From NCBI RefSeq assembly GCF_005780165.1, contig NZ_VAUV01000009.1, positions 62,001-126,000 of the forward strand: a stretch of 64,000 nucleotides of DNA. Direction: 5' to 3'. Origin of the DNA: Phragmitibacter flavus (GTDB taxonomy: Bacteria; Verrucomicrobiota; Verrucomicrobiia; Verrucomicrobiales; Verrucomicrobiaceae). Positions 1 through 64,000 of this stretch are shown one piece after another; the first letter of the stretch is position 1, and each line of letters starts with the position of its first letter. The position numbers and the translations under genes were made by a program. Below the pieces are notes generated by a model that was not told where the DNA came from, searched no databases, and saw only the letters and a program-made list of their open reading frames with translations.

Positions 1-1561
1 ACAAATCGCGGAAGAACAACTCACCGCCGAGCGAGAGACGCTGGCCCATGAACCATGGTTCAACGATGTTCAAGCTGAAATCGCGGCGCTTGTCACCCAC
101 ACGGACGTCCATTCCGAAACGCTGGCCGGCACCCGTGAAGTTGGGCCAGTTGGTGATGTCGAAGTTGGTCTGAGTCAGCGAGAAGAAACCGACCACGCTG
201 TCGATCGAGCTGAAACCTGCACCGACGTTGATGGCACCGGTGGACTGCTCGGTCACGTCAATGTCAATGTCCTTGAACCCGGGCGTGCCGGTCGGGTTGT
301 TGCGCAGGTCGACCTGGCTGAAATAACCCATGTTCTGCAAACGGTTGCGGCTTTTCTCGATCTTCACCGTGTTGAACTCTTCACCGGGGGCGAAGGCAAG
401 TTCACGACGAATGACATTGTCTTGGGACTTGCTGTTGCCCGCGATGTTGATTTTGCGGATGTAGGATTTTTCACCTTCAGTAATCCGGTAGGCCACACGA
501 ACCGTGTCAGCACCGTCGGCCAGCACGCTGGTGTCGATGCGGGCATCGGCGTAACCACGTGAGCCATAATAATCGCCCAGCATCTTCTCATCGTTGGAGA
601 TGTCCGTTGCCGAATAAGGGAAGCCAGCCTGAACGCTCAACGCAGGGGTAAGCTCTTCCAAGGTGAACACCGTGTTGCCCTCAATGGAGACACCAGCGAT
701 GTTGTATTGGCTGCCTTGATCGACCACGAAAACGATGTCCACACGGTCATCTTTGATCGGCTCGCGACGCACTTGGGCGACTTTCGCATAAACGTAACCT
801 TCGTCCTGAATTGTGCGCTCCACGGTGCGGATGTCTTCCTGCAACTCGTCATTGCTCAACTTGCCAGCCTTGCCCCAAAGGTGCCAGACGCGTTTTTTCT
901 TGAGCTTCAGCTTCGAACGAATGTCGCCTTCCTTGATGTTGCTCAGGCCCTCAAATCGGATGTCGTTGATGATCCCGCGCTGACCTTCGGAGACCGTGTA
1001 GATGATGTCCACAAAACCCTGCGTTGCCGAAGGTTGCGTGCGGTATTCCACCGAAACATCAGCGAAACCACGCTTGCCGTAAAGCTCGCGGATCTTGGTG
1101 GCTCCGGTGAAAAGTTTCGTTTCGTCAACCGGCGCACCGGCTGCCACTTCGACTTCCTTGCGAAGACGGGCGGCATCAAAGACCGTGTTGCCCACAAAAG
1201 AGACATCACCTGCTGCACCACGACCCGTCACACGCACCAACACGCGGACGCCGCCGGTCACGTCGGAGGTGGAGATCTCCACGTTGTCCACCAGACCTGT
1301 GGTATAAAGATTTTTTACGTCCTGCTCCAGAACGTCTTCCTCGAAGGCATTGCCAACCCGGGTGGCCATGTTGGCGCGGATTCGACTTTCATCGATCTGC
1401 GCACCACCTGCGGAAATCACTTCCACAGCTTGGACCATGCGGGGTGCAACGGCTGCCTCTTGCGGGGCGGCGTCAGGAGCCTGCGCTTGCAGACCAGAAG
1501 TGGAAACGACACCTGCCATAAGCAGGGCCAACGTCCATCGTGAGAGATTGGATAATATCAT
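1..1561 (-). CDS. bamA: BamA outer-membrane assembly factor (3' end cut by window edge)
   Basis: Core subunit of the BAM complex, which folds beta-barrel proteins into the outer membrane. The minus-strand frame is open from an ATG at 1561 to base 1, so about 520 residues are present and the C-terminal barrel lies outside the window. The start gives a signal peptide (MILSNLSRWTLALLMAG, then GLQAQA). Next come POTRA-type segments such as 'GNTVFTLEELTPALSVQAG' and 'KINIAGNSKSQDNVIRREL', and the start of the barrel domain ('AINVGAGFSSIDSVVGFF', 'EPWFMGQRLSLGGELFF'). These are classic BamA/Omp85 phrases. No Shine-Dalgarno sequence is visible. The gene shows little of the C-rich skew seen elsewhere, as expected for a conserved gene. 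The identification is firm; the downstream genes (often skp or lpxD) cannot be seen. Confidence 0.95.
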   Translation of the reverse strand, partial: MILSNLSRWTLALLMAGVVSTSGLQAQAPDAAPQEAAVAPRMVQAVEVISAGGAQIDESRIRANMATRVGNAFEEDVLEQDVKNLYTTGLVDNVEISTSDVTGGVRVLVRVTGRGAAGDVSFVGNTVFDAARLRKEVEVAAGAPVDETKLFTGATKIRELYGKRGFADVSVEYRTQPSATQGFVDIIYTVSEGQRGIINDIRFEGLSNIKEGDIRSKLKLKKKRVWHLWGKAGKLSNDELQEDIRTVERTIQDEGYVYAKVAQVRREPIKDDRVDIVFVVDQGSQYNIAGVSIEGNTVFTLEELTPALSVQAGFPYSATDISNDEKMLGDYYGSRGYADARIDTSVLADGADTVRVAYRITEGEKSYIRKINIAGNSKSQDNVIRRELAFAPGEEFNTVKIEKSRNRLQNMGYFSQVDLRNNPTGTPGFKDIDIDVTEQSTGAINVGAGFSSIDSVVGFFSLTQTNFDITNWPNFTGAGQRFGMDVRVGDKRRDFSLNIVEPWFMGQRLSLGGELFFRDL

Positions 1562-1808
1562 ACGGTCACAGAGAGTCTGAAGTCGAAGCCACGCCTATCT
1601 CGCCGGGGACAAGCTCAGTCAAGCCTGAAATGCGTGCGGATAGTAAAAAGGATTGGCCGGGAAACCGAGCCCTAAGGCCCAGTCCCCACCCTAAATTGCT
1701 TCATTTTTCGTGCCAGTGCTCTTCGAAAACCGGTTCGACCACCCACCGCGATCACCCTCAATCCCGGCACTTAAGGTTTGTTGTTTTGTGCTTTCAGGTT
1801 GTGACGTT

Positions 1809-2861
1809 ATGCATTCTATTTGGTCTACCTTGAGCGAAAATTTCTACGACCAAACGGCCTCCGCGCCCGAGACTCCCTTCGACGTTGCCCTGCGTCCTCC
1901 CGACTTTGATGAGTTCACCGGCCAGACCCGCGTGAAAGAACGCCTCATGCTCATGGTCGAAGCCGCCCGCCAGCGCGGCGACACCCTCGACCACGTGCTC
2001 CTCTGCGGCCCTCCCGGCCTCGGCAAGACCACGCTCGCCCACATCATTGCTACGGCGGTCGGCTCCCGGCTCCATTCGACCAGCGGACCCCAAATCGAAC
2101 GCGCCGGAGACCTCGCCGGCCTGCTCACCAATCTCCAGGAAAAAGACATCCTGTTCATCGACGAAATCCACCGACTCCACCCCAACGTCGAAGAATACCT
2201 TTATCCTGCCATGGAGGATTTCCGACTCGACATCATCATCGACCAGGGACCAAAAGCCCGCACCATCCGCCTCGACCTCCCGCCCTTCACCCTCGTCGGA
2301 GCCACCACCCGCGCCGGCATGCTCACCGCCCCCATGCGCGGACGCTTCGGCATCCCCAACCGCCTCGATTATTACACCCCCGAGGAACTCCAGCACATCC
2401 TCATGCGCTCCGGCAAGCTCCTCAACGTCAACATCGAACCCGGCGGTGCCAAAGAGATCGCCCGTCGCTCCCGCGGCACCCCGCGCATCGCCAATCACCT
2501 GCTCCGCTGGGTGCGCGATTTCGCCCAGGTGCGCGCCCAAAACATCATCACCGAACCTGTCGCCGACGCCGCCCTCACCATGCTCGAGATCGACAACGAC
2601 GGACTCGACGAGATGGACAAACGCATCCTCGACGCCCTCATCAACAAATTCGGTGGCGGCCCTGTCGGCCTCAACTCCATCGCGGTGGCCGTTCACGAAG
2701 ACGCCACCACCCTCGAAGACATGCACGAGCCTTATCTCGTCATGCAAGGCCACCTCAAGCGAACCCCCCGTGGTCGCGTCGCCATGCCCAGCGCCTACAA
2801 AAAACTCGGCCTCCCTGTCCCCCCCAACCTCCTCAGCGAGCAAACCGACCTCTTCTCATAA
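1809..2861 (+). CDS. ruvB: Holliday junction branch-migration ATPase RuvB
   Basis: Motor of the RuvAB complex, which moves Holliday junctions during recombinational repair. With the start at ATG 1809 the protein has 350 residues, the usual size; an upstream in-frame ATG at 1710 would add 33 residues unlike the family. Walker A is GPPGLGKT (residues 67-74), Walker B is DEIH (118-121) and sensor 1 is GATTRAG (164-170). An '[11 protein letters not shown]' segment, where the family usually has LxDRFG, carries the arginine region, and a winged-helix DNA-binding domain closes the protein ('[11 protein letters not shown]', '[13 protein letters not shown]'). ruvA and ruvC are not adjacent. It is divergent from bamA. 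Confidence 0.96.
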
Positions 2862-2883
2862 TCATTGCCAGAGTCATGTTTAT

Positions 2884-2911
2884 CCTTTCGCCTTTATCCT
2901 TTATCCTTTCT
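2884..2911 (+). repeat. TTTATCC box, copy 1
   Basis: A 28-base pyrimidine-rich string, beginning cctttcgccttt and ending atcctttct, lies 5 bases before the start codon of the next gene. An identical 28-base string is found at 43124-43151, 3 bases before asnS. It contains the tandem unit 'tttatcc' twice. Confidence 0.75.
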
Positions 2912-2916
2912 CTTCA

Positions 2917-3423
2917 ATGCTTCCCCAACTCGACACCTTGCGCACCCAGATTGCCAATCCCGAGTATCTGTATTTGATCCTCGAACCCATGGCCCTCTAC
3001 GGCCTGTTCTTCGGACTGCTCTTCTTCATCGCCACCCTTGCCCTTAAACAAGACAAGGCACGCATGGTTTCCCTCTTTTTTATTGCCATCTCCAGCCTCA
3101 GCGTCTTTCCTTACCGCGTCGAAAAAGCCGATGCCATGCAACGCACCCTCGTCGTGCGCGACACCGGCTACACCCGCATGATGAAAAAGCATGCCCTGGT
3201 CCGCGACCAGTCCCTCTGGGTGCATTACACCCTCGCCGGTGCCGCCTTCCTCACCCTCATCAGCCGCGGCAAACTCGCCACCATCACCAACCTCATCATG
3301 ATCATCGGTGGTCTTGCCGCCCTCATCTTTTTCCTTTGGCTCAATCTCAAAGAGTCCGAGATCTACCACCCCAACCTTCGCCGCGCCACGGCTCAGATAT
3401 CTCAAACGTCCCCCTACAGCTGA
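2917..3423 (+). CDS. Small integral membrane protein of unknown function
   Basis: 168 residues starting with MLPQLDTLRTQ. The same open frame extends back through ruvB as low-complexity Ser/Pro/Thr sequence, which is a shadow; the ATG at 2917 is the first that gives a sensible protein. Three or four hydrophobic stretches are visible: 'LYGLFFGLLFFIATLAL', 'MVSLFFIAISSLSVF', 'VHYTLAGAAFLTLI' and 'IMIIGGLAALIFFLWL'. Between them is a charged loop with two Arg/Lys patches. No catalytic motif is recognised. It follows ruvB by 55 bases on the same strand and may be co-transcribed. I do not recognise a named family. Confidence 0.7.
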   Translation: MLPQLDTLRTQIANPEYLYLILEPMALYGLFFGLLFFIATLALKQDKARMVSLFFIAISSLSVFPYRVEKADAMQRTLVVRDTGYTRMMKKHALVRDQSLWVHYTLAGAAFLTLISRGKLATITNLIMIIGGLAALIFFLWLNLKESEIYHPNLRRATAQISQTSPYS

Positions 3424-3538
3424 AATTCGCCAATTCCCTCCCGCCGGATTTGCATCCATTATTCACGGCAAAACGGAAGCTTTTCCCGACCCACTCCGAT
3501 AGCCTTGGACCACAACAATTTCACCAAGGCTTCAGTCG

Positions 3539-4939
3539 ATGAAACGCATCCCTTGCATCACCCGCCGCAGATTCATCACCGCCGCCTCCAGCGCCATCGG
3601 CTGGAACATCGTGCCCCGTCATGTGCTCGGCGGCCCAGGGTTCGTTCCCCCCAGCGAAAAGGTTAACCTCGCCATTGTCGGCGCAGGCGGCCAGGCCCGC
3701 AGCAACCTCAAAGGTCTTTTTCAGCTGGAGGACGTCCAGGTCATCTCCATCGCCGACGCCGCCGAGTCCACCAATCTCGAAGCCTTTTATTATGGTGGTG
3801 CGGGCGGCAGGCTTCCGACCAAAGATTTTGTCGAAAAACATTACTCGCAGAAATCCCCGAATTATCAGGTGTCGGTCCACGAAGATTTCCGCGTCATGCT
3901 GGAAAAAGAAAAAAGCATCGACGCCGTCCTCTGTGCCACCCCCGATCACCTCCACGCCTACGTCTCCGTCCTCGCCATGCGTGCCGGCAAACACGTCTAT
4001 TGCGAAAAACCCCTCACCCACAACATCTGGGAAGCGCGCCACGTCGCCAAAGTCGCCAAAGAAACCGGCGTTGCCACCCAAATGGGAAGCCAGGGCCACT
4101 CCTCCCTCGGCACCCGCGAAACCATCGAATACATCCAGGACGGTGCCATCGGTGCCATCCATGAAGTCCATATCTGGGTCAACGCCACCCGCTATAACAT
4201 TCACCTCAACGACCGTCCCACCGACACCCCGCCCGTCCCGCAAGGCCTGAATTGGGACCTCTGGCTTGGCCCCCGCGAACATCGCCCCTACCACTCGGTC
4301 TACCATCCCTTCACCTGGCGCGACTTCTGGGCTTTTGGCTGCTCCAGCCTCGGCGACTTCGGCACTCATGACATGAACACCGCCGTCCGCGCCCTTAAAC
4401 TCGCCAACCCCACCCTCGTCGAAGGTTATGGCATCGGACTCTCCAATGCCGAACTCGGTCCCTACGGCAGCCTCATCCACTACCACTTCCCCGCCACCAC
4501 CGAACGCGGCCCCGTCAAAATGCACTGGTATAACGGCGGCCACCTGCCACCCCGGCACGAAGCCCTCGAAGACTTCAAACTCCCCCATCGCGGTGCCCTC
4601 TACATCGGCGAAAAAGGCGTGATCCAACACGAAGGCAACGGCGGTGCCCCCCGACTCTTCCCCACCGCCCGCCGCGCCGAATACACCAAACCCCAACCCA
4701 CCCTCAAACGCTCCAACGGCCATCATCGCGACTGGATCGACGCCTGCAAAGGCGGCGAACCCGCCTCCTGCCCTTTCGACTACGGTGCCGAACTCACCGA
4801 GATCGTCCTCCTCGGCGTTCTCTCCCAGCGCATCAAACGTCCCATCGAATGGGATGCCGACGCCATGAAAGTCAAAGGTTACCCCGACGCCGAAATCTTC
4901 ATTCGCGAGCCCGTTCGCCCCGGCTGGGACATCATCTGA
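3539..4939 (+). CDS. Gfo/Idh/MocA family oxidoreductase with Tat signal
   Basis: Probable NAD(P)-dependent sugar or inositol dehydrogenase-like enzyme, exported in folded form. A twin-arginine motif RRRF (residues 9-12) precedes a short hydrophobic region. A Rossmann dinucleotide motif follows (IVGAGGQARSN, about 47-57), and the family signature CEKP is at 155-158, whose Lys is normally catalytic. The C-terminal half matches the long secreted subfamily abundant in planctomycetes and verrucomicrobia ('WDLWLGPREHRPYH', 'WRDFWAFGCSSLGDFG'). Length (466) is normal for that subfamily. The substrate cannot be told from sequence. The gene stands alone and is followed at once by a double-hairpin repeat. 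Confidence 0.9.
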   Translation: MKRIPCITRRRFITAASSAIGWNIVPRHVLGGPGFVPPSEKVNLAIVGAGGQARSNLKGLFQLEDVQVISIADAAESTNLEAFYYGGAGGRLPTKDFVEKHYSQKSPNYQVSVHEDFRVMLEKEKSIDAVLCATPDHLHAYVSVLAMRAGKHVYCEKPLTHNIWEARHVAKVAKETGVATQMGSQGHSSLGTRETIEYIQDGAIGAIHEVHIWVNATRYNIHLNDRPTDTPPVPQGLNWDLWLGPREHRPYHSVYHPFTWRDFWAFGCSSLGDFGTHDMNTAVRALKLANPTLVEGYGIGLSNAELGPYGSLIHYHFPATTERGPVKMHWYNGGHLPPRHEALEDFKLPHRGALYIGEKGVIQHEGNGGAPRLFPTARRAEYTKPQPTLKRSNGHHRDWIDACKGGEPASCPFDYGAELTEIVLLGVLSQRIKRPIEWDADAMKVKGYPDAEIFIREPVRPGWDII

Positions 4940-4950
4940 CGCCCACACCG

Positions 4951-5026
4951 TGGAGCGCCGACGTGTCGTCGGCAAAAACGTCATCCTGCCCCCACAACCC
5001 ATCGAACCACCGACGTGTCGTCGGTT
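4951..5026. repeat. GGAG-headed double-hairpin element, copy 1
   Basis: Two perfect small hairpins separated by about 35 bases. The first, GCCGACG-tgt-CGTCGGC (4957-4973), is preceded by tGGAGC. The second is ACCGACG-tgt-CGTCGGT (5009-5025). The same arrangement occurs at 16604-16663. It starts 12 bases after the oxidoreductase stop codon and lies between convergent genes, so it could serve as a bidirectional terminator. A conserved GGAG head is a known trait of REP sequences mobilised by RAYT transposases, and a RAYT gene is present at 54.1-54.8 kb. Confidence 0.75.
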
Positions 5027-5044
5027 TAGCCCCCGTCTCCCCCC

Positions 5045-7498
5045 CTACGACACCGACTCCAACGTCCCACTCGTCACCACCCCCAACTGCGACTGCGCCT
5101 TCAGTTCGCGCCACAACGTTGTCCCATCGCGCTCTCCACTCAACAGCCCACGATACATCTCCAAAACCCGGATCGTCTCCTCCGCCGATTCCTCCAGCAA
5201 CTCCACCCGGTAAAACCGCAATCCCGCCGCCATCAACTCCCCAAAAAACTTCGCCCCCGTCTGCGGCACCGCATTAAACAACGTATTCCGACACCCCACA
5301 TCCGCCTTCAACGGATGCTCCATCCCCACCCGGTCGCGCAGCTTCACCACATGCTTTTCGCAAGGCCGGCCACAATCCAAAAACGACTTCCCTTCCGACA
5401 AAAACGCCGCAAACACACAATGCTCCATATGAAACATCGGCATGTGTTGATGCAAGGTCAGCTCAAACCACGATGGCGTTCCCCCCTCGATCAAATCCAG
5501 CACCTGCTGCGCATTCAGATCATAACTCACCGTCACGCGCTCCAAACCCGACCCCACTAAAAACTCCGCCGTCAGCGGATTCGCCACATTCAACGAAAAA
5601 TCCCCCGTCATTCTCATCCCCGTTGCCGCGAAATACTCCAGCGCCCCCAGATTCCGCACCAACACCCCATCCGGCTCCGCCCGCTCGATCAGCTTAAAAA
5701 AGCCCTCCTCGCCCGACTTCTGAATGCGCGGCGTCGCCAGAAAAATTTCCACCCCATCCCCGCCCTCACGCACCCGCTTCACCACGTCTGCATACCGCCG
5801 GATATCCTCAAAGTCCGCGTAAATTCGCATCACTCCGCTGCGCATCGCCACCTCCACCTGCTCTATTGTCCGACAGGTCACCAACAACTTCGGTTCTTTA
5901 ACCACCTCACTCTCCCGCACCGGCATCTCGAACACCGGCGGCACCACCCAAGTCTTCACCGGCGGCTCCGCCAGCAACAAATCCACCAGCTCACGCCGCA
6001 TCCGATTCATCTCACTCATCGGCAAAATCAAATCCCCCTCCAACGCCATCACCACCTCTCCCAATTCAAACGGCGTCCCGCCCAGCTTGCCAAATTGCTG
6101 CCCAATCACCTCCACCGACAACGGCCTTTTCATCGCCGCCTGCAACGGCATCTGCGACTTCACCACTTTCCCATTACCCATTACCTCCAGCAACTCCCCC
6201 TCGCGACCACTCACCCGTAAATTCAAAACCCCCTGCTTCCTCACCCGCAAATCCCCTGCAAACGACGCCCGCAATTGCCGGTCCAACGCCGGATCACTCG
6301 TCTTAAAAACCCGCGTGCCCACCTTGATCCCCTCAAAGTCAATCTTGCCGTGCCCAAACTCCATCCACCGATTCTTCACCCCAAAAACATACCCGCCTTT
6401 TTCCTTGTTCGTATCCGCCGGATTCTCAAACACCACCCCATCCCCCGCCTTTAATGGCACCGCGAAACCATCCAACTCCACCGCCCCCAAATCCACCGCG
6501 CTCACCACCCCTAAAAACGCCCCGCGCTTCTTCCCAAACCGCGCCCCCACCAGCTCCTGATGATTCACCCCATGCATCCACCCAGGATACAATCCACGGC
6601 TAAACGTCATCTCCAGCGCATACTTGTCGGGACCGCGAAGTTTCACTTCGCTTCCGTTCCCAGCCATCGCCGCATCAATCGCCTTGCGATACACCTGCGT
6701 CACCGCCGCCACATACTCCGGCGACTTCAATCTCCCCTCGATCTTAAAACTCTTCACCCCCAACTCCATCAACCTTGGAATCTCTTCCACCGCCGCCAGA
6801 TCCTGCGGCGAAAGCAAATACCGTTTGTCCCCCAAGTCCACCTTCACCCCATCAACGATCATCTCATACGGCATTCGGCAAGCCTGCGCACACTCCCCCC
6901 GATTCGCACTCCGCCGCCCCAGCGACTCACTCGTCAGACACTGACCCGAATACGCCACGCACAACGCCCCATGCACAAACACCTCAAGCGGCAGTCGATC
7001 CTCCTCCCCTTCCTTCGCAAACCTCTCCAGATCTCGCAGACTCAACTCCCGCGACAACACCGCCAGATCCAGCCCCAACCTGCGCGCAAACTTCAACCCT
7101 TCCGGCGAAGTAATCGTCATCTGCGTGCTCGCATGCAAATGCAACCCAGGCGTCACCCGCTTCACCAACCTCGCCAGCCCCAAATCCTGCACAATCACCG
7201 CATCCACCCCCGCCGCCTCCAGCACCCGCAACTGCTCCTCGGCCGCCTCAAGTTCCTTCGTGAAAATCAGCGTATTAAACGCACAATACCCCTTCACCCC
7301 GTGCTCGTGCAGCGCCGACATCAACTCCGGCAAATCCTCCTCCGAAAAATTGTCCGCCCTTAACCGCGCATTGAACTTCGGCATCCCAAAATAAATCGCA
7401 TCCGCCCCATTCGCCACCGCCGCCTTCGCACACTCCCAATTCCCCGCAGGCGCAAGCAGTTCCGGACGATAATCAAAAGATGGCAGGGAAGAGTTCAA
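5045..7498 (-). CDS. Peptidase U32 family protein, RlhA/YdcP-like
   Basis: 817 residues. The N-terminal U32 domain begins 'PELLAPAGNWECAKAAVAN' and contains the U32 signature region with clustered cysteines (CVAYSGQCL, then RGECAQACRMPYE). Those cysteines bind an iron-sulfur cluster in studied relatives. 'SFKIEGRLKSPEYVA' follows, then a middle domain of the DUF3656 type and a C-terminal segment with further cysteines ('HMEHCVFAAFL', 'DCGRPCEKH'). E. coli RlhA, with the same layout, is needed for 5-hydroxycytidine at 23S rRNA C2501, so an RNA-modifying role is more likely than proteolysis (family knowledge). It is longer than E. coli RlhA, so the exact paralogue is uncertain. Monocistronic, convergent with the oxidoreductase gene. 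Confidence 0.85.
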   Translation of the reverse strand: MNSSLPSFDYRPELLAPAGNWECAKAAVANGADAIYFGMPKFNARLRADNFSEEDLPELMSALHEHGVKGYCAFNTLIFTKELEAAEEQLRVLEAAGVDAVIVQDLGLARLVKRVTPGLHLHASTQMTITSPEGLKFARRLGLDLAVLSRELSLRDLERFAKEGEEDRLPLEVFVHGALCVAYSGQCLTSESLGRRSANRGECAQACRMPYEMIVDGVKVDLGDKRYLLSPQDLAAVEEIPRLMELGVKSFKIEGRLKSPEYVAAVTQVYRKAIDAAMAGNGSEVKLRGPDKYALEMTFSRGLYPGWMHGVNHQELVGARFGKKRGAFLGVVSAVDLGAVELDGFAVPLKAGDGVVFENPADTNKEKGGYVFGVKNRWMEFGHGKIDFEGIKVGTRVFKTSDPALDRQLRASFAGDLRVRKQGVLNLRVSGREGELLEVMGNGKVVKSQMPLQAAMKRPLSVEVIGQQFGKLGGTPFELGEVVMALEGDLILPMSEMNRMRRELVDLLLAEPPVKTWVVPPVFEMPVRESEVVKEPKLLVTCRTIEQVEVAMRSGVMRIYADFEDIRRYADVVKRVREGGDGVEIFLATPRIQKSGEEGFFKLIERAEPDGVLVRNLGALEYFAATGMRMTGDFSLNVANPLTAEFLVGSGLERVTVSYDLNAQQVLDLIEGGTPSWFELTLHQHMPMFHMEHCVFAAFLSEGKSFLDCGRPCEKHVVKLRDRVGMEHPLKADVGCRNTLFNAVPQTGAKFFGELMAAGLRFYRVELLEESAEETIRVLEMYRGLLSGERDGTTLWRELKAQSQLGVVTSGTLESVS

Positions 7499-7615
7499 GC
7501 CGGAAACCTACCGCAATATCCCCGATTTGAAAGTCAGCGTTGCAAAAGCCCCTCGTCATTTGTCTCATCCGAATATAGACGAATCACCGAGTCAATGGCA
7601 CATTGACCAAACCAT

Positions 7616-7930
7616 ATGTCGGCGCGCCCAACCTCAACCGCCCCTCTCGGCCTGCCCGAAAACCTTTTTTGGGACGTGAATCCTTCCAATTTGGAACTGG
7701 ATAAACACGCTCCGCTGATCATTGCACGCGTCGTGGAATTGGGACGACTTCAAGACTGGCACACCATCCGCCTCCACTACGGCTCAGAACGCATGCGCCA
7801 GACTGTCACCCAGTTGCGTGACCTGAGTCCCCAAGGCGTCAGCCTCTGCTGCGCCGCTTTTGACCTGACCCCAGCCGACTTCCGATGCTGCACCGCGAGA
7901 CCCTTCCCCCCAGCACCTTGGATCTACTGA
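7616..7930 (+). CDS. DUF6922-type small protein, putative antitoxin partner
   Basis: 104 residues. The pattern 'LFWDVNPSNLELDKHAPLII' followed by 'RVVELGRLQDWHTIRLHYG' resembles the DUF6922 family, short helical proteins often encoded directly before an AbiEii-type nucleotidyltransferase. Its 3' end overlaps the next gene by 46 bases, which indicates translational coupling and a two-gene operon. A role as the regulatory or antitoxin half of the pair is inferred from position only. The C-terminus 'CCTARPFPPAPWIY' is typical of the family and argues that the gene is intact. Confidence 0.75.
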   Translation: MSARPTSTAPLGLPENLFWDVNPSNLELDKHAPLIIARVVELGRLQDWHTIRLHYGSERMRQTVTQLRDLSPQGVSLCCAAFDLTPADFRCCTARPFPPAPWIY

Positions 7931-8496
7931 TCTTGTTGTGCGCCCATCCTGCCCTGCAAAACTTCACACTGGCGGGCGGCACTTCGCTGGCTCTGCGATT
8001 TGGTCATCGTCTTTCTGTCGACCTTGATTTTTTCAACGTGGAACCTTTTGACCACGACTCCCTGGCCCACAGCCTGCAAAAAGATTTCACCTGGGATGAA
8101 CGGCGACGCCTAACCACTGGCATCACGGCATTCATCTCCGATGTTAAAGTCGACTTTGTCAAATATCCCTATCCAAAGCTGCATCCAGACGACATTACCG
8201 AAAACGTGCGACTCATGAGTTTGCCCGACGTCTCCGCCATGAAACTTTCCGCCATTACCAATCGCGGTGCCAAAAAGGACTTTTACGACTTACACCACCT
8301 TATTGCCAAACTTGGCCTGTCCACCATCATCGCTAACTATCAGGCGAAATACATCCACACAGACCCCCTGATGCTACTGCGTAGCCTCACCTATTTTGCC
8401 GATGCCGAAGACGACGAGGACCCGGTGAGCCTTGTCGACCTCACTTGGGACACCGTAAAAAAAGACATCTCCAAGGCCGTTAAAAAGTTCCTTTAA
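7885..8496 (+). CDS. AbiEii/AbiGii-family nucleotidyltransferase, putative toxin
   Basis: 203 residues. The fold signature GGTSLALR (31-38) followed by DLDFF (46-50) gives the GS and DxD parts of the polymerase-beta-like nucleotidyltransferase site. A later 'VKVDFVKYP' can supply the third acidic residue, and 'GAKKDFYDLHHL' (about 133-144) is the usual C-terminal family motif. Characterised relatives (AbiEii, MenT) are toxins that block growth, some by adding nucleotides to tRNA, and some act in phage defence; which applies here is unknown. The start overlaps the preceding DUF6922 gene. All key residues are present, so the enzyme is probably active. Confidence 0.85.
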   Translation: MLHRETLPPSTLDLLILLCAHPALQNFTLAGGTSLALRFGHRLSVDLDFFNVEPFDHDSLAHSLQKDFTWDERRRLTTGITAFISDVKVDFVKYPYPKLHPDDITENVRLMSLPDVSAMKLSAITNRGAKKDFYDLHHLIAKLGLSTIIANYQAKYIHTDPLMLLRSLTYFADAEDDEDPVSLVDLTWDTVKKDISKAVKKFL

Positions 8497-8522
8497 TTCC
8501 CTACTCAATAACTCCCCAACCT

Positions 8523-8888
8523 TCACTTCCGAAAAATAAAATACACCGCCCCGCACATGCACAGCCCTGCCCATAAGTAGTCCCACTTCAGCGGCTGCTT
8601 CATGTAAAAAAGCACAAACGGCACAAACACCGTCAGCGTAATCACCTCCTGCAAAATTTTTAGCTGCGGCAACGACAACGTCGCGCTGCCGATCCGGTTC
8701 GCCGGCACCTGCAGCAAATACTCGAAAAACGCAATCCCCCAGCTGAACAACACCGCCAACATCAGCGGCTTCGACTTCATGTCCTTCAAATGCGCATACC
8801 ACGCGAACGTCATGAACACATTCGACAACACCAGCAGGCCAATCGTCCTGCTGATGTCAGATGAAAAGAAGCCCGCCATCATCCTCAT
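8523..8888 (-). CDS. DMT-type small membrane protein, DUF486 family
   Basis: 121 residues with four predicted membrane helices ('IGLLVLSNVFMTFAWYAHL', 'PLMLAVLFSWGIAFFEYLL', 'LQEVITLTVFVPFVLFYM', 'LWAGLCMCGAVYFIF'). The 'WYAHLK' and 'QVPANRIG' phrases are typical of DUF486, a relative of drug/metabolite transporters with no firm function. Its ATG overlaps the leuA stop codon in an ATGA arrangement (8885-8888), so it is translationally coupled to leuA. A start three codons in is also possible. It is convergent with the AbiEii gene, 26 bases away. Confidence 0.85.
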   Translation of the reverse strand: MRMMAGFFSSDISRTIGLLVLSNVFMTFAWYAHLKDMKSKPLMLAVLFSWGIAFFEYLLQVPANRIGSATLSLPQLKILQEVITLTVFVPFVLFYMKQPLKWDYLWAGLCMCGAVYFIFRK

Positions 8889-10561
8889 TTCATCTTCGCC
8901 AAAACCCGGTTCAACGCACTCACCACCGCCTTGATCGACGACAGCTCAATGCTCGTGTCCACGCCCACGCCCCACACCGACTTCAGTTCCGGCGTCTGCA
9001 CCCGGATATACGAGATCGCACTCGCTCCCGTTCCAGCGCTCAACGCATGCTCGCGATAGTCCGTCACTTGAAACGCGGGCTGACCCGCTGCGATCAACGC
9101 ATCCGCAAACGCCGCGATCGGACCATTGCCCTCACCGGTCAGATGCTGCTCCTCGCCATCCACAAAGACACTCGTCCGGCAACGAAAAACCTCCTTCGTG
9201 CCATCCGCATGAAAATGCTTCAGCTCCAGCGGTGACACCCGCTCCACATACTCCTTCCAAAACATTTCCTTCAACTCCGCCGCCGTCACCTCACGTCCCA
9301 GCCGGTCGACTTCATCATTGGCCACCGGACCAAACTCACGCTGCAATTCCTTCGGCAACTCAATGCCAAATTCGCTCTCCAACAGATAAGCAACCCCACC
9401 CTTGCCCGACTGACTGTTCACCCGGATCACCTCACGATACTCCCGTCCAATGTCCTTCGGATCAATCGTCAAATACGGCACATCCCAAACCCCGCCCCCA
9501 CGCTTCTCACGCGCATCCAAGCCCTTCTTGATCGCATCCTGATGCGACCCGCTGAACGCCGTGAAAAACAATTCCCCGCCATACGGATGCCGCGCCGGCA
9601 CCGTCATCCCCGTGCAACGCTCATACACCTCACGCACCGCATTCATGTCGGAAAAATCCAACCCGATCGGGACCCCGTGCATATACAGATTCATCGCCGT
9701 CTGCACAATATCGAGATTCCCCGTCCGCTCGCCGTTGCCGAACAAGGTTCCCTCCACCCGGTCCGCCCCCGCCAGCAACCCCAACTCCGTTGCCGCCGTT
9801 CCCGTGCCGCGATCATTGTGCGTGTGCAAACTCACGATCAGTGACTCACGATTTTTGATGTTGGTGCACATCCACTCGATCTGATCCGCATACACATTCG
9901 GCCCCGCCACCTCCACCGTATCCGGCAAATTCAGAATCATCCTCCGCTCCGGCGTGGGCTGCCAGACATCCATCACCGCCTCCGAAATCTCCTTCGCAAA
10001 CTCCACCTCCGTTGCCGAAAAACTCTCCGGCGAATACTGCAAAGTCACCTTCGTCCCCGACTCTTCCAAGCGGTGTATCCGTTCCTTCACCCACTTCGCC
10101 CCACGCACCGCCACCTCCACAATCTGCTGCTTTGACATCCCAAACACATACTCACGCTGCGCCGGCGACGTCGAATTATACATGTGAATGATCACCTGCT
10201 TCGCGCCCATCAAAGACAAGACCGTCTTCTCAATCAAATCTTCCCGCGCCTGCACCAAACACTGAATCGTCACATCTTCCGGAATCCGCCCGTCCTCAAT
10301 CAAACGCCGGTTGAACTCAAACTCCGTGTTCGAAGCCGAAGGAAACCCCACCTCAATCTCCTTGAAACCGCACTTCACCAACGTCGCAAACAACTCCAGC
10401 TTCTGCGACACATTCATCGGCACCGCCAACGCCTGGTTCCCATCCCGCAAATCCACGCTGCACCAAATCGGCGCTTTCGTCAGCGTGCGCGACGGCCATT
10501 GACGGTTGGGCAAACTCACCGGCGCAAAAGCCCGGTATTTCGAGGAAGGATCAGACAACAT
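8885..10561 (-). CDS. leuA: 2-isopropylmalate synthase
   Basis: First committed enzyme of leucine synthesis: condenses acetyl-CoA with 2-oxoisovalerate. At 558 residues it is the long LeuA form. The HMGL-like TIM barrel opens with 'DLRDGNQAL' (37-45; catalytic Arg and the metal-binding Asp). The metal His pair lies in 'SLHTHNDRGTG', and 'LFGNGERTGNLD' is a family signature. The C-terminal LeuA regulatory domain ('GVGVDTSIELSSIKAVVSALNR' region) should bind leucine for feedback inhibition. No leucine-rich leader peptide or T-box stands out upstream. It is coupled downstream to the DUF486 gene. No other leu or ilv genes are in the window. Confidence 0.96.
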   Translation of the reverse strand: MLSDPSSKYRAFAPVSLPNRQWPSRTLTKAPIWCSVDLRDGNQALAVPMNVSQKLELFATLVKCGFKEIEVGFPSASNTEFEFNRRLIEDGRIPEDVTIQCLVQAREDLIEKTVLSLMGAKQVIIHMYNSTSPAQREYVFGMSKQQIVEVAVRGAKWVKERIHRLEESGTKVTLQYSPESFSATEVEFAKEISEAVMDVWQPTPERRMILNLPDTVEVAGPNVYADQIEWMCTNIKNRESLIVSLHTHNDRGTGTAATELGLLAGADRVEGTLFGNGERTGNLDIVQTAMNLYMHGVPIGLDFSDMNAVREVYERCTGMTVPARHPYGGELFFTAFSGSHQDAIKKGLDAREKRGGGVWDVPYLTIDPKDIGREYREVIRVNSQSGKGGVAYLLESEFGIELPKELQREFGPVANDEVDRLGREVTAAELKEMFWKEYVERVSPLELKHFHADGTKEVFRCRTSVFVDGEEQHLTGEGNGPIAAFADALIAAGQPAFQVTDYREHALSAGTGASAISYIRVQTPELKSVWGVGVDTSIELSSIKAVVSALNRVLAKMK

Positions 10562-10861
10562 GAAAATAAAAAGATGAGGGGTGGGAAATAAAGGCGACGC
10601 AGCCGCAACTCACAAGAGCGAAAACAGCAGCTGCTGAAAAGGAGGTTGGCCAACAGAATCGCCAGGCCAGGGCGGGAGGGGAGGACAAGATCAGCAGGTG
10701 ACCAGCCCTAGCATCAGGGCGTCACGGAGTCGTAGGCTGTTGTCAGTGTGAAACATCACCATTTCATGAAAGCCGCAGCATTCACATCCGTCAATCAATT
10801 CCATCCGCACCACCAAAAAAATTCGCTATACAGCCCCGGTGCCACAGCTATTTTCTCCATC
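10562..10861. other. Divergent intergenic region between leuA and a lipoprotein gene
   Basis: About 300 bases that must contain the promoters of both flanking genes. A plus-strand open frame reaches back to 10748, but its extra 38 residues (His-rich, no signal features) look non-coding. A short palindrome cagcagctgctg lies near 10627-10640. I see no riboswitch, convincing terminator or leader gene here. Confidence 0.5.
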
Positions 10862-11677
10862 ATGCTGCAATCAAGATTTCCCCGACTTGCCACCTGGAGC
10901 CTGCTAACCCTCGTCACCCTGGGCCTGGCCACATCCTGCTCGAAAAAGCCCCCCACCCTCGAAGAAATTGTCGATGACGCCAAAGCCACCATCAAAGCAG
11001 GAGACACCCTTTCTTTCATCCGGCTCACCAACAACGGACTGCTTGAAAACGTCAAGGTCCAAAAAGTTGAAGCCCAACGCATCCTCGTAACCGACAACGA
11101 ACCTGGCTCCAGCCCCTTCTGGGTCAATCTCGACGCAACCGTCTCCTATCAGCAAGCCAGCCTCGTCCGCAACCTCCAAAACGACGGACGCACCTCCCAC
11201 TCCTCGGAAACCCAGGAAATCACTGTCATCTCCGTCCAGTCGATCGATGAAATCGCCACCCACCTGGCCAAACTCAGTGTCGGCACCCCATCAGGCAAAA
11301 AATGGGAAGATCTCGGCATTCTGGAACGCAACGACTGGATGGCCGCCCTCAACCGCGAAGCCCCGGACTTCATCATTCCTGCTGCGGTGATCGTCAGTGA
11401 TGTCAACGAGTGGTGGCGACTCAGCATCGAAGGAAACTACCATCTGCCAGCCGACTCGAAACTGTCGTTCAAACTCAAAAACCATCCCGCGCCCGCATCC
11501 CTGGAATTCTTAACCAACGTGCATGAAAAAAAATCCCGCAACTTCCCGGCGGAAGCACGCGATAAAATTAAAACGCTCAAAGCTGGCGACACCTACAACT
11601 TCCCAATGGTGCTTCGTCCCAGATTCAGTCACAGCAATTCCAATGGCACTGTCAACGTCAGCTTGAACATTCGATAA
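10862..11677 (+). CDS. Putative lipoprotein of unknown function
   Basis: 271 residues. The ATG at 10862 gives a clean signal sequence (MLQSRFPRLATWSLLTLVTL) ending in a lipobox-like LATSC, so the Cys at about residue 25 is probably lipidated. The mature part contains 'IKAGDTLSFIRLTNNGLLENVKV', suggesting a small beta domain, and the sequence pattern 'LKAGDTYNFPMVLRP' near the end partly mirrors it. No family is recognised. It stands alone, followed by a perfect hairpin. Confidence 0.7.
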   Translation: MLQSRFPRLATWSLLTLVTLGLATSCSKKPPTLEEIVDDAKATIKAGDTLSFIRLTNNGLLENVKVQKVEAQRILVTDNEPGSSPFWVNLDATVSYQQASLVRNLQNDGRTSHSSETQEITVISVQSIDEIATHLAKLSVGTPSGKKWEDLGILERNDWMAALNREAPDFIIPAAVIVSDVNEWWRLSIEGNYHLPADSKLSFKLKNHPAPASLEFLTNVHEKKSRNFPAEARDKIKTLKAGDTYNFPMVLRPRFSHSNSNGTVNVSLNIR

Positions 11678-11701
11678 CCATAGAAGTCCCCGCATAACAT
11701 C

Positions 11702-11727
11702 GCCCATGAAGCCATCGCTTCATGGGC
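11702..11727. terminator. Perfect 11-bp hairpin between convergent genes
   Basis: GCCCATGAAGC-catc-GCTTCATGGGC forms an 11-bp stem with a 4-base loop. It lies 25 bases after the lipoprotein stop and 17 bases after the 3' end of the small minus-strand gene, so it can terminate both. There is no long T-run, so termination may be weak or the hairpin may instead protect 3' ends. Confidence 0.6.
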
Positions 11728-11744
11728 CGCATCGACGCCATCCA

Positions 11745-11960
11745 TCAGTCATGCCCCGGGCAATGCCAGTGATGACCACGGCGATCACACCACGTATGAC
11801 AATGATGATGCCGGTGCGAGCCACAGAAGCGTTCGCCACAAATGTGACCCAGCTTTTGAATCAGGCTCGATCCTTTGGAATCCACCGGAACAGAAGAAGC
11901 CGCCCACGCAGCCCCTCCCAACGACAACATCAGCGCACTTAACAACAGCAATTTTTTCAT
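11745..11960 (-). CDS. Small secreted His/Cys-rich protein
   Basis: 71 residues from ATG 11960. A longer in-frame start at 12146 adds 62 residues with no signal features. The N-terminus MKKLLLLSALMLSLGGAAWA is a textbook signal peptide with AWA cleavage. The mature part of about 50 residues ends in a dense cluster of His and Cys: 'CGERFCGSHRHHHCHTWC' followed by 'RRGHHWHCPGHD'. That implies metal binding (Zn, Cu or Ni) and/or disulfides, in the periplasm or outside the cell. No named family is recognised. It is a single gene, convergent with the lipoprotein gene. Confidence 0.65.
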   Translation of the reverse strand: MKKLLLLSALMLSLGGAAWAASSVPVDSKGSSLIQKLGHICGERFCGSHRHHHCHTWCDRRGHHWHCPGHD

Positions 11961-12164
11961 CTCTTTTAGGGTGTAGGTTTGTCGGTTGGCGGTTGCCGCC
12001 GTCGCTGCTCTTCCACGCCCCAGCAAATGAGTGCACGCACCTGCCAGATGAGATGAAATCACCAAACGACGACAACGCGGGTTTGAGCGGTCGCATGAAA
12101 AAAACAGATCCTTCACGCAACCAGCAGTTTCGACGCAGCCCATCACTTCCTATTCAACCGTTTT

Positions 12165-12860
12165 TCACGTGCCGCGTTTGTTCCCAAACAAATCAATGTG
12201 CAACCTCGCGCAATACCGCCATCCCCTTTCCTTGCACCACTCGACCAACTGCGGCGCAATCTTTTCCAAAGCCTCCACCGTGCGCCCCTCCGGCATCAAC
12301 AAAACATTCGCCGCCGCCGTCTCGATCCCCGCCGATGCCAGCATGCCCTCAATCTCAAGCAAATCCGCCTCCTCCGTCACCACGAACTTCAATTGGTGTT
12401 CATACTGCTCCACCCATGCCCGCACCACCTCGGGCTGCCAGCGCAACTCCTCGTGTCGCTTCTGCCATCCCTCCCCCAGCATCTCCGCATCTGGCGTTGA
12501 ATTCGCCAGCTTCGGACTCAGCGACGCCAAATCACACACCGCCCCCTCTGGCAAAATCGTCCCCGCCGTCTCAATGGTGAGGTGCATCCCCTCCACCTTC
12601 AATCGCCCCAACAAATCCCGCACGCCCTTCGCCAGCATCGGCTCCCCACCGGTCACCACCACGTGCTTGGTCGGCGTCTTCAACACCTCCGCCACGATCG
12701 CCGCATTCTCCATCTCGACCCCTTCCGGATTCCACGAAGCATACGGTGTATCGCACCAACGACAGCGCAGATTGCAGCCAGAAGTGCGGATAAAAAACGA
12801 TGGCACCCCCGTCAGTTTTCCTTCACCCTGAACCGAATAAAACATCTCCGCAATGCGCAT
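12165..12860 (-). CDS. queE: 7-carboxy-7-deazaguanine synthase (radical SAM)
   Basis: Converts 6-carboxytetrahydropterin to 7-carboxy-7-deazaguanine on the way to queuosine. The start at ATG 12860 gives 231 residues beginning 'MRIAEMFYSVQGEGKLTG', which is where QueE proteins normally begin; an upstream ATG at 12929 adds 23 atypical residues. The radical SAM triad CNLRCRWC binds the [4Fe-4S] cluster; 'VVTGGEPML' and 'TIETAGT' are family motifs for SAM and substrate. queC, queD and queF are not in the window. Divergent from an NlpC/P60-like gene. Confidence 0.95.
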   Translation of the reverse strand: MRIAEMFYSVQGEGKLTGVPSFFIRTSGCNLRCRWCDTPYASWNPEGVEMENAAIVAEVLKTPTKHVVVTGGEPMLAKGVRDLLGRLKVEGMHLTIETAGTILPEGAVCDLASLSPKLANSTPDAEMLGEGWQKRHEELRWQPEVVRAWVEQYEHQLKFVVTEEADLLEIEGMLASAGIETAAANVLLMPEGRTVEALEKIAPQLVEWCKERGWRYCARLHIDLFGNKRGT

Positions 12861-12932
12861 CGGGGAGCATAGCACAACGCGAGGTCGCCTCCCCGACCAA
12901 AATCCCAGCTCCTCCAAAAACTTCTTCAATCA

Positions 12933-13559
12933 ATGGATCATGTTGAACAACCCGGCTTTGCAGACAGTCCTAAAAAATTCGTTCGGCAACCCATCCAACC
13001 TCTGATAAGCAATTCAGTGCCCCGATTTAACTTCTTTCCCCTGCTTCCCGTCCTCGCGGTGCTGCTGTTGAGCAATTGCAGCAGTGGTCACACTGGAATC
13101 GCTTCAAAATCCAAACCGAAAGGCAACTACCAATACCAGTTCGTCTACGGTCGCTCCGTGATTCTTCGCGGTCGCGTCGCCGTTGCCCCGCAATCCGCCC
13201 CCGATGCCGTCAAACGCGCGGTCGCTGCGGGCAACCGCCTGCAAGGCAAACCCTACATTTACGGCGGCGGTCACCGCAATCTCGAAAACGCCCCTGGTTA
13301 CGACTGTTCCAGCACCACCTCCTACATGCTCAACCACGCCGGACTCATGACCGGCACCACCACCAGCGGCAGCTTCATGACCTACGGCAAACCCGGCCCG
13401 GGCAAATGGATCACCATCTACGCCAAACGCGGCCACGTCTTCTCCACCATCGGCGGTCTGCGACTCGACACCGGCTACGGCGGCGGCGATGGACCCCGCT
13501 GGCACACCAGCCCCCGACCCGCCAAAGGCTTCGTCATGCGCCATCCCCCCGGACTGTGA
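12933..13559 (+). CDS. NlpC/P60-like lipoprotein, probable cell-wall hydrolase
   Basis: 208 residues from ATG 12933; a GTG at 13017 would instead put the signal sequence at the very start (VPRFNFFPLLPVLAVLLLSNC) and may be the true start. The lipobox LLSNC predicts an outer-membrane lipoprotein. The catalytic region reads 'NAPGYDCSSTTSYMLNHAG' with the nucleophile Cys, and the His is probably in 'KRGHVFSTIGGLRLDTG'. This is the NlpC/P60 papain-like layout for peptidoglycan endopeptidases, although the family match is loose. It is divergent from queE. Confidence 0.65.
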   Translation: MDHVEQPGFADSPKKFVRQPIQPLISNSVPRFNFFPLLPVLAVLLLSNCSSGHTGIASKSKPKGNYQYQFVYGRSVILRGRVAVAPQSAPDAVKRAVAAGNRLQGKPYIYGGGHRNLENAPGYDCSSTTSYMLNHAGLMTGTTTSGSFMTYGKPGPGKWITIYAKRGHVFSTIGGLRLDTGYGGGDGPRWHTSPRPAKGFVMRHPPGL

Positions 13560-13630
13560 TGTCACGAGCGAAGTGATGGGAGTTGAAACGACTCCGCTGT
13601 CCGTCGCGTATCCTTTCCACCCTTTTTGTC

Positions 13631-16600
13631 ATGACCTCACGCCTCGTTGCCCTCTCCCTCCTTGTTGCCTCTGCGCTCCACGCCGAATCCCCGGCGCTTC
13701 CCACCGCCGAAGCCACCTTCCTAAGCAGCACCCGCCAGCTCACTTTTGAAGGCAAACGCTCCGGCGAAGGCTACTTCAGCGCCGATGGCAAACAAATGGT
13801 CTTCCAAAGCGAGCGTGAACCCGGCAACCCGTTTTACCAGATCTATCTCATGGATCTCGAGACCGGCGATACTGACCGCATCTCCCCCGGCACCGGCAAA
13901 ACCACCTGCGCATGGATCCATCCCGACGGCAAACGCGTCATGTTCGCCAGCACCCATCTCGACGCCCAATCCAAAGCCCTTCAGGAAGCCGAGTTCGAAG
14001 AACGCAAAAACAACCGCGTGCGCCGCTACTCCTGGGACTACGACGAAAACTACGAAATTTTCGAATACACCCTCGCCGACCAAAAACTCACCAATCTCAC
14101 CAACACCAAAGGCTACGATGCCGAAGGCGCCTGGTCTCCCGACGGCAAACATCTCGTCTTCGCCAGCAACCGCCACGCCTACTCCTCCTCAGAAACCCTC
14201 AGCCCCGCCGACACCGAACGCCTCAAAATCGACAAACAACACTTCATGGAGATCTACCTCTCCGACGCCGACGGCAAAAATCCCAAACGCCTCACCGCCA
14301 CCCCTGGCTACGACGGCGGCCCCTTCTTCAGCGCCGACGGCAAAAAAATCTGCTGGCGTCGCTTCGACGAAAAAGGCACCACCGCCGAAATCTACACCAT
14401 GAACCTCGACGGCAGCGATCAGCGCCAGATCACCCGCGTCGGCGCCATGTCCTGGGCCCCCTACTTCCACCCCAGCGGCGACTACCTCATCTTCACCAAC
14501 AACACCGAAGGTTTCGCCAACTTCGAACTCTTCATCGTCGACGCCCAAGGCAAAAACGATCCCGTGCGCATTACCCACACCGACGGTTTTGACGGACTCC
14601 CCGTCTTCTCGCCAGACGGCAAACAACTCAGCTGGACCTCCGGTCGCGGCACCGGCGGAGCCTCTCAAATTTACCTCGCCAACTGGAACGACGAAGCCGC
14701 CCGCAAAGCCCTCAACCTCCCCGACCCGAAAGCCCCCGTTGAAAAACCCGCCAACCATCCCGACCTCGCCAGCACTGCCGCCGACATCAACCCCGCCGAT
14801 CTCCGCACCCACGTCGAATACCTCGCCAGCGAAGAACTCGAAGGCCGCCTCACCGGCACCAAAGGCGAACAACTCGCCACCCAATACATCGCCGACGTTT
14901 TTGCCAGCATCGGACTCAAACCCTTCGGCAACGACTCCTACTTCGATCCCTTCGACTTCACCGCCGGCGTCGCCCTCGGCAAAGAAAACCGACTTACCCT
15001 CACCAACACCGCCACTCCCAACTCACCGATTGAATTCGCCGCCGACAAAGACTGGCGTCCCCTCAGCTTCTCCCAAACCGGAACCATCGATGCCTCCGAC
15101 ATCGTCTTCGCCGGTTACGGCATCGAAACTCCCGACAACGGCACCGGAGCCGACGGCAAAAAGATGGAGGTCTACAGCAGCTACGCCCACCTCGAAGTCA
15201 AAGACAAGTGGGTCCTCGTCTTCCGCTACCTCCCCGAAGGCATCACCCAGGAACGCCGCAACGAACTCATCCCCTACTCCAGCCTCCGCCACAAATCCCT
15301 CATCGCCCGCCAAAAAGGTGCCCGCGGCCTCCTCGTCGTCAGCGGCCCCAACAGCAAAGTCGTCGGCCAGCTCACCCCCATGTCGTTCGACGCCTCATTG
15401 GCAAACTCCGGCCTCGCCGTCATCAGCCTCACCGACCACACCGCTGATCAACTCCTTGCCAGCGCTGGAAAAACCCTCAAGGAACTTCAGGACAAACTCG
15501 ATACCGGCGACCTCATGGGCGGCATCAATTGCACCGGCCTCAAACTCGCCGCCCACATCGACATCCAGAAGGAGCAGCGCACCGGCCGCAACGTCCTCGG
15601 CGTCCTCACCCGCACCAGCGAACCCGACTTCCACATCCCGCCCCTCATCATTGGTGCTCACGTCGACCACCTCGGCGCCGGCGGCGGCTCCAACTCCCGT
15701 GCCAAGGGCGATGAAACCAAAAAAATCCACTTCGGTGCCGACGACAACGCCAGCGGAACTGCCGGTATGCTCGAAATCGCCCAGTGGCTCGCCGACCTCA
15801 AAAAACAGGGCAAACTTGACCTCAAACGCGACATCCTTTTCGCCGCGTGGTCCGGCGAAGAACTCGGTCTCCTCGGCTCCAATCACTTCGTCCAGTCCAT
15901 GGCCAAAATGATCAAAGGCGACAACAACGCCAGCCTCCAAGGCATGTTCGCCGCCGCCCTCAACATGGACATGATCGGCCGATTCGACAAAAGCCTCGTC
16001 CTCCAAGGCGTCGGCTCCAGTTCGCAATGGCCCAAACAAATCGAGCAACGCAACGCCGTCACCGGCCTGCCCCTCACCATCCAAACCGACGCCCACCTCG
16101 CCACCGATTCCACCACCTTCTACCTGCGCGGCATCCCCACCCTCAACGCCTTCACCGGTGCGCATGAAGATTACCACTCCCCCTCCGACACCGTCGACAA
16201 AATCAATTTCGACAAAGCCTCCGACATCACCCGCTTCATGGGCCTTATCGCCAGAGGCATCGCAACCACCCACGATGCCCCGGATTACATCGCCATGACC
16301 GCCCCCAAAAATCAGGGCACCCGCGGCGGCCTCCGCGTCTATCTCGGCACCATCCCCGACTACGCCCAAGGCGACATCAAAGGCGTCAAACTCAGCGGCG
16401 TCTCCCCCGTCGGCCCCGCCGCCAAAGCTGGCATCCAATCCGGCGACATCATCATCAAGCTCGGCACCAAAGACATCCTCAACATCTATGATTACACCTC
16501 CATCATGGGTGAACTAAAGATCGGCGAAGAAACCGCCGTCACCGTCGAACGCGCCGGAAAGCCCATCGACCTCAAAATCACCCCCGGCTCAAGAGATTAA
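13631..16600 (+). CDS. Secreted TolB-propeller / M28 aminopeptidase / PDZ fusion
   Basis: 989 residues from ATG 13631, with a signal peptide ending SALHA. Residues about 25-370 hold WD40-like PD40 (TolB) repeats, with phrases such as 'GYFSADGKQMVFQSE', 'GAWSPDGKHLVFASNRH' and 'PVFSPDGKQLSWTSGRGTG'. A PA-type insert follows, then an M28 zinc peptidase whose ligands are all visible: GAHVDHLG (His about 677, Asp 679), GADDNASG, WSGEELGLLG, NMDMIGRFD and GAHEDYHSPSD. A PDZ domain ends the protein ('VSPVGPAAKAGIQSGDIII'). It probably degrades peptides in the periplasm or outside, with the propeller and PDZ as substrate-binding platforms. Single gene, followed after 3 bases by a repeat element. Confidence 0.9.
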   Translation: MTSRLVALSLLVASALHAESPALPTAEATFLSSTRQLTFEGKRSGEGYFSADGKQMVFQSEREPGNPFYQIYLMDLETGDTDRISPGTGKTTCAWIHPDGKRVMFASTHLDAQSKALQEAEFEERKNNRVRRYSWDYDENYEIFEYTLADQKLTNLTNTKGYDAEGAWSPDGKHLVFASNRHAYSSSETLSPADTERLKIDKQHFMEIYLSDADGKNPKRLTATPGYDGGPFFSADGKKICWRRFDEKGTTAEIYTMNLDGSDQRQITRVGAMSWAPYFHPSGDYLIFTNNTEGFANFELFIVDAQGKNDPVRITHTDGFDGLPVFSPDGKQLSWTSGRGTGGASQIYLANWNDEAARKALNLPDPKAPVEKPANHPDLASTAADINPADLRTHVEYLASEELEGRLTGTKGEQLATQYIADVFASIGLKPFGNDSYFDPFDFTAGVALGKENRLTLTNTATPNSPIEFAADKDWRPLSFSQTGTIDASDIVFAGYGIETPDNGTGADGKKMEVYSSYAHLEVKDKWVLVFRYLPEGITQERRNELIPYSSLRHKSLIARQKGARGLLVVSGPNSKVVGQLTPMSFDASLANSGLAVISLTDHTADQLLASAGKTLKELQDKLDTGDLMGGINCTGLKLAAHIDIQKEQRTGRNVLGVLTRTSEPDFHIPPLIIGAHVDHLGAGGGSNSRAKGDETKKIHFGADDNASGTAGMLEIAQWLADLKKQGKLDLKRDILFAAWSGEELGLLGSNHFVQSMAKMIKGDNNASLQGMFAAALNMDMIGRFDKSLVLQGVGSSSQWPKQIEQRNAVTGLPLTIQTDAHLATDSTTFYLRGIPTLNAFTGAHEDYHSPSDTVDKINFDKASDITRFMGLIARGIATTHDAPDYIAMTAPKNQGTRGGLRVYLGTIPDYAQGDIKGVKLSGVSPVGPAAKAGIQSGDIIIKLGTKDILNIYDYTSIMGELKIGEETAVTVERAGKPIDLKITPGSRD

Positions 16601-16603
16601 TAT

Positions 16604-16663
16604 GGAGCGCCGACGTATCGTCGGCATAAATTTAGCCAGTCGGACCACCGACGTGTCGTCGGT
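16604..16663. repeat. GGAG-headed double-hairpin element, copy 2
   Basis: Hairpin GCCGACG-tat-CGTCGGC (16609-16625) preceded by GGAGC, then ACCGACG-tgt-CGTCGGT (16647-16663). Both stems match those of the 4951-5026 copy exactly; only the first loop and the spacer differ. It begins 3 bases after the M28 peptidase stop codon. Confidence 0.75.
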
Positions 16664-16700
16664 CTTGAGCCCATAGCTTAAAGAGTTTTTTCTTTGCTGT

Positions 16701-16712
16701 GAAAATATTTTC
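16701..16712. promoter_or_regulatory. Perfect 12-base AT palindrome before a secreted-protein gene
   Basis: GAAAATATTTTC is a perfect palindrome 20 bases before the ATG at 16733, within an AT-rich stretch that contrasts with the GC-rich surroundings. It could be an operator or part of a promoter; no regulator can be named. Confidence 0.3.
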
Positions 16713-16732
16713 CCTCATAGTTATGCACACCC

Positions 16733-17239
16733 ATGAAAACTTTAATCGCCACCCTTATGCTCCTGGCTTTGGGCACTGGTCTCTCCAACTCCGAAGAGCA
16801 CGCAGAGCACATCGACAAACTCACGGAGAAACGCTCCAAGCCAGTTAGACTAAAAGACAGCGGCAGCATCACCACCCAAAGCTCCTTCAAACCTCCAATA
16901 GAGATTCTTGTCGAGGCAAAAACTGATTCCACCAACCTGAGGCTGTCTTATGCAGCGGATCAACTGATCTTTAATTGGGAACGTGACCGCCACCAGCTGC
17001 GTGTCGACGGTGGCCCCGCCAATGGCAGGCACAAATTTGGCGCTGGTTACATCCCTGAAAACAAATACGTCAAGATACGTTGGGTTGTAACCAAAGATAA
17101 ACAGAGCATCTACGTCAACGAAGAACTACGCTTCGAGCATTCCGGCGACTACGGAGACATCGACAAGCCCGTTACGGTGTTCACTTCTCGTGATGCCGAG
17201 GTCATGGTGAAGTCCATAAAAACCAAATCGCTGGATTAG
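16733..17239 (+). CDS. Small secreted protein, possible beta-sandwich (LamG-like)
   Basis: 168 residues with a signal peptide (MKTLIATLMLLALGTGLSNS). The mature protein has a charged helix, then a beta-rich region: 'FKPPIEILVEAKTDSTNLRL', 'DQLIFNWERDRHQLRVDG', 'YVKIRWVVTKDKQSIYVN'. The pattern (PPIEI...EAKTDSTNLRL...YVKIRWVV) recalls concanavalin-A/LamG-like domains of unknown function in planctomycetes and verrucomicrobia. No ligand can be assigned. The stop codon sits in the loop of a terminator hairpin. Confidence 0.7.
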   Translation: MKTLIATLMLLALGTGLSNSEEHAEHIDKLTEKRSKPVRLKDSGSITTQSSFKPPIEILVEAKTDSTNLRLSYAADQLIFNWERDRHQLRVDGGPANGRHKFGAGYIPENKYVKIRWVVTKDKQSIYVNEELRFEHSGDYGDIDKPVTVFTSRDAEVMVKSIKTKSLD

Positions 17240-17252
17240 AAATCCAGCGATT
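17226..17252 (+). terminator. Hairpin overlapping the stop codon
   Basis: AATCGCTGGAT-tagaa-ATCCAGCGATT gives an 11-bp stem; the loop contains the TAG stop of the upstream gene. It is followed by gatttaatctgctttt. It lies between convergent genes and could act in both directions. Confidence 0.65.
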
Positions 17253-17291
17253 GATTTAATCTGCTTTTGCTTCGGGGAGTCAGTTAGAGAC

Positions 17292-17921
17292 CTACTCAAT
17301 CCGCGCACGGCTGCCATTCATCACATTCGACAGCTTTCTCAATCCCAGTTCAATCCGGGTTTTCACCGTGCCAAGGGGAATGTCCATGTTGCTGGCGATT
17401 TGACGCTGGCTCCAGCCATCAAAATAAGCCTTTTCAACGACCACACGCTGATTGTCAGGCAGCCTCTCCAACAAGGAGACCAAATAACTGCGCATGTCCT
17501 CACGGCTCACCGTGTCTTCTTCGGCATGATGCTCATGGGCAGCCTGCAAATGTTTGCATTCCACTTCATAACGATCGGTGGCACCGCGATAGGCAGTCAG
17601 GTGACGAATACGGTCAATCGCACGACGGCGTGCCAGGGTGATCAACCAACCAAGGGGCTTGCCTTTGGTCTCGCAGTAGCTGTCAGCGCGTTTCCACACT
17701 TCGAGGTAAACCTCTTGCAGCACGTCTTCTGCCTCGGCAGGATTGTGGATCACACGAAGGATCACTGAACGCAGCAGACCATGGTAACGATGATAAAGGT
17801 CCTGCAAGGCTTCTGGCTTCTTCTGGCTGAGATACTTCATCAGCATTTCGTCGCTGGTCTGGATGACACCGGTGGTGATGTTGCCGTGTGCCGAATCAAA
17901 TTCCATGTTTGGGTATTTCAT
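17292..17921 (-). CDS. ECF-type RNA polymerase sigma factor
   Basis: 209 residues. Sigma region 2 is clear ('ALQDLYHRYHGLLRSVILR', 'NPAEAEDVLQEVYLEVWKR', 'GWLITLARRRAIDRIRHL'). Region 4 includes the helix-turn-helix 'WSQRQIASNMDIPLGTVKTR'. It belongs to the SigK/RpoE-like ECF class, which normally answers cell-envelope or oxidative stress under an anti-sigma factor. No anti-sigma gene is visible next door: the next gene on this strand (YkgJ family) lies upstream. An N-terminal extension of about 25 residues precedes region 2. Confidence 0.93.
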   Translation of the reverse strand: MKYPNMEFDSAHGNITTGVIQTSDEMLMKYLSQKKPEALQDLYHRYHGLLRSVILRVIHNPAEAEDVLQEVYLEVWKRADSYCETKGKPLGWLITLARRRAIDRIRHLTAYRGATDRYEVECKHLQAAHEHHAEEDTVSREDMRSYLVSLLERLPDNQRVVVEKAYFDGWSQRQIASNMDIPLGTVKTRIELGLRKLSNVMNGSRARIE

Positions 17922-18114
17922 GTGTAGCTAGAGTGATGGGTTAGGTCTCGAAAGTTCATCACCCTCTATTGCAAGGCACATGCCATCGCGTTGGCACCTG
18001 CATAAAGCGTTCACCATCAACGCGCTTTTTTCACCCTCAGGGATTTCCCCGATACATCCAATTGTGCGATCTGCACGATTCAAATGCGCGCTTCGTGCAA
18101 ATTCGCCACCGGGT

Positions 18115-18456
18115 TCAAGGCTCTGTCACTTCAATCGCCTCGCACACTTCCCGCCAGCCCGGAAACTTCCACTGATTCGGAAATCCCGAGCACTGCGCCG
18201 GCTTCACCGGCTGAATCCGACACGAATTGACGCCCTCCAAAAAATGGCACGAGCCATCCGCGTTGTCGATCAACGACAGGTGCTGCCGGTTCGCACTCAA
18301 CCGAGTGTATTGCTGCACAAAATCATCCGTCGCCATCCCCACATGAGCTGCAATGGCTTCCACTTCCTGCTCCGTCACGATCACGTCTCCAGGCCAGCGG
18401 CAGCAGTTGCCGCAGCGTTGGCAAAGATAACGAAGATCAGGGTTGTCAATCGACAT
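18115..18456 (-). CDS. YkgJ-family cysteine cluster protein
   Basis: 113 residues with the family cysteine pattern 'CQRCGNCCRWPGDV' near the N-terminus and later 'CHFLEGVNSCRI' and 'KPAQCSGFP'. These eight or so cysteines define the YkgJ/UPF0153 family, thought to bind zinc or an iron-sulfur cluster; the function is not known. Its start is 62 bases from a divergent gene. The ECF sigma gene follows 193 bases downstream on the same strand. Confidence 0.88.
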   Translation of the reverse strand: MSIDNPDLRYLCQRCGNCCRWPGDVIVTEQEVEAIAAHVGMATDDFVQQYTRLSANRQHLSLIDNADGSCHFLEGVNSCRIQPVKPAQCSGFPNQWKFPGWREVCEAIEVTEP

Positions 18457-18518
18457 TTGCTGGGGTGACGGTTTTAGGTTTTCGAGTGCGAATATGACGT
18501 TATCATGCGCCCGCGTTC

Positions 18519-19178
18519 ATGATTAAGCGATTCCCGACCCGACTGCAAACGGCGGCCCACTCCTCCGCTGAAGAAGTGTCGTCGCTGCACGTCGCTTCCC
18601 AGTTTGAAGAAGGCGATGAAGGCCTCGCCTGGGTCCACTGGATGTTTCAAAGCGCCCGCCTCCGTCATGGGGCCCTCACCTTCACTTCCCAAGGTTCAGG
18701 CCGACCCGCCGTTCTGGTCGATTGGGAAAAATACGTTCGAACCCTCTGGCTGCCCCTTCTCGCTCCCGCCATGTTGCGTGGCTGGCAGGCCGCCTTGGAT
18801 AATGACGATGCAGGCCTTCACACCCTCGCCGTCGAGCTCAATCAGACTCTCGATCCAGAAACCGCCAGACACAGCATCGGCGCAGGCAGCTGGCTGCTCA
18901 CCAGCACCCAGGGAGCCAAATACCAAGGACCTCTGGGCCGACTCCGCAACAAGGTCGACCTCGGCGAAACCGAACCCCATCTCCCCGTCGTCTGGGCCGC
19001 CATCGCCGCCCTCTTTCAACTCCCCGCGCCCGACCTGCTGATGGCCGTTCTGCGTGAGGAATGGCGTGCCGGATGTCCCGAAGGCCTCCCTCATGCCGAA
19101 CCCCAGGGACCGCTCTCCTTTGGCGCATTAACCGCCACTGCCCTGCATGCCTCCTTCCAAGCACGCACCGTCGCCTGA
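18519..19178 (+). CDS. Hypothetical alpha-helical protein
   Basis: 219 residues, no signal peptide or clear membrane segment. It is rich in Leu, Ala and Trp and looks all-helical ('WEKYVRTLWLPLLAPAMLRG', 'LPVVWAAIAALFQLPAPDLL'). The order of helices, with 'DPETARHSIGAGSWLL' between, is faintly reminiscent of UreF-type urease accessory proteins, but no urease genes are near and I do not rely on this. Divergent from the YkgJ gene and about 100 bases upstream of the SGNH hydrolase gene. Confidence 0.6.
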   Translation: MIKRFPTRLQTAAHSSAEEVSSLHVASQFEEGDEGLAWVHWMFQSARLRHGALTFTSQGSGRPAVLVDWEKYVRTLWLPLLAPAMLRGWQAALDNDDAGLHTLAVELNQTLDPETARHSIGAGSWLLTSTQGAKYQGPLGRLRNKVDLGETEPHLPVVWAAIAALFQLPAPDLLMAVLREEWRAGCPEGLPHAEPQGPLSFGALTATALHASFQARTVA

Positions 19179-19282
19179 GGTAAGAAAAAGATGCGAATAA
19201 AGAGGATTTGTGTCGATAAAAGATTCAAAATCTTCAACGCTTCAGCGTTTCCATCTTCCTACAGTCATTGCATCCCTATTCT

Positions 19283-20014
19283 ATGAAATTCGCCCTTCTC
19301 TTGTCCTTGCTGGCCCTGCCGGTTCTCAGCTTCGCCGAAGCCCCTAAATCCACCGGCGTTCCCGCCACCACGCCCATGCAACGTCCCGAACCCGGCTGGA
19401 ATGCCCGTCACGCCACGTTCAACGAAATCTCCAAACAAGGAACCGCCCAGCTCGTCTTCCTCGGCGACTCCATCACCCAAGGCTGGGAAGGTGCCGGCAA
19501 AGAAGCCTGGACCAAACATTTCGCCCCGCTTAACGCCGCCGGATTCGGCATCGGCGGTGACCGCACCGAACACGTCCTTTGGCGTCTTGAAAACGGCAAC
19601 TTCACCGGACTCAAACCCAAAGCCATCGTGCTTTTGATCGGCACCAACAACACCGGTCACCAGGGCCGCGAAGGCTACCTCAGCCCCGCCGATGAAACCG
19701 CTCAAGGCGTCAAGGCCATCATCGCCAAACTTCAGCAACTGACCCCGGACTCAAAAATTCTCCTTCTCGGCATCTTCCCACGGGGTGCCGATCCCACCGA
19801 CAAAATGCGTCAGCAAAACGAAGCCACCAACGCCATCATCAAGAACTATGCCGATGACCAAAAAGTGTTCTTCATGGACATCGGTGAAAAATTCCTCGTC
19901 GAAGGCGGCGTCCTTCCTCCCGACATCATGCCCGACAAGCTCCACCTGACCCCCAAAGGCTACGAAATCTGGGCAAGCGCCATCGAAGGCAAAGTCAAAG
20001 AGCTCATGCAATAA
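19283..20014 (+). CDS. Secreted SGNH/GDSL-family hydrolase
   Basis: 243 residues from ATG 19283 (an ATG at 19268 is less fitting), with signal peptide MKFALLLSLLALPVLSFA. The four SGNH blocks are present: nucleophile Ser in FLGDSITQGW, Gly in GIGGDRTEHV, Asn in LLIGTNNTGH, and Asp/His in DKLHLTPKGY. This makes it a serine esterase of the type that often removes acetyl groups from carbohydrates or platelet-activating-factor-like lipids. The substrate is unknown. It is followed by the lipoate-ligase-like gene after 14 bases on the same strand. Confidence 0.9.
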   Translation: MKFALLLSLLALPVLSFAEAPKSTGVPATTPMQRPEPGWNARHATFNEISKQGTAQLVFLGDSITQGWEGAGKEAWTKHFAPLNAAGFGIGGDRTEHVLWRLENGNFTGLKPKAIVLLIGTNNTGHQGREGYLSPADETAQGVKAIIAKLQQLTPDSKILLLGIFPRGADPTDKMRQQNEATNAIIKNYADDQKVFFMDIGEKFLVEGGVLPPDIMPDKLHLTPKGYEIWASAIEGKVKELMQ

Positions 20015-20028
20015 CGTATCGTAGATTG

Positions 20029-20730
20029 ATGCTGCTCGACACCCTCTCCCTCTGGCTCGATGCAACCCCGCATGACGCGGCGTTGAACATGGCGATCGAT
20101 GAAGCCATGCTGCTGTCCGCCACCGGGCCATGGATGCGGGTTTATCGTTGGGAAAAGCCCAGCCTCAGCATCGGCTTTTCTCAAAACCTCTCGCTCGTTC
20201 CCGCCGGTCAAAAGCATTGGCCATTGGTCCGGCGCTGGACCGGCGGAGGCGTCGTCGTTCATGATGGCGACTGGACCTACACACTCGGCTCCCCTCCCGG
20301 CACCCCCCTGTTCGATGAACGCGCCACCGAAACCTACCGTTGGATCCATCAAGCCATGATCAATGCCATGGACCACGCCGGTCTTCCTGGTGGTCAACTC
20401 CAGCCTGAAAACACCTCCGATGGCATGGGCGTCTGCTTCGTCGAACCCGCCAAGTTCGACGTCGTCTGGCAAAACCAAAAAATTGCCGGAGCCGCCCAAC
20501 GCCGCACCCGCCAGGGGTTTCTCCATCAAGGCTCCGTCCAACAGGCACCGCTCCCTTCCAATTTCGGCACGCTGTTCGCCTCACAGCTCGCGAAAAAAGT
20601 CGTCCAACTCGACGACCTCGCCACCATAACCGATCTCCTTCCCGCCGCCCAGCTTCTGATCGACACCAAATACGGCACCGAATCTTGGACCACCAGCCGC
20701 ACCGTCCAGCCGCAGCCCGCCGTCTCATGA
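20029..20730 (+). CDS. Lipoate-protein ligase A-like protein (BPL/LplA/LipB fold)
   Basis: 233 residues from ATG 20029; a TTG three bases before is also possible. Family features are 'DAALNMAIDEAML' at the N-terminus, 'PLVRRWTGGGVVVHDGDWTY' (lipoyl-AMP binding RRxxGGG motif) and 'NQKIAGAAQRRTRQGFLHQG' with the conserved Lys. It probably attaches lipoate or octanoate, or acts as a transferase; the C-terminal LplA accessory domain is absent or very short. Its stop codon overlaps the start of the next gene. Confidence 0.85.
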   Translation: MLLDTLSLWLDATPHDAALNMAIDEAMLLSATGPWMRVYRWEKPSLSIGFSQNLSLVPAGQKHWPLVRRWTGGGVVVHDGDWTYTLGSPPGTPLFDERATETYRWIHQAMINAMDHAGLPGGQLQPENTSDGMGVCFVEPAKFDVVWQNQKIAGAAQRRTRQGFLHQGSVQQAPLPSNFGTLFASQLAKKVVQLDDLATITDLLPAAQLLIDTKYGTESWTTSRTVQPQPAVS

Positions 20731-21116
20731 AAAGTCCGCAGCAAGTGCTTGTGTTCGTCTACGGCACCCTCAAACGCGGACTCGAAAACGGCCACTACCT
20801 CACCGGCCAAAAATTTCTGGGCGAAGCCCGCACCCAGCCCCTCTACCGCATGGCCAGCTTCGGTGGTTATCCCGGCATGTATCCCGTCTCCGAATCCGAA
20901 TCCGAAAACGGACTCGCCATCCACGGCGAAGTGTGGTCCATCGACGAAACCACGCGAGCCCGACTCGATCTCCTCGAAGACCTCGCCGTCGGCCTCTACA
21001 CCTTCGATCCGGTCAAACTCGCACCCCCCTTCGACACAGTCGAAGTCCACGCCTACTTCTACGCCTGGCCCATCCAGAACCGCCCCGATGCTGGGGACCA
21101 CTGGCCCCCAGCGTAA
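20727..21116 (+). CDS. Gamma-glutamylcyclotransferase-like protein (GGCT/AIG2 fold)
   Basis: 129 residues from ATG 20727, which overlaps the preceding stop codon (ATGA), so the two genes are translationally coupled. The fold signature 'VFVYGTLKRGLENGHYL' opens the protein, and 'ARLDLLEDLAVGLYTFDPV' carries the region of the catalytic Glu. The family includes gamma-glutamylamine cyclotransferases and uncharacterised YtfP proteins, so the substrate is open. Convergent with the ccsA-like gene, 7 bases apart. Confidence 0.88.
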   Translation: MKSPQQVLVFVYGTLKRGLENGHYLTGQKFLGEARTQPLYRMASFGGYPGMYPVSESESENGLAIHGEVWSIDETTRARLDLLEDLAVGLYTFDPVKLAPPFDTVEVHAYFYAWPIQNRPDAGDHWPPA

Positions 21117-21123
21117 TCCGGTA

Positions 21124-23112
21124 TCAAGCCTTCTTCGAGCTGGCTCTCTCCATCAATTTCAACACCAGCGCAATCGCCAGGAACACGAGCTGTGAAGCCC
21201 AGAACATGCTCAGCCAAAACCAGATGCCGTCCGTGAAGCCATAGGCGTGCAGTCCGACGCCCAACTGGTTGGTGCCAAACCATGAGAAGATCACAATCAT
21301 GCCCAACAAAATACTGCAAGCATGGAAACCGATCTCACGAATGTATCCCCCCATGCGCGCATGCAGGATGATCAAGTTCATCAATACGATCAACAGCGCA
21401 CCGTTCTCTTTCGGATCCCAACCCCAGAACCGGCCCCACGAATAGTTTGCCCAGATCCCACCGAGAATCGTCCCCACCAATGACAGAAACAATCCTGCCA
21501 TCACAAATCCATACGCGATGCGCGTCAAGTCCTTGCCCGTCTCCGACGACCGTTTCACATACCCCACCAACCGGCCCACAAAATAGATCATCGACAAAAT
21601 CGCCGAAACCATGCCCGCCGAATATCCCAGGTTGATGATCGGCACATGCGTCGCCAGCCAAAAGTTCGTCAACAACACCGCCTGCAACTGCTGCAACGTG
21701 TCCGTTCCTTCCATGTTCATATACCGGATCGAAAGGAACATGCCCACCGTGCCGCACAACGCCGCCGTCAACAAGGCGATCCCCTTGCGACGACTCATGG
21801 CCTCAGCAATCAACGCCGCAATCACCCCCGTCGCCGTGATGAACAAAATCGTCTCATACAAGGTCGCCACCGGAGGGCGTTGCATGATCAAACAACGGAT
21901 CACAATTCCCGTCGTCACCAGCGCTGATCCAATCAGCATCCAAAGCCAGCACAGCCGCACGCACCAGCGCCCCCAACCACCCGTCGGTGCCGCCCAGCTG
22001 AGGGCCAGACTCAACAAACCCAGGATGAAAAACACCAGCGAATTGGTCATGTAGTCGCGCTGGTGATAACTCACCTCCGTGTTCACCCAGGTGCCTTCGC
22101 CACGCGCCGCCGCTGCTTGCGTCACCCCCTGATGCAGCTCCTTCAGCTTCGCCTTAAACGCCGCCGCATCGTCCACAAGATAATACAAATCTTCCCAAAG
22201 CTTGAATTCGGTCACCTGCGGCGCTCCCACCACGCTGCCATCCTGAAACGAAGCCTTGATCACCCCACCCGGACTTTGCCATACTTCCACCTCTCCTGAA
22301 GACGGTGGAAAAATCCGCAAGGTCTGTTCCGGATTGCGGCTCATCTCCGCCGTCATCAACGTTTTGGAGAACTGCTGCAACCACGGCTGCGGGGCCGCCG
22401 TCTCGTCCACCAACTCAGGACGCGCCCGGATATACTCCTGCATCTTCGGCGTGAACTCCAAAATACGCGGCATCTTGCTCCCGGTCGGCACCAGCTCCAC
22501 CGGAACCGTCTTGGCCACCTCCGCATCACCAAACGGCGCCCGCGCAAAATCGAAATGGCCGACCATCATCGTGTAATCAAAAAAATCGACGCCCAGCTTC
22601 GCCACATAGCGTTGCGAAGGGGTGCGCTGTTTGGCTTCAATCGTCCCAACTTCCTGCATCTTCTGCATCAACGCATTGATGGCAGGAAAAACCTCATTGT
22701 AGGAATACCGGTCCCGCGGTCCTTTTGCCGGCACGCCGATCTCCACCACCGCTTCTGAGTTATCCACCACAAACAACGGCAGTTCCTTCGCCACCTCAGG
22801 CCGGAACCACGTCAACAACATCCACTCCATTGCCGTCAGCTTCTTGCGATCCCCGAAAATGGGATTGCCTTCCACCTTCATGCTCTGTTTGCCATGATAG
22901 GACAACAAACGAAACCTCGCCACCGTATCCAGCGGCTTGATCCGGCCCTGATCCAGCACCGGTAAAGTCGAAAACAACTCAACCACCTCCTCGTCAAAGA
23001 TAACTTCCGGTAGCTTGACTTGGTCCGCAGGCTTGGATTCGGATTCAGCCGCAGAAATCCCCGTGCCACCAAGCACCAGAGCCACGGCGAAAAAGACAAA
23101 AATCGATTTCAT
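21124..23112 (-). CDS. ccsA: Cytochrome c biogenesis protein CcsA/ResC with large periplasmic N-terminal domain
   Basis: Haem-handling half of the system II cytochrome c maturation machine. 662 residues: signal-like N-terminus, about 340 soluble residues, then about eight membrane helices. The haem-binding WWD-type motif reads 'YSWGRFWGWDPKENGALL', flanked by conserved His in 'RPPVATLYETILF', 'LATHVPIINLGYS' and 'VGLHAYGF'. The N-terminal region ('VLDQGRIKPLDTVARFRLL') is shared with CcsA-like proteins of planctomycetes, verrucomicrobia and bacteroidetes. It follows the ResB gene after 33 bases, consistent with a ResBC complex that matures the cytochrome encoded at 25.2-28.2 kb. Confidence 0.93.
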   Translation of the reverse strand: MKSIFVFFAVALVLGGTGISAAESESKPADQVKLPEVIFDEEVVELFSTLPVLDQGRIKPLDTVARFRLLSYHGKQSMKVEGNPIFGDRKKLTAMEWMLLTWFRPEVAKELPLFVVDNSEAVVEIGVPAKGPRDRYSYNEVFPAINALMQKMQEVGTIEAKQRTPSQRYVAKLGVDFFDYTMMVGHFDFARAPFGDAEVAKTVPVELVPTGSKMPRILEFTPKMQEYIRARPELVDETAAPQPWLQQFSKTLMTAEMSRNPEQTLRIFPPSSGEVEVWQSPGGVIKASFQDGSVVGAPQVTEFKLWEDLYYLVDDAAAFKAKLKELHQGVTQAAAARGEGTWVNTEVSYHQRDYMTNSLVFFILGLLSLALSWAAPTGGWGRWCVRLCWLWMLIGSALVTTGIVIRCLIMQRPPVATLYETILFITATGVIAALIAEAMSRRKGIALLTAALCGTVGMFLSIRYMNMEGTDTLQQLQAVLLTNFWLATHVPIINLGYSAGMVSAILSMIYFVGRLVGYVKRSSETGKDLTRIAYGFVMAGLFLSLVGTILGGIWANYSWGRFWGWDPKENGALLIVLMNLIILHARMGGYIREIGFHACSILLGMIVIFSWFGTNQLGVGLHAYGFTDGIWFWLSMFWASQLVFLAIALVLKLMERASSKKA

Positions 23113-23145
23113 TAAATGAAGGAGAAAATAATAAGCGTTAAAAAT

Positions 23146-24351
23146 CTATGATCCTGCAGCCCCCTGCTTGAGCTTCTTCGAACGCGAAAGGAATCGCGAG
23201 AGCTGCCCTGCCATGTGGATCAACAACCCGATCGACACCGCAATCGTCGCATACAAAGGCCAGTTGTCGGAGGGGTTCTCCACCACCGCAAAAATCGAAC
23301 GCGTGCTGCGCTCCTGACTGAACGAAGCCTGAAACAACACCATGCCATTGTCACGCAACGGCGCGTTCATGGTGATCACTTTCTTCTCTTCGCGTCCATC
23401 CACCAGCTTCGTCACCTCACTGGTAAACAACCGCGCCCGCTCCGTCCCCGGATGCACCTCGCGAATGAACTTGTCCAACCGCACCGCAAAAGGCAGCTTC
23501 CAAATGCGCCGCGCCAAGGTGATCGTATAGGCCTCATCGCCCACCTGCACCGTCCACGGAGCCAGCGAGGCCCGCCAGATAATCCCCGTCTGCTTGGTCT
23601 TGTCCTTTTTGTTGATGATGTCAATGTAGGCCGCATCGAGGTTCGACTCCGCCTCTGGAATCCGCGCGAGAGGTTGAATGAAATAACCATCCGCCTGCAA
23701 CCGACGCGCCTCCTGCCCCACCGCGCGCGGCTCCGCATTCACCTCATAGTTGGAAATCACCAATTCGAACGGCAACGACTCATGGTTGAACGTGCGAGCC
23801 TTGCCCTTGGTGAGATCCTGAAAATGCGACCCCGGAATCACCAACGCGGTGCGTTTGCCCTCCTCGGCTGCAGGCTGGATCTTTTCGATCTCAATCACGC
23901 TGTCGTGATAACTCTGAAACTCATCCGAAGTCTGCCCTTCAAACAGCGCCAGGTTGCCGTCCTTCTTGCCAAAATACTCCACAAACCCCGCCAGCAGCAA
24001 AAACAGAATCGACACGTGCGCGATGATCACCCCCACCGTGCGTGGGTTTTTGCGGATGCGGATCACCGCACCAAACGTCATGTTGATGAACAACAAAACC
24101 ATCACCAAAAATCCGCCCGGCATCAGGATGGGCACATGCCAGTCCACAATGTCGATGCTGGTGATGATCCATGATTCGAAATACTTCTTCTGACTGGCAA
24201 ACAAGCCATGTTCCACCTGCTCGAGCGTCCCCAGGAGCGTGATGATCAGCAGCAGCGACAAAAGCAGGGTCGCGAAACCAAACGATGAAAACAGATCATA
24301 AATCCTGCGAGGAATCGATCGGGGTGAAGAAGCGGGTTTGGCGTCAGACAC
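23146..24351 (-). CDS. resB: Cytochrome c biogenesis protein ResB/Ccs1
   Basis: 401 residues. Membrane helices at 'GFATLLLSLLLIITLLGTL', 'GFLVMVLLFINMTFGAVI' and 'VGVIIAHVSILFLLLAG', then a long periplasmic domain, then a final helix ('LYATIAVSIGLLIHMAG'). The 'GTLEQVEHGLFASQKKYFES' and 'LRDNGMVLFQASFSQE' phrases are typical of ResB. It works with CcsA to carry haem across the membrane and attach it to apocytochrome. It is the gene just upstream of ccsA in the same transcript. Confidence 0.92.
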   Translation of the reverse strand: MSDAKPASSPRSIPRRIYDLFSSFGFATLLLSLLLIITLLGTLEQVEHGLFASQKKYFESWIITSIDIVDWHVPILMPGGFLVMVLLFINMTFGAVIRIRKNPRTVGVIIAHVSILFLLLAGFVEYFGKKDGNLALFEGQTSDEFQSYHDSVIEIEKIQPAAEEGKRTALVIPGSHFQDLTKGKARTFNHESLPFELVISNYEVNAEPRAVGQEARRLQADGYFIQPLARIPEAESNLDAAYIDIINKKDKTKQTGIIWRASLAPWTVQVGDEAYTITLARRIWKLPFAVRLDKFIREVHPGTERARLFTSEVTKLVDGREEKKVITMNAPLRDNGMVLFQASFSQERSTRSIFAVVENPSDNWPLYATIAVSIGLLIHMAGQLSRFLSRSKKLKQGAAGS

Positions 24352-24394
24352 GATGGTAAAAAATCAGAGTGAAAAAAAGGAATATGAATAAAAC

Positions 24395-25165
24395 TCAGCG
24401 CTTGAGTCCGATGGATTGGGCGAATTCCATGAACGCCTCCTGGTTGGCTTCCACCAGCGCCTTTGGCCCGGTCATTTTCACAAACAGCGTGAACTTCGGC
24501 GTCTGCTGGATCAGCCCGATCATCCGGTAACCCTCCAACGGCGCGGCGGCTCCTACATTGGTAAAGGTTCCTTCAAAATCCACATAAGTCGCCTCCTGAC
24601 CAAACATCTCCCGCTTGGGCAGCGCCGCCAGTTCCTCCGCCGTGTAAGCAGGCAGGCCCATCTGACCACGCCAGCGATTCAAGTTCGCCTCAAATCCGCC
24701 CGCCGCACCCGGCATCATCGAAAGGAAACACTCCCCTTCGCCATTTGGACCAAAACGCATGTCCACCAGCCGCATGCCCGCCATCGGACCACTCGCCGCA
24801 GGAGCCACGCTCCATCCTTCCGGGGTCGCAAAAGAGAACAGATCCTCCGGAGGCATCCCTGTGCCGGGAGCCGTTTCAGTTTCCGCAGTGTCACCGAAAC
24901 GCTGGGCGCTTGTCACAAACGGCGTGGGTGCCGGGGCATAAGTGGAAATTTCCCGAACTTCGGTGATCTCCATCCGTTCAGTCACCCTTTCGCAAGATGA
25001 AAGAGCAAGGAACAGCATTGCGGACAAAGCACAACAAATGGAGGCAGGGGATGGAACAGAAGCAATCACGGTAATGAAAAAAGAGGGCAGCACCTGTCGA
25101 CGATGCGGGGGAGTGACGCAATCTCCTAACGTCCAGGAGTCACCTTTTCGTAGGAAATCTGGCAA
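24395..25165 (-). CDS. Putative lipoprotein in the cytochrome maturation operon
   Basis: Up to 256 residues from ATG 25165. A GTG at 25069 places the hydrophobic segment nearer the N-terminus and may be the real start. A lipobox-like LALSSC follows 'ICCALSAMLF', so the mature protein is probably anchored by the Cys. The mature domain begins after a Pro/Thr linker with 'EDLFSFATPEGWSVAPAASG' and ends 'FMEFAQSIGLKR', the layout of small secreted domains that report on or stabilise membrane complexes. The function is unknown. It sits between the cytochrome-LRR gene (13 bases) and resB (43 bases), suggesting a joint role. Confidence 0.7.
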   Translation of the reverse strand: MPDFLRKGDSWTLGDCVTPPHRRQVLPSFFITVIASVPSPASICCALSAMLFLALSSCERVTERMEITEVREISTYAPAPTPFVTSAQRFGDTAETETAPGTGMPPEDLFSFATPEGWSVAPAASGPMAGMRLVDMRFGPNGEGECFLSMMPGAAGGFEANLNRWRGQMGLPAYTAEELAALPKREMFGQEATYVDFEGTFTNVGAAAPLEGYRMIGLIQQTPKFTLFVKMTGPKALVEANQEAFMEFAQSIGLKR

Positions 25166-25178
25166 TCAACCATGTGAA

Positions 25179-28100
25179 TTACGCCTGTGCCGCAGCGGCT
25201 GGCGCAGCCGGAGTTGGCGCAGGAGCAGGTTTTTCAGCTTCAGATGGCTGTGGCTTTGCAGCCGGTGGAGTTGAAGGAGCTGGAGCTGGAGCTGGCTTGT
25301 CGGCTGGTTTAGGAGTGGCGGTTGGAGCAGGTGCTGGCGTCGGAGTCGGCTTGGGAGCCGCATCAGCCGGTTTGGGCTTTGGTGCCTCAGCAGGTTTGGG
25401 GGCAGCTGGAGTTGCCGTAGCCGCTGGTTTTGGAGCGGCAGTGGCCGGTTTCGCAGCAGCAGCAGGAGCTGGGGTCGGTGCTGGCGCTGCCGCAGGAGGT
25501 GCCGGAGGTTTGGCAGCTTCAATCAGTTTGGCCACATCGGCCTCGGTCAATCCAACATTCACCACCAGCCCCGGAATGACTTCCTCAAGCTTCTTCGCAC
25601 CCGCAGGCGTCACACCGGTTTGCCATACAAACAGCTTCTTCAATCCCTTGTTGTTTGCCAGCTTCGCCAGACCCGCATCAGTCACCTTGGTGCCATACAA
25701 GTTGAGATATTCCAGTTTGGTCAGGCGACCCAGATGCGAAAGGCCTTCATCGGTAATGCCCGTGTTCTCCAGATGCAGCCGCTCAAGATTGTCCATGCCC
25801 GCCACATAAGCCAGACCGGCATCGGTGATCTTGGTCCTGGCGAAATCCGCCCAGACCACGGTCAATCCGATCGGTGCCAGCTCGGCCATTTCCTTGTCCC
25901 CAAACTTGTCCGCCGCATTCACCGCTGCAAAACGCATCTGCCCCGGAGTCTCCAATGAAACCGGCATGAACGTGGCGCTCAATGCCGTCATTTTTGCCGA
26001 CACGACGGCGATCTTCTTCTTCTCGTCCTCGGTCAACTCCTTCGGTTTTGGCTTCTCCACCACTGCCTTGGGGGCAGCCGGTTTCGCCTTGGCGTAAGCC
26101 TTCAAATATTCTTCAATTTCAGGAGTCTTTTTGATCGCCGCCAGGGTGACCGTTTCACTGGCTCCTTGCTCGACCCACCACTTCAGCAAGGCCATCTCCT
26201 CTTTGGTCAATTGCGGTTCATCAATCGGCGGCATGCGCTCATCGTCATCTTCAGGAAGCTCTGCGCGGACTACCATCAGACTGTCCTTCAAGTTGCCTGC
26301 GATCACCGTCGTCTCCCCATCGCTGCCGCCCTTCATCAAATCCGCAAAGGTATGCATGCGCAGCTTGCCGCGTCCTTTCTCCTCCCCATGGCAACTGATG
26401 CACTTCGCCTGAAGAATCGGCAGAATCACCTGATTAAACACCGGCGCGTCGGCCATTGCTCCCGCTCCCGGTCCGGTTCCACCCGCAGGAATCGGTGCAG
26501 CAGCCACCTTCGGTGCAGGTGCAGGCGCTGGAGCCGGGGTCGGCGACCAGTTGGCAGTAATCACCAGCTTGGCATTGGTCTTTTTCAGCGACTCCGCCGC
26601 CGCCTGAGTCACCTTGGTATCTTTCAGATTCAGCTCACGCAGATTTTTCATCTTCGCCAGAACCGCCACGCTCGCATCGGTGATCTTTGTCTTCGACAAG
26701 TCCACCATCGTCAGATGCTCGGCAATCGGTGACAGTTGCGCCATCTTCGCATCATCAAATTGATCCGCAATATTCAACGCACTGAAACGCAACTGGGCCG
26801 GACTCACCTGCTCAGGCGTCAGAATCGCACCGCTGCCATTGACGTTTTTCATCGCCTCGGCAATCGCCAAGGTCGCCTCCGCAGGTCCCTGCGCTGCGGC
26901 CAGCAAAACGGGTGGCGTGCTGCCTGATGAACCACCCTGCGCCTTCACCCCCATCTTCTCCACCAACGAATTCAACTCGGCGGGAATCTGCGCCTCAATC
27001 ACCAGCAAATCCTTGCTCGCGCCCTGCTTCACCCACCATTCAATCAACGCCACCTCTTCATCGGTCGTCTGTGGTTCATCGCTCGGCGGCATGCGATCAT
27101 CATCATCCAAGGGCAGCTTCATCCGCTCCACCATCAAACTCGCCACCGGATCTCCCGGCACCACATTGTCACCACTGCCACCGCCCAGCATGATCATCTC
27201 ATGCGTGTCCAACCTCAGCTCGCCCTTGCTCTTGTCATCGTCATGGCACGAGTTGCATTTCTCAGCCATGATGGGCGCAATCAACGTTGCATAAACCGTT
27301 CCACCCGTTTTCGCATCCGCCACCACCGCTGCCGTCGTCCCCGCAGGCGGCGTGGGGCTCGCGCCCACCGCTGTCGATGGCGGCTCAATCACTGGCGGCA
27401 ATCCCGTCGGTGTCGGTGTCGTCGCTGCCACTCCCGGCGCAACCGTCTTCGGCTCCTCAGGTGCCTTGAAACGGGACAGCACCAAACTCTCCGCATACAG
27501 CATCCCGTTGCGAATCTCCGGCGTCGCATGCTTGACCAAATAATTGGAACCATGGGTCAAGTTTCCCCCGAAGTGGCCCCCGACACTCATGATCGCCACG
27601 GTCACCAACAGCAACAAGCGGTAAACGCTGGTCAACCGGCCCGTCCCATCGGAAATCACCTTGAAGAAAAACGTCAGCAACGCCCCCACCCCGGTCGCCA
27701 CGCCGAGCAACTCATGCGCCTGGAAAGTCGGACTGCCAAATCCACCTTCACGCGAACGCACCACACCAAACACCACCGCCAAGATCGCTCCGAACACCCC
27801 AAATCCCAACGCAAACGTCTGCCCCGCCCGCAACGCCTCCCCGCCTGCTTTGCCCCGCACAAACACAAACACTTCCATGATCGCCACCATCAGCAAAACG
27901 CCCACCGGCAAATGCACCGCGATCGGATGGAATCTGCCAAAAAACAACGCCCATGCCGGAGTTGCCTGCTCATTGGCCGCCCCCTGGAACGGCGGAAAGA
28001 ACAACATCGCGACGATAAAAAGCGTCGTCAGCAAAATGAACGAGGTCCAGGCGAACGGCGAATGATGACGTTCAACCGCCTCCGAATATTCGGAACGAGC

Positions 28101-28208
28101 TGGAGCAGGGGAAGGAACACTGGTGGCGCTGGCAGACATGGGTGAGGAAAAATCGACGGGTTGCGTGGAGCTGCCATAAGAACGTCCCGAAACCACGGGT
28201 TTATTCAT
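25179..28208 (-). CDS. Membrane-anchored di-haem cytochrome with two leucine-rich-repeat blocks
   Basis: 1009 residues from ATG 28208 (ATG 28226 is also in frame). Four or five membrane helices near the N-terminus form a DUF2231-like region ('FGRFHPIAVHLPVGVLLMV'). Then comes an internally duplicated module: planctomycete-type cytochrome c (haem site CNSCH; 'DDRMPPSDEPQTTDEEVALI') plus LRR, and again cytochrome c (CISCH; 'DERMPPIDEPQLTKEEMALL') plus a longer LRR ('NLERLHLENTGITDEGLSHL'). The last 115 or so residues are almost only Pro, Ala, Lys and Thr. It is probably periplasmic electron transfer or sensing tied to the membrane. CcsA/ResB downstream could mature it. Confidence 0.88.
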   Translation of the reverse strand: MNKPVVSGRSYGSSTQPVDFSSPMSASATSVPSPAPARSEYSEAVERHHSPFAWTSFILLTTLFIVAMLFFPPFQGAANEQATPAWALFFGRFHPIAVHLPVGVLLMVAIMEVFVFVRGKAGGEALRAGQTFALGFGVFGAILAVVFGVVRSREGGFGSPTFQAHELLGVATGVGALLTFFFKVISDGTGRLTSVYRLLLLVTVAIMSVGGHFGGNLTHGSNYLVKHATPEIRNGMLYAESLVLSRFKAPEEPKTVAPGVAATTPTPTGLPPVIEPPSTAVGASPTPPAGTTAAVVADAKTGGTVYATLIAPIMAEKCNSCHDDDKSKGELRLDTHEMIMLGGGSGDNVVPGDPVASLMVERMKLPLDDDDRMPPSDEPQTTDEEVALIEWWVKQGASKDLLVIEAQIPAELNSLVEKMGVKAQGGSSGSTPPVLLAAAQGPAEATLAIAEAMKNVNGSGAILTPEQVSPAQLRFSALNIADQFDDAKMAQLSPIAEHLTMVDLSKTKITDASVAVLAKMKNLRELNLKDTKVTQAAAESLKKTNAKLVITANWSPTPAPAPAPAPKVAAAPIPAGGTGPGAGAMADAPVFNQVILPILQAKCISCHGEEKGRGKLRMHTFADLMKGGSDGETTVIAGNLKDSLMVVRAELPEDDDERMPPIDEPQLTKEEMALLKWWVEQGASETVTLAAIKKTPEIEEYLKAYAKAKPAAPKAVVEKPKPKELTEDEKKKIAVVSAKMTALSATFMPVSLETPGQMRFAAVNAADKFGDKEMAELAPIGLTVVWADFARTKITDAGLAYVAGMDNLERLHLENTGITDEGLSHLGRLTKLEYLNLYGTKVTDAGLAKLANNKGLKKLFVWQTGVTPAGAKKLEEVIPGLVVNVGLTEADVAKLIEAAKPPAPPAAAPAPTPAPAAAAKPATAAPKPAATATPAAPKPAEAPKPKPADAAPKPTPTPAPAPTATPKPADKPAPAPAPSTPPAAKPQPSEAEKPAPAPTPAAPAAAAQA

Positions 28209-28377
28209 CCGGCATGCAAATAACAAGGCTTTGAAGAGCTCAAATTGGACAATTTTCTGAGCCGCTCATTCCAACATACATCAATCGCACAAGACACAAG
28301 AATTTAGACTTACACGATCACGTAGTTGACAATCCGCCAAAAAATCTGCGAATCGCTCCCGCTCAACCTCAAGACAC

Positions 28378-28406
28378 AAAAAAGCCGGACAAACGCGTCC
28401 GGCCTT
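28378..28406 (-). terminator. Rho-independent terminator of rplS
   Basis: On the minus strand the sequence is GCCGGAC-gcgttt-GTCCGGC followed at once by TTTTTT. The 7-bp GC stem plus T-run is a canonical intrinsic terminator, about 45 bases past the rplS stop codon. Confidence 0.85.
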
Positions 28407-28448
28407 CTTGAAAAATTAAGAAACTGCAAGGCAGCAATTGAATCTGAA

Positions 28449-28793
28449 TCAGTCGCGCTCTTTGACCGTGGTGGCCTCTTTGCCGATCCGACCGCGCAAG
28501 TAATGCAAACGCGCACGACGCACCTTGCCCTCACGGGTCACTTCGATCTTGGAAATACGCGGGGTATTCAAAGGGAACACACGCTCAACACCTTCGCCGT
28601 AAGAGATCTTACGGACGGTGAAAGCCTTGTTCAAACCACTGCCCTTGCGTGCAATCACGATACCAGCAAAAATCTGGATACGTTCTTTGGCACCTTCGAT
28701 AACCCGGGTGTGAACTTTGATGCTGTCTCCCACCCGAAAATCAGGGAGGTTGGTTTTGATTTGTTCTTGCTCGATCTTGGCGATGATGCTCAT
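28449..28793 (-). CDS. rplS: 50S ribosomal protein L19
   Basis: 114 residues, typical for L19, at the 30S-50S interface. The start at ATG 28793 gives '[20 protein letters not shown]'; an upstream in-frame ATG at 28877 adds 28 non-family residues. The conserved blocks '[20 protein letters not shown]', '[13 protein letters not shown]', '[13 protein letters not shown]' and '[14 protein letters not shown]' are all present. Unlike many bacteria, trmD and rimM are not directly upstream; an M48 protease gene is. A clear intrinsic terminator follows. Confidence 0.97.
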
Positions 28794-28928
28794 GGCGTGG
28801 CGCGATTGACTGCATTGATGCCGCTTCACAGCGGCGGAAAAGGGCTCGCAACTTGCCCTCAATCCTGAAGCGTGCAAGTCTTTTTTAGACAGGATTCACC
28901 GGAATGGAATCAATTCACCCGTTTTTCC

Positions 28929-29888
28929 TCACCAAATTTCGCCTTCCGACTTCTCAAATCTCCAACGTCGGAGATTCCCCGTCCCACCTGGCTTCGCGGC
29001 CCCCGATGCCTTCAATTTTTCAATCTCCGCGCGGATCACCTCCTTGCGATTGTCCGGATTGGGATGCGTGCTCATGAACTCAGGCTGCCCGCCGCCTCCA
29101 CCGGAGGCCTTCTTCAACACCTCCATCACCTGAATCATCGACTCTGGATCATATCCCGCCTGCAACAAAAACAGCACCGCCAGCCGGTCGGCCTCCAGTT
29201 CGTCATTCCGACCATATTTCATCGTCGCCATCTGCGCCGCCATCTGGGCAATCCGCGCCGTCCCCATCCCACCATCTTCGCCGGCCGCCCCCACCATCAC
29301 CGCCGTCGCCAGTCGACCAAATAGATTCGACTTCGCAATCTGCTCCGAAGAATGCCGACCCACCACGTGCCCAATTTCATGACCCAACACTCCCGCCAGT
29401 TCATCTTCCGACTTCAACACACGGAATAGTGCCTCCGTGATAAAAATCTGCCCGCCCGGCAACGCAAACGCATTCACCGTCTTATTGTCCGCCAGGAGAT
29501 GAAAGTTGAAATTGTTCCCATAAGGCGTCTCATCCGCGTCCGTCAACTGCACCAGTTTCGCCCCAATCCTCGCCACCAGATCACGCGCCGCCTTGTCCTG
29601 AGACAACCCACCAAACTGCTCCGCCATCTGCGGAGCCGACGCCAGCCCCATTTGAATTTCCTCATTGGCGTCCAGATTCAGCTTCTGCTCGCGCCCCGTA
29701 AATTGGTTCACTTCCGAAGGCAGACTGAAATACTGAAACAACGCAAAAGCCACAATCGCCCCTGCAATCAGCAAGCGCATGCCACACCCCGACATCGACC
29801 TCCCGCCTCCGCCCCGGCGTCCCATGGCACTTTTATCAACGCCAAAGATCGGCGAAACCAGCACATCGAACGAGGATTTCCAATTCAT
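28929..29888 (-). CDS. M48 family metallopeptidase
   Basis: 319 residues from ATG 29888 (an upstream in-frame ATG at 30014 adds 42 atypical residues). An N-terminal helix 'LLIAGAIVAFALFQYFSL' anchors it; the peptidase domain lies outside. The zinc motif is HEIGH within 'LAGVLGHEIGHVVGRHSSEQ', the third ligand is in 'NDELEADRLAVLFLLQAGYD', and 'FALPGGQIFITEALF' is a family phrase. It resembles BepA/LoiP-type proteases that tend outer-membrane proteins. The C-terminus ends soon after 'MSTHPNPDNRKEVI'. Confidence 0.92.
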   Translation of the reverse strand: MNWKSSFDVLVSPIFGVDKSAMGRRGGGGRSMSGCGMRLLIAGAIVAFALFQYFSLPSEVNQFTGREQKLNLDANEEIQMGLASAPQMAEQFGGLSQDKAARDLVARIGAKLVQLTDADETPYGNNFNFHLLADNKTVNAFALPGGQIFITEALFRVLKSEDELAGVLGHEIGHVVGRHSSEQIAKSNLFGRLATAVMVGAAGEDGGMGTARIAQMAAQMATMKYGRNDELEADRLAVLFLLQAGYDPESMIQVMEVLKKASGGGGGQPEFMSTHPNPDNRKEVIRAEIEKLKASGAAKPGGTGNLRRWRFEKSEGEIW

Positions 29889-30029
29889 AAAGAGAGATAT
29901 TGGCAGACAATATAGGATCGCCCCTCCTCCCACAGCAAGCGGGAAAAGCGCCATCTTCCGTCCAACCCGATGGCCCAGGAAACCAGTCGTATACCACTGG
30001 TTAAACGGGTGCATCCTCTGCGATCAGCT

Positions 30030-31244
30030 CTAAAACTTAAACGCCAGAGACACGATGACGCCGGAGGTCATCGTATCGAAAGTGAAACCGCCGCTGGTGT
30101 AGTCCATATCCAGACAACGGTAACCCATTTCGAGAGAAACGTGTGAACTGGCCTGCCAGCCAAGTCCGGCATAGGCCTGCCAGGCGAGATCGGATCCAAC
30201 GCCAAAACCACCGACATCCGCCCGGCCAACCGCAAACAACCGGTCGGTGAAATGGAACTGTCCACGGAAGCCCACAATCGGATCCACCCAATCGGCCGAA
30301 CCAGACACGGATTCCGGGATGGAATCTTCGATTTGTTGCTCAATGCGCTGGGCCAGCTTTTTCTCGGCGCGCGTCACGGCTCGACGAGCTTTTTCCAAAG
30401 CACGCGCTTTGGCTGCGGAGACCTTTGCCGAGGCGGCTTCCTGAATGACCGCCAAATCTGCCTGCTGCTCGGCAATCCGCGCGGCCACAAGGTCGCGAAC
30501 GGATTCGCTAACAGGCCCACTGGAGTTTCGAATGAAATCAATGGCCTTGGGAAGATTCGGATGATTCTCAAGCGCTTGACTGATTTTTTGATTCACCAAT
30601 GTTTCTGCTGCGGCGGTAATTTTCTGCCTCGCCTGGGACTTCACTTCCACGGCGACCTCTGAAACAGTGCTCCGAACGGCGGAAGTGATTTGGGTGACAG
30701 CTTTCTCGCTGATGTCCTGCGATAGCGATCGAACCCCGGCACTGTCCACTTCAAAGCCTATGTCGCCATCAAGTCTCATGTAGCGGGCGCCTGCATAGAG
30801 ATCGAGGTAACCGCGTTCGCCCTCCCAAAGCCGGTAGCCAATGGCGGCTTCAGCCATGATTTGTGTCAGTTCGATGTTCGCGTTCGAGAGCAAGCGTCCC
30901 GGGGCATCATCGCCGGCAGACAATTCGAGATACATGCCGTCGAGCAGCAACATCCAGCGGCCATGCTTCACCTCCATCTGCAGGGCGGCGGTCATGTCCA
31001 GATTGTTTAAGATGTCCTCAAAGGCCACATCGGTTTCTGCTGTGTAGCCTCGAATGCCAGTCGTCCCCTCCATTCCAGCCAGCCAGCCGTATGGCCGGAT
31101 GGTGATTTCCCAAGCTGATTTGATGTTGCTCGAAGGGATAACTTCCTTGCTTGATGCAACTTCGGGAGTGCCACCACAGAGACTTGCCAGGGGGCAAATG
31201 GCTAACAAGGCAGATGATAAAACGATAGATTTGAGTGAGGTCAT
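30030..31244 (-). CDS. Outer-membrane beta-barrel protein with a long helical insert
   Basis: 404 residues with signal peptide (ending near LCGG). Barrel-like strands occupy residues 45-165 ('WEITIRPYGWLAGMEGTTGI', 'WMLLLDGMYLELSAG', 'YLDLYAGARYMRLDGDIGF') and 318-404 ('IVGFRGQFHFTDRLFAVGR', 'AYAGLGWQASSHVSLEMGYR'), ending in Phe as barrels do. Residues about 172-312 are instead Ala/Glu/Lys/Arg-rich and helical ('AASAKVSAAKARALEKARRA', 'AEKKLAQRIEQQIEDS'), probably a coiled coil in a loop. The function is unknown. It is the first gene of a group of secreted proteins. Confidence 0.75.
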   Translation of the reverse strand: MTSLKSIVLSSALLAICPLASLCGGTPEVASSKEVIPSSNIKSAWEITIRPYGWLAGMEGTTGIRGYTAETDVAFEDILNNLDMTAALQMEVKHGRWMLLLDGMYLELSAGDDAPGRLLSNANIELTQIMAEAAIGYRLWEGERGYLDLYAGARYMRLDGDIGFEVDSAGVRSLSQDISEKAVTQITSAVRSTVSEVAVEVKSQARQKITAAAETLVNQKISQALENHPNLPKAIDFIRNSSGPVSESVRDLVAARIAEQQADLAVIQEAASAKVSAAKARALEKARRAVTRAEKKLAQRIEQQIEDSIPESVSGSADWVDPIVGFRGQFHFTDRLFAVGRADVGGFGVGSDLAWQAYAGLGWQASSHVSLEMGYRCLDMDYTSGGFTFDTMTSGVIVSLAFKF

Positions 31245-31277
31245 GGCAAACTCGGGAGAGCATCGTGGTTGATCAAA

Positions 31278-31661
31278 TCAATAGGGACGTGGTGGAATAA
31301 CTGGCACTCCGCCTCTGACCGTGCAGAGGACATAGACCGACTGGCCGTTGATGATATAAGGGTAGTAATAACTTCCGCTGCAGTAGTAATAACTCACTCC
31401 GGCATAAACGCGGGTGGCGCGTGCAGCAGGAAGACCATACATATAACGGGCAGGATTGCGGGGATCGAAAGGACCCCGCGGATCAAAAACACCTCGAGGA
31501 TCGGCAATACCGCGCGGGTCGAGCACGCCTCGAGGATCAGCAATGCCGCGCGGATTGCCGGGGCGGTGCCTAGGGGCTGCGTCACTGGATTGAATGAAAA
31601 CGCAAAGGACCAGAAACATGGCAAGGGACAATCCAATGATGGAACGAATGAGTGGCTTCAT
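31278..31661 (-). CDS. Secreted DPRG-repeat protein with a Tyr-rich C-terminal domain
   Basis: 127 residues: signal peptide ending SSDAA, then residues 36-69 made of short tandem units (DPRGVL, DPRGIA, DPRGVF, DPRGPF), then 'GVSYYYCSGSYYYPYIINGQ', which looks like the small Tyr/Cys domain of DUF6515-type secreted proteins. The repeats resemble a flexible extracellular linker. No enzymatic motif is present. It follows the barrel gene's start by 33 bases on the same strand and may be exported with it. Confidence 0.65.
   Translation of the reverse strand: MKPLIRSIIGLSLAMFLVLCVFIQSSDAAPRHRPGNPRGIADPRGVLDPRGIADPRGVFDPRGPFDPRNPARYMYGLPAARATRVYAGVSYYYCSGSYYYPYIINGQSVYVLCTVRGGVPVIPPRPY
31455..31556 (-). 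repeat. Tandem 15-18 base repeats coding for DPRG units
   Basis: The coding DNA for residues 36-69 of the DPRG protein is built from near-identical units such as cctcgaggatc and ccgcgcggatc, alternating two codon versions. The units differ mainly at third positions, so they are either old or selected at protein level. Confidence 0.65.
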
Positions 31662-31708
31662 GAAGGATGAAAGGTAAAAGTGAAAAGTTCAGTTAATGGG
31701 TGATCGAC

Positions 31709-32461
31709 TTATCGGCTTTTGAGCATGGTCACCTTGATGGAGTCCTTGGCCGGACGTTTGGTGAAAAGCGTTTCGTCCACTGAACCATTCAGTTCCCATT
31801 TGGAGAAACGGATGTCCCAGACGGGAGAGCCGGAAACGCCAGTAAAGGTCAGCCGGTAGCGGCGTGGCAGCTTGTCTTTTGCTCCCACCCAAAGATCTCC
31901 AACGATGCCTTCCTGTTTGAACTGAAGTCGCTGGCAGCGGGTCCAGCCGACCCGCTCCGTGCCGATCACACGGGCAGAAGTGACATTGAGGAAAAGCTGT
32001 GTGGCAGCATCACCCGCCAGCAGCTCGGCCACGGGTGGACGGAAGCCAAAACGCTCGTCGACCCGATCCGCAAACTGCTCGATGGAACCGGCCTTGAGCG
32101 GCTCCATTGCGTGGTGCTTGAGTTCTGGGTGCATCAGACAGAGCGTTGTTCCATCGAACGCGATCTCACGAGTCTCCTCACCCGCTTGTTGAATCGCGTA
32201 GAATTGATTGGGCCGTTTAACCGTGATCTGCATCGGTCCCTTTTCGTGTCCCGCACCAACGCCAAGCGCCGGATCAAGCTGGTGTTTTGCCGTCAACCGA
32301 AGGGTTTTGGCGCTTCCGATTTTGGCAGAAACGGCATTCGCGAGTTCGCGCGCGGCGGGTTCAATTTCCGCCTTCACCGTGCTGATGGAAATGCTGAGTG
32401 CGAGGCATGCTGCAAGCCACGTCGGCCTGGATGTTCTTGATGTGATGTTCTTCATTTTCAT
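31709..32461 (-). CDS. DUF2092-family secreted protein (LolA-like fold)
   Basis: 250 residues with a signal peptide (ending STVKA). Features of DUF2092: 'LRLTAKHQLDPALGVG', 'ITVKRPNQFYAIQQAGEE', 'IAFDGTTLCLMHPELKH' and 'DLWVGAKDKLPRRYRLTFTG'. These proteins share the half-barrel of LolA/LolB and may carry a lipid or other hydrophobic ligand in the periplasm, but none has a settled role. In many genomes DUF2092 genes sit beside an exported repeat or DUF1254 protein, as here. Confidence 0.82.
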   Translation of the reverse strand: MKMKNITSRTSRPTWLAACLALSISISTVKAEIEPAARELANAVSAKIGSAKTLRLTAKHQLDPALGVGAGHEKGPMQITVKRPNQFYAIQQAGEETREIAFDGTTLCLMHPELKHHAMEPLKAGSIEQFADRVDERFGFRPPVAELLAGDAATQLFLNVTSARVIGTERVGWTRCQRLQFKQEGIVGDLWVGAKDKLPRRYRLTFTGVSGSPVWDIRFSKWELNGSVDETLFTKRPAKDSIKVTMLKSR

Positions 32462-32552
32462 GATGTTCGTCTTGAGGTAAGGGCTGCTATAGAATAGAGC
32501 GGACAGGAGGAGCGTCTGTGCAGTGGGCGCAGGCTTGTTGAGTGCTGTCCCT

Positions 32553-33974
32553 TCATTTCACCTTGGTCACGGCTGGCGGTGCCCACGTGCCCTCTCCGGG
32601 AGGCAGGATGGAGGGTGCCTCGATCTTCGGCCAGTAGAGGCGCATGACCATGTAGATGGGACCATTGGGTGCGGGCAGCCAGTTGGCTTCCTTTTCCGCG
32701 CCAGGGCTGTCTTTCTGGATATAGACAGTGATCGAACCATCATCATTCGTCTTCATGCCGGGCAGCATCGGCGAATTGATCAGGTAACGATCGATCGGAT
32801 TTTTGATGAGCAGCTGACTTTTGCCGTCATACATCGTGACTGACCAGAACGCCTTTGCAGGCGGCAGATGTCCCGCTGGGAACGTCAGGGTGTAGTGGTG
32901 CTTGGAGGTGTCGATGATCTCGCCATCCGGCAGCCAGCGAGTCATGGGATAGACGGCCTCTTCGGCGTTGTTGCCAAAGATACCCGCCTGCGCCGCAGCG
33001 GCACGCAGGAGCCAGTCGCCCTGGTAAAAAGCGCGATCACCGAAAGCCGAGCCGACCTGCCATCCATTGATGCGCTTCCCGATCGTTCCCATGCGCGCCT
33101 GCACGCTCGACATGCCGGCTTTCACGCCTTCCAAGGCGGCTGCTTTGTGCTCGGGTGGAAGATCCTTGAAGTCAAACTTCTTCCCTGGGCCAAGACCTAT
33201 ACGGGCGAGCTTGGCGCGGATGTCTGCTTCTTCCGGTCCAGCCGGTGAGAACTGCATGACGAACTCCAACAGTTCGAAGAAATGGGCTTTGGCCAGCTGC
33301 TCGTTGCTTTTGGGGAAATCAATCGCAGGGGCGGCGGGCGGCGCGGGCTGCTTGAGATATGCGGAGAGGGACTTCACCTGATAGCCGTCTTGAATTCGGC
33401 CAACATTCGCCATGTCATCAGGGCCGAAGAGTTGCGTGCGGAAGATGGCAATGGTGAACTGAGACGAGGAGCGCAGCACGCCTTTGATCCCGGCGGGAAC
33501 TTCGCCCTTCCAGTCGGGCCCGGCGACGAGGTAATCGCCCGTTTCGCTGCCCGTCGCGCGGCTGCCGATATAGCCATAGTTAAAGGTGTTCCAGTCGACG
33601 AACTGGATGGAGTAATAGCGCTCCTTTTCCACGGCCGGAACGGTGACGACGTAGGGCTCAGCCCGTAAGTCGAGGCAGACAAACGAATACGGTGTGTCGC
33701 TGTTCGGCACGATGACCGCCGTGTCCTCGTAGGTGAAGACTCGGCGGCTATGCACAAGCTCGCCAATGGGGCTCTTGTATTGGGAGGAGCCTGGATCCAT
33801 CCAGAATTCGTAGCTGGCCGTGTAAGCCATCACGAGCGGCAGGCCGTAGGCATAGGCCTCCTCAGCAATGGCCTTCACGTCCTCGACCGCAGGCAGATCA
33901 GCCTGAGCAGCGCTGGGATGGGCAATGCAGAATCCGGCGAAGCTTGCCGCTAGGAACAGGTTCAGTCGTTTCAT
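32553..33974 (-). CDS. DUF1254/DUF1214 domain secreted protein
   Basis: 473 residues, signal peptide ending SAAQA. N-terminal DUF1254 ('EDVKAIAEEAYAYGLPLVMA', 'VIVPNSDTPYSFVCLDLRAE') and C-terminal DUF1214 ('HYTLTFPAGHLPPAKAFWSV', 'MYDGKSQLLIKNPIDRYLI', 'GSITVYIQKDSPG'). The 'NSDTPYS' and 'FWSVTMYD' signatures are strong. The domains occur in periplasmic or cell-surface proteins of unknown chemistry. It lies between the DUF2092 gene and the arylsulfatase on the same strand, with gaps near 90-100 bases. Confidence 0.9.
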   Translation of the reverse strand: MKRLNLFLAASFAGFCIAHPSAAQADLPAVEDVKAIAEEAYAYGLPLVMAYTASYEFWMDPGSSQYKSPIGELVHSRRVFTYEDTAVIVPNSDTPYSFVCLDLRAEPYVVTVPAVEKERYYSIQFVDWNTFNYGYIGSRATGSETGDYLVAGPDWKGEVPAGIKGVLRSSSQFTIAIFRTQLFGPDDMANVGRIQDGYQVKSLSAYLKQPAPPAAPAIDFPKSNEQLAKAHFFELLEFVMQFSPAGPEEADIRAKLARIGLGPGKKFDFKDLPPEHKAAALEGVKAGMSSVQARMGTIGKRINGWQVGSAFGDRAFYQGDWLLRAAAAQAGIFGNNAEEAVYPMTRWLPDGEIIDTSKHHYTLTFPAGHLPPAKAFWSVTMYDGKSQLLIKNPIDRYLINSPMLPGMKTNDDGSITVYIQKDSPGAEKEANWLPAPNGPIYMVMRLYWPKIEAPSILPPGEGTWAPPAVTKVK

Positions 33975-34072
33975 GGAGTATTCAGGGGCTTGTGGAGGCG
34001 GCTTTCTTCATTGATTCAGGTGGATCATTTCACCGCCACCCTGATCTCTGGAATGCGGCCGGTGACGGCAGT

Positions 34073-36430
34073 TTATTTTTGCTCGACCGTCACTTTGAAG
34101 ATCTTGCCGGTAAACGTGCTTGGCAGACCCGGTTGATAGTCGGGCGAAACGTTGGTTTCCGCATCAATCCCTACATCCGCGCCTTCATCGGCGGAGAAGG
34201 CGAAGGGTTGCGTTTTCGGGATCTGCGCCTCAGCGACTTTTTTGCCATTCACACTCAGAATCGATTTCCCGCCAGTGCCGGGCTTGGCGGCGTCCGGAAT
34301 GAACTCATAACCCAGAATGTGCTTGCCCGCTGCCAGGGGCTCGTCGCCGCCGATGTTGGTGCGCTCAATGGCAAACCAGTTGTATTCGTGACGCGGTTTG
34401 CCGTCCTTGAGATAGAGGGTCCATCCGCCGAAATAACCGGCCTGCGCGATGATCACTCCGTTTGCCTTGCCCTCGGGAATTTCAATTTCGGCTTCGATGG
34501 TGTGATGCCGGCCCTTCACGTTGATGAACGCGTTTTCCATCATCCCAATCATGCCGGGATAGACGGTGAGCGACTTGCGACCGCCGAGCAGATCAGGACG
34601 ACCAGCGATCTCGGGATCAAAGCGCTCGGAGCGACGATCGTCGATGGGCAGCACGTGGTTGCGTTCGGCTTCCTTGAGAAAGACTGCCTGGAGTTCCTTG
34701 AGCTTCGCGGGGTTTTCAGCGGCGAGGTTGTCGGCCTGACTGAAGTCGTCATCGACCTTGTAAAGCTCCCACACGTCGTCTTTCACCGACGGCAGCGGAA
34801 CCATGAGCCATGGGATCGAGTGCCGTGTGCAGGCGACCCAGCCCTCGTGATATATGCCACGATTGCCGAACATTTCGAAGTATTGCGTTGTGCGCTGGTC
34901 GGCGGCATTCGGCGCGTCGGCGGAGTAAAGCATCGAGATACCATCCATCGGGCGCTGCGCAATGCCGTTCACGGTTTTCGGTTGTGGAATCTTCGCCGCC
35001 TCCAACGCGGTCGGAGCGACATCAATGACATGATGAAACTGGCTGCGGAATTCGCCCTTGGCCTTGATGCCCTTCGGCCAGTGCATCACCATGCCATTGC
35101 GCGTGCCGCCGAAGTGCGAAGCCACCTGCTTGGTCCACTGGAATGGCGTATTGGTCGCCCAGGCCCAGCCGATGGCAAAGTGCGGGAAGGTGGTTGGCCC
35201 GCCCCAGGTGTCGATATGATCCATCATCTGCTCGGCTTTGCCGACGATCCCGTTGAGCGCCATCATTTCATTGTAAGTGCCTTCCGGGCCGCCCTCAGCG
35301 CTGGAACCGTTGTCGCCGACAATGTAGAAGAATAGCGTGTTGTCCAACTCACCAATTTTTTCGAGCTGCGCCACCAGTCGGCCCACCTGATCGTCGGTGT
35401 GCGCGGCAAAGCCAGCGAAGGTTTCCATCTGACGCTCGAAGAGTTTCTTTTGCTGCTCGCTCATGCCGTCCCATCCCGGGATTTCCTTGGGCCGCGCGGT
35501 CAACTTGGTGCTCGCCGGAATGACGCCCATCTTTTTCTGGCGCTCAAAAGTCTCCTCGCGCAGCTTGTCCCAACCGCCGTTGAACTGGCCTTTGTATTTT
35601 TCGATCCATTCCTTTGGCGCGTGGTGCGGGGCGTGTGTCGCGCCAGTGGCGAAATACATGTAGAACGGTTTGTCCGGCGTGAGCGTCTGTTGCGCGCTGA
35701 CCCATTGGATCGCCTTGTCCGTCATGTCGACAGTGAAGTGGTAGGTCGGCGATAGCACGGGTTCCGCGCGAGCCACGCCGTCGAAGATCGCGGGTGCCCA
35801 TTGGTTGGTCTCGCCACCGATGAATCCGTAAAACTTATCGAAACCCGAGCCGGTTGGCCAGCGATCAAAGGGACCCGAAACGGACACCTCCCACGGCGGC
35901 GTCTCGTGGTATTTGCCAAACGCGCCGGTGCTGTAGCCGTTTTGCCTGAGGATCTCGGCAAGCGTTGAAATCTCGCGGGGACGGATGCCGGTATTGCCGG
36001 GGAAACCCGTCGCCAGTTCCATGATCGCACCCGCGTTGTTGGCATGATGATTATGGCCCGTGAGCAGTGCCGTGCGGGTCGGACTGCACAGTGCGGTGGT
36101 GTGAAAGCGATTGTAGCGCAGTCCGCTGCTTGCAAGCTTCTCCAGCGTCGGCATCTTGATTGGCCCGCCAAACGCGCTACTGGCACCAAAGCCAATGTCA
36201 TCGATCAGCACGATGACCACGTTCGGTGCGTCCTTAGGAGCGGTCACCGCGAAGCGCGGCGGTGCCGTTGCATCGCGCGCATCGAGTGTGGCAATGCTGG
36301 CTGGCTGCGGCTCTGGAATCGGCAGAGAGGTGCGGTCGAGTGTGTCGGCTTCGGCATCAATGTTGGCTGAAAGCGTCAGGATTATCCCCAATGCGAGGCC
36401 GAGGAGGGCGAGAGGTGGTTTTGATTTCAT
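34073..36430 (-). CDS. Arylsulfatase with C-terminal beta domain
   Basis: 785 residues from ATG 36430 (in-frame ATG 36523 adds 31 residues without purpose). Signal peptide MKSKPPLALLGLALGIIL. The sulfatase core holds the calcium site 'VIVLIDDIGFG', the formylglycine motif CSPTR in 'TTALCSPTRTALLTGHNHHA', 'GKYHETPPWEV' and 'YIVGDNGSSAEGG'. The Cys must be oxidised by a formylglycine enzyme encoded elsewhere. The C-terminal 200 residues form a beta-rich segment ('WTLYLKDGKPRHEYNWFAIE'), common in long PF00884 sulfatases of this group. The target may be a sulfated glycan or aryl sulfate. It is transcribed after a two-component gene set on the same strand. Confidence 0.94.
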   Translation of the reverse strand: MKSKPPLALLGLALGIILTLSANIDAEADTLDRTSLPIPEPQPASIATLDARDATAPPRFAVTAPKDAPNVVIVLIDDIGFGASSAFGGPIKMPTLEKLASSGLRYNRFHTTALCSPTRTALLTGHNHHANNAGAIMELATGFPGNTGIRPREISTLAEILRQNGYSTGAFGKYHETPPWEVSVSGPFDRWPTGSGFDKFYGFIGGETNQWAPAIFDGVARAEPVLSPTYHFTVDMTDKAIQWVSAQQTLTPDKPFYMYFATGATHAPHHAPKEWIEKYKGQFNGGWDKLREETFERQKKMGVIPASTKLTARPKEIPGWDGMSEQQKKLFERQMETFAGFAAHTDDQVGRLVAQLEKIGELDNTLFFYIVGDNGSSAEGGPEGTYNEMMALNGIVGKAEQMMDHIDTWGGPTTFPHFAIGWAWATNTPFQWTKQVASHFGGTRNGMVMHWPKGIKAKGEFRSQFHHVIDVAPTALEAAKIPQPKTVNGIAQRPMDGISMLYSADAPNAADQRTTQYFEMFGNRGIYHEGWVACTRHSIPWLMVPLPSVKDDVWELYKVDDDFSQADNLAAENPAKLKELQAVFLKEAERNHVLPIDDRRSERFDPEIAGRPDLLGGRKSLTVYPGMIGMMENAFINVKGRHHTIEAEIEIPEGKANGVIIAQAGYFGGWTLYLKDGKPRHEYNWFAIERTNIGGDEPLAAGKHILGYEFIPDAAKPGTGGKSILSVNGKKVAEAQIPKTQPFAFSADEGADVGIDAETNVSPDYQPGLPSTFTGKIFKVTVEQK

Positions 36431-36601
36431 GGAGGATGATGGGAACCCAGATAGGATGCTCGAAAGCTCAGCTGGGATGGAAGCGAGCCAGGGGAATCCA
36501 GCGATTGAAAGACCGGTCGCCACCCTGAGTCATTCGCACTCTTTTGCCTATGGCCCCTTGGTGCCAAAACTTGCCATATTTTGGGCTATCCCGTAAATCG
36601 A

Positions 36602-36979
36602 TCAACCGATGTCACTGAGCGCCTCGCGAACCTGCTCGAGAAACATTTCATCCTCGAATGGCTTCAATAAAAAAGCCTTCGCTCCATTTTCCATGGCAGT
36701 CGCCTGCATGCCCGGCTGCTCGCGACCCGTCATGACGATCACTTGAGTGTCTGGCGCGATGCGACGCAGTTGAGTCTGCACCACAAGACCATTCTCCTCG
36801 CCCAGAAAAACGTCTAAAATCGCAAGCTTGATCTCATGTTCGTGAACATGTGCCAAAAACTCGGCAACATGTTGAAAACTCGAAGCCGCGAATCCACCCG
36901 ATTCCAGAAGATGAACGATCGAACGAAGCACCGAGGCATCGTCATCAAGAATACAAATCGAAGGGGGATTGATGAGCAT
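36602..36979 (-). CDS. Stand-alone response regulator receiver
   Basis: 125 residues, one receiver domain and nothing else. The acidic pocket is 'ILDDDAS', the phospho-acceptor Asp is in 'LAILDVFLGEENG', the Thr is in 'VIVMTGRE' and the Lys in 'FLLKPFED'. With no output domain it may shuttle phosphate or act by binding. It directly follows the FixJ-like gene (49 bases) and shares its orientation, so all three regulatory genes probably form one unit. Confidence 0.9.
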   Translation of the reverse strand: MLINPPSICILDDDASVLRSIVHLLESGGFAASSFQHVAEFLAHVHEHEIKLAILDVFLGEENGLVVQTQLRRIAPDTQVIVMTGREQPGMQATAMENGAKAFLLKPFEDEMFLEQVREALSDIG

Positions 36980-37028
36980 GGCGGCACCGATGATACGCCT
37001 GTGTGGTGTCAGTCGGCTTTAAGCCTTT

Positions 37029-37685
37029 TCAGGCTGATTCGCCATGGCCCCTTGGTGACAGCTCATAGAGCGGCTGCACCCCGGCCTGTTGCGCCAATCG
37101 GGTTAACTCTGCCATGGAACAAACCCCGAGCTTCTCCATCACACTGCTGCGATGCCGCTTCACCGTGCGGATGGCCACGCTCAATTGTTCGGCGATCTGC
37201 TTGTTCAACAGTCCGGCGATCAGTAGACGAAAAACCTCATATTCTTTGGCATTCAATTGCGCGACCCGCGCACGAGCTTCCGCCCTGAATCCCCGCTTTT
37301 GGCGGGTCGCTGCGGAATGCGCCAACGCCTGCTTCACCGCCTCCAGCAGCGCATGGTCATCAAATGGCTTGGGCAAAAAATCAACCGCCCCGTGTTTCAT
37401 GGCCTTGATGCCCATCGGAATGTCTCCATGACCAGTGATGAAAACGATCCTCTCGAACCGGCCTTCCGCAGCCAGCCGCTCCTGCAAGGCCAGCCCATTC
37501 AAACACGGCATGCACACATCCAGCACCAGACAGGCAGGCCCGGAATGAGGAGCAACCGCCAAAAAGTCCTCCGCACTAGGGAATTCTTCCGAATCAAAGT
37601 CCGCGCTCTCCAGCAGGTTGGCCAGACTCGAACGAACCGAGGCATCATCATCAACGATGAAGACTTTTGCGGCCTCTGGTTTCAT
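37029..37685 (-). CDS. FixJ-family response regulator
   Basis: 218 residues: N-terminal receiver ('VFIVDDDASVRSSL', Asp in 'CLVLDVCMPCLNG', 'VDFLPKPFDD') and C-terminal LuxR-type helix-turn-helix ('NAKEYEVFRLLIAGLLNKQI', 'IRTVKRHRSSVMEKLGV'). This is the NarL/FixJ class of transcription activators. Its ATG overlaps the histidine kinase stop (ATGA, 37682-37685), so kinase and regulator are coupled. Target genes are unknown; the adjacent sulfatase/DUF1254 island is a candidate by position. Confidence 0.93.
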   Translation of the reverse strand: MKPEAAKVFIVDDDASVRSSLANLLESADFDSEEFPSAEDFLAVAPHSGPACLVLDVCMPCLNGLALQERLAAEGRFERIVFITGHGDIPMGIKAMKHGAVDFLPKPFDDHALLEAVKQALAHSAATRQKRGFRAEARARVAQLNAKEYEVFRLLIAGLLNKQIAEQLSVAIRTVKRHRSSVMEKLGVCSMAELTRLAQQAGVQPLYELSPRGHGESA

Positions 37686-39520
37686 GACAAAACCTCCTCA
37701 CTCACCGGCAGATTGAATTGAAAACACGCACCCCCTCCCGGCGCGTTAAAACAAGTTAGCTCGCCTCCGTGCGCATTTACAATGCCGCGCGCAATTGCCA
37801 GTCCCATGCCCATGCCATCCCGCTTGGTCGAAAAAAATCGCTCGAAAATCTGCGTTGGATTCTCCACCGGCAATCCCGGCCCATGGTCCCGCACCCTCAC
37901 CATCAACCCCTCCTTCTCCACATGCGTAGAAATGACGACACGCCGATCCTCGAGAGGGGTTTCCTGCATCGCTTCGCACGCATTGATGATCAGATTTAGC
38001 AAGACCTGCTGGATCTGCACCGCGTCCGCATCCACCGTCGGCAGCACTTCATCCACCTCCCGATGAAGCACGCAATGCCGCGCCACCACATCCGCCGCCG
38101 CCAATCCAATCGTGCTGTGGATGATCTGCCCCATCGACACCGACAAACGCTCTTCCTCACCCTTGCGAACCATGCTGCGAATCCCTCGGATGATTTCTCC
38201 CGCCCGCATTCCATCCGCCGCCACCGCCGTGAAAAGCTCATCCATTTTCTGAAAACTCGCGCGCTCATTCGCAATGAAACGCCGACCCGCCGCCGCGTTG
38301 TTGACGATGCCAGTAAGTGGCTGGTTGAGCTCATGCGCCAGCGATGCCGCCATCTCCCCCATCAGAGCGACCCGACTCAGGTGGGTCAACTCTGCCTGTT
38401 GATGACGCGCCGCATCCTCCGCCTTCTTTTGTTTCGTCACATCCATCGACACCCCCAAAAGCCGCGTGACCGCCCCCCTTTCATCCAGTGCACACCGCCC
38501 CCGGGCCACCAGCCATTTCAACGTCCCATCCGCCATCCACAGACGATATTCCACCCGATAAGATCCTCCACGTTTCACCGCCTGGCGGATTGCCAGATCG
38601 CGCAACACCCGATCCTCAGGATGCACCCGCTCCGCGAAGCTCTCAAAGCTGATGCGCTCATCCTTTTCAAATCCCAGCAACTGCCGCCCCTCCGCCGTCA
38701 TCCAGATCGAATCATCGGCCAGATTCCAATCCCACATCGCCAATCCGGCACTTTCCGCCGCGAGACCCATTCGCTCCTCACTTTCCCGCACCGCCCGCGC
38801 CAGCGATGCTGATCGGATCACATCAAAGCTCAATTCAAATCCCATCGCCGCAACGATCGCCATGAACGGGATACTGATAAAAAAAGGGAAGTTGATCACC
38901 CCCGCATTGATCAGAACGGAAGCCCCCTGGGCCATGATGACGAAAAACACCATGCCGCCACCGACCACCACCGCGCGCCGCCGTCCCTCTAAAGTCCCCT
39001 TTCTCCACAACCTCAAAGAGGCATCCACCACAAAAACCAGCATCAACAGTGAACTCAAATAAGGAAGCACCAGCCACGGACTGGGCTTCCCCATCGGCAT
39101 CGACACCATCTCGCCAAGAAACTCAAATTGTCGCAGGCCGGTGATTTCACTAAATGCCAGATTGGGTTGCAGAAAGAAATTGGGAATCAAACAAAGCAGT
39201 CGAAGCACCGCAGCCACCACCCCCAACCACAATCGCGCCGTTCCAAAGTAGAGATGAACAAACCCCACAATCGCCGTCACCAAAAACACCACCGGCACAT
39301 GCCCCAACCGAATTGCCCGCGACGACTCCTCCATGGTCGTTGCCCTCATGATGGACAACTCCGCCGCCGCCATCCACGCCACCGAAAAACCCGCCAGCGC
39401 GAAAAACAGATTCACCATCGATCCCGCCCCCCGCTGTCGAAGACCGATCACCAGATGCGGCAACGCCATCGTGAGACACGACGCCGCCACCATCGACCAA
39501 ATGACTGTAGTCCAACTCAC
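37682..39520 (-). CDS. Membrane PAS-sensor histidine kinase, FixL-like
   Basis: 612 residues. About seven N-terminal membrane helices, a PAS/PAC domain ('AGLAMWDWNLADDSIWMTAE', 'LKWLVARGRCALDERG'), then the kinase: H-box 'GEMAASLAHELNQPLTGIVN', N-box 'LNLIINACEAM', G boxes 'VRDHGPGLPVENPTQIFERF' and 'GMGMGLAIARGIVNAHGGEL'. The H-box is the FixL/DctB style. The helical sensor region is unlike a haem PAS, so oxygen sensing should not be assumed from the FixL likeness. Confidence 0.93.
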   Translation of the reverse strand: MSWTTVIWSMVAASCLTMALPHLVIGLRQRGAGSMVNLFFALAGFSVAWMAAAELSIMRATTMEESSRAIRLGHVPVVFLVTAIVGFVHLYFGTARLWLGVVAAVLRLLCLIPNFFLQPNLAFSEITGLRQFEFLGEMVSMPMGKPSPWLVLPYLSSLLMLVFVVDASLRLWRKGTLEGRRRAVVVGGGMVFFVIMAQGASVLINAGVINFPFFISIPFMAIVAAMGFELSFDVIRSASLARAVRESEERMGLAAESAGLAMWDWNLADDSIWMTAEGRQLLGFEKDERISFESFAERVHPEDRVLRDLAIRQAVKRGGSYRVEYRLWMADGTLKWLVARGRCALDERGAVTRLLGVSMDVTKQKKAEDAARHQQAELTHLSRVALMGEMAASLAHELNQPLTGIVNNAAAGRRFIANERASFQKMDELFTAVAADGMRAGEIIRGIRSMVRKGEEERLSVSMGQIIHSTIGLAAADVVARHCVLHREVDEVLPTVDADAVQIQQVLLNLIINACEAMQETPLEDRRVVISTHVEKEGLMVRVRDHGPGLPVENPTQIFERFFSTKRDGMGMGLAIARGIVNAHGGELTCFNAPGGGACFQFNLPVSEEVLS

Positions 39521-39731
39521 CGTGGAAAAATAAAGATAAGAAAATCATATTGCCGCACTGCTTCGACGCAAACTCCAATTCCAGTGATTAGAACATAATT
39601 TACTCGATGCATTAGCGCCTCTAATTACGCTTACTTCGAAGCCCTCGAAGGACCCCTGAAAGCTAAGAACTTCATGTGATCAGGCAAACGTAGAAATGAA
39701 TCTGTTTCTGCGCATTGCCTTACGCAAAGGA

Positions 39732-39914
39732 TTAAAGCGTCAACCCCGCGCGCTGCGGTGCCGGTCGCAAGTTCACGATTGCGCCGCGCGGTTGGCCCTG
39801 CAAGCGTCGGGAATTGTCGATGCCAGTGTATTGGTTGAGGGTATTGGTGGTGTATTCGGCTCCGCCGGATTCATTGCCAATGTAGCCGTGTATGGTGCCG
39901 ATCCGGTGCCGATG
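39732..39914 (-). pseudogene. Possible remnant of an RHS/YD-repeat protein
   Basis: In the 448-base gap between the kinase start and the PBP1A stop, one minus-strand frame is open for about 60 codons with no start codon. It contains 'GYIGNESGGAEYTTNTLNQY' followed by 'TGID', which resembles the inter-repeat phrases of RHS proteins ('LNQYT'), then a stop. Upstream in the same frame is a TGA. This reads like the 3' scrap of an old RHS-type gene. The rest of the gap shows nothing I can name. Confidence 0.35.
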
Positions 39915-39968
39915 TCATCAGAGGCGTATTCACGAAGTCTAAATTCTCTCCGAGTCATCGCCATCTAC

Positions 39969-42131
39969 CTACCGAAACCAACGAAAAATCCGCCCCAACA
40001 CTCCTTCGCGTTCGCTTCTTGGTCGTTCGGCCACAGGAACGGCCCCGCCATGCAAATCGCAGAATCCTTGGGGCACCATTTCATAGGGCAACTCATCGGT
40101 GTAAGCATGACCATGGGCTTGGCATCCGGCGGTCGCGAGTCTTCCACTAATCCGGCATAGGTTCACTTGGGCTTCCACCGGCTCGGCTTCGGCCACTTGG
40201 GGTTTGTAGTTCAACTCCAATGCCTTGTTCATCACCTCGCACCAGACGGGCAAGGATAACCGCGCTCCATAACCTCCTGCCATGATGGTTTTCGGTGAAT
40301 CGAAGCCGACCCATACGCCACAAGTCACTTCACCGGTATAACCTACAAACCAAGCATCGTTGTAGTCATTGGTGGTGCCCGTCTTCCCACCTGCGCGGGC
40401 TTTGAATCCATACTGCGATCTCGCTGCGGCACCGGTTCCTTCATCCATGATGCGTTCCATGATGGTTCGAGTTACTTTGGCCACGCCGGGCGGCAACACT
40501 TCGGTCTCCAACACTGGCGTTGAGTAAACGGCTTCTCCGGCACTGTCATTGATGCGCTTGATCAAAAAGGGACGACGTCTCACGCCATGATTTGGATAGA
40601 TCGACATCGCACTCGTCAACGCCCGCAAGTTCGATCCCATGTTACCAATGTAGATCTGCGGCGTCCTTACTTGTGGCTCACCTAATCCGGCCTGTCTCAA
40701 CACATCAATGACGCCATCCAATCCTGCATGGTTCCCCACCCGCACCGACATCGCATTGCGACTGCGCACCAATCCTGTCGCGACCGTCTGCCAGCCCATG
40801 AATTTGCCATCGGCGTTGCCCGGACTCCAGTTCGTGTCTGAATCCCGCAACTCACCCGGACGCATGGGTGCATCCTCCACGAGCGTCCCCGGAAGCAAGC
40901 CATGCAGAAATCCGGCAGAATACACAAAGGGTTTGATGGTCGATCCAATCGCACGCGTGCTTTGCATCGCACGATCGAAGCGGCTCTGCGTAAAGTCTCT
41001 GCCCCCCACCACCGCCAGAATCCCGCCCGTGTGGTTGTCAATCGCCAGCAAGGCCCCCTGCAGATACGGTGTGCTTGAAGGCTCCTCGCCGTTCCATTGA
41101 GCATCAAATGTCGCTTTGCTGGCGTGCTTGAACCCGCCCTCGGCTTCAATCGATTTCAAATGCGTCTCCAATCCATCGGTTGCCGCCTTCTGAAGATCGA
41201 GATCCAAAGTCGTGTAGATCTCCAACCCACCATCTTCAATGTCCTGCTCTCCCAACACCTGATCCAAGTCCCGGCGCACGGCCTCCATCATGTAGTTGTC
41301 CTGCGTGCGCAAAACCGGCTGGGCCGCCGGCACCATGTCCTCCTGCTTCGCAGCAGCCGCTTCGGCCGCCGTCAGGTATTTTCGCTCCACCATCCTTGCC
41401 AACACGGTGTCCCGTTCCTTCAATGCACCCTTCCAGTTTCTGAATGGCGAAAAGCGGTTGGGACTGCGAATGATCCCCGCCAGCATGGCCCCCTCACCCA
41501 CCGACAAGGCACTCGCCGGTTTCGCAAAATAAGCGCGACTCGCCCGTTCGATCCCATACATCCCCGTGCCGAAGAAGATCCGGTTTACATACAACTCCAT
41601 GATCTCGTCCTTCGATTTCGCCCGCTCGATGCGGTCGGCGAGCATCGCCTCCACGAGCTTGCGATGCGCCGTCTTCGCGCTCATGTCCTCAAAACTGTTC
41701 CTCGCCAGCTGCATGGTGATCGTGCTCGCCCCCTGCACAAATGCCCGTGCCTTGACATCGCGGTAAATCGCCCGCGCCACCCCGATGTAATCCACCCCAC
41801 TGTGCTCATAGAATCGCGAATCCTCCCGCGCCAGCAAAGCCTTGGTAAAATTCGGCGACACCTGCGCCAGCGGCACCACCACCCGGTTCTCCCCATGCAG
41901 CTTCCCGATTTCCCTGCCTTTCACGTCGTAGACCACCGACCTCTCGCGCATCTCGCCCAATTTCGACAGATCATACTTCGCCGCGATCCGACCATAAAAC
42001 ACCAGCATCGACGCCGCTCCGGCCATCATCAACAACAGCGCCAGCAGCACCAGTTGCAGAAAAATGCGTCGCGCCCGTCTTTTCGGACGCACGTTGGAGG
42101 AGGGGGCGGGTGGCACAAATTCGTCAGACAT
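39969..42131 (-). CDS. mrcA: Penicillin-binding protein 1A, bifunctional peptidoglycan synthase
   Basis: 720 residues from ATG 42131 (upstream in-frame ATG 42227 gives a poor N-terminus). One N-terminal membrane anchor ('FLQLVLLALLLMMAGAASML'). Glycosyltransferase family 51 motifs: 'LAREDSRFYEHSGVDYIGVA' and 'GASTITMQLARN'. Transpeptidase motifs: active Ser in 'GSTIKPFVY' (SxxK), SRN in 'LVRSRNAMSVRVG', and KTGTTNDYNDAWF. A short C-terminal tail with 'CRISGRLATAGC' follows, ending near 'EGVLGRIFRWFR'. It makes glycan strands and cross-links them. Divergent from nadC. Confidence 0.95.
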   Translation of the reverse strand: MSDEFVPPAPSSNVRPKRRARRIFLQLVLLALLLMMAGAASMLVFYGRIAAKYDLSKLGEMRERSVVYDVKGREIGKLHGENRVVVPLAQVSPNFTKALLAREDSRFYEHSGVDYIGVARAIYRDVKARAFVQGASTITMQLARNSFEDMSAKTAHRKLVEAMLADRIERAKSKDEIMELYVNRIFFGTGMYGIERASRAYFAKPASALSVGEGAMLAGIIRSPNRFSPFRNWKGALKERDTVLARMVERKYLTAAEAAAAKQEDMVPAAQPVLRTQDNYMMEAVRRDLDQVLGEQDIEDGGLEIYTTLDLDLQKAATDGLETHLKSIEAEGGFKHASKATFDAQWNGEEPSSTPYLQGALLAIDNHTGGILAVVGGRDFTQSRFDRAMQSTRAIGSTIKPFVYSAGFLHGLLPGTLVEDAPMRPGELRDSDTNWSPGNADGKFMGWQTVATGLVRSRNAMSVRVGNHAGLDGVIDVLRQAGLGEPQVRTPQIYIGNMGSNLRALTSAMSIYPNHGVRRRPFLIKRINDSAGEAVYSTPVLETEVLPPGVAKVTRTIMERIMDEGTGAAARSQYGFKARAGGKTGTTNDYNDAWFVGYTGEVTCGVWVGFDSPKTIMAGGYGARLSLPVWCEVMNKALELNYKPQVAEAEPVEAQVNLCRISGRLATAGCQAHGHAYTDELPYEMVPQGFCDLHGGAVPVAERPRSEREGVLGRIFRWFR

Positions 42132-42202
42132 GATTGCTTTATTTTCTTCCTCCACCTTAACATGACCCGCTTCCACATGCGCGAAGTTGTGATGAAATCT
42201 CC

Positions 42203-43105
42203 ATGAAAAATTCGCGAACCACGCCATCGTCCATCCCTACCATCATGTCTTCCGCCGCCCCGCTTCCCGAGTCCGTCATTGCCCTGGTTCGCGCTGCATT
42301 GGAGGAAGACATAGGAATGGGAGATCTCACGTGTCAGTATTTTGTGCCGGAAGATGCCACCACCAAGGCCCGCATCTTTGCCAAGGAATCGGGCGTCGCC
42401 GCCGGAGTGGATGTCGCCGCTGCGGTGTTCGAGTTGCTCGATGAAACCCTGTCAGTCCACATCGAAAAACACGACGGCATCCCCTTCGAACCGGGCGACA
42501 CCATCCTGCAAATCGCCGGTCGCACCACCAGCATCCTCACCGGCGAGCGCACCGCCCTTAACTTCCTCCAACGCCTCTGCGCCATCGCCACCAAAACCCG
42601 CGACTACGTCGAAGCCGTCAAAAACACCCCCACCAAAATCCTCGACACCCGCAAAACCACCCCTGGCTGGCGCTGGCTTGAAAAACACGCCGTCACCTGC
42701 GGCGGCGGCACCAATCACCGCATGGGTTTGTATGACATGGTGATGGTCAAAGACAACCATCTGCTCGCCGAAGACCAGCAGGACGACCTGCAAGCCGCCA
42801 TCGACCAGGTCAAAGAAAATCATCCCAGCGTCCGCATCGAACTCGAAGCCGACACCATTGAACAAGTCGGACGCTTCCTCACCCTGCGCGGCGTTGATGT
42901 CATCCTGCTCGATAACATGACTGACATCGAAATGCGCCACGCCGTCACCCTCAACCGTGGTCGTGTCCAGCTCGAAGCCAGCGGCGGCATCACCATTGAA
43001 CGTCTCCCCGTCATTGCCTCGACCGGCGTCGATTTCATCTCCGTCGGTGCTCTCACCCACGCCATCAAGTCCCTCGACCTGTCCCTCGAGTTGCTCGAAA
43101 ACTGA
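42203..43105 (+). CDS. nadC: Nicotinate-nucleotide pyrophosphorylase (quinolinate phosphoribosyltransferase)
   Basis: Makes nicotinate mononucleotide from quinolinate and PRPP in NAD synthesis. 300 residues from ATG 42203; an ATG at 42245 (286 residues) is closer to the family start. Family signatures: '[19 protein letters not shown]', '[19 protein letters not shown]', '[19 protein letters not shown]', '[20 protein letters not shown]' and '[20 protein letters not shown]'. All substrate-binding Arg/Lys/His are in place. nadA and nadB are not in the window. It is followed by a TTTATCC box and asnS. Confidence 0.96.
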
Positions 43106-43123
43106 ATCGCATTCCCCTTTTAG

Positions 43124-43151
43124 CCTTTCGCCTTTATCCTTTATCCTTTCT
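43124..43151 (+). repeat. TTTATCC box, copy 2
   Basis: Identical over 28 bases to 2884-2911. It ends 3 bases before the asnS start codon, so in both copies the element occupies the place of the ribosome-binding site. Confidence 0.75.
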
Positions 43152-43154
43152 GAG

Positions 43155-44495
43155 ATGCAGCTGCCTTCCGAACCTCAAAAAAATCTCACCGTCCAAGGTT
43201 GGGTGCGCACCCGACGCGACTCCAAAACCTGCACCTTCATCGAGCTCAATGACGGCAGCTCTCTTCGTGGTTTGCAAATCGTCGCCGACAACTCCCTCGC
43301 CTGCGCTCCTCTTTACCCGCAAATCCTTACCGGTGCCTCCCTGCGCGTTACCGGCGACCTCGTCCCTTCTCCCGGTGCCAACCAGGCCCTCGAACTGCTC
43401 GCCACCGACATCGAAATTCTCGGCCCCGCCGACTCCACCTACCCGCTGCAAAAGAAAGGTCACACCACCGAGTTTCTGCGCACCATCGCCCACCTGCGAC
43501 CACGCACCAACCTGCTCGGTTCCGTCTTTCGCGTGCGTTCCCGAATGGCCTACGCCATCCACCAATTTTTCCAGGAGCGCGGTTTCTTCTACATCCACAC
43601 GCCCATCATCACCTCCTCCGACTGCGAAGGTGCCGGTGAAATGTTCCGCGTCACCACCCTCCCTACCGGCACCCCCTCCAAACCCGAAGACGACTTCTTC
43701 GCCAAACCCACCTACCTTACCGTCAGCGGCCAGCTCCAGGGCGAAGCCTTCGCCTGCGCCCTCGGCAACATCTACACCTTCGGCCCCACCTTCCGCGCCG
43801 AAAACTCCAACACCGCCCGCCACGCCGCCGAATTTTGGATGATCGAACCCGAGATGGCCTTCTGCAATCTCGAAGGCGACATGAACACCGCCGAGGAAAA
43901 CCTCAAATACCTCCTCACCGCCCTCTTCAAAACCTGTCCCGAAGAACTCGAATTTTTTAACAAATTCATCGACAAGACGCTTGTCGCCCGACTGCAGCAC
44001 ACCCTCGACAAACCCTTCCAACGCGTCACCTATACCGACGCTGTCGACATCCTGCTAAAATCCGGCAAATCCTTCGAATACCCGGTCTCCTGGGGCCAAA
44101 ACCTGCAAAGCGAACACGAGCGTTTCCTCGCCGAGGAACATTTCCAATCGCCCGTCACCGTCTACAACTACCCCAAAACCATCAAACCGTTTTATATGCG
44201 CCAGAACGATGATGGCAAAACCGTTGCCGCCATGGATGTGCTCGTTCCCGGCATCGGCGAAATCATCGGTGGCAGCCAGCGCGAAGAGCGACTCGACCTC
44301 CTCGAAGCCGCCATGGCCCATCACGACCTGGACCCCGAGAACTACCGCTGGTATACCGACCTCCGCCGCTACGGCAGCGTCCCCCACGCCGGTTACGGCC
44401 TCGGCTTCGAACGTTTTCTCATGTTCGCCACCGGTGTCTCCAACATCCGAGATGTCATCCCTTTTGCCAGAACCCCCGGTCATGCGGAGTATTAA
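43155..44495 (+). CDS. asnS: Asparaginyl-tRNA synthetase
   Basis: Charges tRNA-Asn. 446 residues from ATG 43155; the same frame runs back through nadC as shadow. N-terminal OB-fold anticodon-binding domain ('[20 protein letters not shown]'), then the class II catalytic core: '[20 protein letters not shown]', '[20 protein letters not shown]', motif 2 '[20 protein letters not shown]' and motif 3 '[20 protein letters not shown]' with the ATP-binding Arg. The '[12 protein letters not shown]' phrase distinguishes AsnRS from AspRS. Confidence 0.96.
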
Positions 44496-44499
44496 AAAA

Positions 44500-44535
44500 T
44501 CCTACTCCTACTCTTCCTCCTACTCCTACTTCCTC
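44500..44535 (+). repeat. CTCCTA-type short tandem repeat
   Basis: The stretch between asnS and the next gene reads tcctactcctactcttcctc then ctactcctacttcctc: five or six imperfect copies of a 6-base ctccta/ctactc unit right after the asnS stop codon. Confidence 0.55.
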
Positions 44536-44572
44536 AGTTAATCGAACTCGTCCTCGACCCATTCGCCCGCCC

Positions 44573-45418
44573 ATGAGACTCCACCTTCTCCTCTCGTTCC
44601 TGCTGCTCACCTCGCTAACCCACGCCGCGACCCTGGAGATCGAGCTCATCAGCAACACCACCACCATTCGCGCCAAAGAACCTTTCGAAGTTGGCCTGCG
44701 TCTGCGTCATCCACCCTCCTATCACACCTATTGGAAGCACCCCGGCGTCGTCGGCGTGCCCACTCAAATGGAATGGGACCTCCCCAAAGGCTGGAAAGCC
44801 GATCCCATCCAATGGCCCGCCCCCAAACGCGTTTTCATGTTCCAAGTTCGTGCCCAAGGTTATCACGACGAAGTCATTCTTCCGATCAAAATCACCCCCG
44901 GCCCTGACCTCAGCCCCGGCACCTCCGTCACCCTCAAAGGCAAAGCCGCCTGGATGTGCTGCGGAAGCGAATGCAACCCCGGCAGCAAGGACCTCAGCAT
45001 CGACCTTCCCATCAGCGTCGAAGTCCCCCGCCCCAACAACACCTGGGCCAAAGCCTTCGCCAAGGCCAAAGCCGACATCGCCCAACCCCTCCAAACCTGG
45101 TTGCCCAGCGCCAGCATCAAAGGCAAGGACATCATCGTCCTGCTCACCCTTCCGCCCAAAGACAAGCTCCTCAAAAAACACGCCGACAACATTTTTGAAA
45201 TCATCTTCTTCACCGAAGACGGCCTCATCAATCCCGACAAGGAACAACGCATCGAAAAACTCAAGGACGGCAGCATTGCCATTCATCTCACCCAGTCCGA
45301 ATTCTTCGAAGGTAAACTTCCCCCCAACATCGCCGGCATCGTGCAAACTCCGCAGCAATGGACCCCCAACGGCCCCACCTCCGCCAGCATCAATGTGCCG
45401 CTGAAGACCCGCTACTGA
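44573..45418 (+). CDS. Secreted DsbD alpha-domain-like protein
   Basis: 281 residues with signal peptide (ending THAA). Two immunoglobulin-like halves resemble the N-terminal domain of DsbD/ScsB: 'FEVGLRLRHPPSYHTYWKHP', 'WDLPKGWKADPIQWPAPKRV', and the Cys region 'KAAWMCCGSECNPGS'. The usual membrane and thioredoxin parts of DsbD are missing, so this is a stand-alone periplasmic domain that may take electrons from a separate CcdA-type protein. The 'WMCCGSECNPG' region would supply the redox Cys pair. A long inverted repeat follows the gene. Confidence 0.78.
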   Translation: MRLHLLLSFLLLTSLTHAATLEIELISNTTTIRAKEPFEVGLRLRHPPSYHTYWKHPGVVGVPTQMEWDLPKGWKADPIQWPAPKRVFMFQVRAQGYHDEVILPIKITPGPDLSPGTSVTLKGKAAWMCCGSECNPGSKDLSIDLPISVEVPRPNNTWAKAFAKAKADIAQPLQTWLPSASIKGKDIIVLLTLPPKDKLLKKHADNIFEIIFFTEDGLINPDKEQRIEKLKDGSIAIHLTQSEFFEGKLPPNIAGIVQTPQQWTPNGPTSASINVPLKTRY

Positions 45419-45422
45419 TCAA

Positions 45423-45489
45423 GAAAGTAGAAGGTCCGTCCCGGGCCTTTCATAAACAAAACAAGGCTCGGGACGAACCTTCTACTTTC
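45423..45489. repeat. 27-bp inverted repeat between convergent genes
   Basis: The left arm (45423-45449) begins GAAAGTAGAAGG and ends GGGCCTT. The right arm (45463-45489) is its reverse complement with two mismatches; the loop is 13 bases. One mismatch becomes a G-U pair in plus-strand RNA and the other in minus-strand RNA. The right arm contains the TAG stop of the minus-strand gene. It could be a bidirectional terminator or a small mobile element. Confidence 0.75.
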
Positions 45490-45901
45490 GTTTCAACGAC
45501 AGACTCCCCAGCGCCAACGCGCCCACCACCAGCATTCCCGTCCAACCCAGCCACCGCTCTGCCACCAAGGCCGAACCGGTGAATAAGCACGCCATAATTC
45601 CGAGCGTGAGAGCGATCAAAATCGACACCACTCCGCGGCACCACCCTCGCGGAAACCGCAGCACATTGGTCAGCAGACTCCCCAGTCCAAAAAGCACCAA
45701 CGACCCCACCACCAACCCAAACACCCAAACCATCGGCCACACCATCAACCCAACCCAGCCCCACTCCCGCCACAAAACCATCCCCGCCCAGACAGCCGTC
45801 CATCCCCCCACCAGCAAACCTGCCCCGTATCCCAACCAACCAGGCCGCACGTCTTTCGCCTCAAACAACACATCTACATTGCCATCATTTCGGTCGATCA
45901 T
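45482..45901 (-). CDS. Small membrane protein of unknown function
   Basis: 139 residues with about four membrane helices ('GYGAGLLVGGWTAVWAGMVL', 'GLMVWPMVWVFGLVVGSLVL', 'GVVSILIALTLGIMACLF', 'GMLVVGALALGSLSL') after an acidic N-terminus ('MIDRNDGNVDVLFEAKDVRP'). No motif is recognised. Its start overlaps the acyltransferase stop codon (ATGA, 45898-45901), so it is coupled to it and may assist lipid A or envelope synthesis. The 3' end lies within the inverted repeat. Confidence 0.7.
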   Translation of the reverse strand: MIDRNDGNVDVLFEAKDVRPGWLGYGAGLLVGGWTAVWAGMVLWREWGWVGLMVWPMVWVFGLVVGSLVLFGLGSLLTNVLRFPRGWCRGVVSILIALTLGIMACLFTGSALVAERWLGWTGMLVVGALALGSLSLKRK

Positions 45902-46824
45902 GGCTTCACCTCCCGCTTCTTCACGTTCTCAAACACTGGCTCAAAAACAAACCACTGCATCCAATGTTTCTCCATCACCGGCCGGATCGTCTCACTCCAC
46001 GCCTGCGCCGCCACCCGCATCGCCCCCTGCTTGTCCCTGCCCACCACCTTCACCCCGATCGCTTCCTTCGCCATCACCCGATAGCGCCGATACCCCATCC
46101 GAATGATGAACACCGGATGAATCTCCACCTTCGAAACCAGCGCCAGCAAAAACGGCCCCTGCGGCACCTGCCACTCCACCCCCTCCTTGAACCCCACCTT
46201 CATCGGCGACACATCAAACAAAATCCGGTCCCCCTGAATCGCCACCACCCCTCCCTCCGCAATCGCCCCCGCCAGCTCAATCCCCAACATGTTGCCCGGT
46301 TCATTGTAATGCACCACAAACTGACCCTGCCGGCTCTTCAACCGGTGCTCCGACTGAAAATTTTGGCTCTTCTGATCCCGCTCCGGTGCCCTTACCATGT
46401 GCACCGTGCGCCTGAAATAATGGGCGAACATCGGTGCCGCCACATCATAATTCCCCATGTGCGCCGTCAAAAGCACCGCCCCACCCGTCTTTTCCTCCAA
46501 TACCTCCAAACACTCCTTCCCGACGATCTCCCAAACGATCACATCCTCCCCGCGCCGCACATGCGAGAGATCCGTCATCGTCCACGCAAAATTCCAAAAC
46601 ACCCGATAAGCCCGCAGCTGATTCACCCAACCCCAACTCCTTGGAATCAACGTCCGCAAATTCGTCGCCACCGCATTCCTCGCCTTCCCACAAACCATCC
46701 AGAACAACCCCGTGAAAACAAACATGAACACCGGCTCAATGAACCATGGACAAACCCGCGCCCCCCACTCCAGGTAGCGCAGCCAAAAATCCCCATAAAC
46801 AGAAAACCGGCGCAAAAATGACAT
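45898..46824 (-). CDS. LpxL/HtrB-family lipid A acyltransferase-like protein
   Basis: 308 residues. An N-terminal hydrophobic region, then the acyltransferase motif HMGNYD (HxxxxD type) in 'AVLLTAHMGNYDVAAPMFAH', and 'AIAEGGVVAIQGDRILFD' as the second conserved block. These match the LPLAT_LABLAT class that adds acyl chains to lipid A, although ornithine-lipid or other acylations cannot be excluded. It supports a Gram-negative envelope. Coupled by ATGA overlap to the small membrane protein gene. Confidence 0.88.
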   Translation of the reverse strand: MSFLRRFSVYGDFWLRYLEWGARVCPWFIEPVFMFVFTGLFWMVCGKARNAVATNLRTLIPRSWGWVNQLRAYRVFWNFAWTMTDLSHVRRGEDVIVWEIVGKECLEVLEEKTGGAVLLTAHMGNYDVAAPMFAHYFRRTVHMVRAPERDQKSQNFQSEHRLKSRQGQFVVHYNEPGNMLGIELAGAIAEGGVVAIQGDRILFDVSPMKVGFKEGVEWQVPQGPFLLALVSKVEIHPVFIIRMGYRRYRVMAKEAIGVKVVGRDKQGAMRVAAQAWSETIRPVMEKHWMQWFVFEPVFENVKKREVKP

Positions 46825-46938
46825 CAGGAAAAATCAAAAGGTGCCCGCCCCCATCACCCCATAACTCAAGCCGATCAACCCACGTTTTTTGAACGACCTC
46901 CGCCATCCCCGTTGCTCCACCTCATCGTTTTAAAAAAT

Positions 46939-46967
46939 CGGTGTCCATCTGTGTTCATCTGTGGTTT
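46939..46967 (+). repeat. ATCTGTG direct-repeat leader
   Basis: The 43 bases before the RNA methyltransferase start contain two ATCTGTG units in tandem, tccATCTGTG then ttcATCTGTG, followed by gtttctg. This resembles a phrase recurring in intergenic DNA of some environmental genomes, but only one copy is in this window. Confidence 0.4.
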
Positions 46968-46981
46968 CTGTTCTCCTGCTC

Positions 46982-48238
46982 ATGTCCGAATCACCCACAC
47001 CCAGCGCTCCCAAAAAATTCAACCCCGTCCCTTTCGCCTATCACGAGGAGCTTACCCTTGACATCGAAAAACTCACCAACCTCGCCCAGGGCATCGCCCG
47101 CGTGAACGGCTGGGTCGTCATGGTCCCCTTCGCCCTTCCCGGCGAACGCGTCCTCGCCCGCATCTACCGCAATCACAAAAACTACTCCGACGCCGACCTC
47201 ATCCGCGTCATCAACCCCTCTCCTGACCGCATCGATCCCCGCTGCCCCCTCTTCGGCACCTGCGGCGGCTGCCAATACCAAAACCTCCACTACGATACCC
47301 AGCTCACCTGGAAACAACAGCAGGTCGCCGAACTCCTCAAACACATGGGCGGCATCGAACACCCCGTCGAACCTGTCATCCCCTCCCCCACCCAGTTCAA
47401 CTACCGCTCCAAAATCACCCCCCACTTCCAGCAACCCCGCAACGGCCAGATCGCCGAAATCGGTTTCCTCGCCAACGCCAGCCGCCACCGCATCATCGAT
47501 GTCCCCCACTGCGACATCGCCATGACCCAGATCAACGAAAAACTTCCGGTCATCCGCGCCGATGTCCGTGCCAACCCCCAACGCTACAAACGCGCCGCCA
47601 CCCTCCTCATGCGCGCCAGTCAGGAACACGTCCTCACCGAATCCGGCCACATCGCCGTCGAAATCGTCAACGGCATCCGCTTCGAATTCAAAGCCGGCGA
47701 CTTCTTCCAAAACAACCCCTACATCCTCCCCGCCTTCGTCGATCACGTCGGACGCGAAGCCGCCGCCAGCGGTGCCACCCATCTCCTTGACACCTACTGC
47801 GGCTCCGGCCTCTTCGCCCTCACCTGCGCCAAACATTTCCAATCCGTCACCGGCATTGAAATCTCCGAAAGCGCCGCCGCCCGTGCCGCCCACAACGCCC
47901 AGATCAACCAAATCACCCACGCCACCTTCCAGGCCGGCAGCGCCGAACACATTTTTAAAGACATCACCCACCCTGCCAGCGACACTGCCGTCATCGTCGA
48001 TCCCCCCCGCGCCGGCTGCGGCGACGCCTTCCTCGACCAGCTCTTCGCCTTCGGACCGCGCAGCGTCGTCTACGTCTCCTGCAACCCCGCCACCCAGATG
48101 CGCGACCTCACCAAATTCCTGCAATCCGGCTACACCCTCGAAAAAGTCCAGCCGTTCGACCTCTTCCCTCAAACCCGCCACCTCGAATGCGTCATGACTC
48201 TGGTGAAAACTTCCACTCCGACCACCGCAACCAGATGA
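46982..48238 (+). CDS. TrmA/RlmD-family RNA uracil-5 methyltransferase
   Basis: 418 residues from ATG 46982. N-terminal TRAM domain ('LTDIEKLTNLAQGIARVNGW' region), iron-sulfur Cys cluster 'CPLFGTCGGCQYQNL', and the SAM-dependent fold with 'LLDTYCGSGLFALTCA', 'AVIVDPPRAGCGDAF' and catalytic Cys in 'VVYVSCNPATQMRDL'. These are all the marks of RNA m5U methyltransferases acting on tRNA U54 or on 23S rRNA. The family contains both RlmC/RlmD and TrmA types, and sequence alone does not choose the target. Divergent from the acyltransferase gene. Confidence 0.93.
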   Translation: MSESPTPSAPKKFNPVPFAYHEELTLDIEKLTNLAQGIARVNGWVVMVPFALPGERVLARIYRNHKNYSDADLIRVINPSPDRIDPRCPLFGTCGGCQYQNLHYDTQLTWKQQQVAELLKHMGGIEHPVEPVIPSPTQFNYRSKITPHFQQPRNGQIAEIGFLANASRHRIIDVPHCDIAMTQINEKLPVIRADVRANPQRYKRAATLLMRASQEHVLTESGHIAVEIVNGIRFEFKAGDFFQNNPYILPAFVDHVGREAAASGATHLLDTYCGSGLFALTCAKHFQSVTGIEISESAAARAAHNAQINQITHATFQAGSAEHIFKDITHPASDTAVIVDPPRAGCGDAFLDQLFAFGPRSVVYVSCNPATQMRDLTKFLQSGYTLEKVQPFDLFPQTRHLECVMTLVKTSTPTTATR

Positions 48239-48356
48239 CCCATCGATAGAGAAACCTCGTTCGCCTCTGGTCACGCTGAAGTTTCGCGATTGACACCACG
48301 ATCAATCACTGACACCTCAACAACCGTCAGGCCGCAGCGACTCGACTCTCTCCACC

Positions 48357-49652
48357 ATGCAGCCCATCGCAAAACCCACCTGGATTATTTATCCGATCGC
48401 CGTCCTCTGTGTGATTTTCAGGGCTCCCGATCGACTCTTCAACCCCCAACTGTGGGCCGAGGACGGGCCGATATTCCTGAGGGAATCCGTCCACGAAGGC
48501 GGCGGCTCCCTGTTCGACACCTACGCTGGTTACCTCCATTTGCTTCTGCGTGTCGTCGCCCTGTTCGGTCGATGGTTGCCCCTCGAATGGATCCCCGCGT
48601 TCTTCTACTTTGGAGCCATGACCCTTCTGCTGTTCGGCATGTGGCTCATCCACAACAGCCGCCATGACCTTCCCGCCCATGCCAAATCCCTCATGGCCCT
48701 CTGCCTTCCCCTCGTCATGTTCCCCGGAGCGACCATGTTCAACCTGACCAACGCCCAGTGGTTTCTCGCTCCCGCCCTGCTCTTTCTCCTCCTCCAGAAA
48801 AGCGCCATCACCGGCAAACAAACCGCCCTGGACGCCCTGTTCATCCTCTGTCTCGGCCTCACCGGCCCCTTCATCATCCTGTGGCTTCCACTCCTGATGC
48901 TTCGTCCCCTGATGCATCCATTTCGCCGTTCGGATCTGGCCATTTTCGCCCCCGCCATCATCACGGCCACGATCCAACTTATTCTGTTGCTCAACAGCGA
49001 ACGCATCGAAACCGGCGCAAAAACCAATGGCATGCCTGCCATGATGGAACTGCTCACGGTCACCACCCTGCTCCCCTGCTCCCACTTCTTCTTCGGGAGT
49101 CTCGCTCCCTATTCCCCCCTCATCTTGGGAATCATCGGTTGTCTCATCACCCTGTGGCTGGCTTGGTTGGTGGTCCGACTCCCCCGCCAACCTGCCCTCA
49201 TGGCCCTCGCACTGGTCGGAGCAGGCATCGCCGTCGTTATCGCCGGTGCCTTCAGTTGGGGTGAAGAGAACCTCTCATTGATGCTGCCCGGTGGGGCCGG
49301 CGAACGCTATTATGTCCCGCTGCTCATCTTCGGCAGCCAGACCTTGGTCCTCCTCGCCTTTGCCTCCTCTGCCCTATCGACCACCCCTTTCCGCGTTGTC
49401 CTTTTCGCTGTGACCCTGTCGACCGTCAGCACCTTCAGCGTTGCCCCAATGAAAAACTTCAAATGGCAAGAACGCGTCTACAACGCCATCCACATTCCAG
49501 GAAAATCCCGCCTAAAGATCCACCCAAGCAGCGATTGGGACATCAGCGTCTACCCCCCTTCCCAGAAACCTTCAGGCTTGCTGCTCGCCAAGGACTTCAC
49601 CATCAAAAGATCCAAACCACGCCCTCCCGAGGAATCAGAATCTTCTCCCTGA
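48357..49652 (+). CDS. Polytopic membrane protein, possible GT-C type glycosyltransferase
   Basis: 431 residues, about ten membrane helices. The N-terminal 'NPQLWAEDGPIFLRESVHEG' with an AEDG motif after the first helix is similar to large polytopic proteins with a GT-C-like acidic loop, though no accepted family signature is certain. The soluble tail of 70 residues ends in a Glu/Ser-rich stretch. It stands alone, 118 bases after the methyltransferase, and convergent with the DoxX-like gene (14 bases). Confidence 0.7.
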   Translation: MQPIAKPTWIIYPIAVLCVIFRAPDRLFNPQLWAEDGPIFLRESVHEGGGSLFDTYAGYLHLLLRVVALFGRWLPLEWIPAFFYFGAMTLLLFGMWLIHNSRHDLPAHAKSLMALCLPLVMFPGATMFNLTNAQWFLAPALLFLLLQKSAITGKQTALDALFILCLGLTGPFIILWLPLLMLRPLMHPFRRSDLAIFAPAIITATIQLILLLNSERIETGAKTNGMPAMMELLTVTTLLPCSHFFFGSLAPYSPLILGIIGCLITLWLAWLVVRLPRQPALMALALVGAGIAVVIAGAFSWGEENLSLMLPGGAGERYYVPLLIFGSQTLVLLAFASSALSTTPFRVVLFAVTLSTVSTFSVAPMKNFKWQERVYNAIHIPGKSRLKIHPSSDWDISVYPPSQKPSGLLLAKDFTIKRSKPRPPEESESSP

Positions 49653-49666
49653 AGTGACCACCTCAC

Positions 49667-50098
49667 TCACTTCCTCCTCACAAAAATCCACAGCCAAACC
49701 CCAGCCACCAGCAACACCGCATCGCGCAGCAGCGCATCCACAATCGCCGTCTCGCCACCCCCGCCAAAACATCCGCACTCCACGTCCAACCCGCGCGACC
49801 ACGCCACGCCCAGCGCGACCGCAAATCCCACCAACGCCGCGTTCAACACCAGCAAACCACCGCGTCTCATCACCCCCGTCACCACCGCCAGCCCGGCTAA
49901 AATCTCCAGCCACGGCAACCCCAGCGCCATCCACGCCGCATACGGATCAGGCAGCATCTGAAACGAGCGCACACTGATCAGAAACCGCCCCGGATCCAGC
50001 GCCTTCAAGACCCCGGAGTAAACAAACACCCCTCCAAAACCCAGCGCCACCGCCCGGTAAACCCAGCGTTTCCAGCCCGCATCCCAAGACATTTCCAT
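49667..50098 (-). CDS. DoxX/MauE-like small membrane protein
   Basis: 143 residues, four helices. 'VALGFGGVFVYSGVLKALDP' and 'GLPWLEILAGLAVVTGVMRR' are the family pattern; the loop 'LDVECGCFGGGGETAI' carries two Cys as in MauE, which handles disulfides in methylamine dehydrogenase. Here it could be a redox or doxX-type quinone-associated protein. It follows holB after 8 bases on the same strand, so the two may share a transcript, though no functional link is obvious. Confidence 0.82.
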   Translation of the reverse strand: MEMSWDAGWKRWVYRAVALGFGGVFVYSGVLKALDPGRFLISVRSFQMLPDPYAAWMALGLPWLEILAGLAVVTGVMRRGGLLVLNAALVGFAVALGVAWSRGLDVECGCFGGGGETAIVDALLRDAVLLVAGVWLWIFVRRK

Positions 50099-50106
50099 AA
50101 AAAACC

Positions 50107-51087
50107 TTACGCAAACGCCGCCATAAACGCCGCATCCAAAGCCAGCGTCTCATTCACGTTCGTCTGCAAATGCGATTGCAGCTTCCTCAACTCCTTCAAC
50201 CTGCGCGACAACGTCGCCCCATCCCAACGCGCCGCCAGCGCCCGCGTCGCCTCTGCATGCTCCGGCAAATCCAGCCGACCCACCCCCACTTGGTGACGCA
50301 GCACATCCCCAATCCACGCCAAAAGCAGCTCCATCAACGCCTCGCGCTCCTGACGGTAGCTCGACTCAATCGCCGCCTCCATCCCCTTTTCCCGATCCTT
50401 CACCCACGCACTGTCCACATCCGTCGTCTGCTTGTAGAACTTCTTCTCCTCATCAAACTCCGCCTCAAAATGCTTCGTCAAGCGGGTGTGCACCTCCTCC
50501 AGAATCTCCTCAAACTCGCTCCGCAATGTCATCGCCCCCGCCAGTGAATCCGCGCCACGATTCGCCATATCACTCAGCAACTCCACCAGCTTCTCCTCCG
50601 CCTCTGAGAGCTTCCGCACACTCGACTCCGGCATTAACGGAATCCGAATCACCCGCGACAAAATCGTCTCCAAAAATTGCTGTGGCTGCTCCGACAACAA
50701 CAAAAACAACGTCCGCGGCGGCGGCTCCTCCAGCGTCCGCAAAAACGCATTCTGCGCCTGCTCATTCATGCGCTCCGCATCCACAAAGATACAAAATCGG
50801 TGCTCCTGACCCGACGTCGTCAGAAACAAAAACGGTTCCACCTGTTCCCGGATCGCCTCCACCCGAATCCTGCGCGACTTGCTCTCCGGACGGATCACCT
50901 TCGCCCCATGCTGATCCCACAAATCCAGATCCGCATGATGCACCTTCGAAATCAAATTCAACACCCGCACTGCAAATCCCTCAAGGTTCGCCTCCTTCGG
51001 ACCCGTGATCAAATAAGCATGCCCCAGCCGCCCGCGCTCCTGCGCACGCGCCAGCAACGCCAATGCTTTATCCGCCTTAAATGCCAT
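50107..51087 (-). CDS. holB: DNA polymerase III delta' subunit (HolB-like), inactive ATP site
   Basis: 326 residues. 'GRLGHAYLITGP' and 'EQAQNAFLRTLEEPPPRTLF' are typical of the clamp-loader delta' subunit. 'SRVIRIPLMP' follows. The Walker A lysine motif (GxGKT) is absent: the loop reads GPKEANLEGF. Family knowledge: some delta' subunits bind no ATP and act as the stator of the clamp loader. The C-terminal 130 residues are helical and less typical. tmk, which often precedes it, is not in the window. Confidence 0.83.
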   Translation of the reverse strand: MAFKADKALALLARAQERGRLGHAYLITGPKEANLEGFAVRVLNLISKVHHADLDLWDQHGAKVIRPESKSRRIRVEAIREQVEPFLFLTTSGQEHRFCIFVDAERMNEQAQNAFLRTLEEPPPRTLFLLLSEQPQQFLETILSRVIRIPLMPESSVRKLSEAEEKLVELLSDMANRGADSLAGAMTLRSEFEEILEEVHTRLTKHFEAEFDEEKKFYKQTTDVDSAWVKDREKGMEAAIESSYRQEREALMELLLAWIGDVLRHQVGVGRLDLPEHAEATRALAARWDGATLSRRLKELRKLQSHLQTNVNETLALDAAFMAAFA

Positions 51088-51161
51088 ATCGGGTCCAACC
51101 TTCCCTTCTCATAGCCCCCACGCTAGCAACACCCATCGTCTTGTCGAACCCGAACCGAGTA

Positions 51162-51289
51162 AAATGACCAAATCCCAAGGACCAAGGACGAAGGAAATGT
51201 CCAATGCCCAAATCCCAACGCCCAAAAACAACCCGCGCCCTTCGTCATTCGTCATTTCCTTGGTCATTGAAAAATTGCTCATTGGTCAT
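51162..51289. repeat. CAATGACCAA-type composite element, copy 1
   Basis: The left half contains aatgaccaaat, aatgtccaatgcccaa and atcccaacgccc; the right half contains the inverted theme (cgtcattcgtcatttccttg, ttggtcatt). The result is a 128-base element of short direct and inverted phrases filling the space between holB and hisI. A very similar element is at 58646-58766. Confidence 0.7.
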
Positions 51290-51311
51290 TCTTCCCCCAC
51301 ATTCCCCTCCC

Positions 51312-51752
51312 ATGTCCGCCTCCGCCTCCATCGACACCATCCAGTTCGCCACCCGCGACTCCAAAGACTCCATCGAAAACGGTCTCGCTTTCGCCCCGAA
51401 GTTTGACGAAAACGGCCTCATCCCCGCCATCGCCCTCGACCACGCCACCAACGAGCCCCTCATGGTCGCTTACATGAACGAAACCTCCCTCAAGATGACC
51501 CTCGCCCTCGGCGAAGCCGTCTACTGGAGCCGCTCCCGCAGCGAAATCTGGCACAAAGGCAAAACCTCCGGCGAATACCAAGTCGTCAAAGAAATCCGCA
51601 CCGACTGCGACCAGGACGCCATCATCCTCAAAGTCGTCCAGCTGGGCGGTGGCTGCTGCCACACCAAAAACCCCACCTGCTTCTATCGCAAAGTCGACAT
51701 GGCCACGATAGCATCCGAAGAAACCGCCCCGGTCGCCCTGCTCAAATTGTAA
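51312..51752 (+). CDS. hisI: Phosphoribosyl-AMP cyclohydrolase
   Basis: Third step of histidine synthesis. 146 residues from ATG 51312 (a longer frame from 51204 includes repeat DNA). The catalytic domain has 'MVAYMNETSLKMTLALGEAV', 'YWSRSRSEIWHKGKTSGEYQ', 'IRTDCDQDAIILKVVQLGGG' and zinc-linked Cys in 'GGCCHTKNPTCFYRK'. There is no HisE part, so HisE must be separate. The last 70 bases overlap the 3' end of the L,D-transpeptidase gene on the other strand. Confidence 0.95.
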   Translation: MSASASIDTIQFATRDSKDSIENGLAFAPKFDENGLIPAIALDHATNEPLMVAYMNETSLKMTLALGEAVYWSRSRSEIWHKGKTSGEYQVVKEIRTDCDQDAIILKVVQLGGGCCHTKNPTCFYRKVDMATIASEETAPVALLKL

Positions 51753-52342
51753 TCGCGCGCATACGGTGTCGAGCCACGGATCGTCACCGGCGTCCCCAGC
51801 TTCACCACCGAGAACAGCTCGATCGCAAACCCCCGCGGCAGACGGATGCAACCATGCGAAGCCGGCAATCCCGGCTGAGGAATCACGCCCACATGCATTC
51901 CGATCCCGCTGTTGGTCAAACGCATCCAATACGGCATTTGCGCCCCCATGAACCGCCCCCCTGGCGGCACCGGATCACGGCCATTGCGCGCATCCGAATT
52001 CACTGTCGTGCCATACTCATCCTTGATCACCCCCCAAAGGTTCGAATGCTTGTCGACCACCTTCTCCAAAATCTTGAAACTCCCCGTCGGCGTCGCGTAT
52101 TTCGGCAACCCCGTCGCCAGATACGACCATCCTGCATCCTCGCCACCGATGGTCACATAAGCAATCTGCTCGTCGAGAACGATGTCCACCTTCACCGGCC
52201 CCTGCAACCCCTCACCATACCATTCATACAAAACCGGCTCAGCTTTTGGCAATACCGCCGCCACTCGCGACGTTGAAGCACAGGAAGAAAGCAGCATAGC
52301 CGCTCCCGCGAATCCCAACATTAGCCAATTGCCACTCATCAT
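51683..52342 (-). CDS. L,D-transpeptidase (YkuD domain) lipoprotein
   Basis: 219 residues from one of two adjacent ATGs (52342 or 52339); the longer frame to 52621 runs through the PQQ gene start. A lipobox-like LLSSC follows the hydrophobic signal 'WLMLGFAGAAML'. The YkuD catalytic motif is SHGCIRLP in 'PGLPASHGCIRLPRGFAIEL', with the conserved His in 'GIGMHVG'. It forms 3-3 cross-links or attaches lipoproteins to peptidoglycan. The last 20 or so residues after 'VTIRGS' are beyond the usual domain and form the overlap with hisI. Confidence 0.9.
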   Translation of the reverse strand: MMSGNWLMLGFAGAAMLLSSCASTSRVAAVLPKAEPVLYEWYGEGLQGPVKVDIVLDEQIAYVTIGGEDAGWSYLATGLPKYATPTGSFKILEKVVDKHSNLWGVIKDEYGTTVNSDARNGRDPVPPGGRFMGAQMPYWMRLTNSGIGMHVGVIPQPGLPASHGCIRLPRGFAIELFSVVKLGTPVTIRGSTPYARDYNLSRATGAVSSDAIVAMSTLR

Positions 52343-52421
52343 ATTCAGCCTCGCTCCTTGTTGATAACGCTGCCGACCATAGTCGCAAAACCCGAACTGC
52401 CAATTGGAAATAAACCATCTC

Positions 52422-54023
52422 ATGCAAGCCTCATGTAAAAAAATCCATCGTCGCGACACCCTTTTTGCGGGTTTTTTGCTCCTCTCCACCATCACCGCCG
52501 CCCAGGCCGAATGGAACCAGTGGCGCGGCAGCCAGCGCAACGGCATCTCCTCCGACACCACGCCCATCACCTCAACTTTCCCGAAAGACGGACCACCCGA
52601 ACTTTGGAAAAGCGAATCCATTCCCAGCGATCATGATGGCGGCCACAGCAGCCTCGTCGTCTCCGGCGACCACCTCTTCCTCCCCGTTGTCTGGCACACC
52701 GCCAACCCCTCCGAACAACGCCTCGTCGACGGCGAAGTCCTCGCCTCCCTCGGCCATCGCGGCACCAACCTCCTCGGACCCGAACTCACCGCCAAAATGG
52801 AAGCCGCCCGCCATGACATGCCGCGGCTCCGCGGCACCGCCCTTGATGAATGGGCCCGCACTTGGGTCAAAGAGAACTTCTCCGAAGAACAACGCCTCAT
52901 CCTCGGCTCCTGGGCCGAAGGCCGGTTCAAACAAGGCAAACAAGCCATCGACCTCGCCATTCTCGACCAGCTCAACAAGCCACCCAAAAAACCCTTCGAC
53001 AGCCCTGCCGAACTCAACGCCTGGCTCGATGAACTGAACCTCGATCCTTCCGTCCGCGAACGCTTCATCAAAGCCGTTCCCAACACCATCAAAAGCGCCG
53101 AAGATGTCGTCTTATGCCTTGATGCCAAATCCGGCAAAACCCTCTGGAAATTCAAGGCCGAAGGCCACCCCACCGGTCGCACCAACGCCTCCACTTGCGC
53201 CGTTGCCGACGACCGCGTTTACGCCGTTCTCAGCACCCACCTCTACGCCATCGACGCCAACTCCGGTGCCCTCATTTGGAAAACCCCCGTCAGCAAAAAC
53301 GGCAAAGGCAGCTCCCCCCTCTATGCCGACGGCAAAATCTACCTCCTCGAAGGCACCCTCATGTGCGTCAACGCCGCCGACGGCCAAATCCTCTGGACCA
53401 ACAAAGAAACCAAAGGCAGCAACTCCAGCCCCATCCTGTGGAAAACCTCCGACGGCCTCACCACCCTCGTCTGCCAGACCAACAATAATCTCACCGGCAT
53501 CGATCCCGTCACCGGCGAACTTCGCTGGAAAACCGAAGGTGGAGGCCAGTCCACCCCCGTCGCCCAGGACGATCATCTCGTGATCCTCAGCAGCACCAAA
53601 GGCGTTGCCCTCCGTTGCTACCAAGCCCAACCCAACGCCCCTCCAAAAACCCTCTGGACCCACGACTTCCTATCCTCCCGCTACAGCGCATCCCCCCTCA
53701 TCCACGGCGACGAAGTCTATCTCCTCGGCAGCAGCCGCCACCTCTGCCTCAACCTCGCCGACGGCAAAGTCCATTGGGAATCACAAGTCGAGTCCACCAT
53801 CTCCTCCCCCGTCCTCATCGACGGCAAATTGGTGATCATGGACAACAACGGCACCTTCCTCAACCTCCTCAAAGCCACCCCCGAAACCTACACCCCCCTT
53901 GGCCGCACCCGCATCAGCGCCATGTGGTGCCCCACCCCCACCCCCTGGCAAGGCCGACTCATCATCCGCAAGAAAGACCACGTCGCGTGTTACGACCTCC
54001 GAGAGGGAGGCAATGGCCAATAG
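52422..54023 (+). CDS. Secreted PQQ-type beta-propeller protein
   Basis: 533 residues from ATG 52422 (52404 is in frame too). Signal peptide ending TAAQA. The region after residue 220 is a row of propeller blades, each with a 'GKTLWKF', 'GALIWKT', 'GQILWTN', 'GELRWKT' or 'GKVHWES' phrase: the PQQ-like repeat. An N-terminal 'WNQWRGSQRNGIS' opens the fold, and a helical insert lies between residues 110 and 220. Such proteins are very numerous in this phylum and seldom bind PQQ; no catalytic assignment is made. Divergent from the L,D-transpeptidase gene. A REP copy follows directly. Confidence 0.88.
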   Translation: MQASCKKIHRRDTLFAGFLLLSTITAAQAEWNQWRGSQRNGISSDTTPITSTFPKDGPPELWKSESIPSDHDGGHSSLVVSGDHLFLPVVWHTANPSEQRLVDGEVLASLGHRGTNLLGPELTAKMEAARHDMPRLRGTALDEWARTWVKENFSEEQRLILGSWAEGRFKQGKQAIDLAILDQLNKPPKKPFDSPAELNAWLDELNLDPSVRERFIKAVPNTIKSAEDVVLCLDAKSGKTLWKFKAEGHPTGRTNASTCAVADDRVYAVLSTHLYAIDANSGALIWKTPVSKNGKGSSPLYADGKIYLLEGTLMCVNAADGQILWTNKETKGSNSSPILWKTSDGLTTLVCQTNNNLTGIDPVTGELRWKTEGGGQSTPVAQDDHLVILSSTKGVALRCYQAQPNAPPKTLWTHDFLSSRYSASPLIHGDEVYLLGSSRHLCLNLADGKVHWESQVESTISSPVLIDGKLVIMDNNGTFLNLLKATPETYTPLGRTRISAMWCPTPTPWQGRLIIRKKDHVACYDLREGGNGQ

Positions 54024-54027
54024 CGTA

Positions 54028-54053
54028 GGAGCGGCGGTCTCCAGGCCGCCGTC
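54028..54053 (+). repeat. REP-like sequence, single copy
   Basis: GGAG head, then CGGCGG-tctccagg-CCGCCG stem-loop and tc, 4 bases after the PQQ gene's stop codon and followed by a run of seven A. The same unit is found in the inverted pair at 54798-54859. It lies 25 bases from the 3' end of the RAYT gene. Confidence 0.8.
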
Positions 54054-54078
54054 AAAAAAACCAGCACCCACCCCCACC

Positions 54079-54759
54079 TCATTCACCCATCCCCTTGGCC
54101 AACTCCCCTTCCCAAATCCGATACTCCCCATCTCTCAACCCAGCCTTCGCCGGATTCCTTCGAATATAACGAACACAATTCGCAAGATGCTTCTCATCTC
54201 GAATCGCTCTATCAAAGTAATCCTTCTGCCAAACCGCCCCCACTTCCCCATTGACCTCATTCATCAAACGCGCTGTATAACTTTTCCAACTGCCGACCAA
54301 ATTCCCAATCACCTGCCCTGCCAACAGCTGAAAAAGCACGTGGACATGATTAGGCATGATCACCCAAGCCACCTGTCTGCAAAGACTGCCCTCGAAATAC
54401 CCCAACGCATTCGCCACCATTAAAGACACGCCCTCATCACGCAAACGGCAACTCCCCAAGTTCTGATCCAGCAACCGTTCCAACTTACGAGTAAACGCCC
54501 GTTGCACCACCTGCTCAACATCCGGAGTCATCATCTTCCGATAACTCGCCAACATGGCCAGCCTATGGTCATCAAGCTTCTGCATCACCTCTTTCGGCAA
54601 GGAGTCTGCAAGCCGAAAAGTCACAAAATAAAACATCCCTTCTCGTTGCCAGTGAGGCAGCCGATTCCTGCTTCGTTCAACCGGTTCGATTGAGCTATTA
54701 AGAAAAGCGAGCGGGGGCAACTCTTTCATGCCATCAGCATGAAATATCCCAATGATCAA
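54079..54759 (-). CDS. REP-associated tyrosine transposase (RAYT, Y1 HUH superfamily)
   Basis: 226 residues (ATG 54729 would give 216). The HUH nuclease signature is 'WVIMPNHVHVLFQLL', and the tyrosine lies in 'YIRRNPAKAGL'. 'MFYFVTFRLADSLP' and 'VWQKDYFDRAIRDEKHL' complete the family pattern. RAYTs cut and mobilise REP hairpins near their own gene. REP-like units with a GGAG head flank this gene on both sides (54028-54053 and 54798-54859), so the pairing is strongly supported. The gene appears intact. Confidence 0.92.
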   Translation of the reverse strand: MIIGIFHADGMKELPPLAFLNSSIEPVERSRNRLPHWQREGMFYFVTFRLADSLPKEVMQKLDDHRLAMLASYRKMMTPDVEQVVQRAFTRKLERLLDQNLGSCRLRDEGVSLMVANALGYFEGSLCRQVAWVIMPNHVHVLFQLLAGQVIGNLVGSWKSYTARLMNEVNGEVGAVWQKDYFDRAIRDEKHLANCVRYIRRNPAKAGLRDGEYRIWEGELAKGMGE

Positions 54760-54797
54760 TCAAGCCAATATTCAACCCCTCGCTCCAAAACACAGGA

Positions 54798-54859
54798 GGA
54801 GCGGCGGTCTCCAGGCCGCCGTCACCCATCAACCACGGCGGCCCGGAGACCGCCGCTCC
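54798..54859. repeat. BIME: two REP-like units in inverted orientation
   Basis: One REP (54798-54823) and its inverted copy (about 54834-54859), with a 10-base spacer. Each has a GGAG head and a CGGCGG/CCGCCG stem, and the inner loop differs at one base (tctccagg against tctccggg). Together they form one long hairpin that touches the nasC stop codon (54860-54862) and lies 39 bases from the RAYT start. Confidence 0.85.
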
Positions 54860-57076
54860 TCACCTCAAATCCTTCTCCACCCTCACCGCACAAAACTTAT
54901 AATTCGGCTGCCTGCTATACGGGTCCACCACCCCAATCGTCAGCTCATTCACCTGCGCATAATGCATCGGCAGAAAAACCTGCCCGCGCCCCACCGTCGC
55001 CGTCACCCGCGCCACCGCCTCCACCGTCCCACGTCGCGACACCACCCTCACCATTTTCCCATCGACCACCCCCAGGCCCTCCGCATCTGCCGGATGCACC
55101 TCCACCCACAACTCCTCCGAATACAACTTCCGTAAAATCGCCGACTTGCTCGTCCGCGTCTGCGTATGCCACTGCGCCGAAGTCCCCCTCCCCGTCAACA
55201 ACACCAACGGATACTCTTCGCTCACCTTCTCCGGCACTTCACGCGGCGTCTCAAACACCAACCTCGCACGCCCGTTCGCCGTAAAAAATAGCCCATCCTC
55301 AAACAACCTTCGTTCCTTCCCCACAACATCCCCATCCCCCGCCTTCAACGGCCACTGCACCCCACCCTCCCGCGCCAACATCGCATACCCCTCAATCCCC
55401 GAAATCTCACAAGGCTGACCCACCGACACTGCCTTCATTTTCTCAAACACCACCTCCGGCGACGTCCATCCACGAAACAACTCCCCACATCCCCAATACT
55501 CGGCCACCAACCGAAAAATGTGAAAATCCGCCAGCGCCTGCCCCGGCGCCCGGCTCACCTTCCGCCCCAACCCGAACCGCCGCTCCGAATTAATAAACGT
55601 CCCCTCCTTCTCTCCCCAACCCGCCGCCGGCAACACCAAATCCGCCAGCTGCGCCGACTCCGTATTCCCAAACATGTCCTGCACCACAAAAAAATCCAGC
55701 TTCCCCACCAGCTCCTTAAACCGCTTCTGATTCATCCACGAATGCGCCCCATTCGTCGCCACCATCCACAAGCCCTTGATCTTCCCCTCACCAATCCCCT
55801 CAATGATCTGATCATACGCCCAGCTCCCCCGATCCGGAATCCGCCCCACCTCCATCCCCAGCGCACCCGCCACCTTTTCGCGATGCTCCGCCTTCGTGAA
55901 ATCATGCCCCCCCAATAAGTTCGTCGTGTTCGAGAACAACCGCGATCCCATTGCATTACACTGACCCGTGATCGAATTCGCCCCCGTCCCGGGCCGCCCC
56001 ATGTTCCCCGTCATCAACGCCACATTGATGATCGCCTGCGCCGTCCGCGTCGCCTCATGACCCTGGTTCACCCCCATCGTCCACCAGAACGACACCCGCT
56101 TCCCATTCGCCACCGTCCGCGCAAACAACTCAAACTCCTCCGCACTCAAACCCAACACCTCCAAATGATCCGCAAATTCAAAATCCTTCAAAAACTCCAC
56201 TAACTCAACATACCCATCCACATGCCTCTCCACATACTCCAAGTCCACCCTCCCATTCACCACCAACCAATGCGCCAAACAATAAAACAACACCAAATCC
56301 GACTTAGGCTTAATGGCTAAGTGCTGCGTCGCCGCCATCGCCGTCTCTGTCTTTCTCGGATCAATCACCACAATCTCCGGTCCGTGTCGATTCCGCTCCA
56401 CCCGCTGCCACATGATCGGGTGGGCAATGCACGGATTCGCCCCCACAAACACCAGCACATCACTCTCCTCAAAATCCGCATAGGTATACGGCGGCGCATC
56501 AAACCCAAAACTCTCCTTATACGCCGTCACCGCCGTCGCCATGCACTGCCGCGTATTCCCATCCCCATGCACCATCCCCATCCCAAACTTCGCCAGCGCC
56601 CCTAAAAAAAACATCTCCTCACACATGATCTGACCCGTGCTCAAAAACGCCACCGACTCCGCCCCATGCTGATCCATGATCGCCCCAAACCTCCGACAAA
56701 ACACCTGCAACGCCTCATCCCAATCCACCGCATTCCCATCCAGCATCGGCACCACCGCCCGATCCTTCGCCCCCAGCGGCGTCAACGCCTCCCAACCCTT
56801 CGGACACGCCATCCCCAAGTTCACCGGATAACTCGAATCCGCCGTCAAGTTGATCGCCTGCCCCCGCTCATCCACATGCACCTTCAACCCGCACCCCGTC
56901 GAACAAAACCCACAAACCGAAGTCACCGTCCCATGCGGCGTCATCCTCAACGGCACATTCCCAAACCCAAACTTCCCCGGACTCTGCACCAGTTCTCTAG
57001 TCATCGGCCCATCCAACGACCTCAACAAGCCCGGCAACTTAAAATCGAGTCTCCTCTTCATCTTCGTCTTCATCAA
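54860..57076 (-). CDS. nasC: Assimilatory nitrate reductase catalytic subunit (NasC/NarB type)
   Basis: Molybdenum bis-MGD enzyme that reduces nitrate to nitrite. 738 residues. A [4Fe-4S] site is formed by Cys 55, 58, 62 and 91 ('[12 protein letters not shown]', 'GMACPKGW'). The core has '[20 protein letters not shown]', '[20 protein letters not shown]' and '[20 protein letters not shown]'; the C-terminal MGD-binding domain has '[19 protein letters not shown]'. There is no Tat signal, so it is cytoplasmic. Its ATG overlaps the stop of the DmsBC-like gene. That gene pair and the siroheme enzyme define the pathway. Confidence 0.93.
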
Positions 57077-58638
57077 TGCATCTCCCTCCAGGAATTCGAA
57101 ACCATCCTTGGTGACTCCACCGCCACAAAAAACAAATGCCGCTCCAGCACCTGCGCCATCACCGTGCTAAGCACCGACCCCGTCGCCCACCACGCCGCCA
57201 ACCCACCCGCATTCACCATCCCCATCAACCCCAACAACGTCGACACCCCAAACAACACCGCCCTCGCCCTCACCACTCCACCTTTCAACTCCACCATCTT
57301 CCGCGCCGACCGATGATTCTCATGCCCCTCATCCATCAACGCCCCCCGCAACCTCAACCGATCCCGCACAAACAACCCCGTCCTCACCACCGTCGCCGCA
57401 AACCCCAAATGAATTGCCAGCAACGACGGCCCCATCCAACCCATCACCGCCGCCCCACCCGCACACCCCAACAACAACCCCGTGCCAAAAAAACTCCAGG
57501 CCGTGCTCCCCAAATTCCACAACACCCGCCGCGTATCCGCATACACCATCACCGAACAAAACACCCCCACCACCCCCACCAAAGCCGCCGCCCCCGTGGT
57601 CCACCCACCCGGAAAAACCGCCGCCAGCAACCCCACCATCAAAAACCCACCAAACACCACAATCTCCCTGCTCAACCACGACTTCCTCAATCCAAGAAAA
57701 CAGCGCCAAGCCCGCATCGGCTGACCCAAATGCAACACACTCAACCCAATCCCAATCCCCAACACCCCCACTGCCAATCGATTCCCCCACTCCATCCCAC
57801 CGGCCACCGGCAACAACAACCCCACCCCAAACAACCCCATCGCCATCTGCGTCAAAACCAACATCCACGCCAGCGGCCAATGCGCATCCTCCAATCGTAA
57901 CTTCGCATCTCCAAAATCCCGCGCCCCCTGCGGCACCACTCTATCTGAAACATAACTCGTCGTCGGCTGCGTATAACTCGAATCAAAAGCCGTCGGCAAC
58001 ATTCTTACCTTGCCCATTCCCCCCTGATCCACGATCCGGATCGCAATCGCCTCACTCGGACAAGCCTGCACACAAGCCGGAGCCTCCCCCACCGCAAGCC
58101 TTTGCGAACACATGTCGCACTTCCTCACGATCCCCTTCTTCGAATTCCACTTCGGCACATCATACGGACACTTCATCACACAATACGAACACCCGATGCA
58201 CTGATCATCCAGATGCCGCACAATCCCCGTCACGTCATCTTTCTCATAAGCCAATACCGGACACCCATTCGCACACGCCGGATCCACACAATGATGACAA
58301 GCCGTCGTCACCGTCTGCACGTAAGGCTGCATCCTCGTCCCCACCAGCATCCCCACATCCCGCCAGCTCTCCTCCTCATCCAACCCATTCAACGAATGAC
58401 ACGCCACCACACAAGCCTTGCACCCCGTGCATTGATCCAAGTTCACCTCAAACGCAAACTGATGCCCCACCCCCGGCTTCCCCATCGGCATCAGCTTCTT
58501 ATAAAATCTCTCCTGCGAAGGCACTCCCGCCTGCTCCTCATGCCAGTCACTAAACCGCATCACCGCAGTCCCCAATGAACCCTGCTGCTTCAGCAACTCA
58601 TCTACCAAAGATACGCGATGTTCTAGTAAGTTACTCAT
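57073..58638 (-). CDS. Fused four-cluster ferredoxin / DmsC-type membrane subunit
   Basis: 521 residues from ATG 58638 (58716 is in repeat DNA). Residues about 60-195 hold four [4Fe-4S] Cys groups ('[11 protein letters not shown]', '[13 protein letters not shown]', '[11 protein letters not shown]', 'CDMCSQR...CVQACP'), as in DmsB/NrfC. From about 250 to the end there are eight membrane helices of the DmsC/NrfD type ('[20 protein letters not shown]', '[17 protein letters not shown]'). A single polypeptide thus links quinol oxidation at the membrane to an iron-sulfur chain. With NasC coupled downstream by ATGA, it is most likely the electron donor and anchor of the nitrate reductase. Confidence 0.9.
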
Positions 58639-58645
58639 GAAAAAC

Positions 58646-58766
58646 AAATGACCAAATCGCAATGTCCAATGCCCAATAAAAATCCCAACGTCCAATGCCA
58701 AACCCAAAGCCCGCAATCGTCATTGCTCATTCCCTTGGTCATTGGACGTTGGTCATTGGTCATTGA
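58646..58766. repeat. CAATGACCAA-type composite element, copy 2
   Basis: Fills the gap between nirA and the DmsBC-like gene. Phrases caaatgaccaaat, aatgtccaatgcccaa and atcccaacgtcc match the 51162-51289 copy, and the right half has the inverted theme (cgtcattgctcatt, ttggtcatt). The nirA stop codon TGA lies inside the element (read from caaTGAcc). Confidence 0.7.
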
Positions 58767-60526
58767 CTCCACACTTCCTGCAACTCCCCCACCGTCCTCC
58801 GATTACAAAACTCCTGAAAGCTCTCCTCCCCCTCCCGCTTCGCCAGATAGCCCTTCAACATCGCCTCCAGCGTCCCTCCCAACGACTCAAACGGCACCCC
58901 CGTAAACACCTGTCGTCCTATCTTCCGATTCTCCCCAAACCCGCCTCCCACCGTAATATGATAGCCTTCTCCCGACTCACTCTTCACCTTCGTCCCCAAC
59001 AACCCGATGTCCCCCATGAAATGCTGTGCACAACTATGCGCACACCCCGTGAAATGAATGTTCACCGGCTTGTCTAACTTTACCCGCTTGTCCATATAAC
59101 TCATCATCGCGATCGCATGCCCCTTTGTATCAGTCGCCGCGAACTTGCAATAGCGATTCCCCGTGCACGCCACAAACCCACTCTTCAGTGGTGACTCCAC
59201 GGTATCAAACCCCGCCCGCTGCAACGCCTTGCAGGCACTCGCCACAAACGCATCCGACACATTTGGAACAATAAAATTCTGCCACACCGTCAACCTCACC
59301 TCACCCGTCCCATAACTGTCCGCCACATCCGCCATCCGCTCCAACTGACGCGCCGTCAACTGCCCCACTGCCACCGCCACCCCGATATAATTCAACCCCG
59401 CCTGCTTCTGCGGATACACCCCCACATGCGTATGCCCCTGCTGCGAAAACTCCCTCGCTAACAACGCCTTCGAATCCTCCTTCACCCGTAACAACTTAAA
59501 CCCGCCCAACGCCTCCACATCGTCCAGAAACCCTTCAAGCCCACGTCCCTCCACCAGATACTTCAAGCGCGCCTTCTTCCGATTCGTCCGATCCCCATCT
59601 CGAATAAACACCCTAACAATGGCCAGGATCACCCGATTTAACTCCTCCGGCTTCACCAAAACCCCCCAATCGCTCGCAAAGGTCTGATGTCCCGTCACCC
59701 CACCCAGACAAATCCGAAACCAAACCCCCGGCTTTATCCCCTCCTCATTCACCCCAATCCTCACCGCCGTCGCCCCAATGTCATTGGTATCTTCCACACT
59801 CCCCACCAACCCACCGCCATCATAGGCAATGTTGAACTTCCGCGGCAAATCATAAAACTCTTTGCTCGAAATCACAATCGTCGCCAGCTCATTCACAAAC
59901 GGCCGAACATCAATTAATTCATACGGATCATAACCCGCACAAGGGTTCATTGTAAAGTTCCGCAAGTTATCCGCCCCCGCCCCCCGCGAGTGCAACCCAC
60001 AAGCCTGGATCCGCCGCAAAACTTCCGGACAATCCTTCGGCTCAATCAAGCGAATCTGAAAATTGTTTCGCGTAGTAATCTGAATATATCCCGTCGTCAG
60101 TTCCCTCGCAATCGATGCCAGTTCTCTAAGTTGAAACGACTTTACCACCCCGCCAGGAATCCGCAGTCGGCACATATACCCATCCTTCACCGGATTCAGC
60201 CAGAACAAGCCATTCCACTTATGCCGAAACACAAAGTCCGTCTCCGGCTTCGCATTCCACCGCGCATCAATCGTCAACTGATCCATTGCATCAAACGGAT
60301 GCAGATCATGTTTGATTCGCTCCTCCCTAGTCAACTCATCCGAGTTCGGCCCCGGAGGGGCAGCCTCTCCCACCGGTGCCGCCGCCATATCCCCAAAACT
60401 TACCCCCTTCGCATTCAATGCCGCAAAGAACCCCTGAAGATACTGCTTTTGCTCCGACGAAAAATCGTTCATCCCCGTGGCCGGAATGCCTTCGCTTGAT
60501 CTGTTGGTTGAAAGTGCTACACTCAT
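58760..60526 (-). CDS. nirA: Ferredoxin-type siroheme nitrite reductase (NirA family)
   Basis: Reduces nitrite to ammonium with six electrons. 588 residues from ATG 60526; ATG 60472 (MNDFSSEQ...) is the more natural start because it leaves room for a promoter. Two NIR_SIR ferredoxin-like halves and two NIR_SIR domains: 'TGYIQITTRNNFQIRLIEPK', 'HSRGAGADNLRNFTMNPCAG', 'CLGGVTGHQTFASDWG'. Siroheme/[4Fe-4S] ligands are Cys about 456 and 462 in 'VACTGNRYCKFA' and about 497 and 501 in 'HFTGCAHSCAQHFMGDIGLL'. A sulfite reductase role is possible in principle, but the nasC neighbourhood favours nitrite. Confidence 0.92.
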   Translation of the reverse strand: MSVALSTNRSSEGIPATGMNDFSSEQKQYLQGFFAALNAKGVSFGDMAAAPVGEAAPPGPNSDELTREERIKHDLHPFDAMDQLTIDARWNAKPETDFVFRHKWNGLFWLNPVKDGYMCRLRIPGGVVKSFQLRELASIARELTTGYIQITTRNNFQIRLIEPKDCPEVLRRIQACGLHSRGAGADNLRNFTMNPCAGYDPYELIDVRPFVNELATIVISSKEFYDLPRKFNIAYDGGGLVGSVEDTNDIGATAVRIGVNEEGIKPGVWFRICLGGVTGHQTFASDWGVLVKPEELNRVILAIVRVFIRDGDRTNRKKARLKYLVEGRGLEGFLDDVEALGGFKLLRVKEDSKALLAREFSQQGHTHVGVYPQKQAGLNYIGVAVAVGQLTARQLERMADVADSYGTGEVRLTVWQNFIVPNVSDAFVASACKALQRAGFDTVESPLKSGFVACTGNRYCKFAATDTKGHAIAMMSYMDKRVKLDKPVNIHFTGCAHSCAQHFMGDIGLLGTKVKSESGEGYHITVGGGFGENRKIGRQVFTGVPFESLGGTLEAMLKGYLAKREGEESFQEFCNRRTVGELQEVWSQ

Positions 60527-60529
60527 AAA

Positions 60530-60778
60530 ATGATCGAGTTTGATTGGAGTGAATGCCCCGCTGTGTGGCGCGATCCCGAAAGGATGGGCGGCCTCTGGTG
60601 CTTCGACCAAACCAGGCTTCCGATTTCATACTTGTTTGAAAATCTTGGGCGCGGCGTCACCTTGGAAGAGTTCGTTGACTGGTATCCGCCCGTCACGATG
60701 GAACATTGCCGGGCAGTGCTCGAGTTCGCCGCGCAACGATCTGCAGAACGCGGGATCCCTGAGCTAGCCTCGGCATGA
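60530..60778 (+). CDS. DUF433-type antitoxin (VapB45-like)
   Basis: 82 residues, DUF433: 'DQTRLPISYLFENLGRGVTL' followed by 'EEFVDWYPPVTMEHCRAVLE' is the family's short winged-helix pattern (GTR-xP-V with yP-lt-e). Antitoxins of this type are encoded before a DUF5615 PIN-like toxin. The stop overlaps the next start by 4 bases. The ATG is only 3 bases from the longer nirA start on the other strand. Confidence 0.85.
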   Translation: MIEFDWSECPAVWRDPERMGGLWCFDQTRLPISYLFENLGRGVTLEEFVDWYPPVTMEHCRAVLEFAAQRSAERGIPELASA

Positions 60779-61095
60779 GGATTATCCTCGACAACTGCAC
60801 ACCTGCACCACTCCGCCGCCATCTGGTTGGCCATGAGGTCACACTCGCCGCCCAACGCGGCTGGGCCGCCCTCTCCAATGGCGACCTCATCAAAGTCGCT
60901 GAATCCGAGTTCGATCTCCTGATCACCTGTGATCGCAATCTCCGGTATCAACAGAACCTGACAGGAAGAACCATCGCCATCCTTGAACTCGGCGTCCAAC
61001 AATGGCCGGATCTGAAGCCCTTGGCGCCAATGGTAGCACAGGCGGTCGATACCATCAGTCCAGGTCAATACCTCATCATCCTCGAAAGAGAATGA
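60775..61095 (+). CDS. DUF5615 PIN-like toxin (VapC45-like)
   Basis: 106 residues. 'MRIILDNCTPAPLRRHLVGH' and 'FDLLITCDRNLRYQQNLTGR' are the conserved blocks of the Mut7-C/DUF5615 RNase-like family, with Asp residues expected to bind metal. Together with the DUF433 gene it forms a type II toxin-antitoxin operon of the VapBC45 kind, coupled by ATGA overlap. It is inserted on the plus strand between two minus-strand nitrate genes. Both genes look intact. Confidence 0.85.
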   Translation: MRIILDNCTPAPLRRHLVGHEVTLAAQRGWAALSNGDLIKVAESEFDLLITCDRNLRYQQNLTGRTIAILELGVQQWPDLKPLAPMVAQAVDTISPGQYLIILERE

Positions 61096-61120
61096 ATTCA
61101 TCCCGTTAAGAATTCGAAAG

Positions 61121-62749
61121 TCAGTAAACGTCGCGAGCATACCGTTTCCCTTTCTTCAATTCAGCGACATAAGCCGCCGCCGCATCCGCCGTCTTCCCCC
61201 CATGCTGCGCCACTACTTCACGAAGTGCCGCATCCACATCCTTTGCCATCCGCGACGCATCCCCGCACACATAAAAATGCGCGCCCTCCTCCAACCACTT
61301 CCATAACTCCTCACCCTTCTCCAGCATCCGCTGCTGCACATAAATCTTCTCCACCTGATCCCGCGAAAACGCCAGGTCAAGCCTCGTCAAAAACCCATCC
61401 GCCTTCCAAGCTTCAATCTCGTCCTCATAAAGATAATCCGAAACCCGATACTGATCCCCAAAAAACAACCAGTTTTTCCCCTTCGCCCCCGTCGCCTGCC
61501 GCTCCTGCAAGAACGCCCTGAACGGCGCTATACCCGTCCCCGGTCCCACCATGATCATCGGCGTCCCCCCCCCCCCCGGCCCCCGAAAATGTTCCGCCGT
61601 GTGAACAAACCCCCCCGCCTCAACACAACGCTCCGCCAGATAAGTCGAAGCCACCCCTTTGTGCCCCACCCCATCCACATCATACTTCACCACCCCCACA
61701 CACAAATGCACTTCATCAGGATTCGCCTTCTGACTCGACGCAATCGAATACAACCTCGGATTCAACTTTCGCAGCGATCCCACCCACTCCTGCACCTCCA
61801 CCTGTTTCTCCGGCAACTTACCCATCAAACCCCGAACTTCAAAATGCTCCGTCAACGCATCAAACAACCGCATCTCGCCCAACTTCGGAACCGACACCAA
61901 AACATCGCCCTCAAACCCATACCCCTTGATCACTCGTTCGACCACCTCAGGGCAATTCTTCACCCTCACCCCAAGCGCATCCCCCGTCTCATACACCAGT
62001 CCCGAACCCTCCAATGAAAACGCCAGATGCCGGGTATCCTTCGCCGATACCTCACCATTCAACTTCACGTTCTTCACCAACGCCGCCGGAAACGGATTGC
62101 CCTTGTGATACTTCTCCCCCGACTCAGACTCCGATTCAACCACCACCACTTCGTTGACCTGCTTGCCTTTCTCCGCCACTCCACTCAACGCCTTGAACAC
62201 TCCCTCACTCCAACCCTTCGCCGCATCATCAAAATCCACATCACAATCCACCCGCGGATGCACCCTCGCCGCCCCAAGCACCTCCAATCGCTCATCCAAC
62301 ATGCGCCCCGCAAGACAAAACGTCTCCCCATAATTCAGATCTCCCAACGCCAGCACCGAATACCTCACCCCATTCAACTTCGGTGACGAACCATTCAGAT
62401 TCATGCCCTCCCAAAACGCCACCGCATTGTCCGGCATCTCTCCCTCACCCCAGGTGCTGCTGATCACCAAGACATTCTTCTCTTTCGACAAGTCCGCTGG
62501 ACTCAGCGCCTCCATCCCACAAGCCCTTGCCTGAAATCCACGTCCATTCGCCTCCTTCGCCAGCTTCTTCGCCAAACTTTCCGCATTGCCACTCTGACTC
62601 CCAAACAAAATCAACAAAGGTTCCTGAACTTCGGTAGCCACCTCGCCCGCCTGACCGCGACTTAGAACGCCCGCCAAAAATCCATTGAGCCAGGCTCGTT
62701 GATCCGCCGTAAAAGGCGCACTTTCAGGAATGATGGGCACAGTGTTCAT
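61121..62749 (-). CDS. CysJ-like diflavin reductase of the nitrate cluster
   Basis: 542 residues from ATG 62749 (an earlier ATG at 62809 is unlikely). An N-terminal motif 'FTADQRAWLNGFLAG' (13-27), then a flavodoxin domain ('LFGSQSGNAESLAKKLAKEA', 'SSTWGEGEMPDNA'), an FAD domain ('RLYSIASSQKANPDEVHL') and an NADPH domain ('VGPGTGIAPFRAFLQER', 'LFFGDQYRVSDYLY', 'VCGDASRMAKDVDAAL', ending DVY). This is the sulfite-reductase flavoprotein layout. Linked here to nirA, it probably feeds electrons to nitrite reductase instead of sulfite reductase. The gene contains a run of 13 C near the NADPH domain start. Confidence 0.9.
   Translation of the reverse strand: MNTVPIIPESAPFTADQRAWLNGFLAGVLSRGQAGEVATEVQEPLLILFGSQSGNAESLAKKLAKEANGRGFQARACGMEALSPADLSKEKNVLVISSTWGEGEMPDNAVAFWEGMNLNGSSPKLNGVRYSVLALGDLNYGETFCLAGRMLDERLEVLGAARVHPRVDCDVDFDDAAKGWSEGVFKALSGVAEKGKQVNEVVVVESESESGEKYHKGNPFPAALVKNVKLNGEVSAKDTRHLAFSLEGSGLVYETGDALGVRVKNCPEVVERVIKGYGFEGDVLVSVPKLGEMRLFDALTEHFEVRGLMGKLPEKQVEVQEWVGSLRKLNPRLYSIASSQKANPDEVHLCVGVVKYDVDGVGHKGVASTYLAERCVEAGGFVHTAEHFRGPGGGGTPMIMVGPGTGIAPFRAFLQERQATGAKGKNWLFFGDQYRVSDYLYEDEIEAWKADGFLTRLDLAFSRDQVEKIYVQQRMLEKGEELWKWLEEGAHFYVCGDASRMAKDVDAALREVVAQHGGKTADAAAAYVAELKKGKRYARDVY
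61565..61577. repeat. Homopolymer of 13 C inside a coding region
   Basis: On the coding strand this is 13 G, encoding four Gly in 'RGPGGGGTPMIMVGPG', at a site where relatives have a short variable loop. The frame is intact at 13. Runs this long are prone to slipped-strand changes and to sequencing error. Confidence 0.85.
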
Positions 62750-62798
62750 ACAATACAAATCGTGGTCAGGCGTTGGCAGCCAAGGAGGAAATCGACAA

Positions 62799-64000
62799 TC
62801 AAAAATCAATCGTCATCTGCACATAAGCGAAGTCCGCATCATCGCTCGCGCCTGTCGCCTTCAAATAATCACCCGCAAAAAAGTGACTGTAACCCGCCAG
62901 AAAGCTCAAATGCTTCGCCGCCTTCCAACTCACCGTAAAATCCAGCTCGGTTCCTGCAAAACTATCTGCGCCTGCCTTCACCGGACGAACCGCCGTCACT
63001 CCATTGGCGCGATACCATGAGTCCGCTGTATCCGCGATCCAAAAACCATGATAGTCCAGTTGCAACTTCACCGTCTTGCTCGGCATCATTGAAAAACTGA
63101 CCGCCGGGTTATGAATGTTCTGCCAGGAGAACACATCCATGTAACCATAGAACTTGTGATTGGTCGGAAACAAGTTCTGAAACGTCCCCACATCTCCATC
63201 ACTAGGATCACTGTCGCCCGTCGCATAATTGTATTCGACAAACAACCTCGGTTTCCAGGCACTTTTTAACCACACATAACCCGCCCCCCAATGACCCGCA
63301 AACGCGGTCAGATCCTTGCCCTTCACATCGCCAAACTGAAACGCCATCTCCGACTCGTAATCAAATCCACCCAGCTTGGCCGGGTCAGCCTTCACACGAA
63401 CTCCGAGCGTCGCAAAGTTGCTGTCCCCCACCGCATACGACTCATGCAAATGAAACACATACAAATCCGTCACCTGCACCGGCACCGCCTTGGTGCTGAA
63501 ATACAGACCACTGAAAATCTGATCCCTGCCCGTCTCATTGCCATCAAACGCATCACTGTCGTTAAACCCATCCTTGTCCGGCACCACCACACTCGATGCG
63601 AAAGCATCCAGACTCCACAACTCCGCTCCATAATGCAACTTCACCGCATCGAACGTGCGACCAATGTTGTTCCAGTCGAACCCACCCACAAGCCGTTCGT
63701 CACCAAAAGAAAGCAACTGCCGGCCAATCGTCACATTAAAATTCTTGTCCCCAATCTGCACATAAGCCTGACGCAAATCAATCGGATCATCCCCCTCCGC
63801 CCCCAAGGCACCAGGAACATTCGGCCGGTCCGAATCAATCTCAAACGAACTCTGCCCCTGCACATAAAACGTCAGAAAATCCGTTGGTTTGATCTTCACC
63901 CCTAGCCGCGCCCTTTGCAGCAACCACGAGTCATCGGTCAGACTGTTGACCGAATCATTAAAATCAAAGTTGTTCTCTCGATATTCAAACCGCAGACGTT
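62799..64000 (-). CDS. Alginate-export-type outer-membrane porin (5' end cut by window edge)
   Basis: 400 residues are in the window, open past the right edge with no start codon. Beta-barrel features: 'LTFYVQGQSSFEIDSDRP', 'LRQAYVQIGDKNFNVTIGRQ', 'LLSFGDERLVGGFDWNNIGR' and the closing strand 'DADFAYVQMTIDF' with C-terminal Phe. 'DLRQAYVQIG' and 'IGRQLLSFGDERLVG' are typical of the alginate export (AlgE-like) family. As the first visible gene of the nitrate cluster it may let nitrate or another solute through the outer membrane, but that is inferred from position. It is 49 bases upstream of the diflavin reductase. Confidence 0.85.
   Translation of the reverse strand, partial: RLRFEYRENNFDFNDSVNSLTDDSWLLQRARLGVKIKPTDFLTFYVQGQSSFEIDSDRPNVPGALGAEGDDPIDLRQAYVQIGDKNFNVTIGRQLLSFGDERLVGGFDWNNIGRTFDAVKLHYGAELWSLDAFASSVVVPDKDGFNDSDAFDGNETGRDQIFSGLYFSTKAVPVQVTDLYVFHLHESYAVGDSNFATLGVRVKADPAKLGGFDYESEMAFQFGDVKGKDLTAFAGHWGAGYVWLKSAWKPRLFVEYNYATGDSDPSDGDVGTFQNLFPTNHKFYGYMDVFSWQNIHNPAVSFSMMPSKTVKLQLDYHGFWIADTADSWYRANGVTAVRPVKAGADSFAGTELDFTVSWKAAKHLSFLAGYSHFFAGDYLKATGASDDADFAYVQMTIDF

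Follow-up and report, generated by a model that had tools for sequence, protein, structure and literature searches.

Is a Y1 transposase gene that lies between three hairpins headed by GGAG a RAYT with its own REPs, and how does such a head fit what is known of REP guides? The question was raised by positions 54028–54859 of the window, which is the whole stretch of DNA analysed (64,000 nucleotides, G000:C9:62001–126000, from a genome of 5.9 Mb in 44 contigs). A reading of the letters without database searches, hereafter the sequence-only reading, had described the locus as a RAYT gene with cognate REPs and an inverted REP pair (BIME). It had also taken the system to be possibly still active.

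The open reading frame at 54079–54759 on the minus strand encoded 226 amino acids from a TTG start at 54759; an in-frame ATG at 54729 is an alternative start, which would give 216 amino acids. The product matched the Pfam model Y1_Tnp with 34.8 bits (cut-off 23). It matched the NCBIfam model REP_Tyr_transpos (NF047646) with 83.6 bits, narrowly above the cut-off of 80, while the same gene obtained 79.3 bits in the genome scan and thus lay near the limit. Its segment between the HUH motif and the catalytic tyrosine, both included, matched the E. coli TnpAREP (PDB 4er8; E = 9e-5). As in other RAYTs, the domain combined an HUH motif (H138-V-H140, residues 138–140) with a single catalytic tyrosine, Y198, in an intact Y-x3-NP motif (Y198-x3-N202-P203). 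Also present were W177, Q178, Y181, D183, R184, R187 and H191, and W177, Q178, D183 and R187 of the guide region were intact. The stretch ahead of the HUH motif is longer in verrucomicrobiotal RAYTs than in the E. coli TnpAREP (HUH at residue 138 versus about 59). A motif LDxGxGxCxL in this stretch was common to the window RAYT (residues about 54–130) and the RAYTs of loci L056, L058, L061, L062 and L065.

The 26-base REP GGAGCGGCGGTCTCCAGGCCGCCGTC occurred exactly at 54028–54053 (REP 1) and 54798–54823 (REP 2), both on the plus strand, and with two mismatches at 54834–54859 on the minus strand (REP 3). No match of this type appeared in 100 shuffles of the window, so that the chance expectation is nil. 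The REP consists of the guide GGAG and a 7-bp stem (CGGCGGT/GCCGCCG) closed by the loop CTCCAG. The guide of REP 1 (54028–54031) points away from the RAYT gene. REP 2 and REP 3 are the inner and outer members of a BIME (54798–54859), the guide of REP 2 pointing towards the RAYT gene and that of REP 3 lying at 54859–54856. As expected of a BIME or REPIN, these two closely spaced inverted REPs (10-nt spacer) fold as one long hairpin of 62 nt (−33.6 kcal/mol as DNA, z = −11.8). Counted from the TTG start, one hairpin lies 25 bases past the 3' end of the gene and the inverted pair 39 bases ahead of its 5' end, which confirms the layout given by the sequence-only reading, as well as its statement that the three units are nearly identical. 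The neighbours, mentioned for context only, are a gene for a PQQ_2 beta-propeller protein (52404–54023, plus strand), whose stop lies 4 nt ahead of REP 1, and a gene for a molybdopterin oxidoreductase resembling assimilatory nitrate reductases (54860–57076, minus strand), whose TGA stop directly abuts the guide of REP 3. The unit of three REPs and the RAYT gene fills the gap between these convergent genes entirely.

A pattern search of the whole genome with up to three mismatches, as the sequence-only reading had suggested, yielded 8 sites; apart from the flanking REPs themselves, each of these differed from the flanking unit by at least two bases. With more diverged copies as its basis and the stem register corrected, the covariance model R2 detected 24 sites on 13 contigs at E ≤ 8e-4, the three copies beside the RAYT gene included. 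Three inverted pairs were found among them, all with outward guides: that of the window and those at C6:257347/257404 and C14:148534/148575. In the aligned copies, 94.6% of the stem cells were paired, compared with 82.6 ± 1.7% in shuffles, and 21 stem cells had changed on both sides (shuffles 7.4 ± 2.0; reached in 0/500). G-C, A-T and T-A all occurred at the same stem pair. Twenty-two copies were located outside predicted genes; of positions drawn at random from the same loci, 70% fell inside (binomial P = 3e-10). This count was made with a codon-usage caller and starts chosen by score; calling genes from the first possible start places 7 instead of 2 of the 24 REPs inside genes. In 28 related genomes, an earlier model (R1) gave no match at E ≤ 0.01 in 19 and only weaker ones in the rest. 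Since the stem of R1 was shifted by one column, its matches count as sequence hits only, and the weak ones in G003–G006 and G014 are uncertain. Copy number, stem covariation, intergenic placement and the search of relatives together show that this is a genuine REP family, whose copies lie mostly between genes and which is largely confined to this genome. The expectation that further REPs would be clustered between genes was thus borne out, and the interpretation as a RAYT with cognate REPs is supported by this family as well as by the two protein models. The guide was GGAG in 17 of the 24 copies and GGAA in the other 7 (L191–L197), whose stems were intact; the latter are either defunct or use a second form of the guide.

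The genome encoded 12 RAYT-like genes according to the profile scan. Of the RAYTs checked other than that of the window, eight had hairpins on both sides, and the hairpin differed from one to the next, as expected if each REP family has one RAYT. The RAYT at C13:106679 was associated with a hairpin family of 17 sites, 7 of them exact. For the RAYT at C5:353165 there were about 130 sites, with 36 exact matches to a 19-base pattern versus 11 for the reversed control pattern. Each of the 30 genomes searched within the host's taxonomic family contained RAYT-like genes (4 to 34 per genome), and very many matches were counted in G037 (36), G011 (30) and G055 (34). Two pairs of the hairpin CCGACGnnnCGTCGG were seen in the window, at 4952–4973 and 5004–5025 and at 16604–16625 and 16642–16663, all on the plus strand. 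They are part of the family of about 130 copies that goes with the RAYT at C5:353165, which has an alanine at position 95. Each pair has two different guides: GGAG precedes, and GGAC (in one case GAAC) follows at a distance of about 38–52 nt. Such same-strand pairs are reminiscent of the two ends, left and right, of IS200/IS605 elements; the family also includes other spacings and neighbouring GGAC-GGAC copies. At two loci, L058 (G000:C5:264500–268500) and L062 (G000:C5:351500–355500), the RAYT frames extend as long open frames of 565 and 664 amino acids. Their extra parts are translated REPs with repeats such as TGLQPVGEPGILP and DDRRNVGGP, and they join the RAYT to downstream sequence that resembles, by reading only, a hydrolase and a glycosyltransferase.

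The suggestion that the window system may still be active found no support: the family is small, and no dispersed copy lies within one mismatch of the flanking REPs, which argues against a recent spread of this REP. The unit could therefore be a relic, that is a once mobile RAYT and its REPs that no longer move, the gene being retained for a host function or decaying slowly. We regard this as a serious possibility, somewhat short of an even chance. It would account for dispersed copies that are at least two bases off the flanking REPs, for GGAA in place of GGAG in some of them and for stems that diverged through paired changes. Against it stand an open reading frame with all catalytic residues, the near-identity of the three flanking REPs, and the young families of other RAYTs in the genome, with 7 exact copies (C13) and 36 copies exact to the 19-base pattern (C5).

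Comparisons with relatives bore on the mobility of such units. Two congeneric genomes contained the same GGAG-guided REPtron (L321, G012:C5:319446–322136; L323, G002:C1:29032–31725), 87.6% identical over 978 bp between unrelated flanks. On the right the similarity stopped at the outer REP's guide, and on the left it continued for some 75 bases more. This pair agrees with movement of the whole unit. When the flanks of L321 and L323 were searched for in the partner genome, neither was found, so that horizontal transfer or the turnover of an island would also explain the pair. G002 and G012 were not collinear when compared over 200 kb each. No PQQ-like gene was found beside the oxidoreductase gene in relatives, and the intergenic gaps at two oxidoreductase loci, compared for empty sites, had strongly diverged.

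A scan of a species-level genome collection retrieved 80 relatives of the window RAYT with 34–48% identity, mostly from Verrucomicrobiota. After the set had been enlarged from genomes of the family and from other hosts, it comprised 142 distinct RAYTs whose motif could be read. A hairpin family was present on both flanks of 116 of these (82%), compared with 15 of 600 random places (2.5%). This contrast speaks against the idea that the hairpins serve convergent genes as bidirectional terminators or as structures at the mRNA ends, their closeness to the RAYT gene being incidental. Such a role would suit their position, with REP 1 beginning 4 nt past one stop codon and REP 3 abutting the other, and the intergenic placement of the dispersed copies. 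Yet each RAYT examined in the genome had a different hairpin, the stems are not followed by a T-run and the unpaired guide is conserved, which makes a terminator function improbable as the explanation of the locus.

The same architecture with GGAG-type guides surrounded most of the relatives. Among the 82 loci with a clear guide, 57 had G as the second base (GGAG 45, GGAC 10, GGTG 2) and 25 had T (GTAG 19, GTGG 6). For guide calling, the bases at the stem foot were compared with a predefined set of tetranucleotides, blind to the protein, and 34 unclear loci were excluded. These counts are not population frequencies, because relatives of the window RAYT and good matches to NF047646 are over-represented among the RAYTs. 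The literature describes the REP guide as GTAG with the variants GYAG, GYRG, GTRG, GTMG and GTGG (PMC3733652), and a published survey used GTAG/GTGG as its search rule (PMC6006769). We found no mention of a GGAG guide in the published REP definitions and reviews examined, e.g. PMC3733652 and PMC6006769. The sequence-only reading had presented it as known that RAYTs process REPs headed by GTAG or GGAG. The first half of this holds, with GTGG documented in addition; GGAG is absent from the papers examined. As GTAG and GTGG are the documented forms, what sets the system apart from textbook knowledge is its GGAG head. Neither GTAG nor GTGG stood at the foot of the window hairpins, and the system was consequently not filed under the GTAG REP superfamily or the canonical GT[AG]G REPtrons. 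What is new is thus the GGAG guide ahead of the hairpin, the combination of a RAYT with REPs being itself of a known kind. To call the phylum little studied in this respect was fair, although REPs of Opitutus terrae were catalogued in 2013 (PMC3733652). So far, GTAG/GTGG has been the hallmark by which the REPs of a RAYT are recognised, and the published genome searches examined filtered for it. Should a large branch generally use GGAG-type guides, many REP systems will have escaped notice.

Guide type, defined by the second base (G or T), went along with the residues at three positions near the guide-contact region of the protein (E. coli numbering). Position 98 was Y in 54/57 RAYTs of the G type and S, A or N in most of the T type. 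Position 101 was R or T in all 57 of the G type and H in 20/25 of the T type, and position 108 was H in 53/57 of the G type. The raw association of residue 101 with guide base 2 was strong (Fisher 9e-15). On a tree calculated without the columns concerned, the guide label needed about three switches, one of them forced by well supported branches, so that common descent accounts for the association equally well. Coevolution of residue 101 with guide base 2 was therefore dropped as an explanation, three switches being inseparable from descent; the association is worth pursuing but does not count as evidence for coevolution. According to the tree, GGAC arose about ten times within the G type. Q95 was lost in 6/10 GGAC loci versus 3/45 GGAG loci (Fisher 5e-4), the number of independent pairs being too small for testing. 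A tentative proposal, which we consider less likely than not, is that besides the known guide code a second one is widespread among RAYTs. It would be the code of a large branch, usual in Verrucomicrobiota and also found in Chloroflexi, Methylococcaceae and others, whose members would read GGAG (with the offshoots GGAC and GGTG) via Y98/R101/H108 in place of the S, A or N98 and H101 of GTAG readers. Changes of guide base 4 (GGAG to GGAC, about 10 on the tree, Q95 lost in 6/10) would then re-aim cleavage, e.g. from CT to GT. Enzymes with different guides would also form a natural set for studying how the guide picks the cut site, by comparison of enzymes that differ in a single guide base.

The loop of the window REPs offers another conceivable role for the guide, since its CTCC is the exact complement of GGAG and the two could pair as a new regulatory feature. 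This is very improbable: copies with GGAA still have CTCC, a full complement was found in 11 loops across the 82 families versus 9.2 in shuffles (p = 0.29), and the pairing was rejected because it failed the covariation test. That the unit is an IS200/IS605 insertion sequence with subterminal hairpins, as its Y1 fold and the hairpins on either side might suggest, has next to no probability, given an IS200 score of 21 bits (cut-off 55), a whole unit at one locus only instead of several near-identical ones, REPs that occur alone at many places, and the RAYT signature with its REP_Tyr_transpos match.

The window unit is thus very probably a REPtron, in which a RAYT (TnpAREP) gene is accompanied by a dedicated REP family with the guide GGAG; the gene product would act as an HUH/Y1 single-strand endonuclease. 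Its mechanism can be proposed by analogy with the TnpAREP proteins of E. coli, Stenotrophomonas and Marinomonas (PMC8266576), from which we infer binding, cleavage, the cleavage site and mobility. The RAYT would recognise the REP in its folded, single-stranded form through the four-base guide together with the hairpin. Y198 would then nick the DNA close to the REP, the dinucleotide being selected by the guide; cleavage is predicted to be strand-specific. Transfer and rejoining of the strands would copy or move REPs or inverted REP pairs, mostly to sites between genes. Guide bases 3 and 4 choose CT as the cleavage dinucleotide (PMC8266576), and as these bases (A and G) are the same in GGAG, the published guide model predicts cleavage at CT. 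A conserved CT at a fixed position beside the REPs was not found.

Among known systems, the E. coli REPtron (group 2, PDB 4er8; PMC8266576) shares with the window unit the HUH/Y1 core with Y-x3-NP, a gene flanked by REPs and inverted REP pairs, and a guide 5' of the hairpin. Its W94-Q95...R104 are kept as W177, Q178 and R187. It differs in its guide, GTAG instead of GGAG, in which the E. coli enzyme tolerates no change (PMC8266576). The window RAYT also has D for E100, R for H101 and Y for F98 and a longer stretch ahead of HUH, and the window stem is perfect, without a bulge. The REPtrons of group 3 or subclass 2.5 (Stenotrophomonas, Marinomonas, Pseudomonas; PMC8266576, PMC6006769) resemble it in their short perfect palindromes, in D at position 100 and in an R that sometimes replaces H101, whereas their guide is GTAG. 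The GTAG REP superfamily (Di Nocera 2013, PMC3733652) comprises 24 families, including GTAG-20 of Opitutus terrae, mostly with GTGG (PMC3733652). The window guide, with G as its second base, lies outside all variants listed there; palindromic REPs with a terminal guide, dimers, private stems and the phylum are shared.
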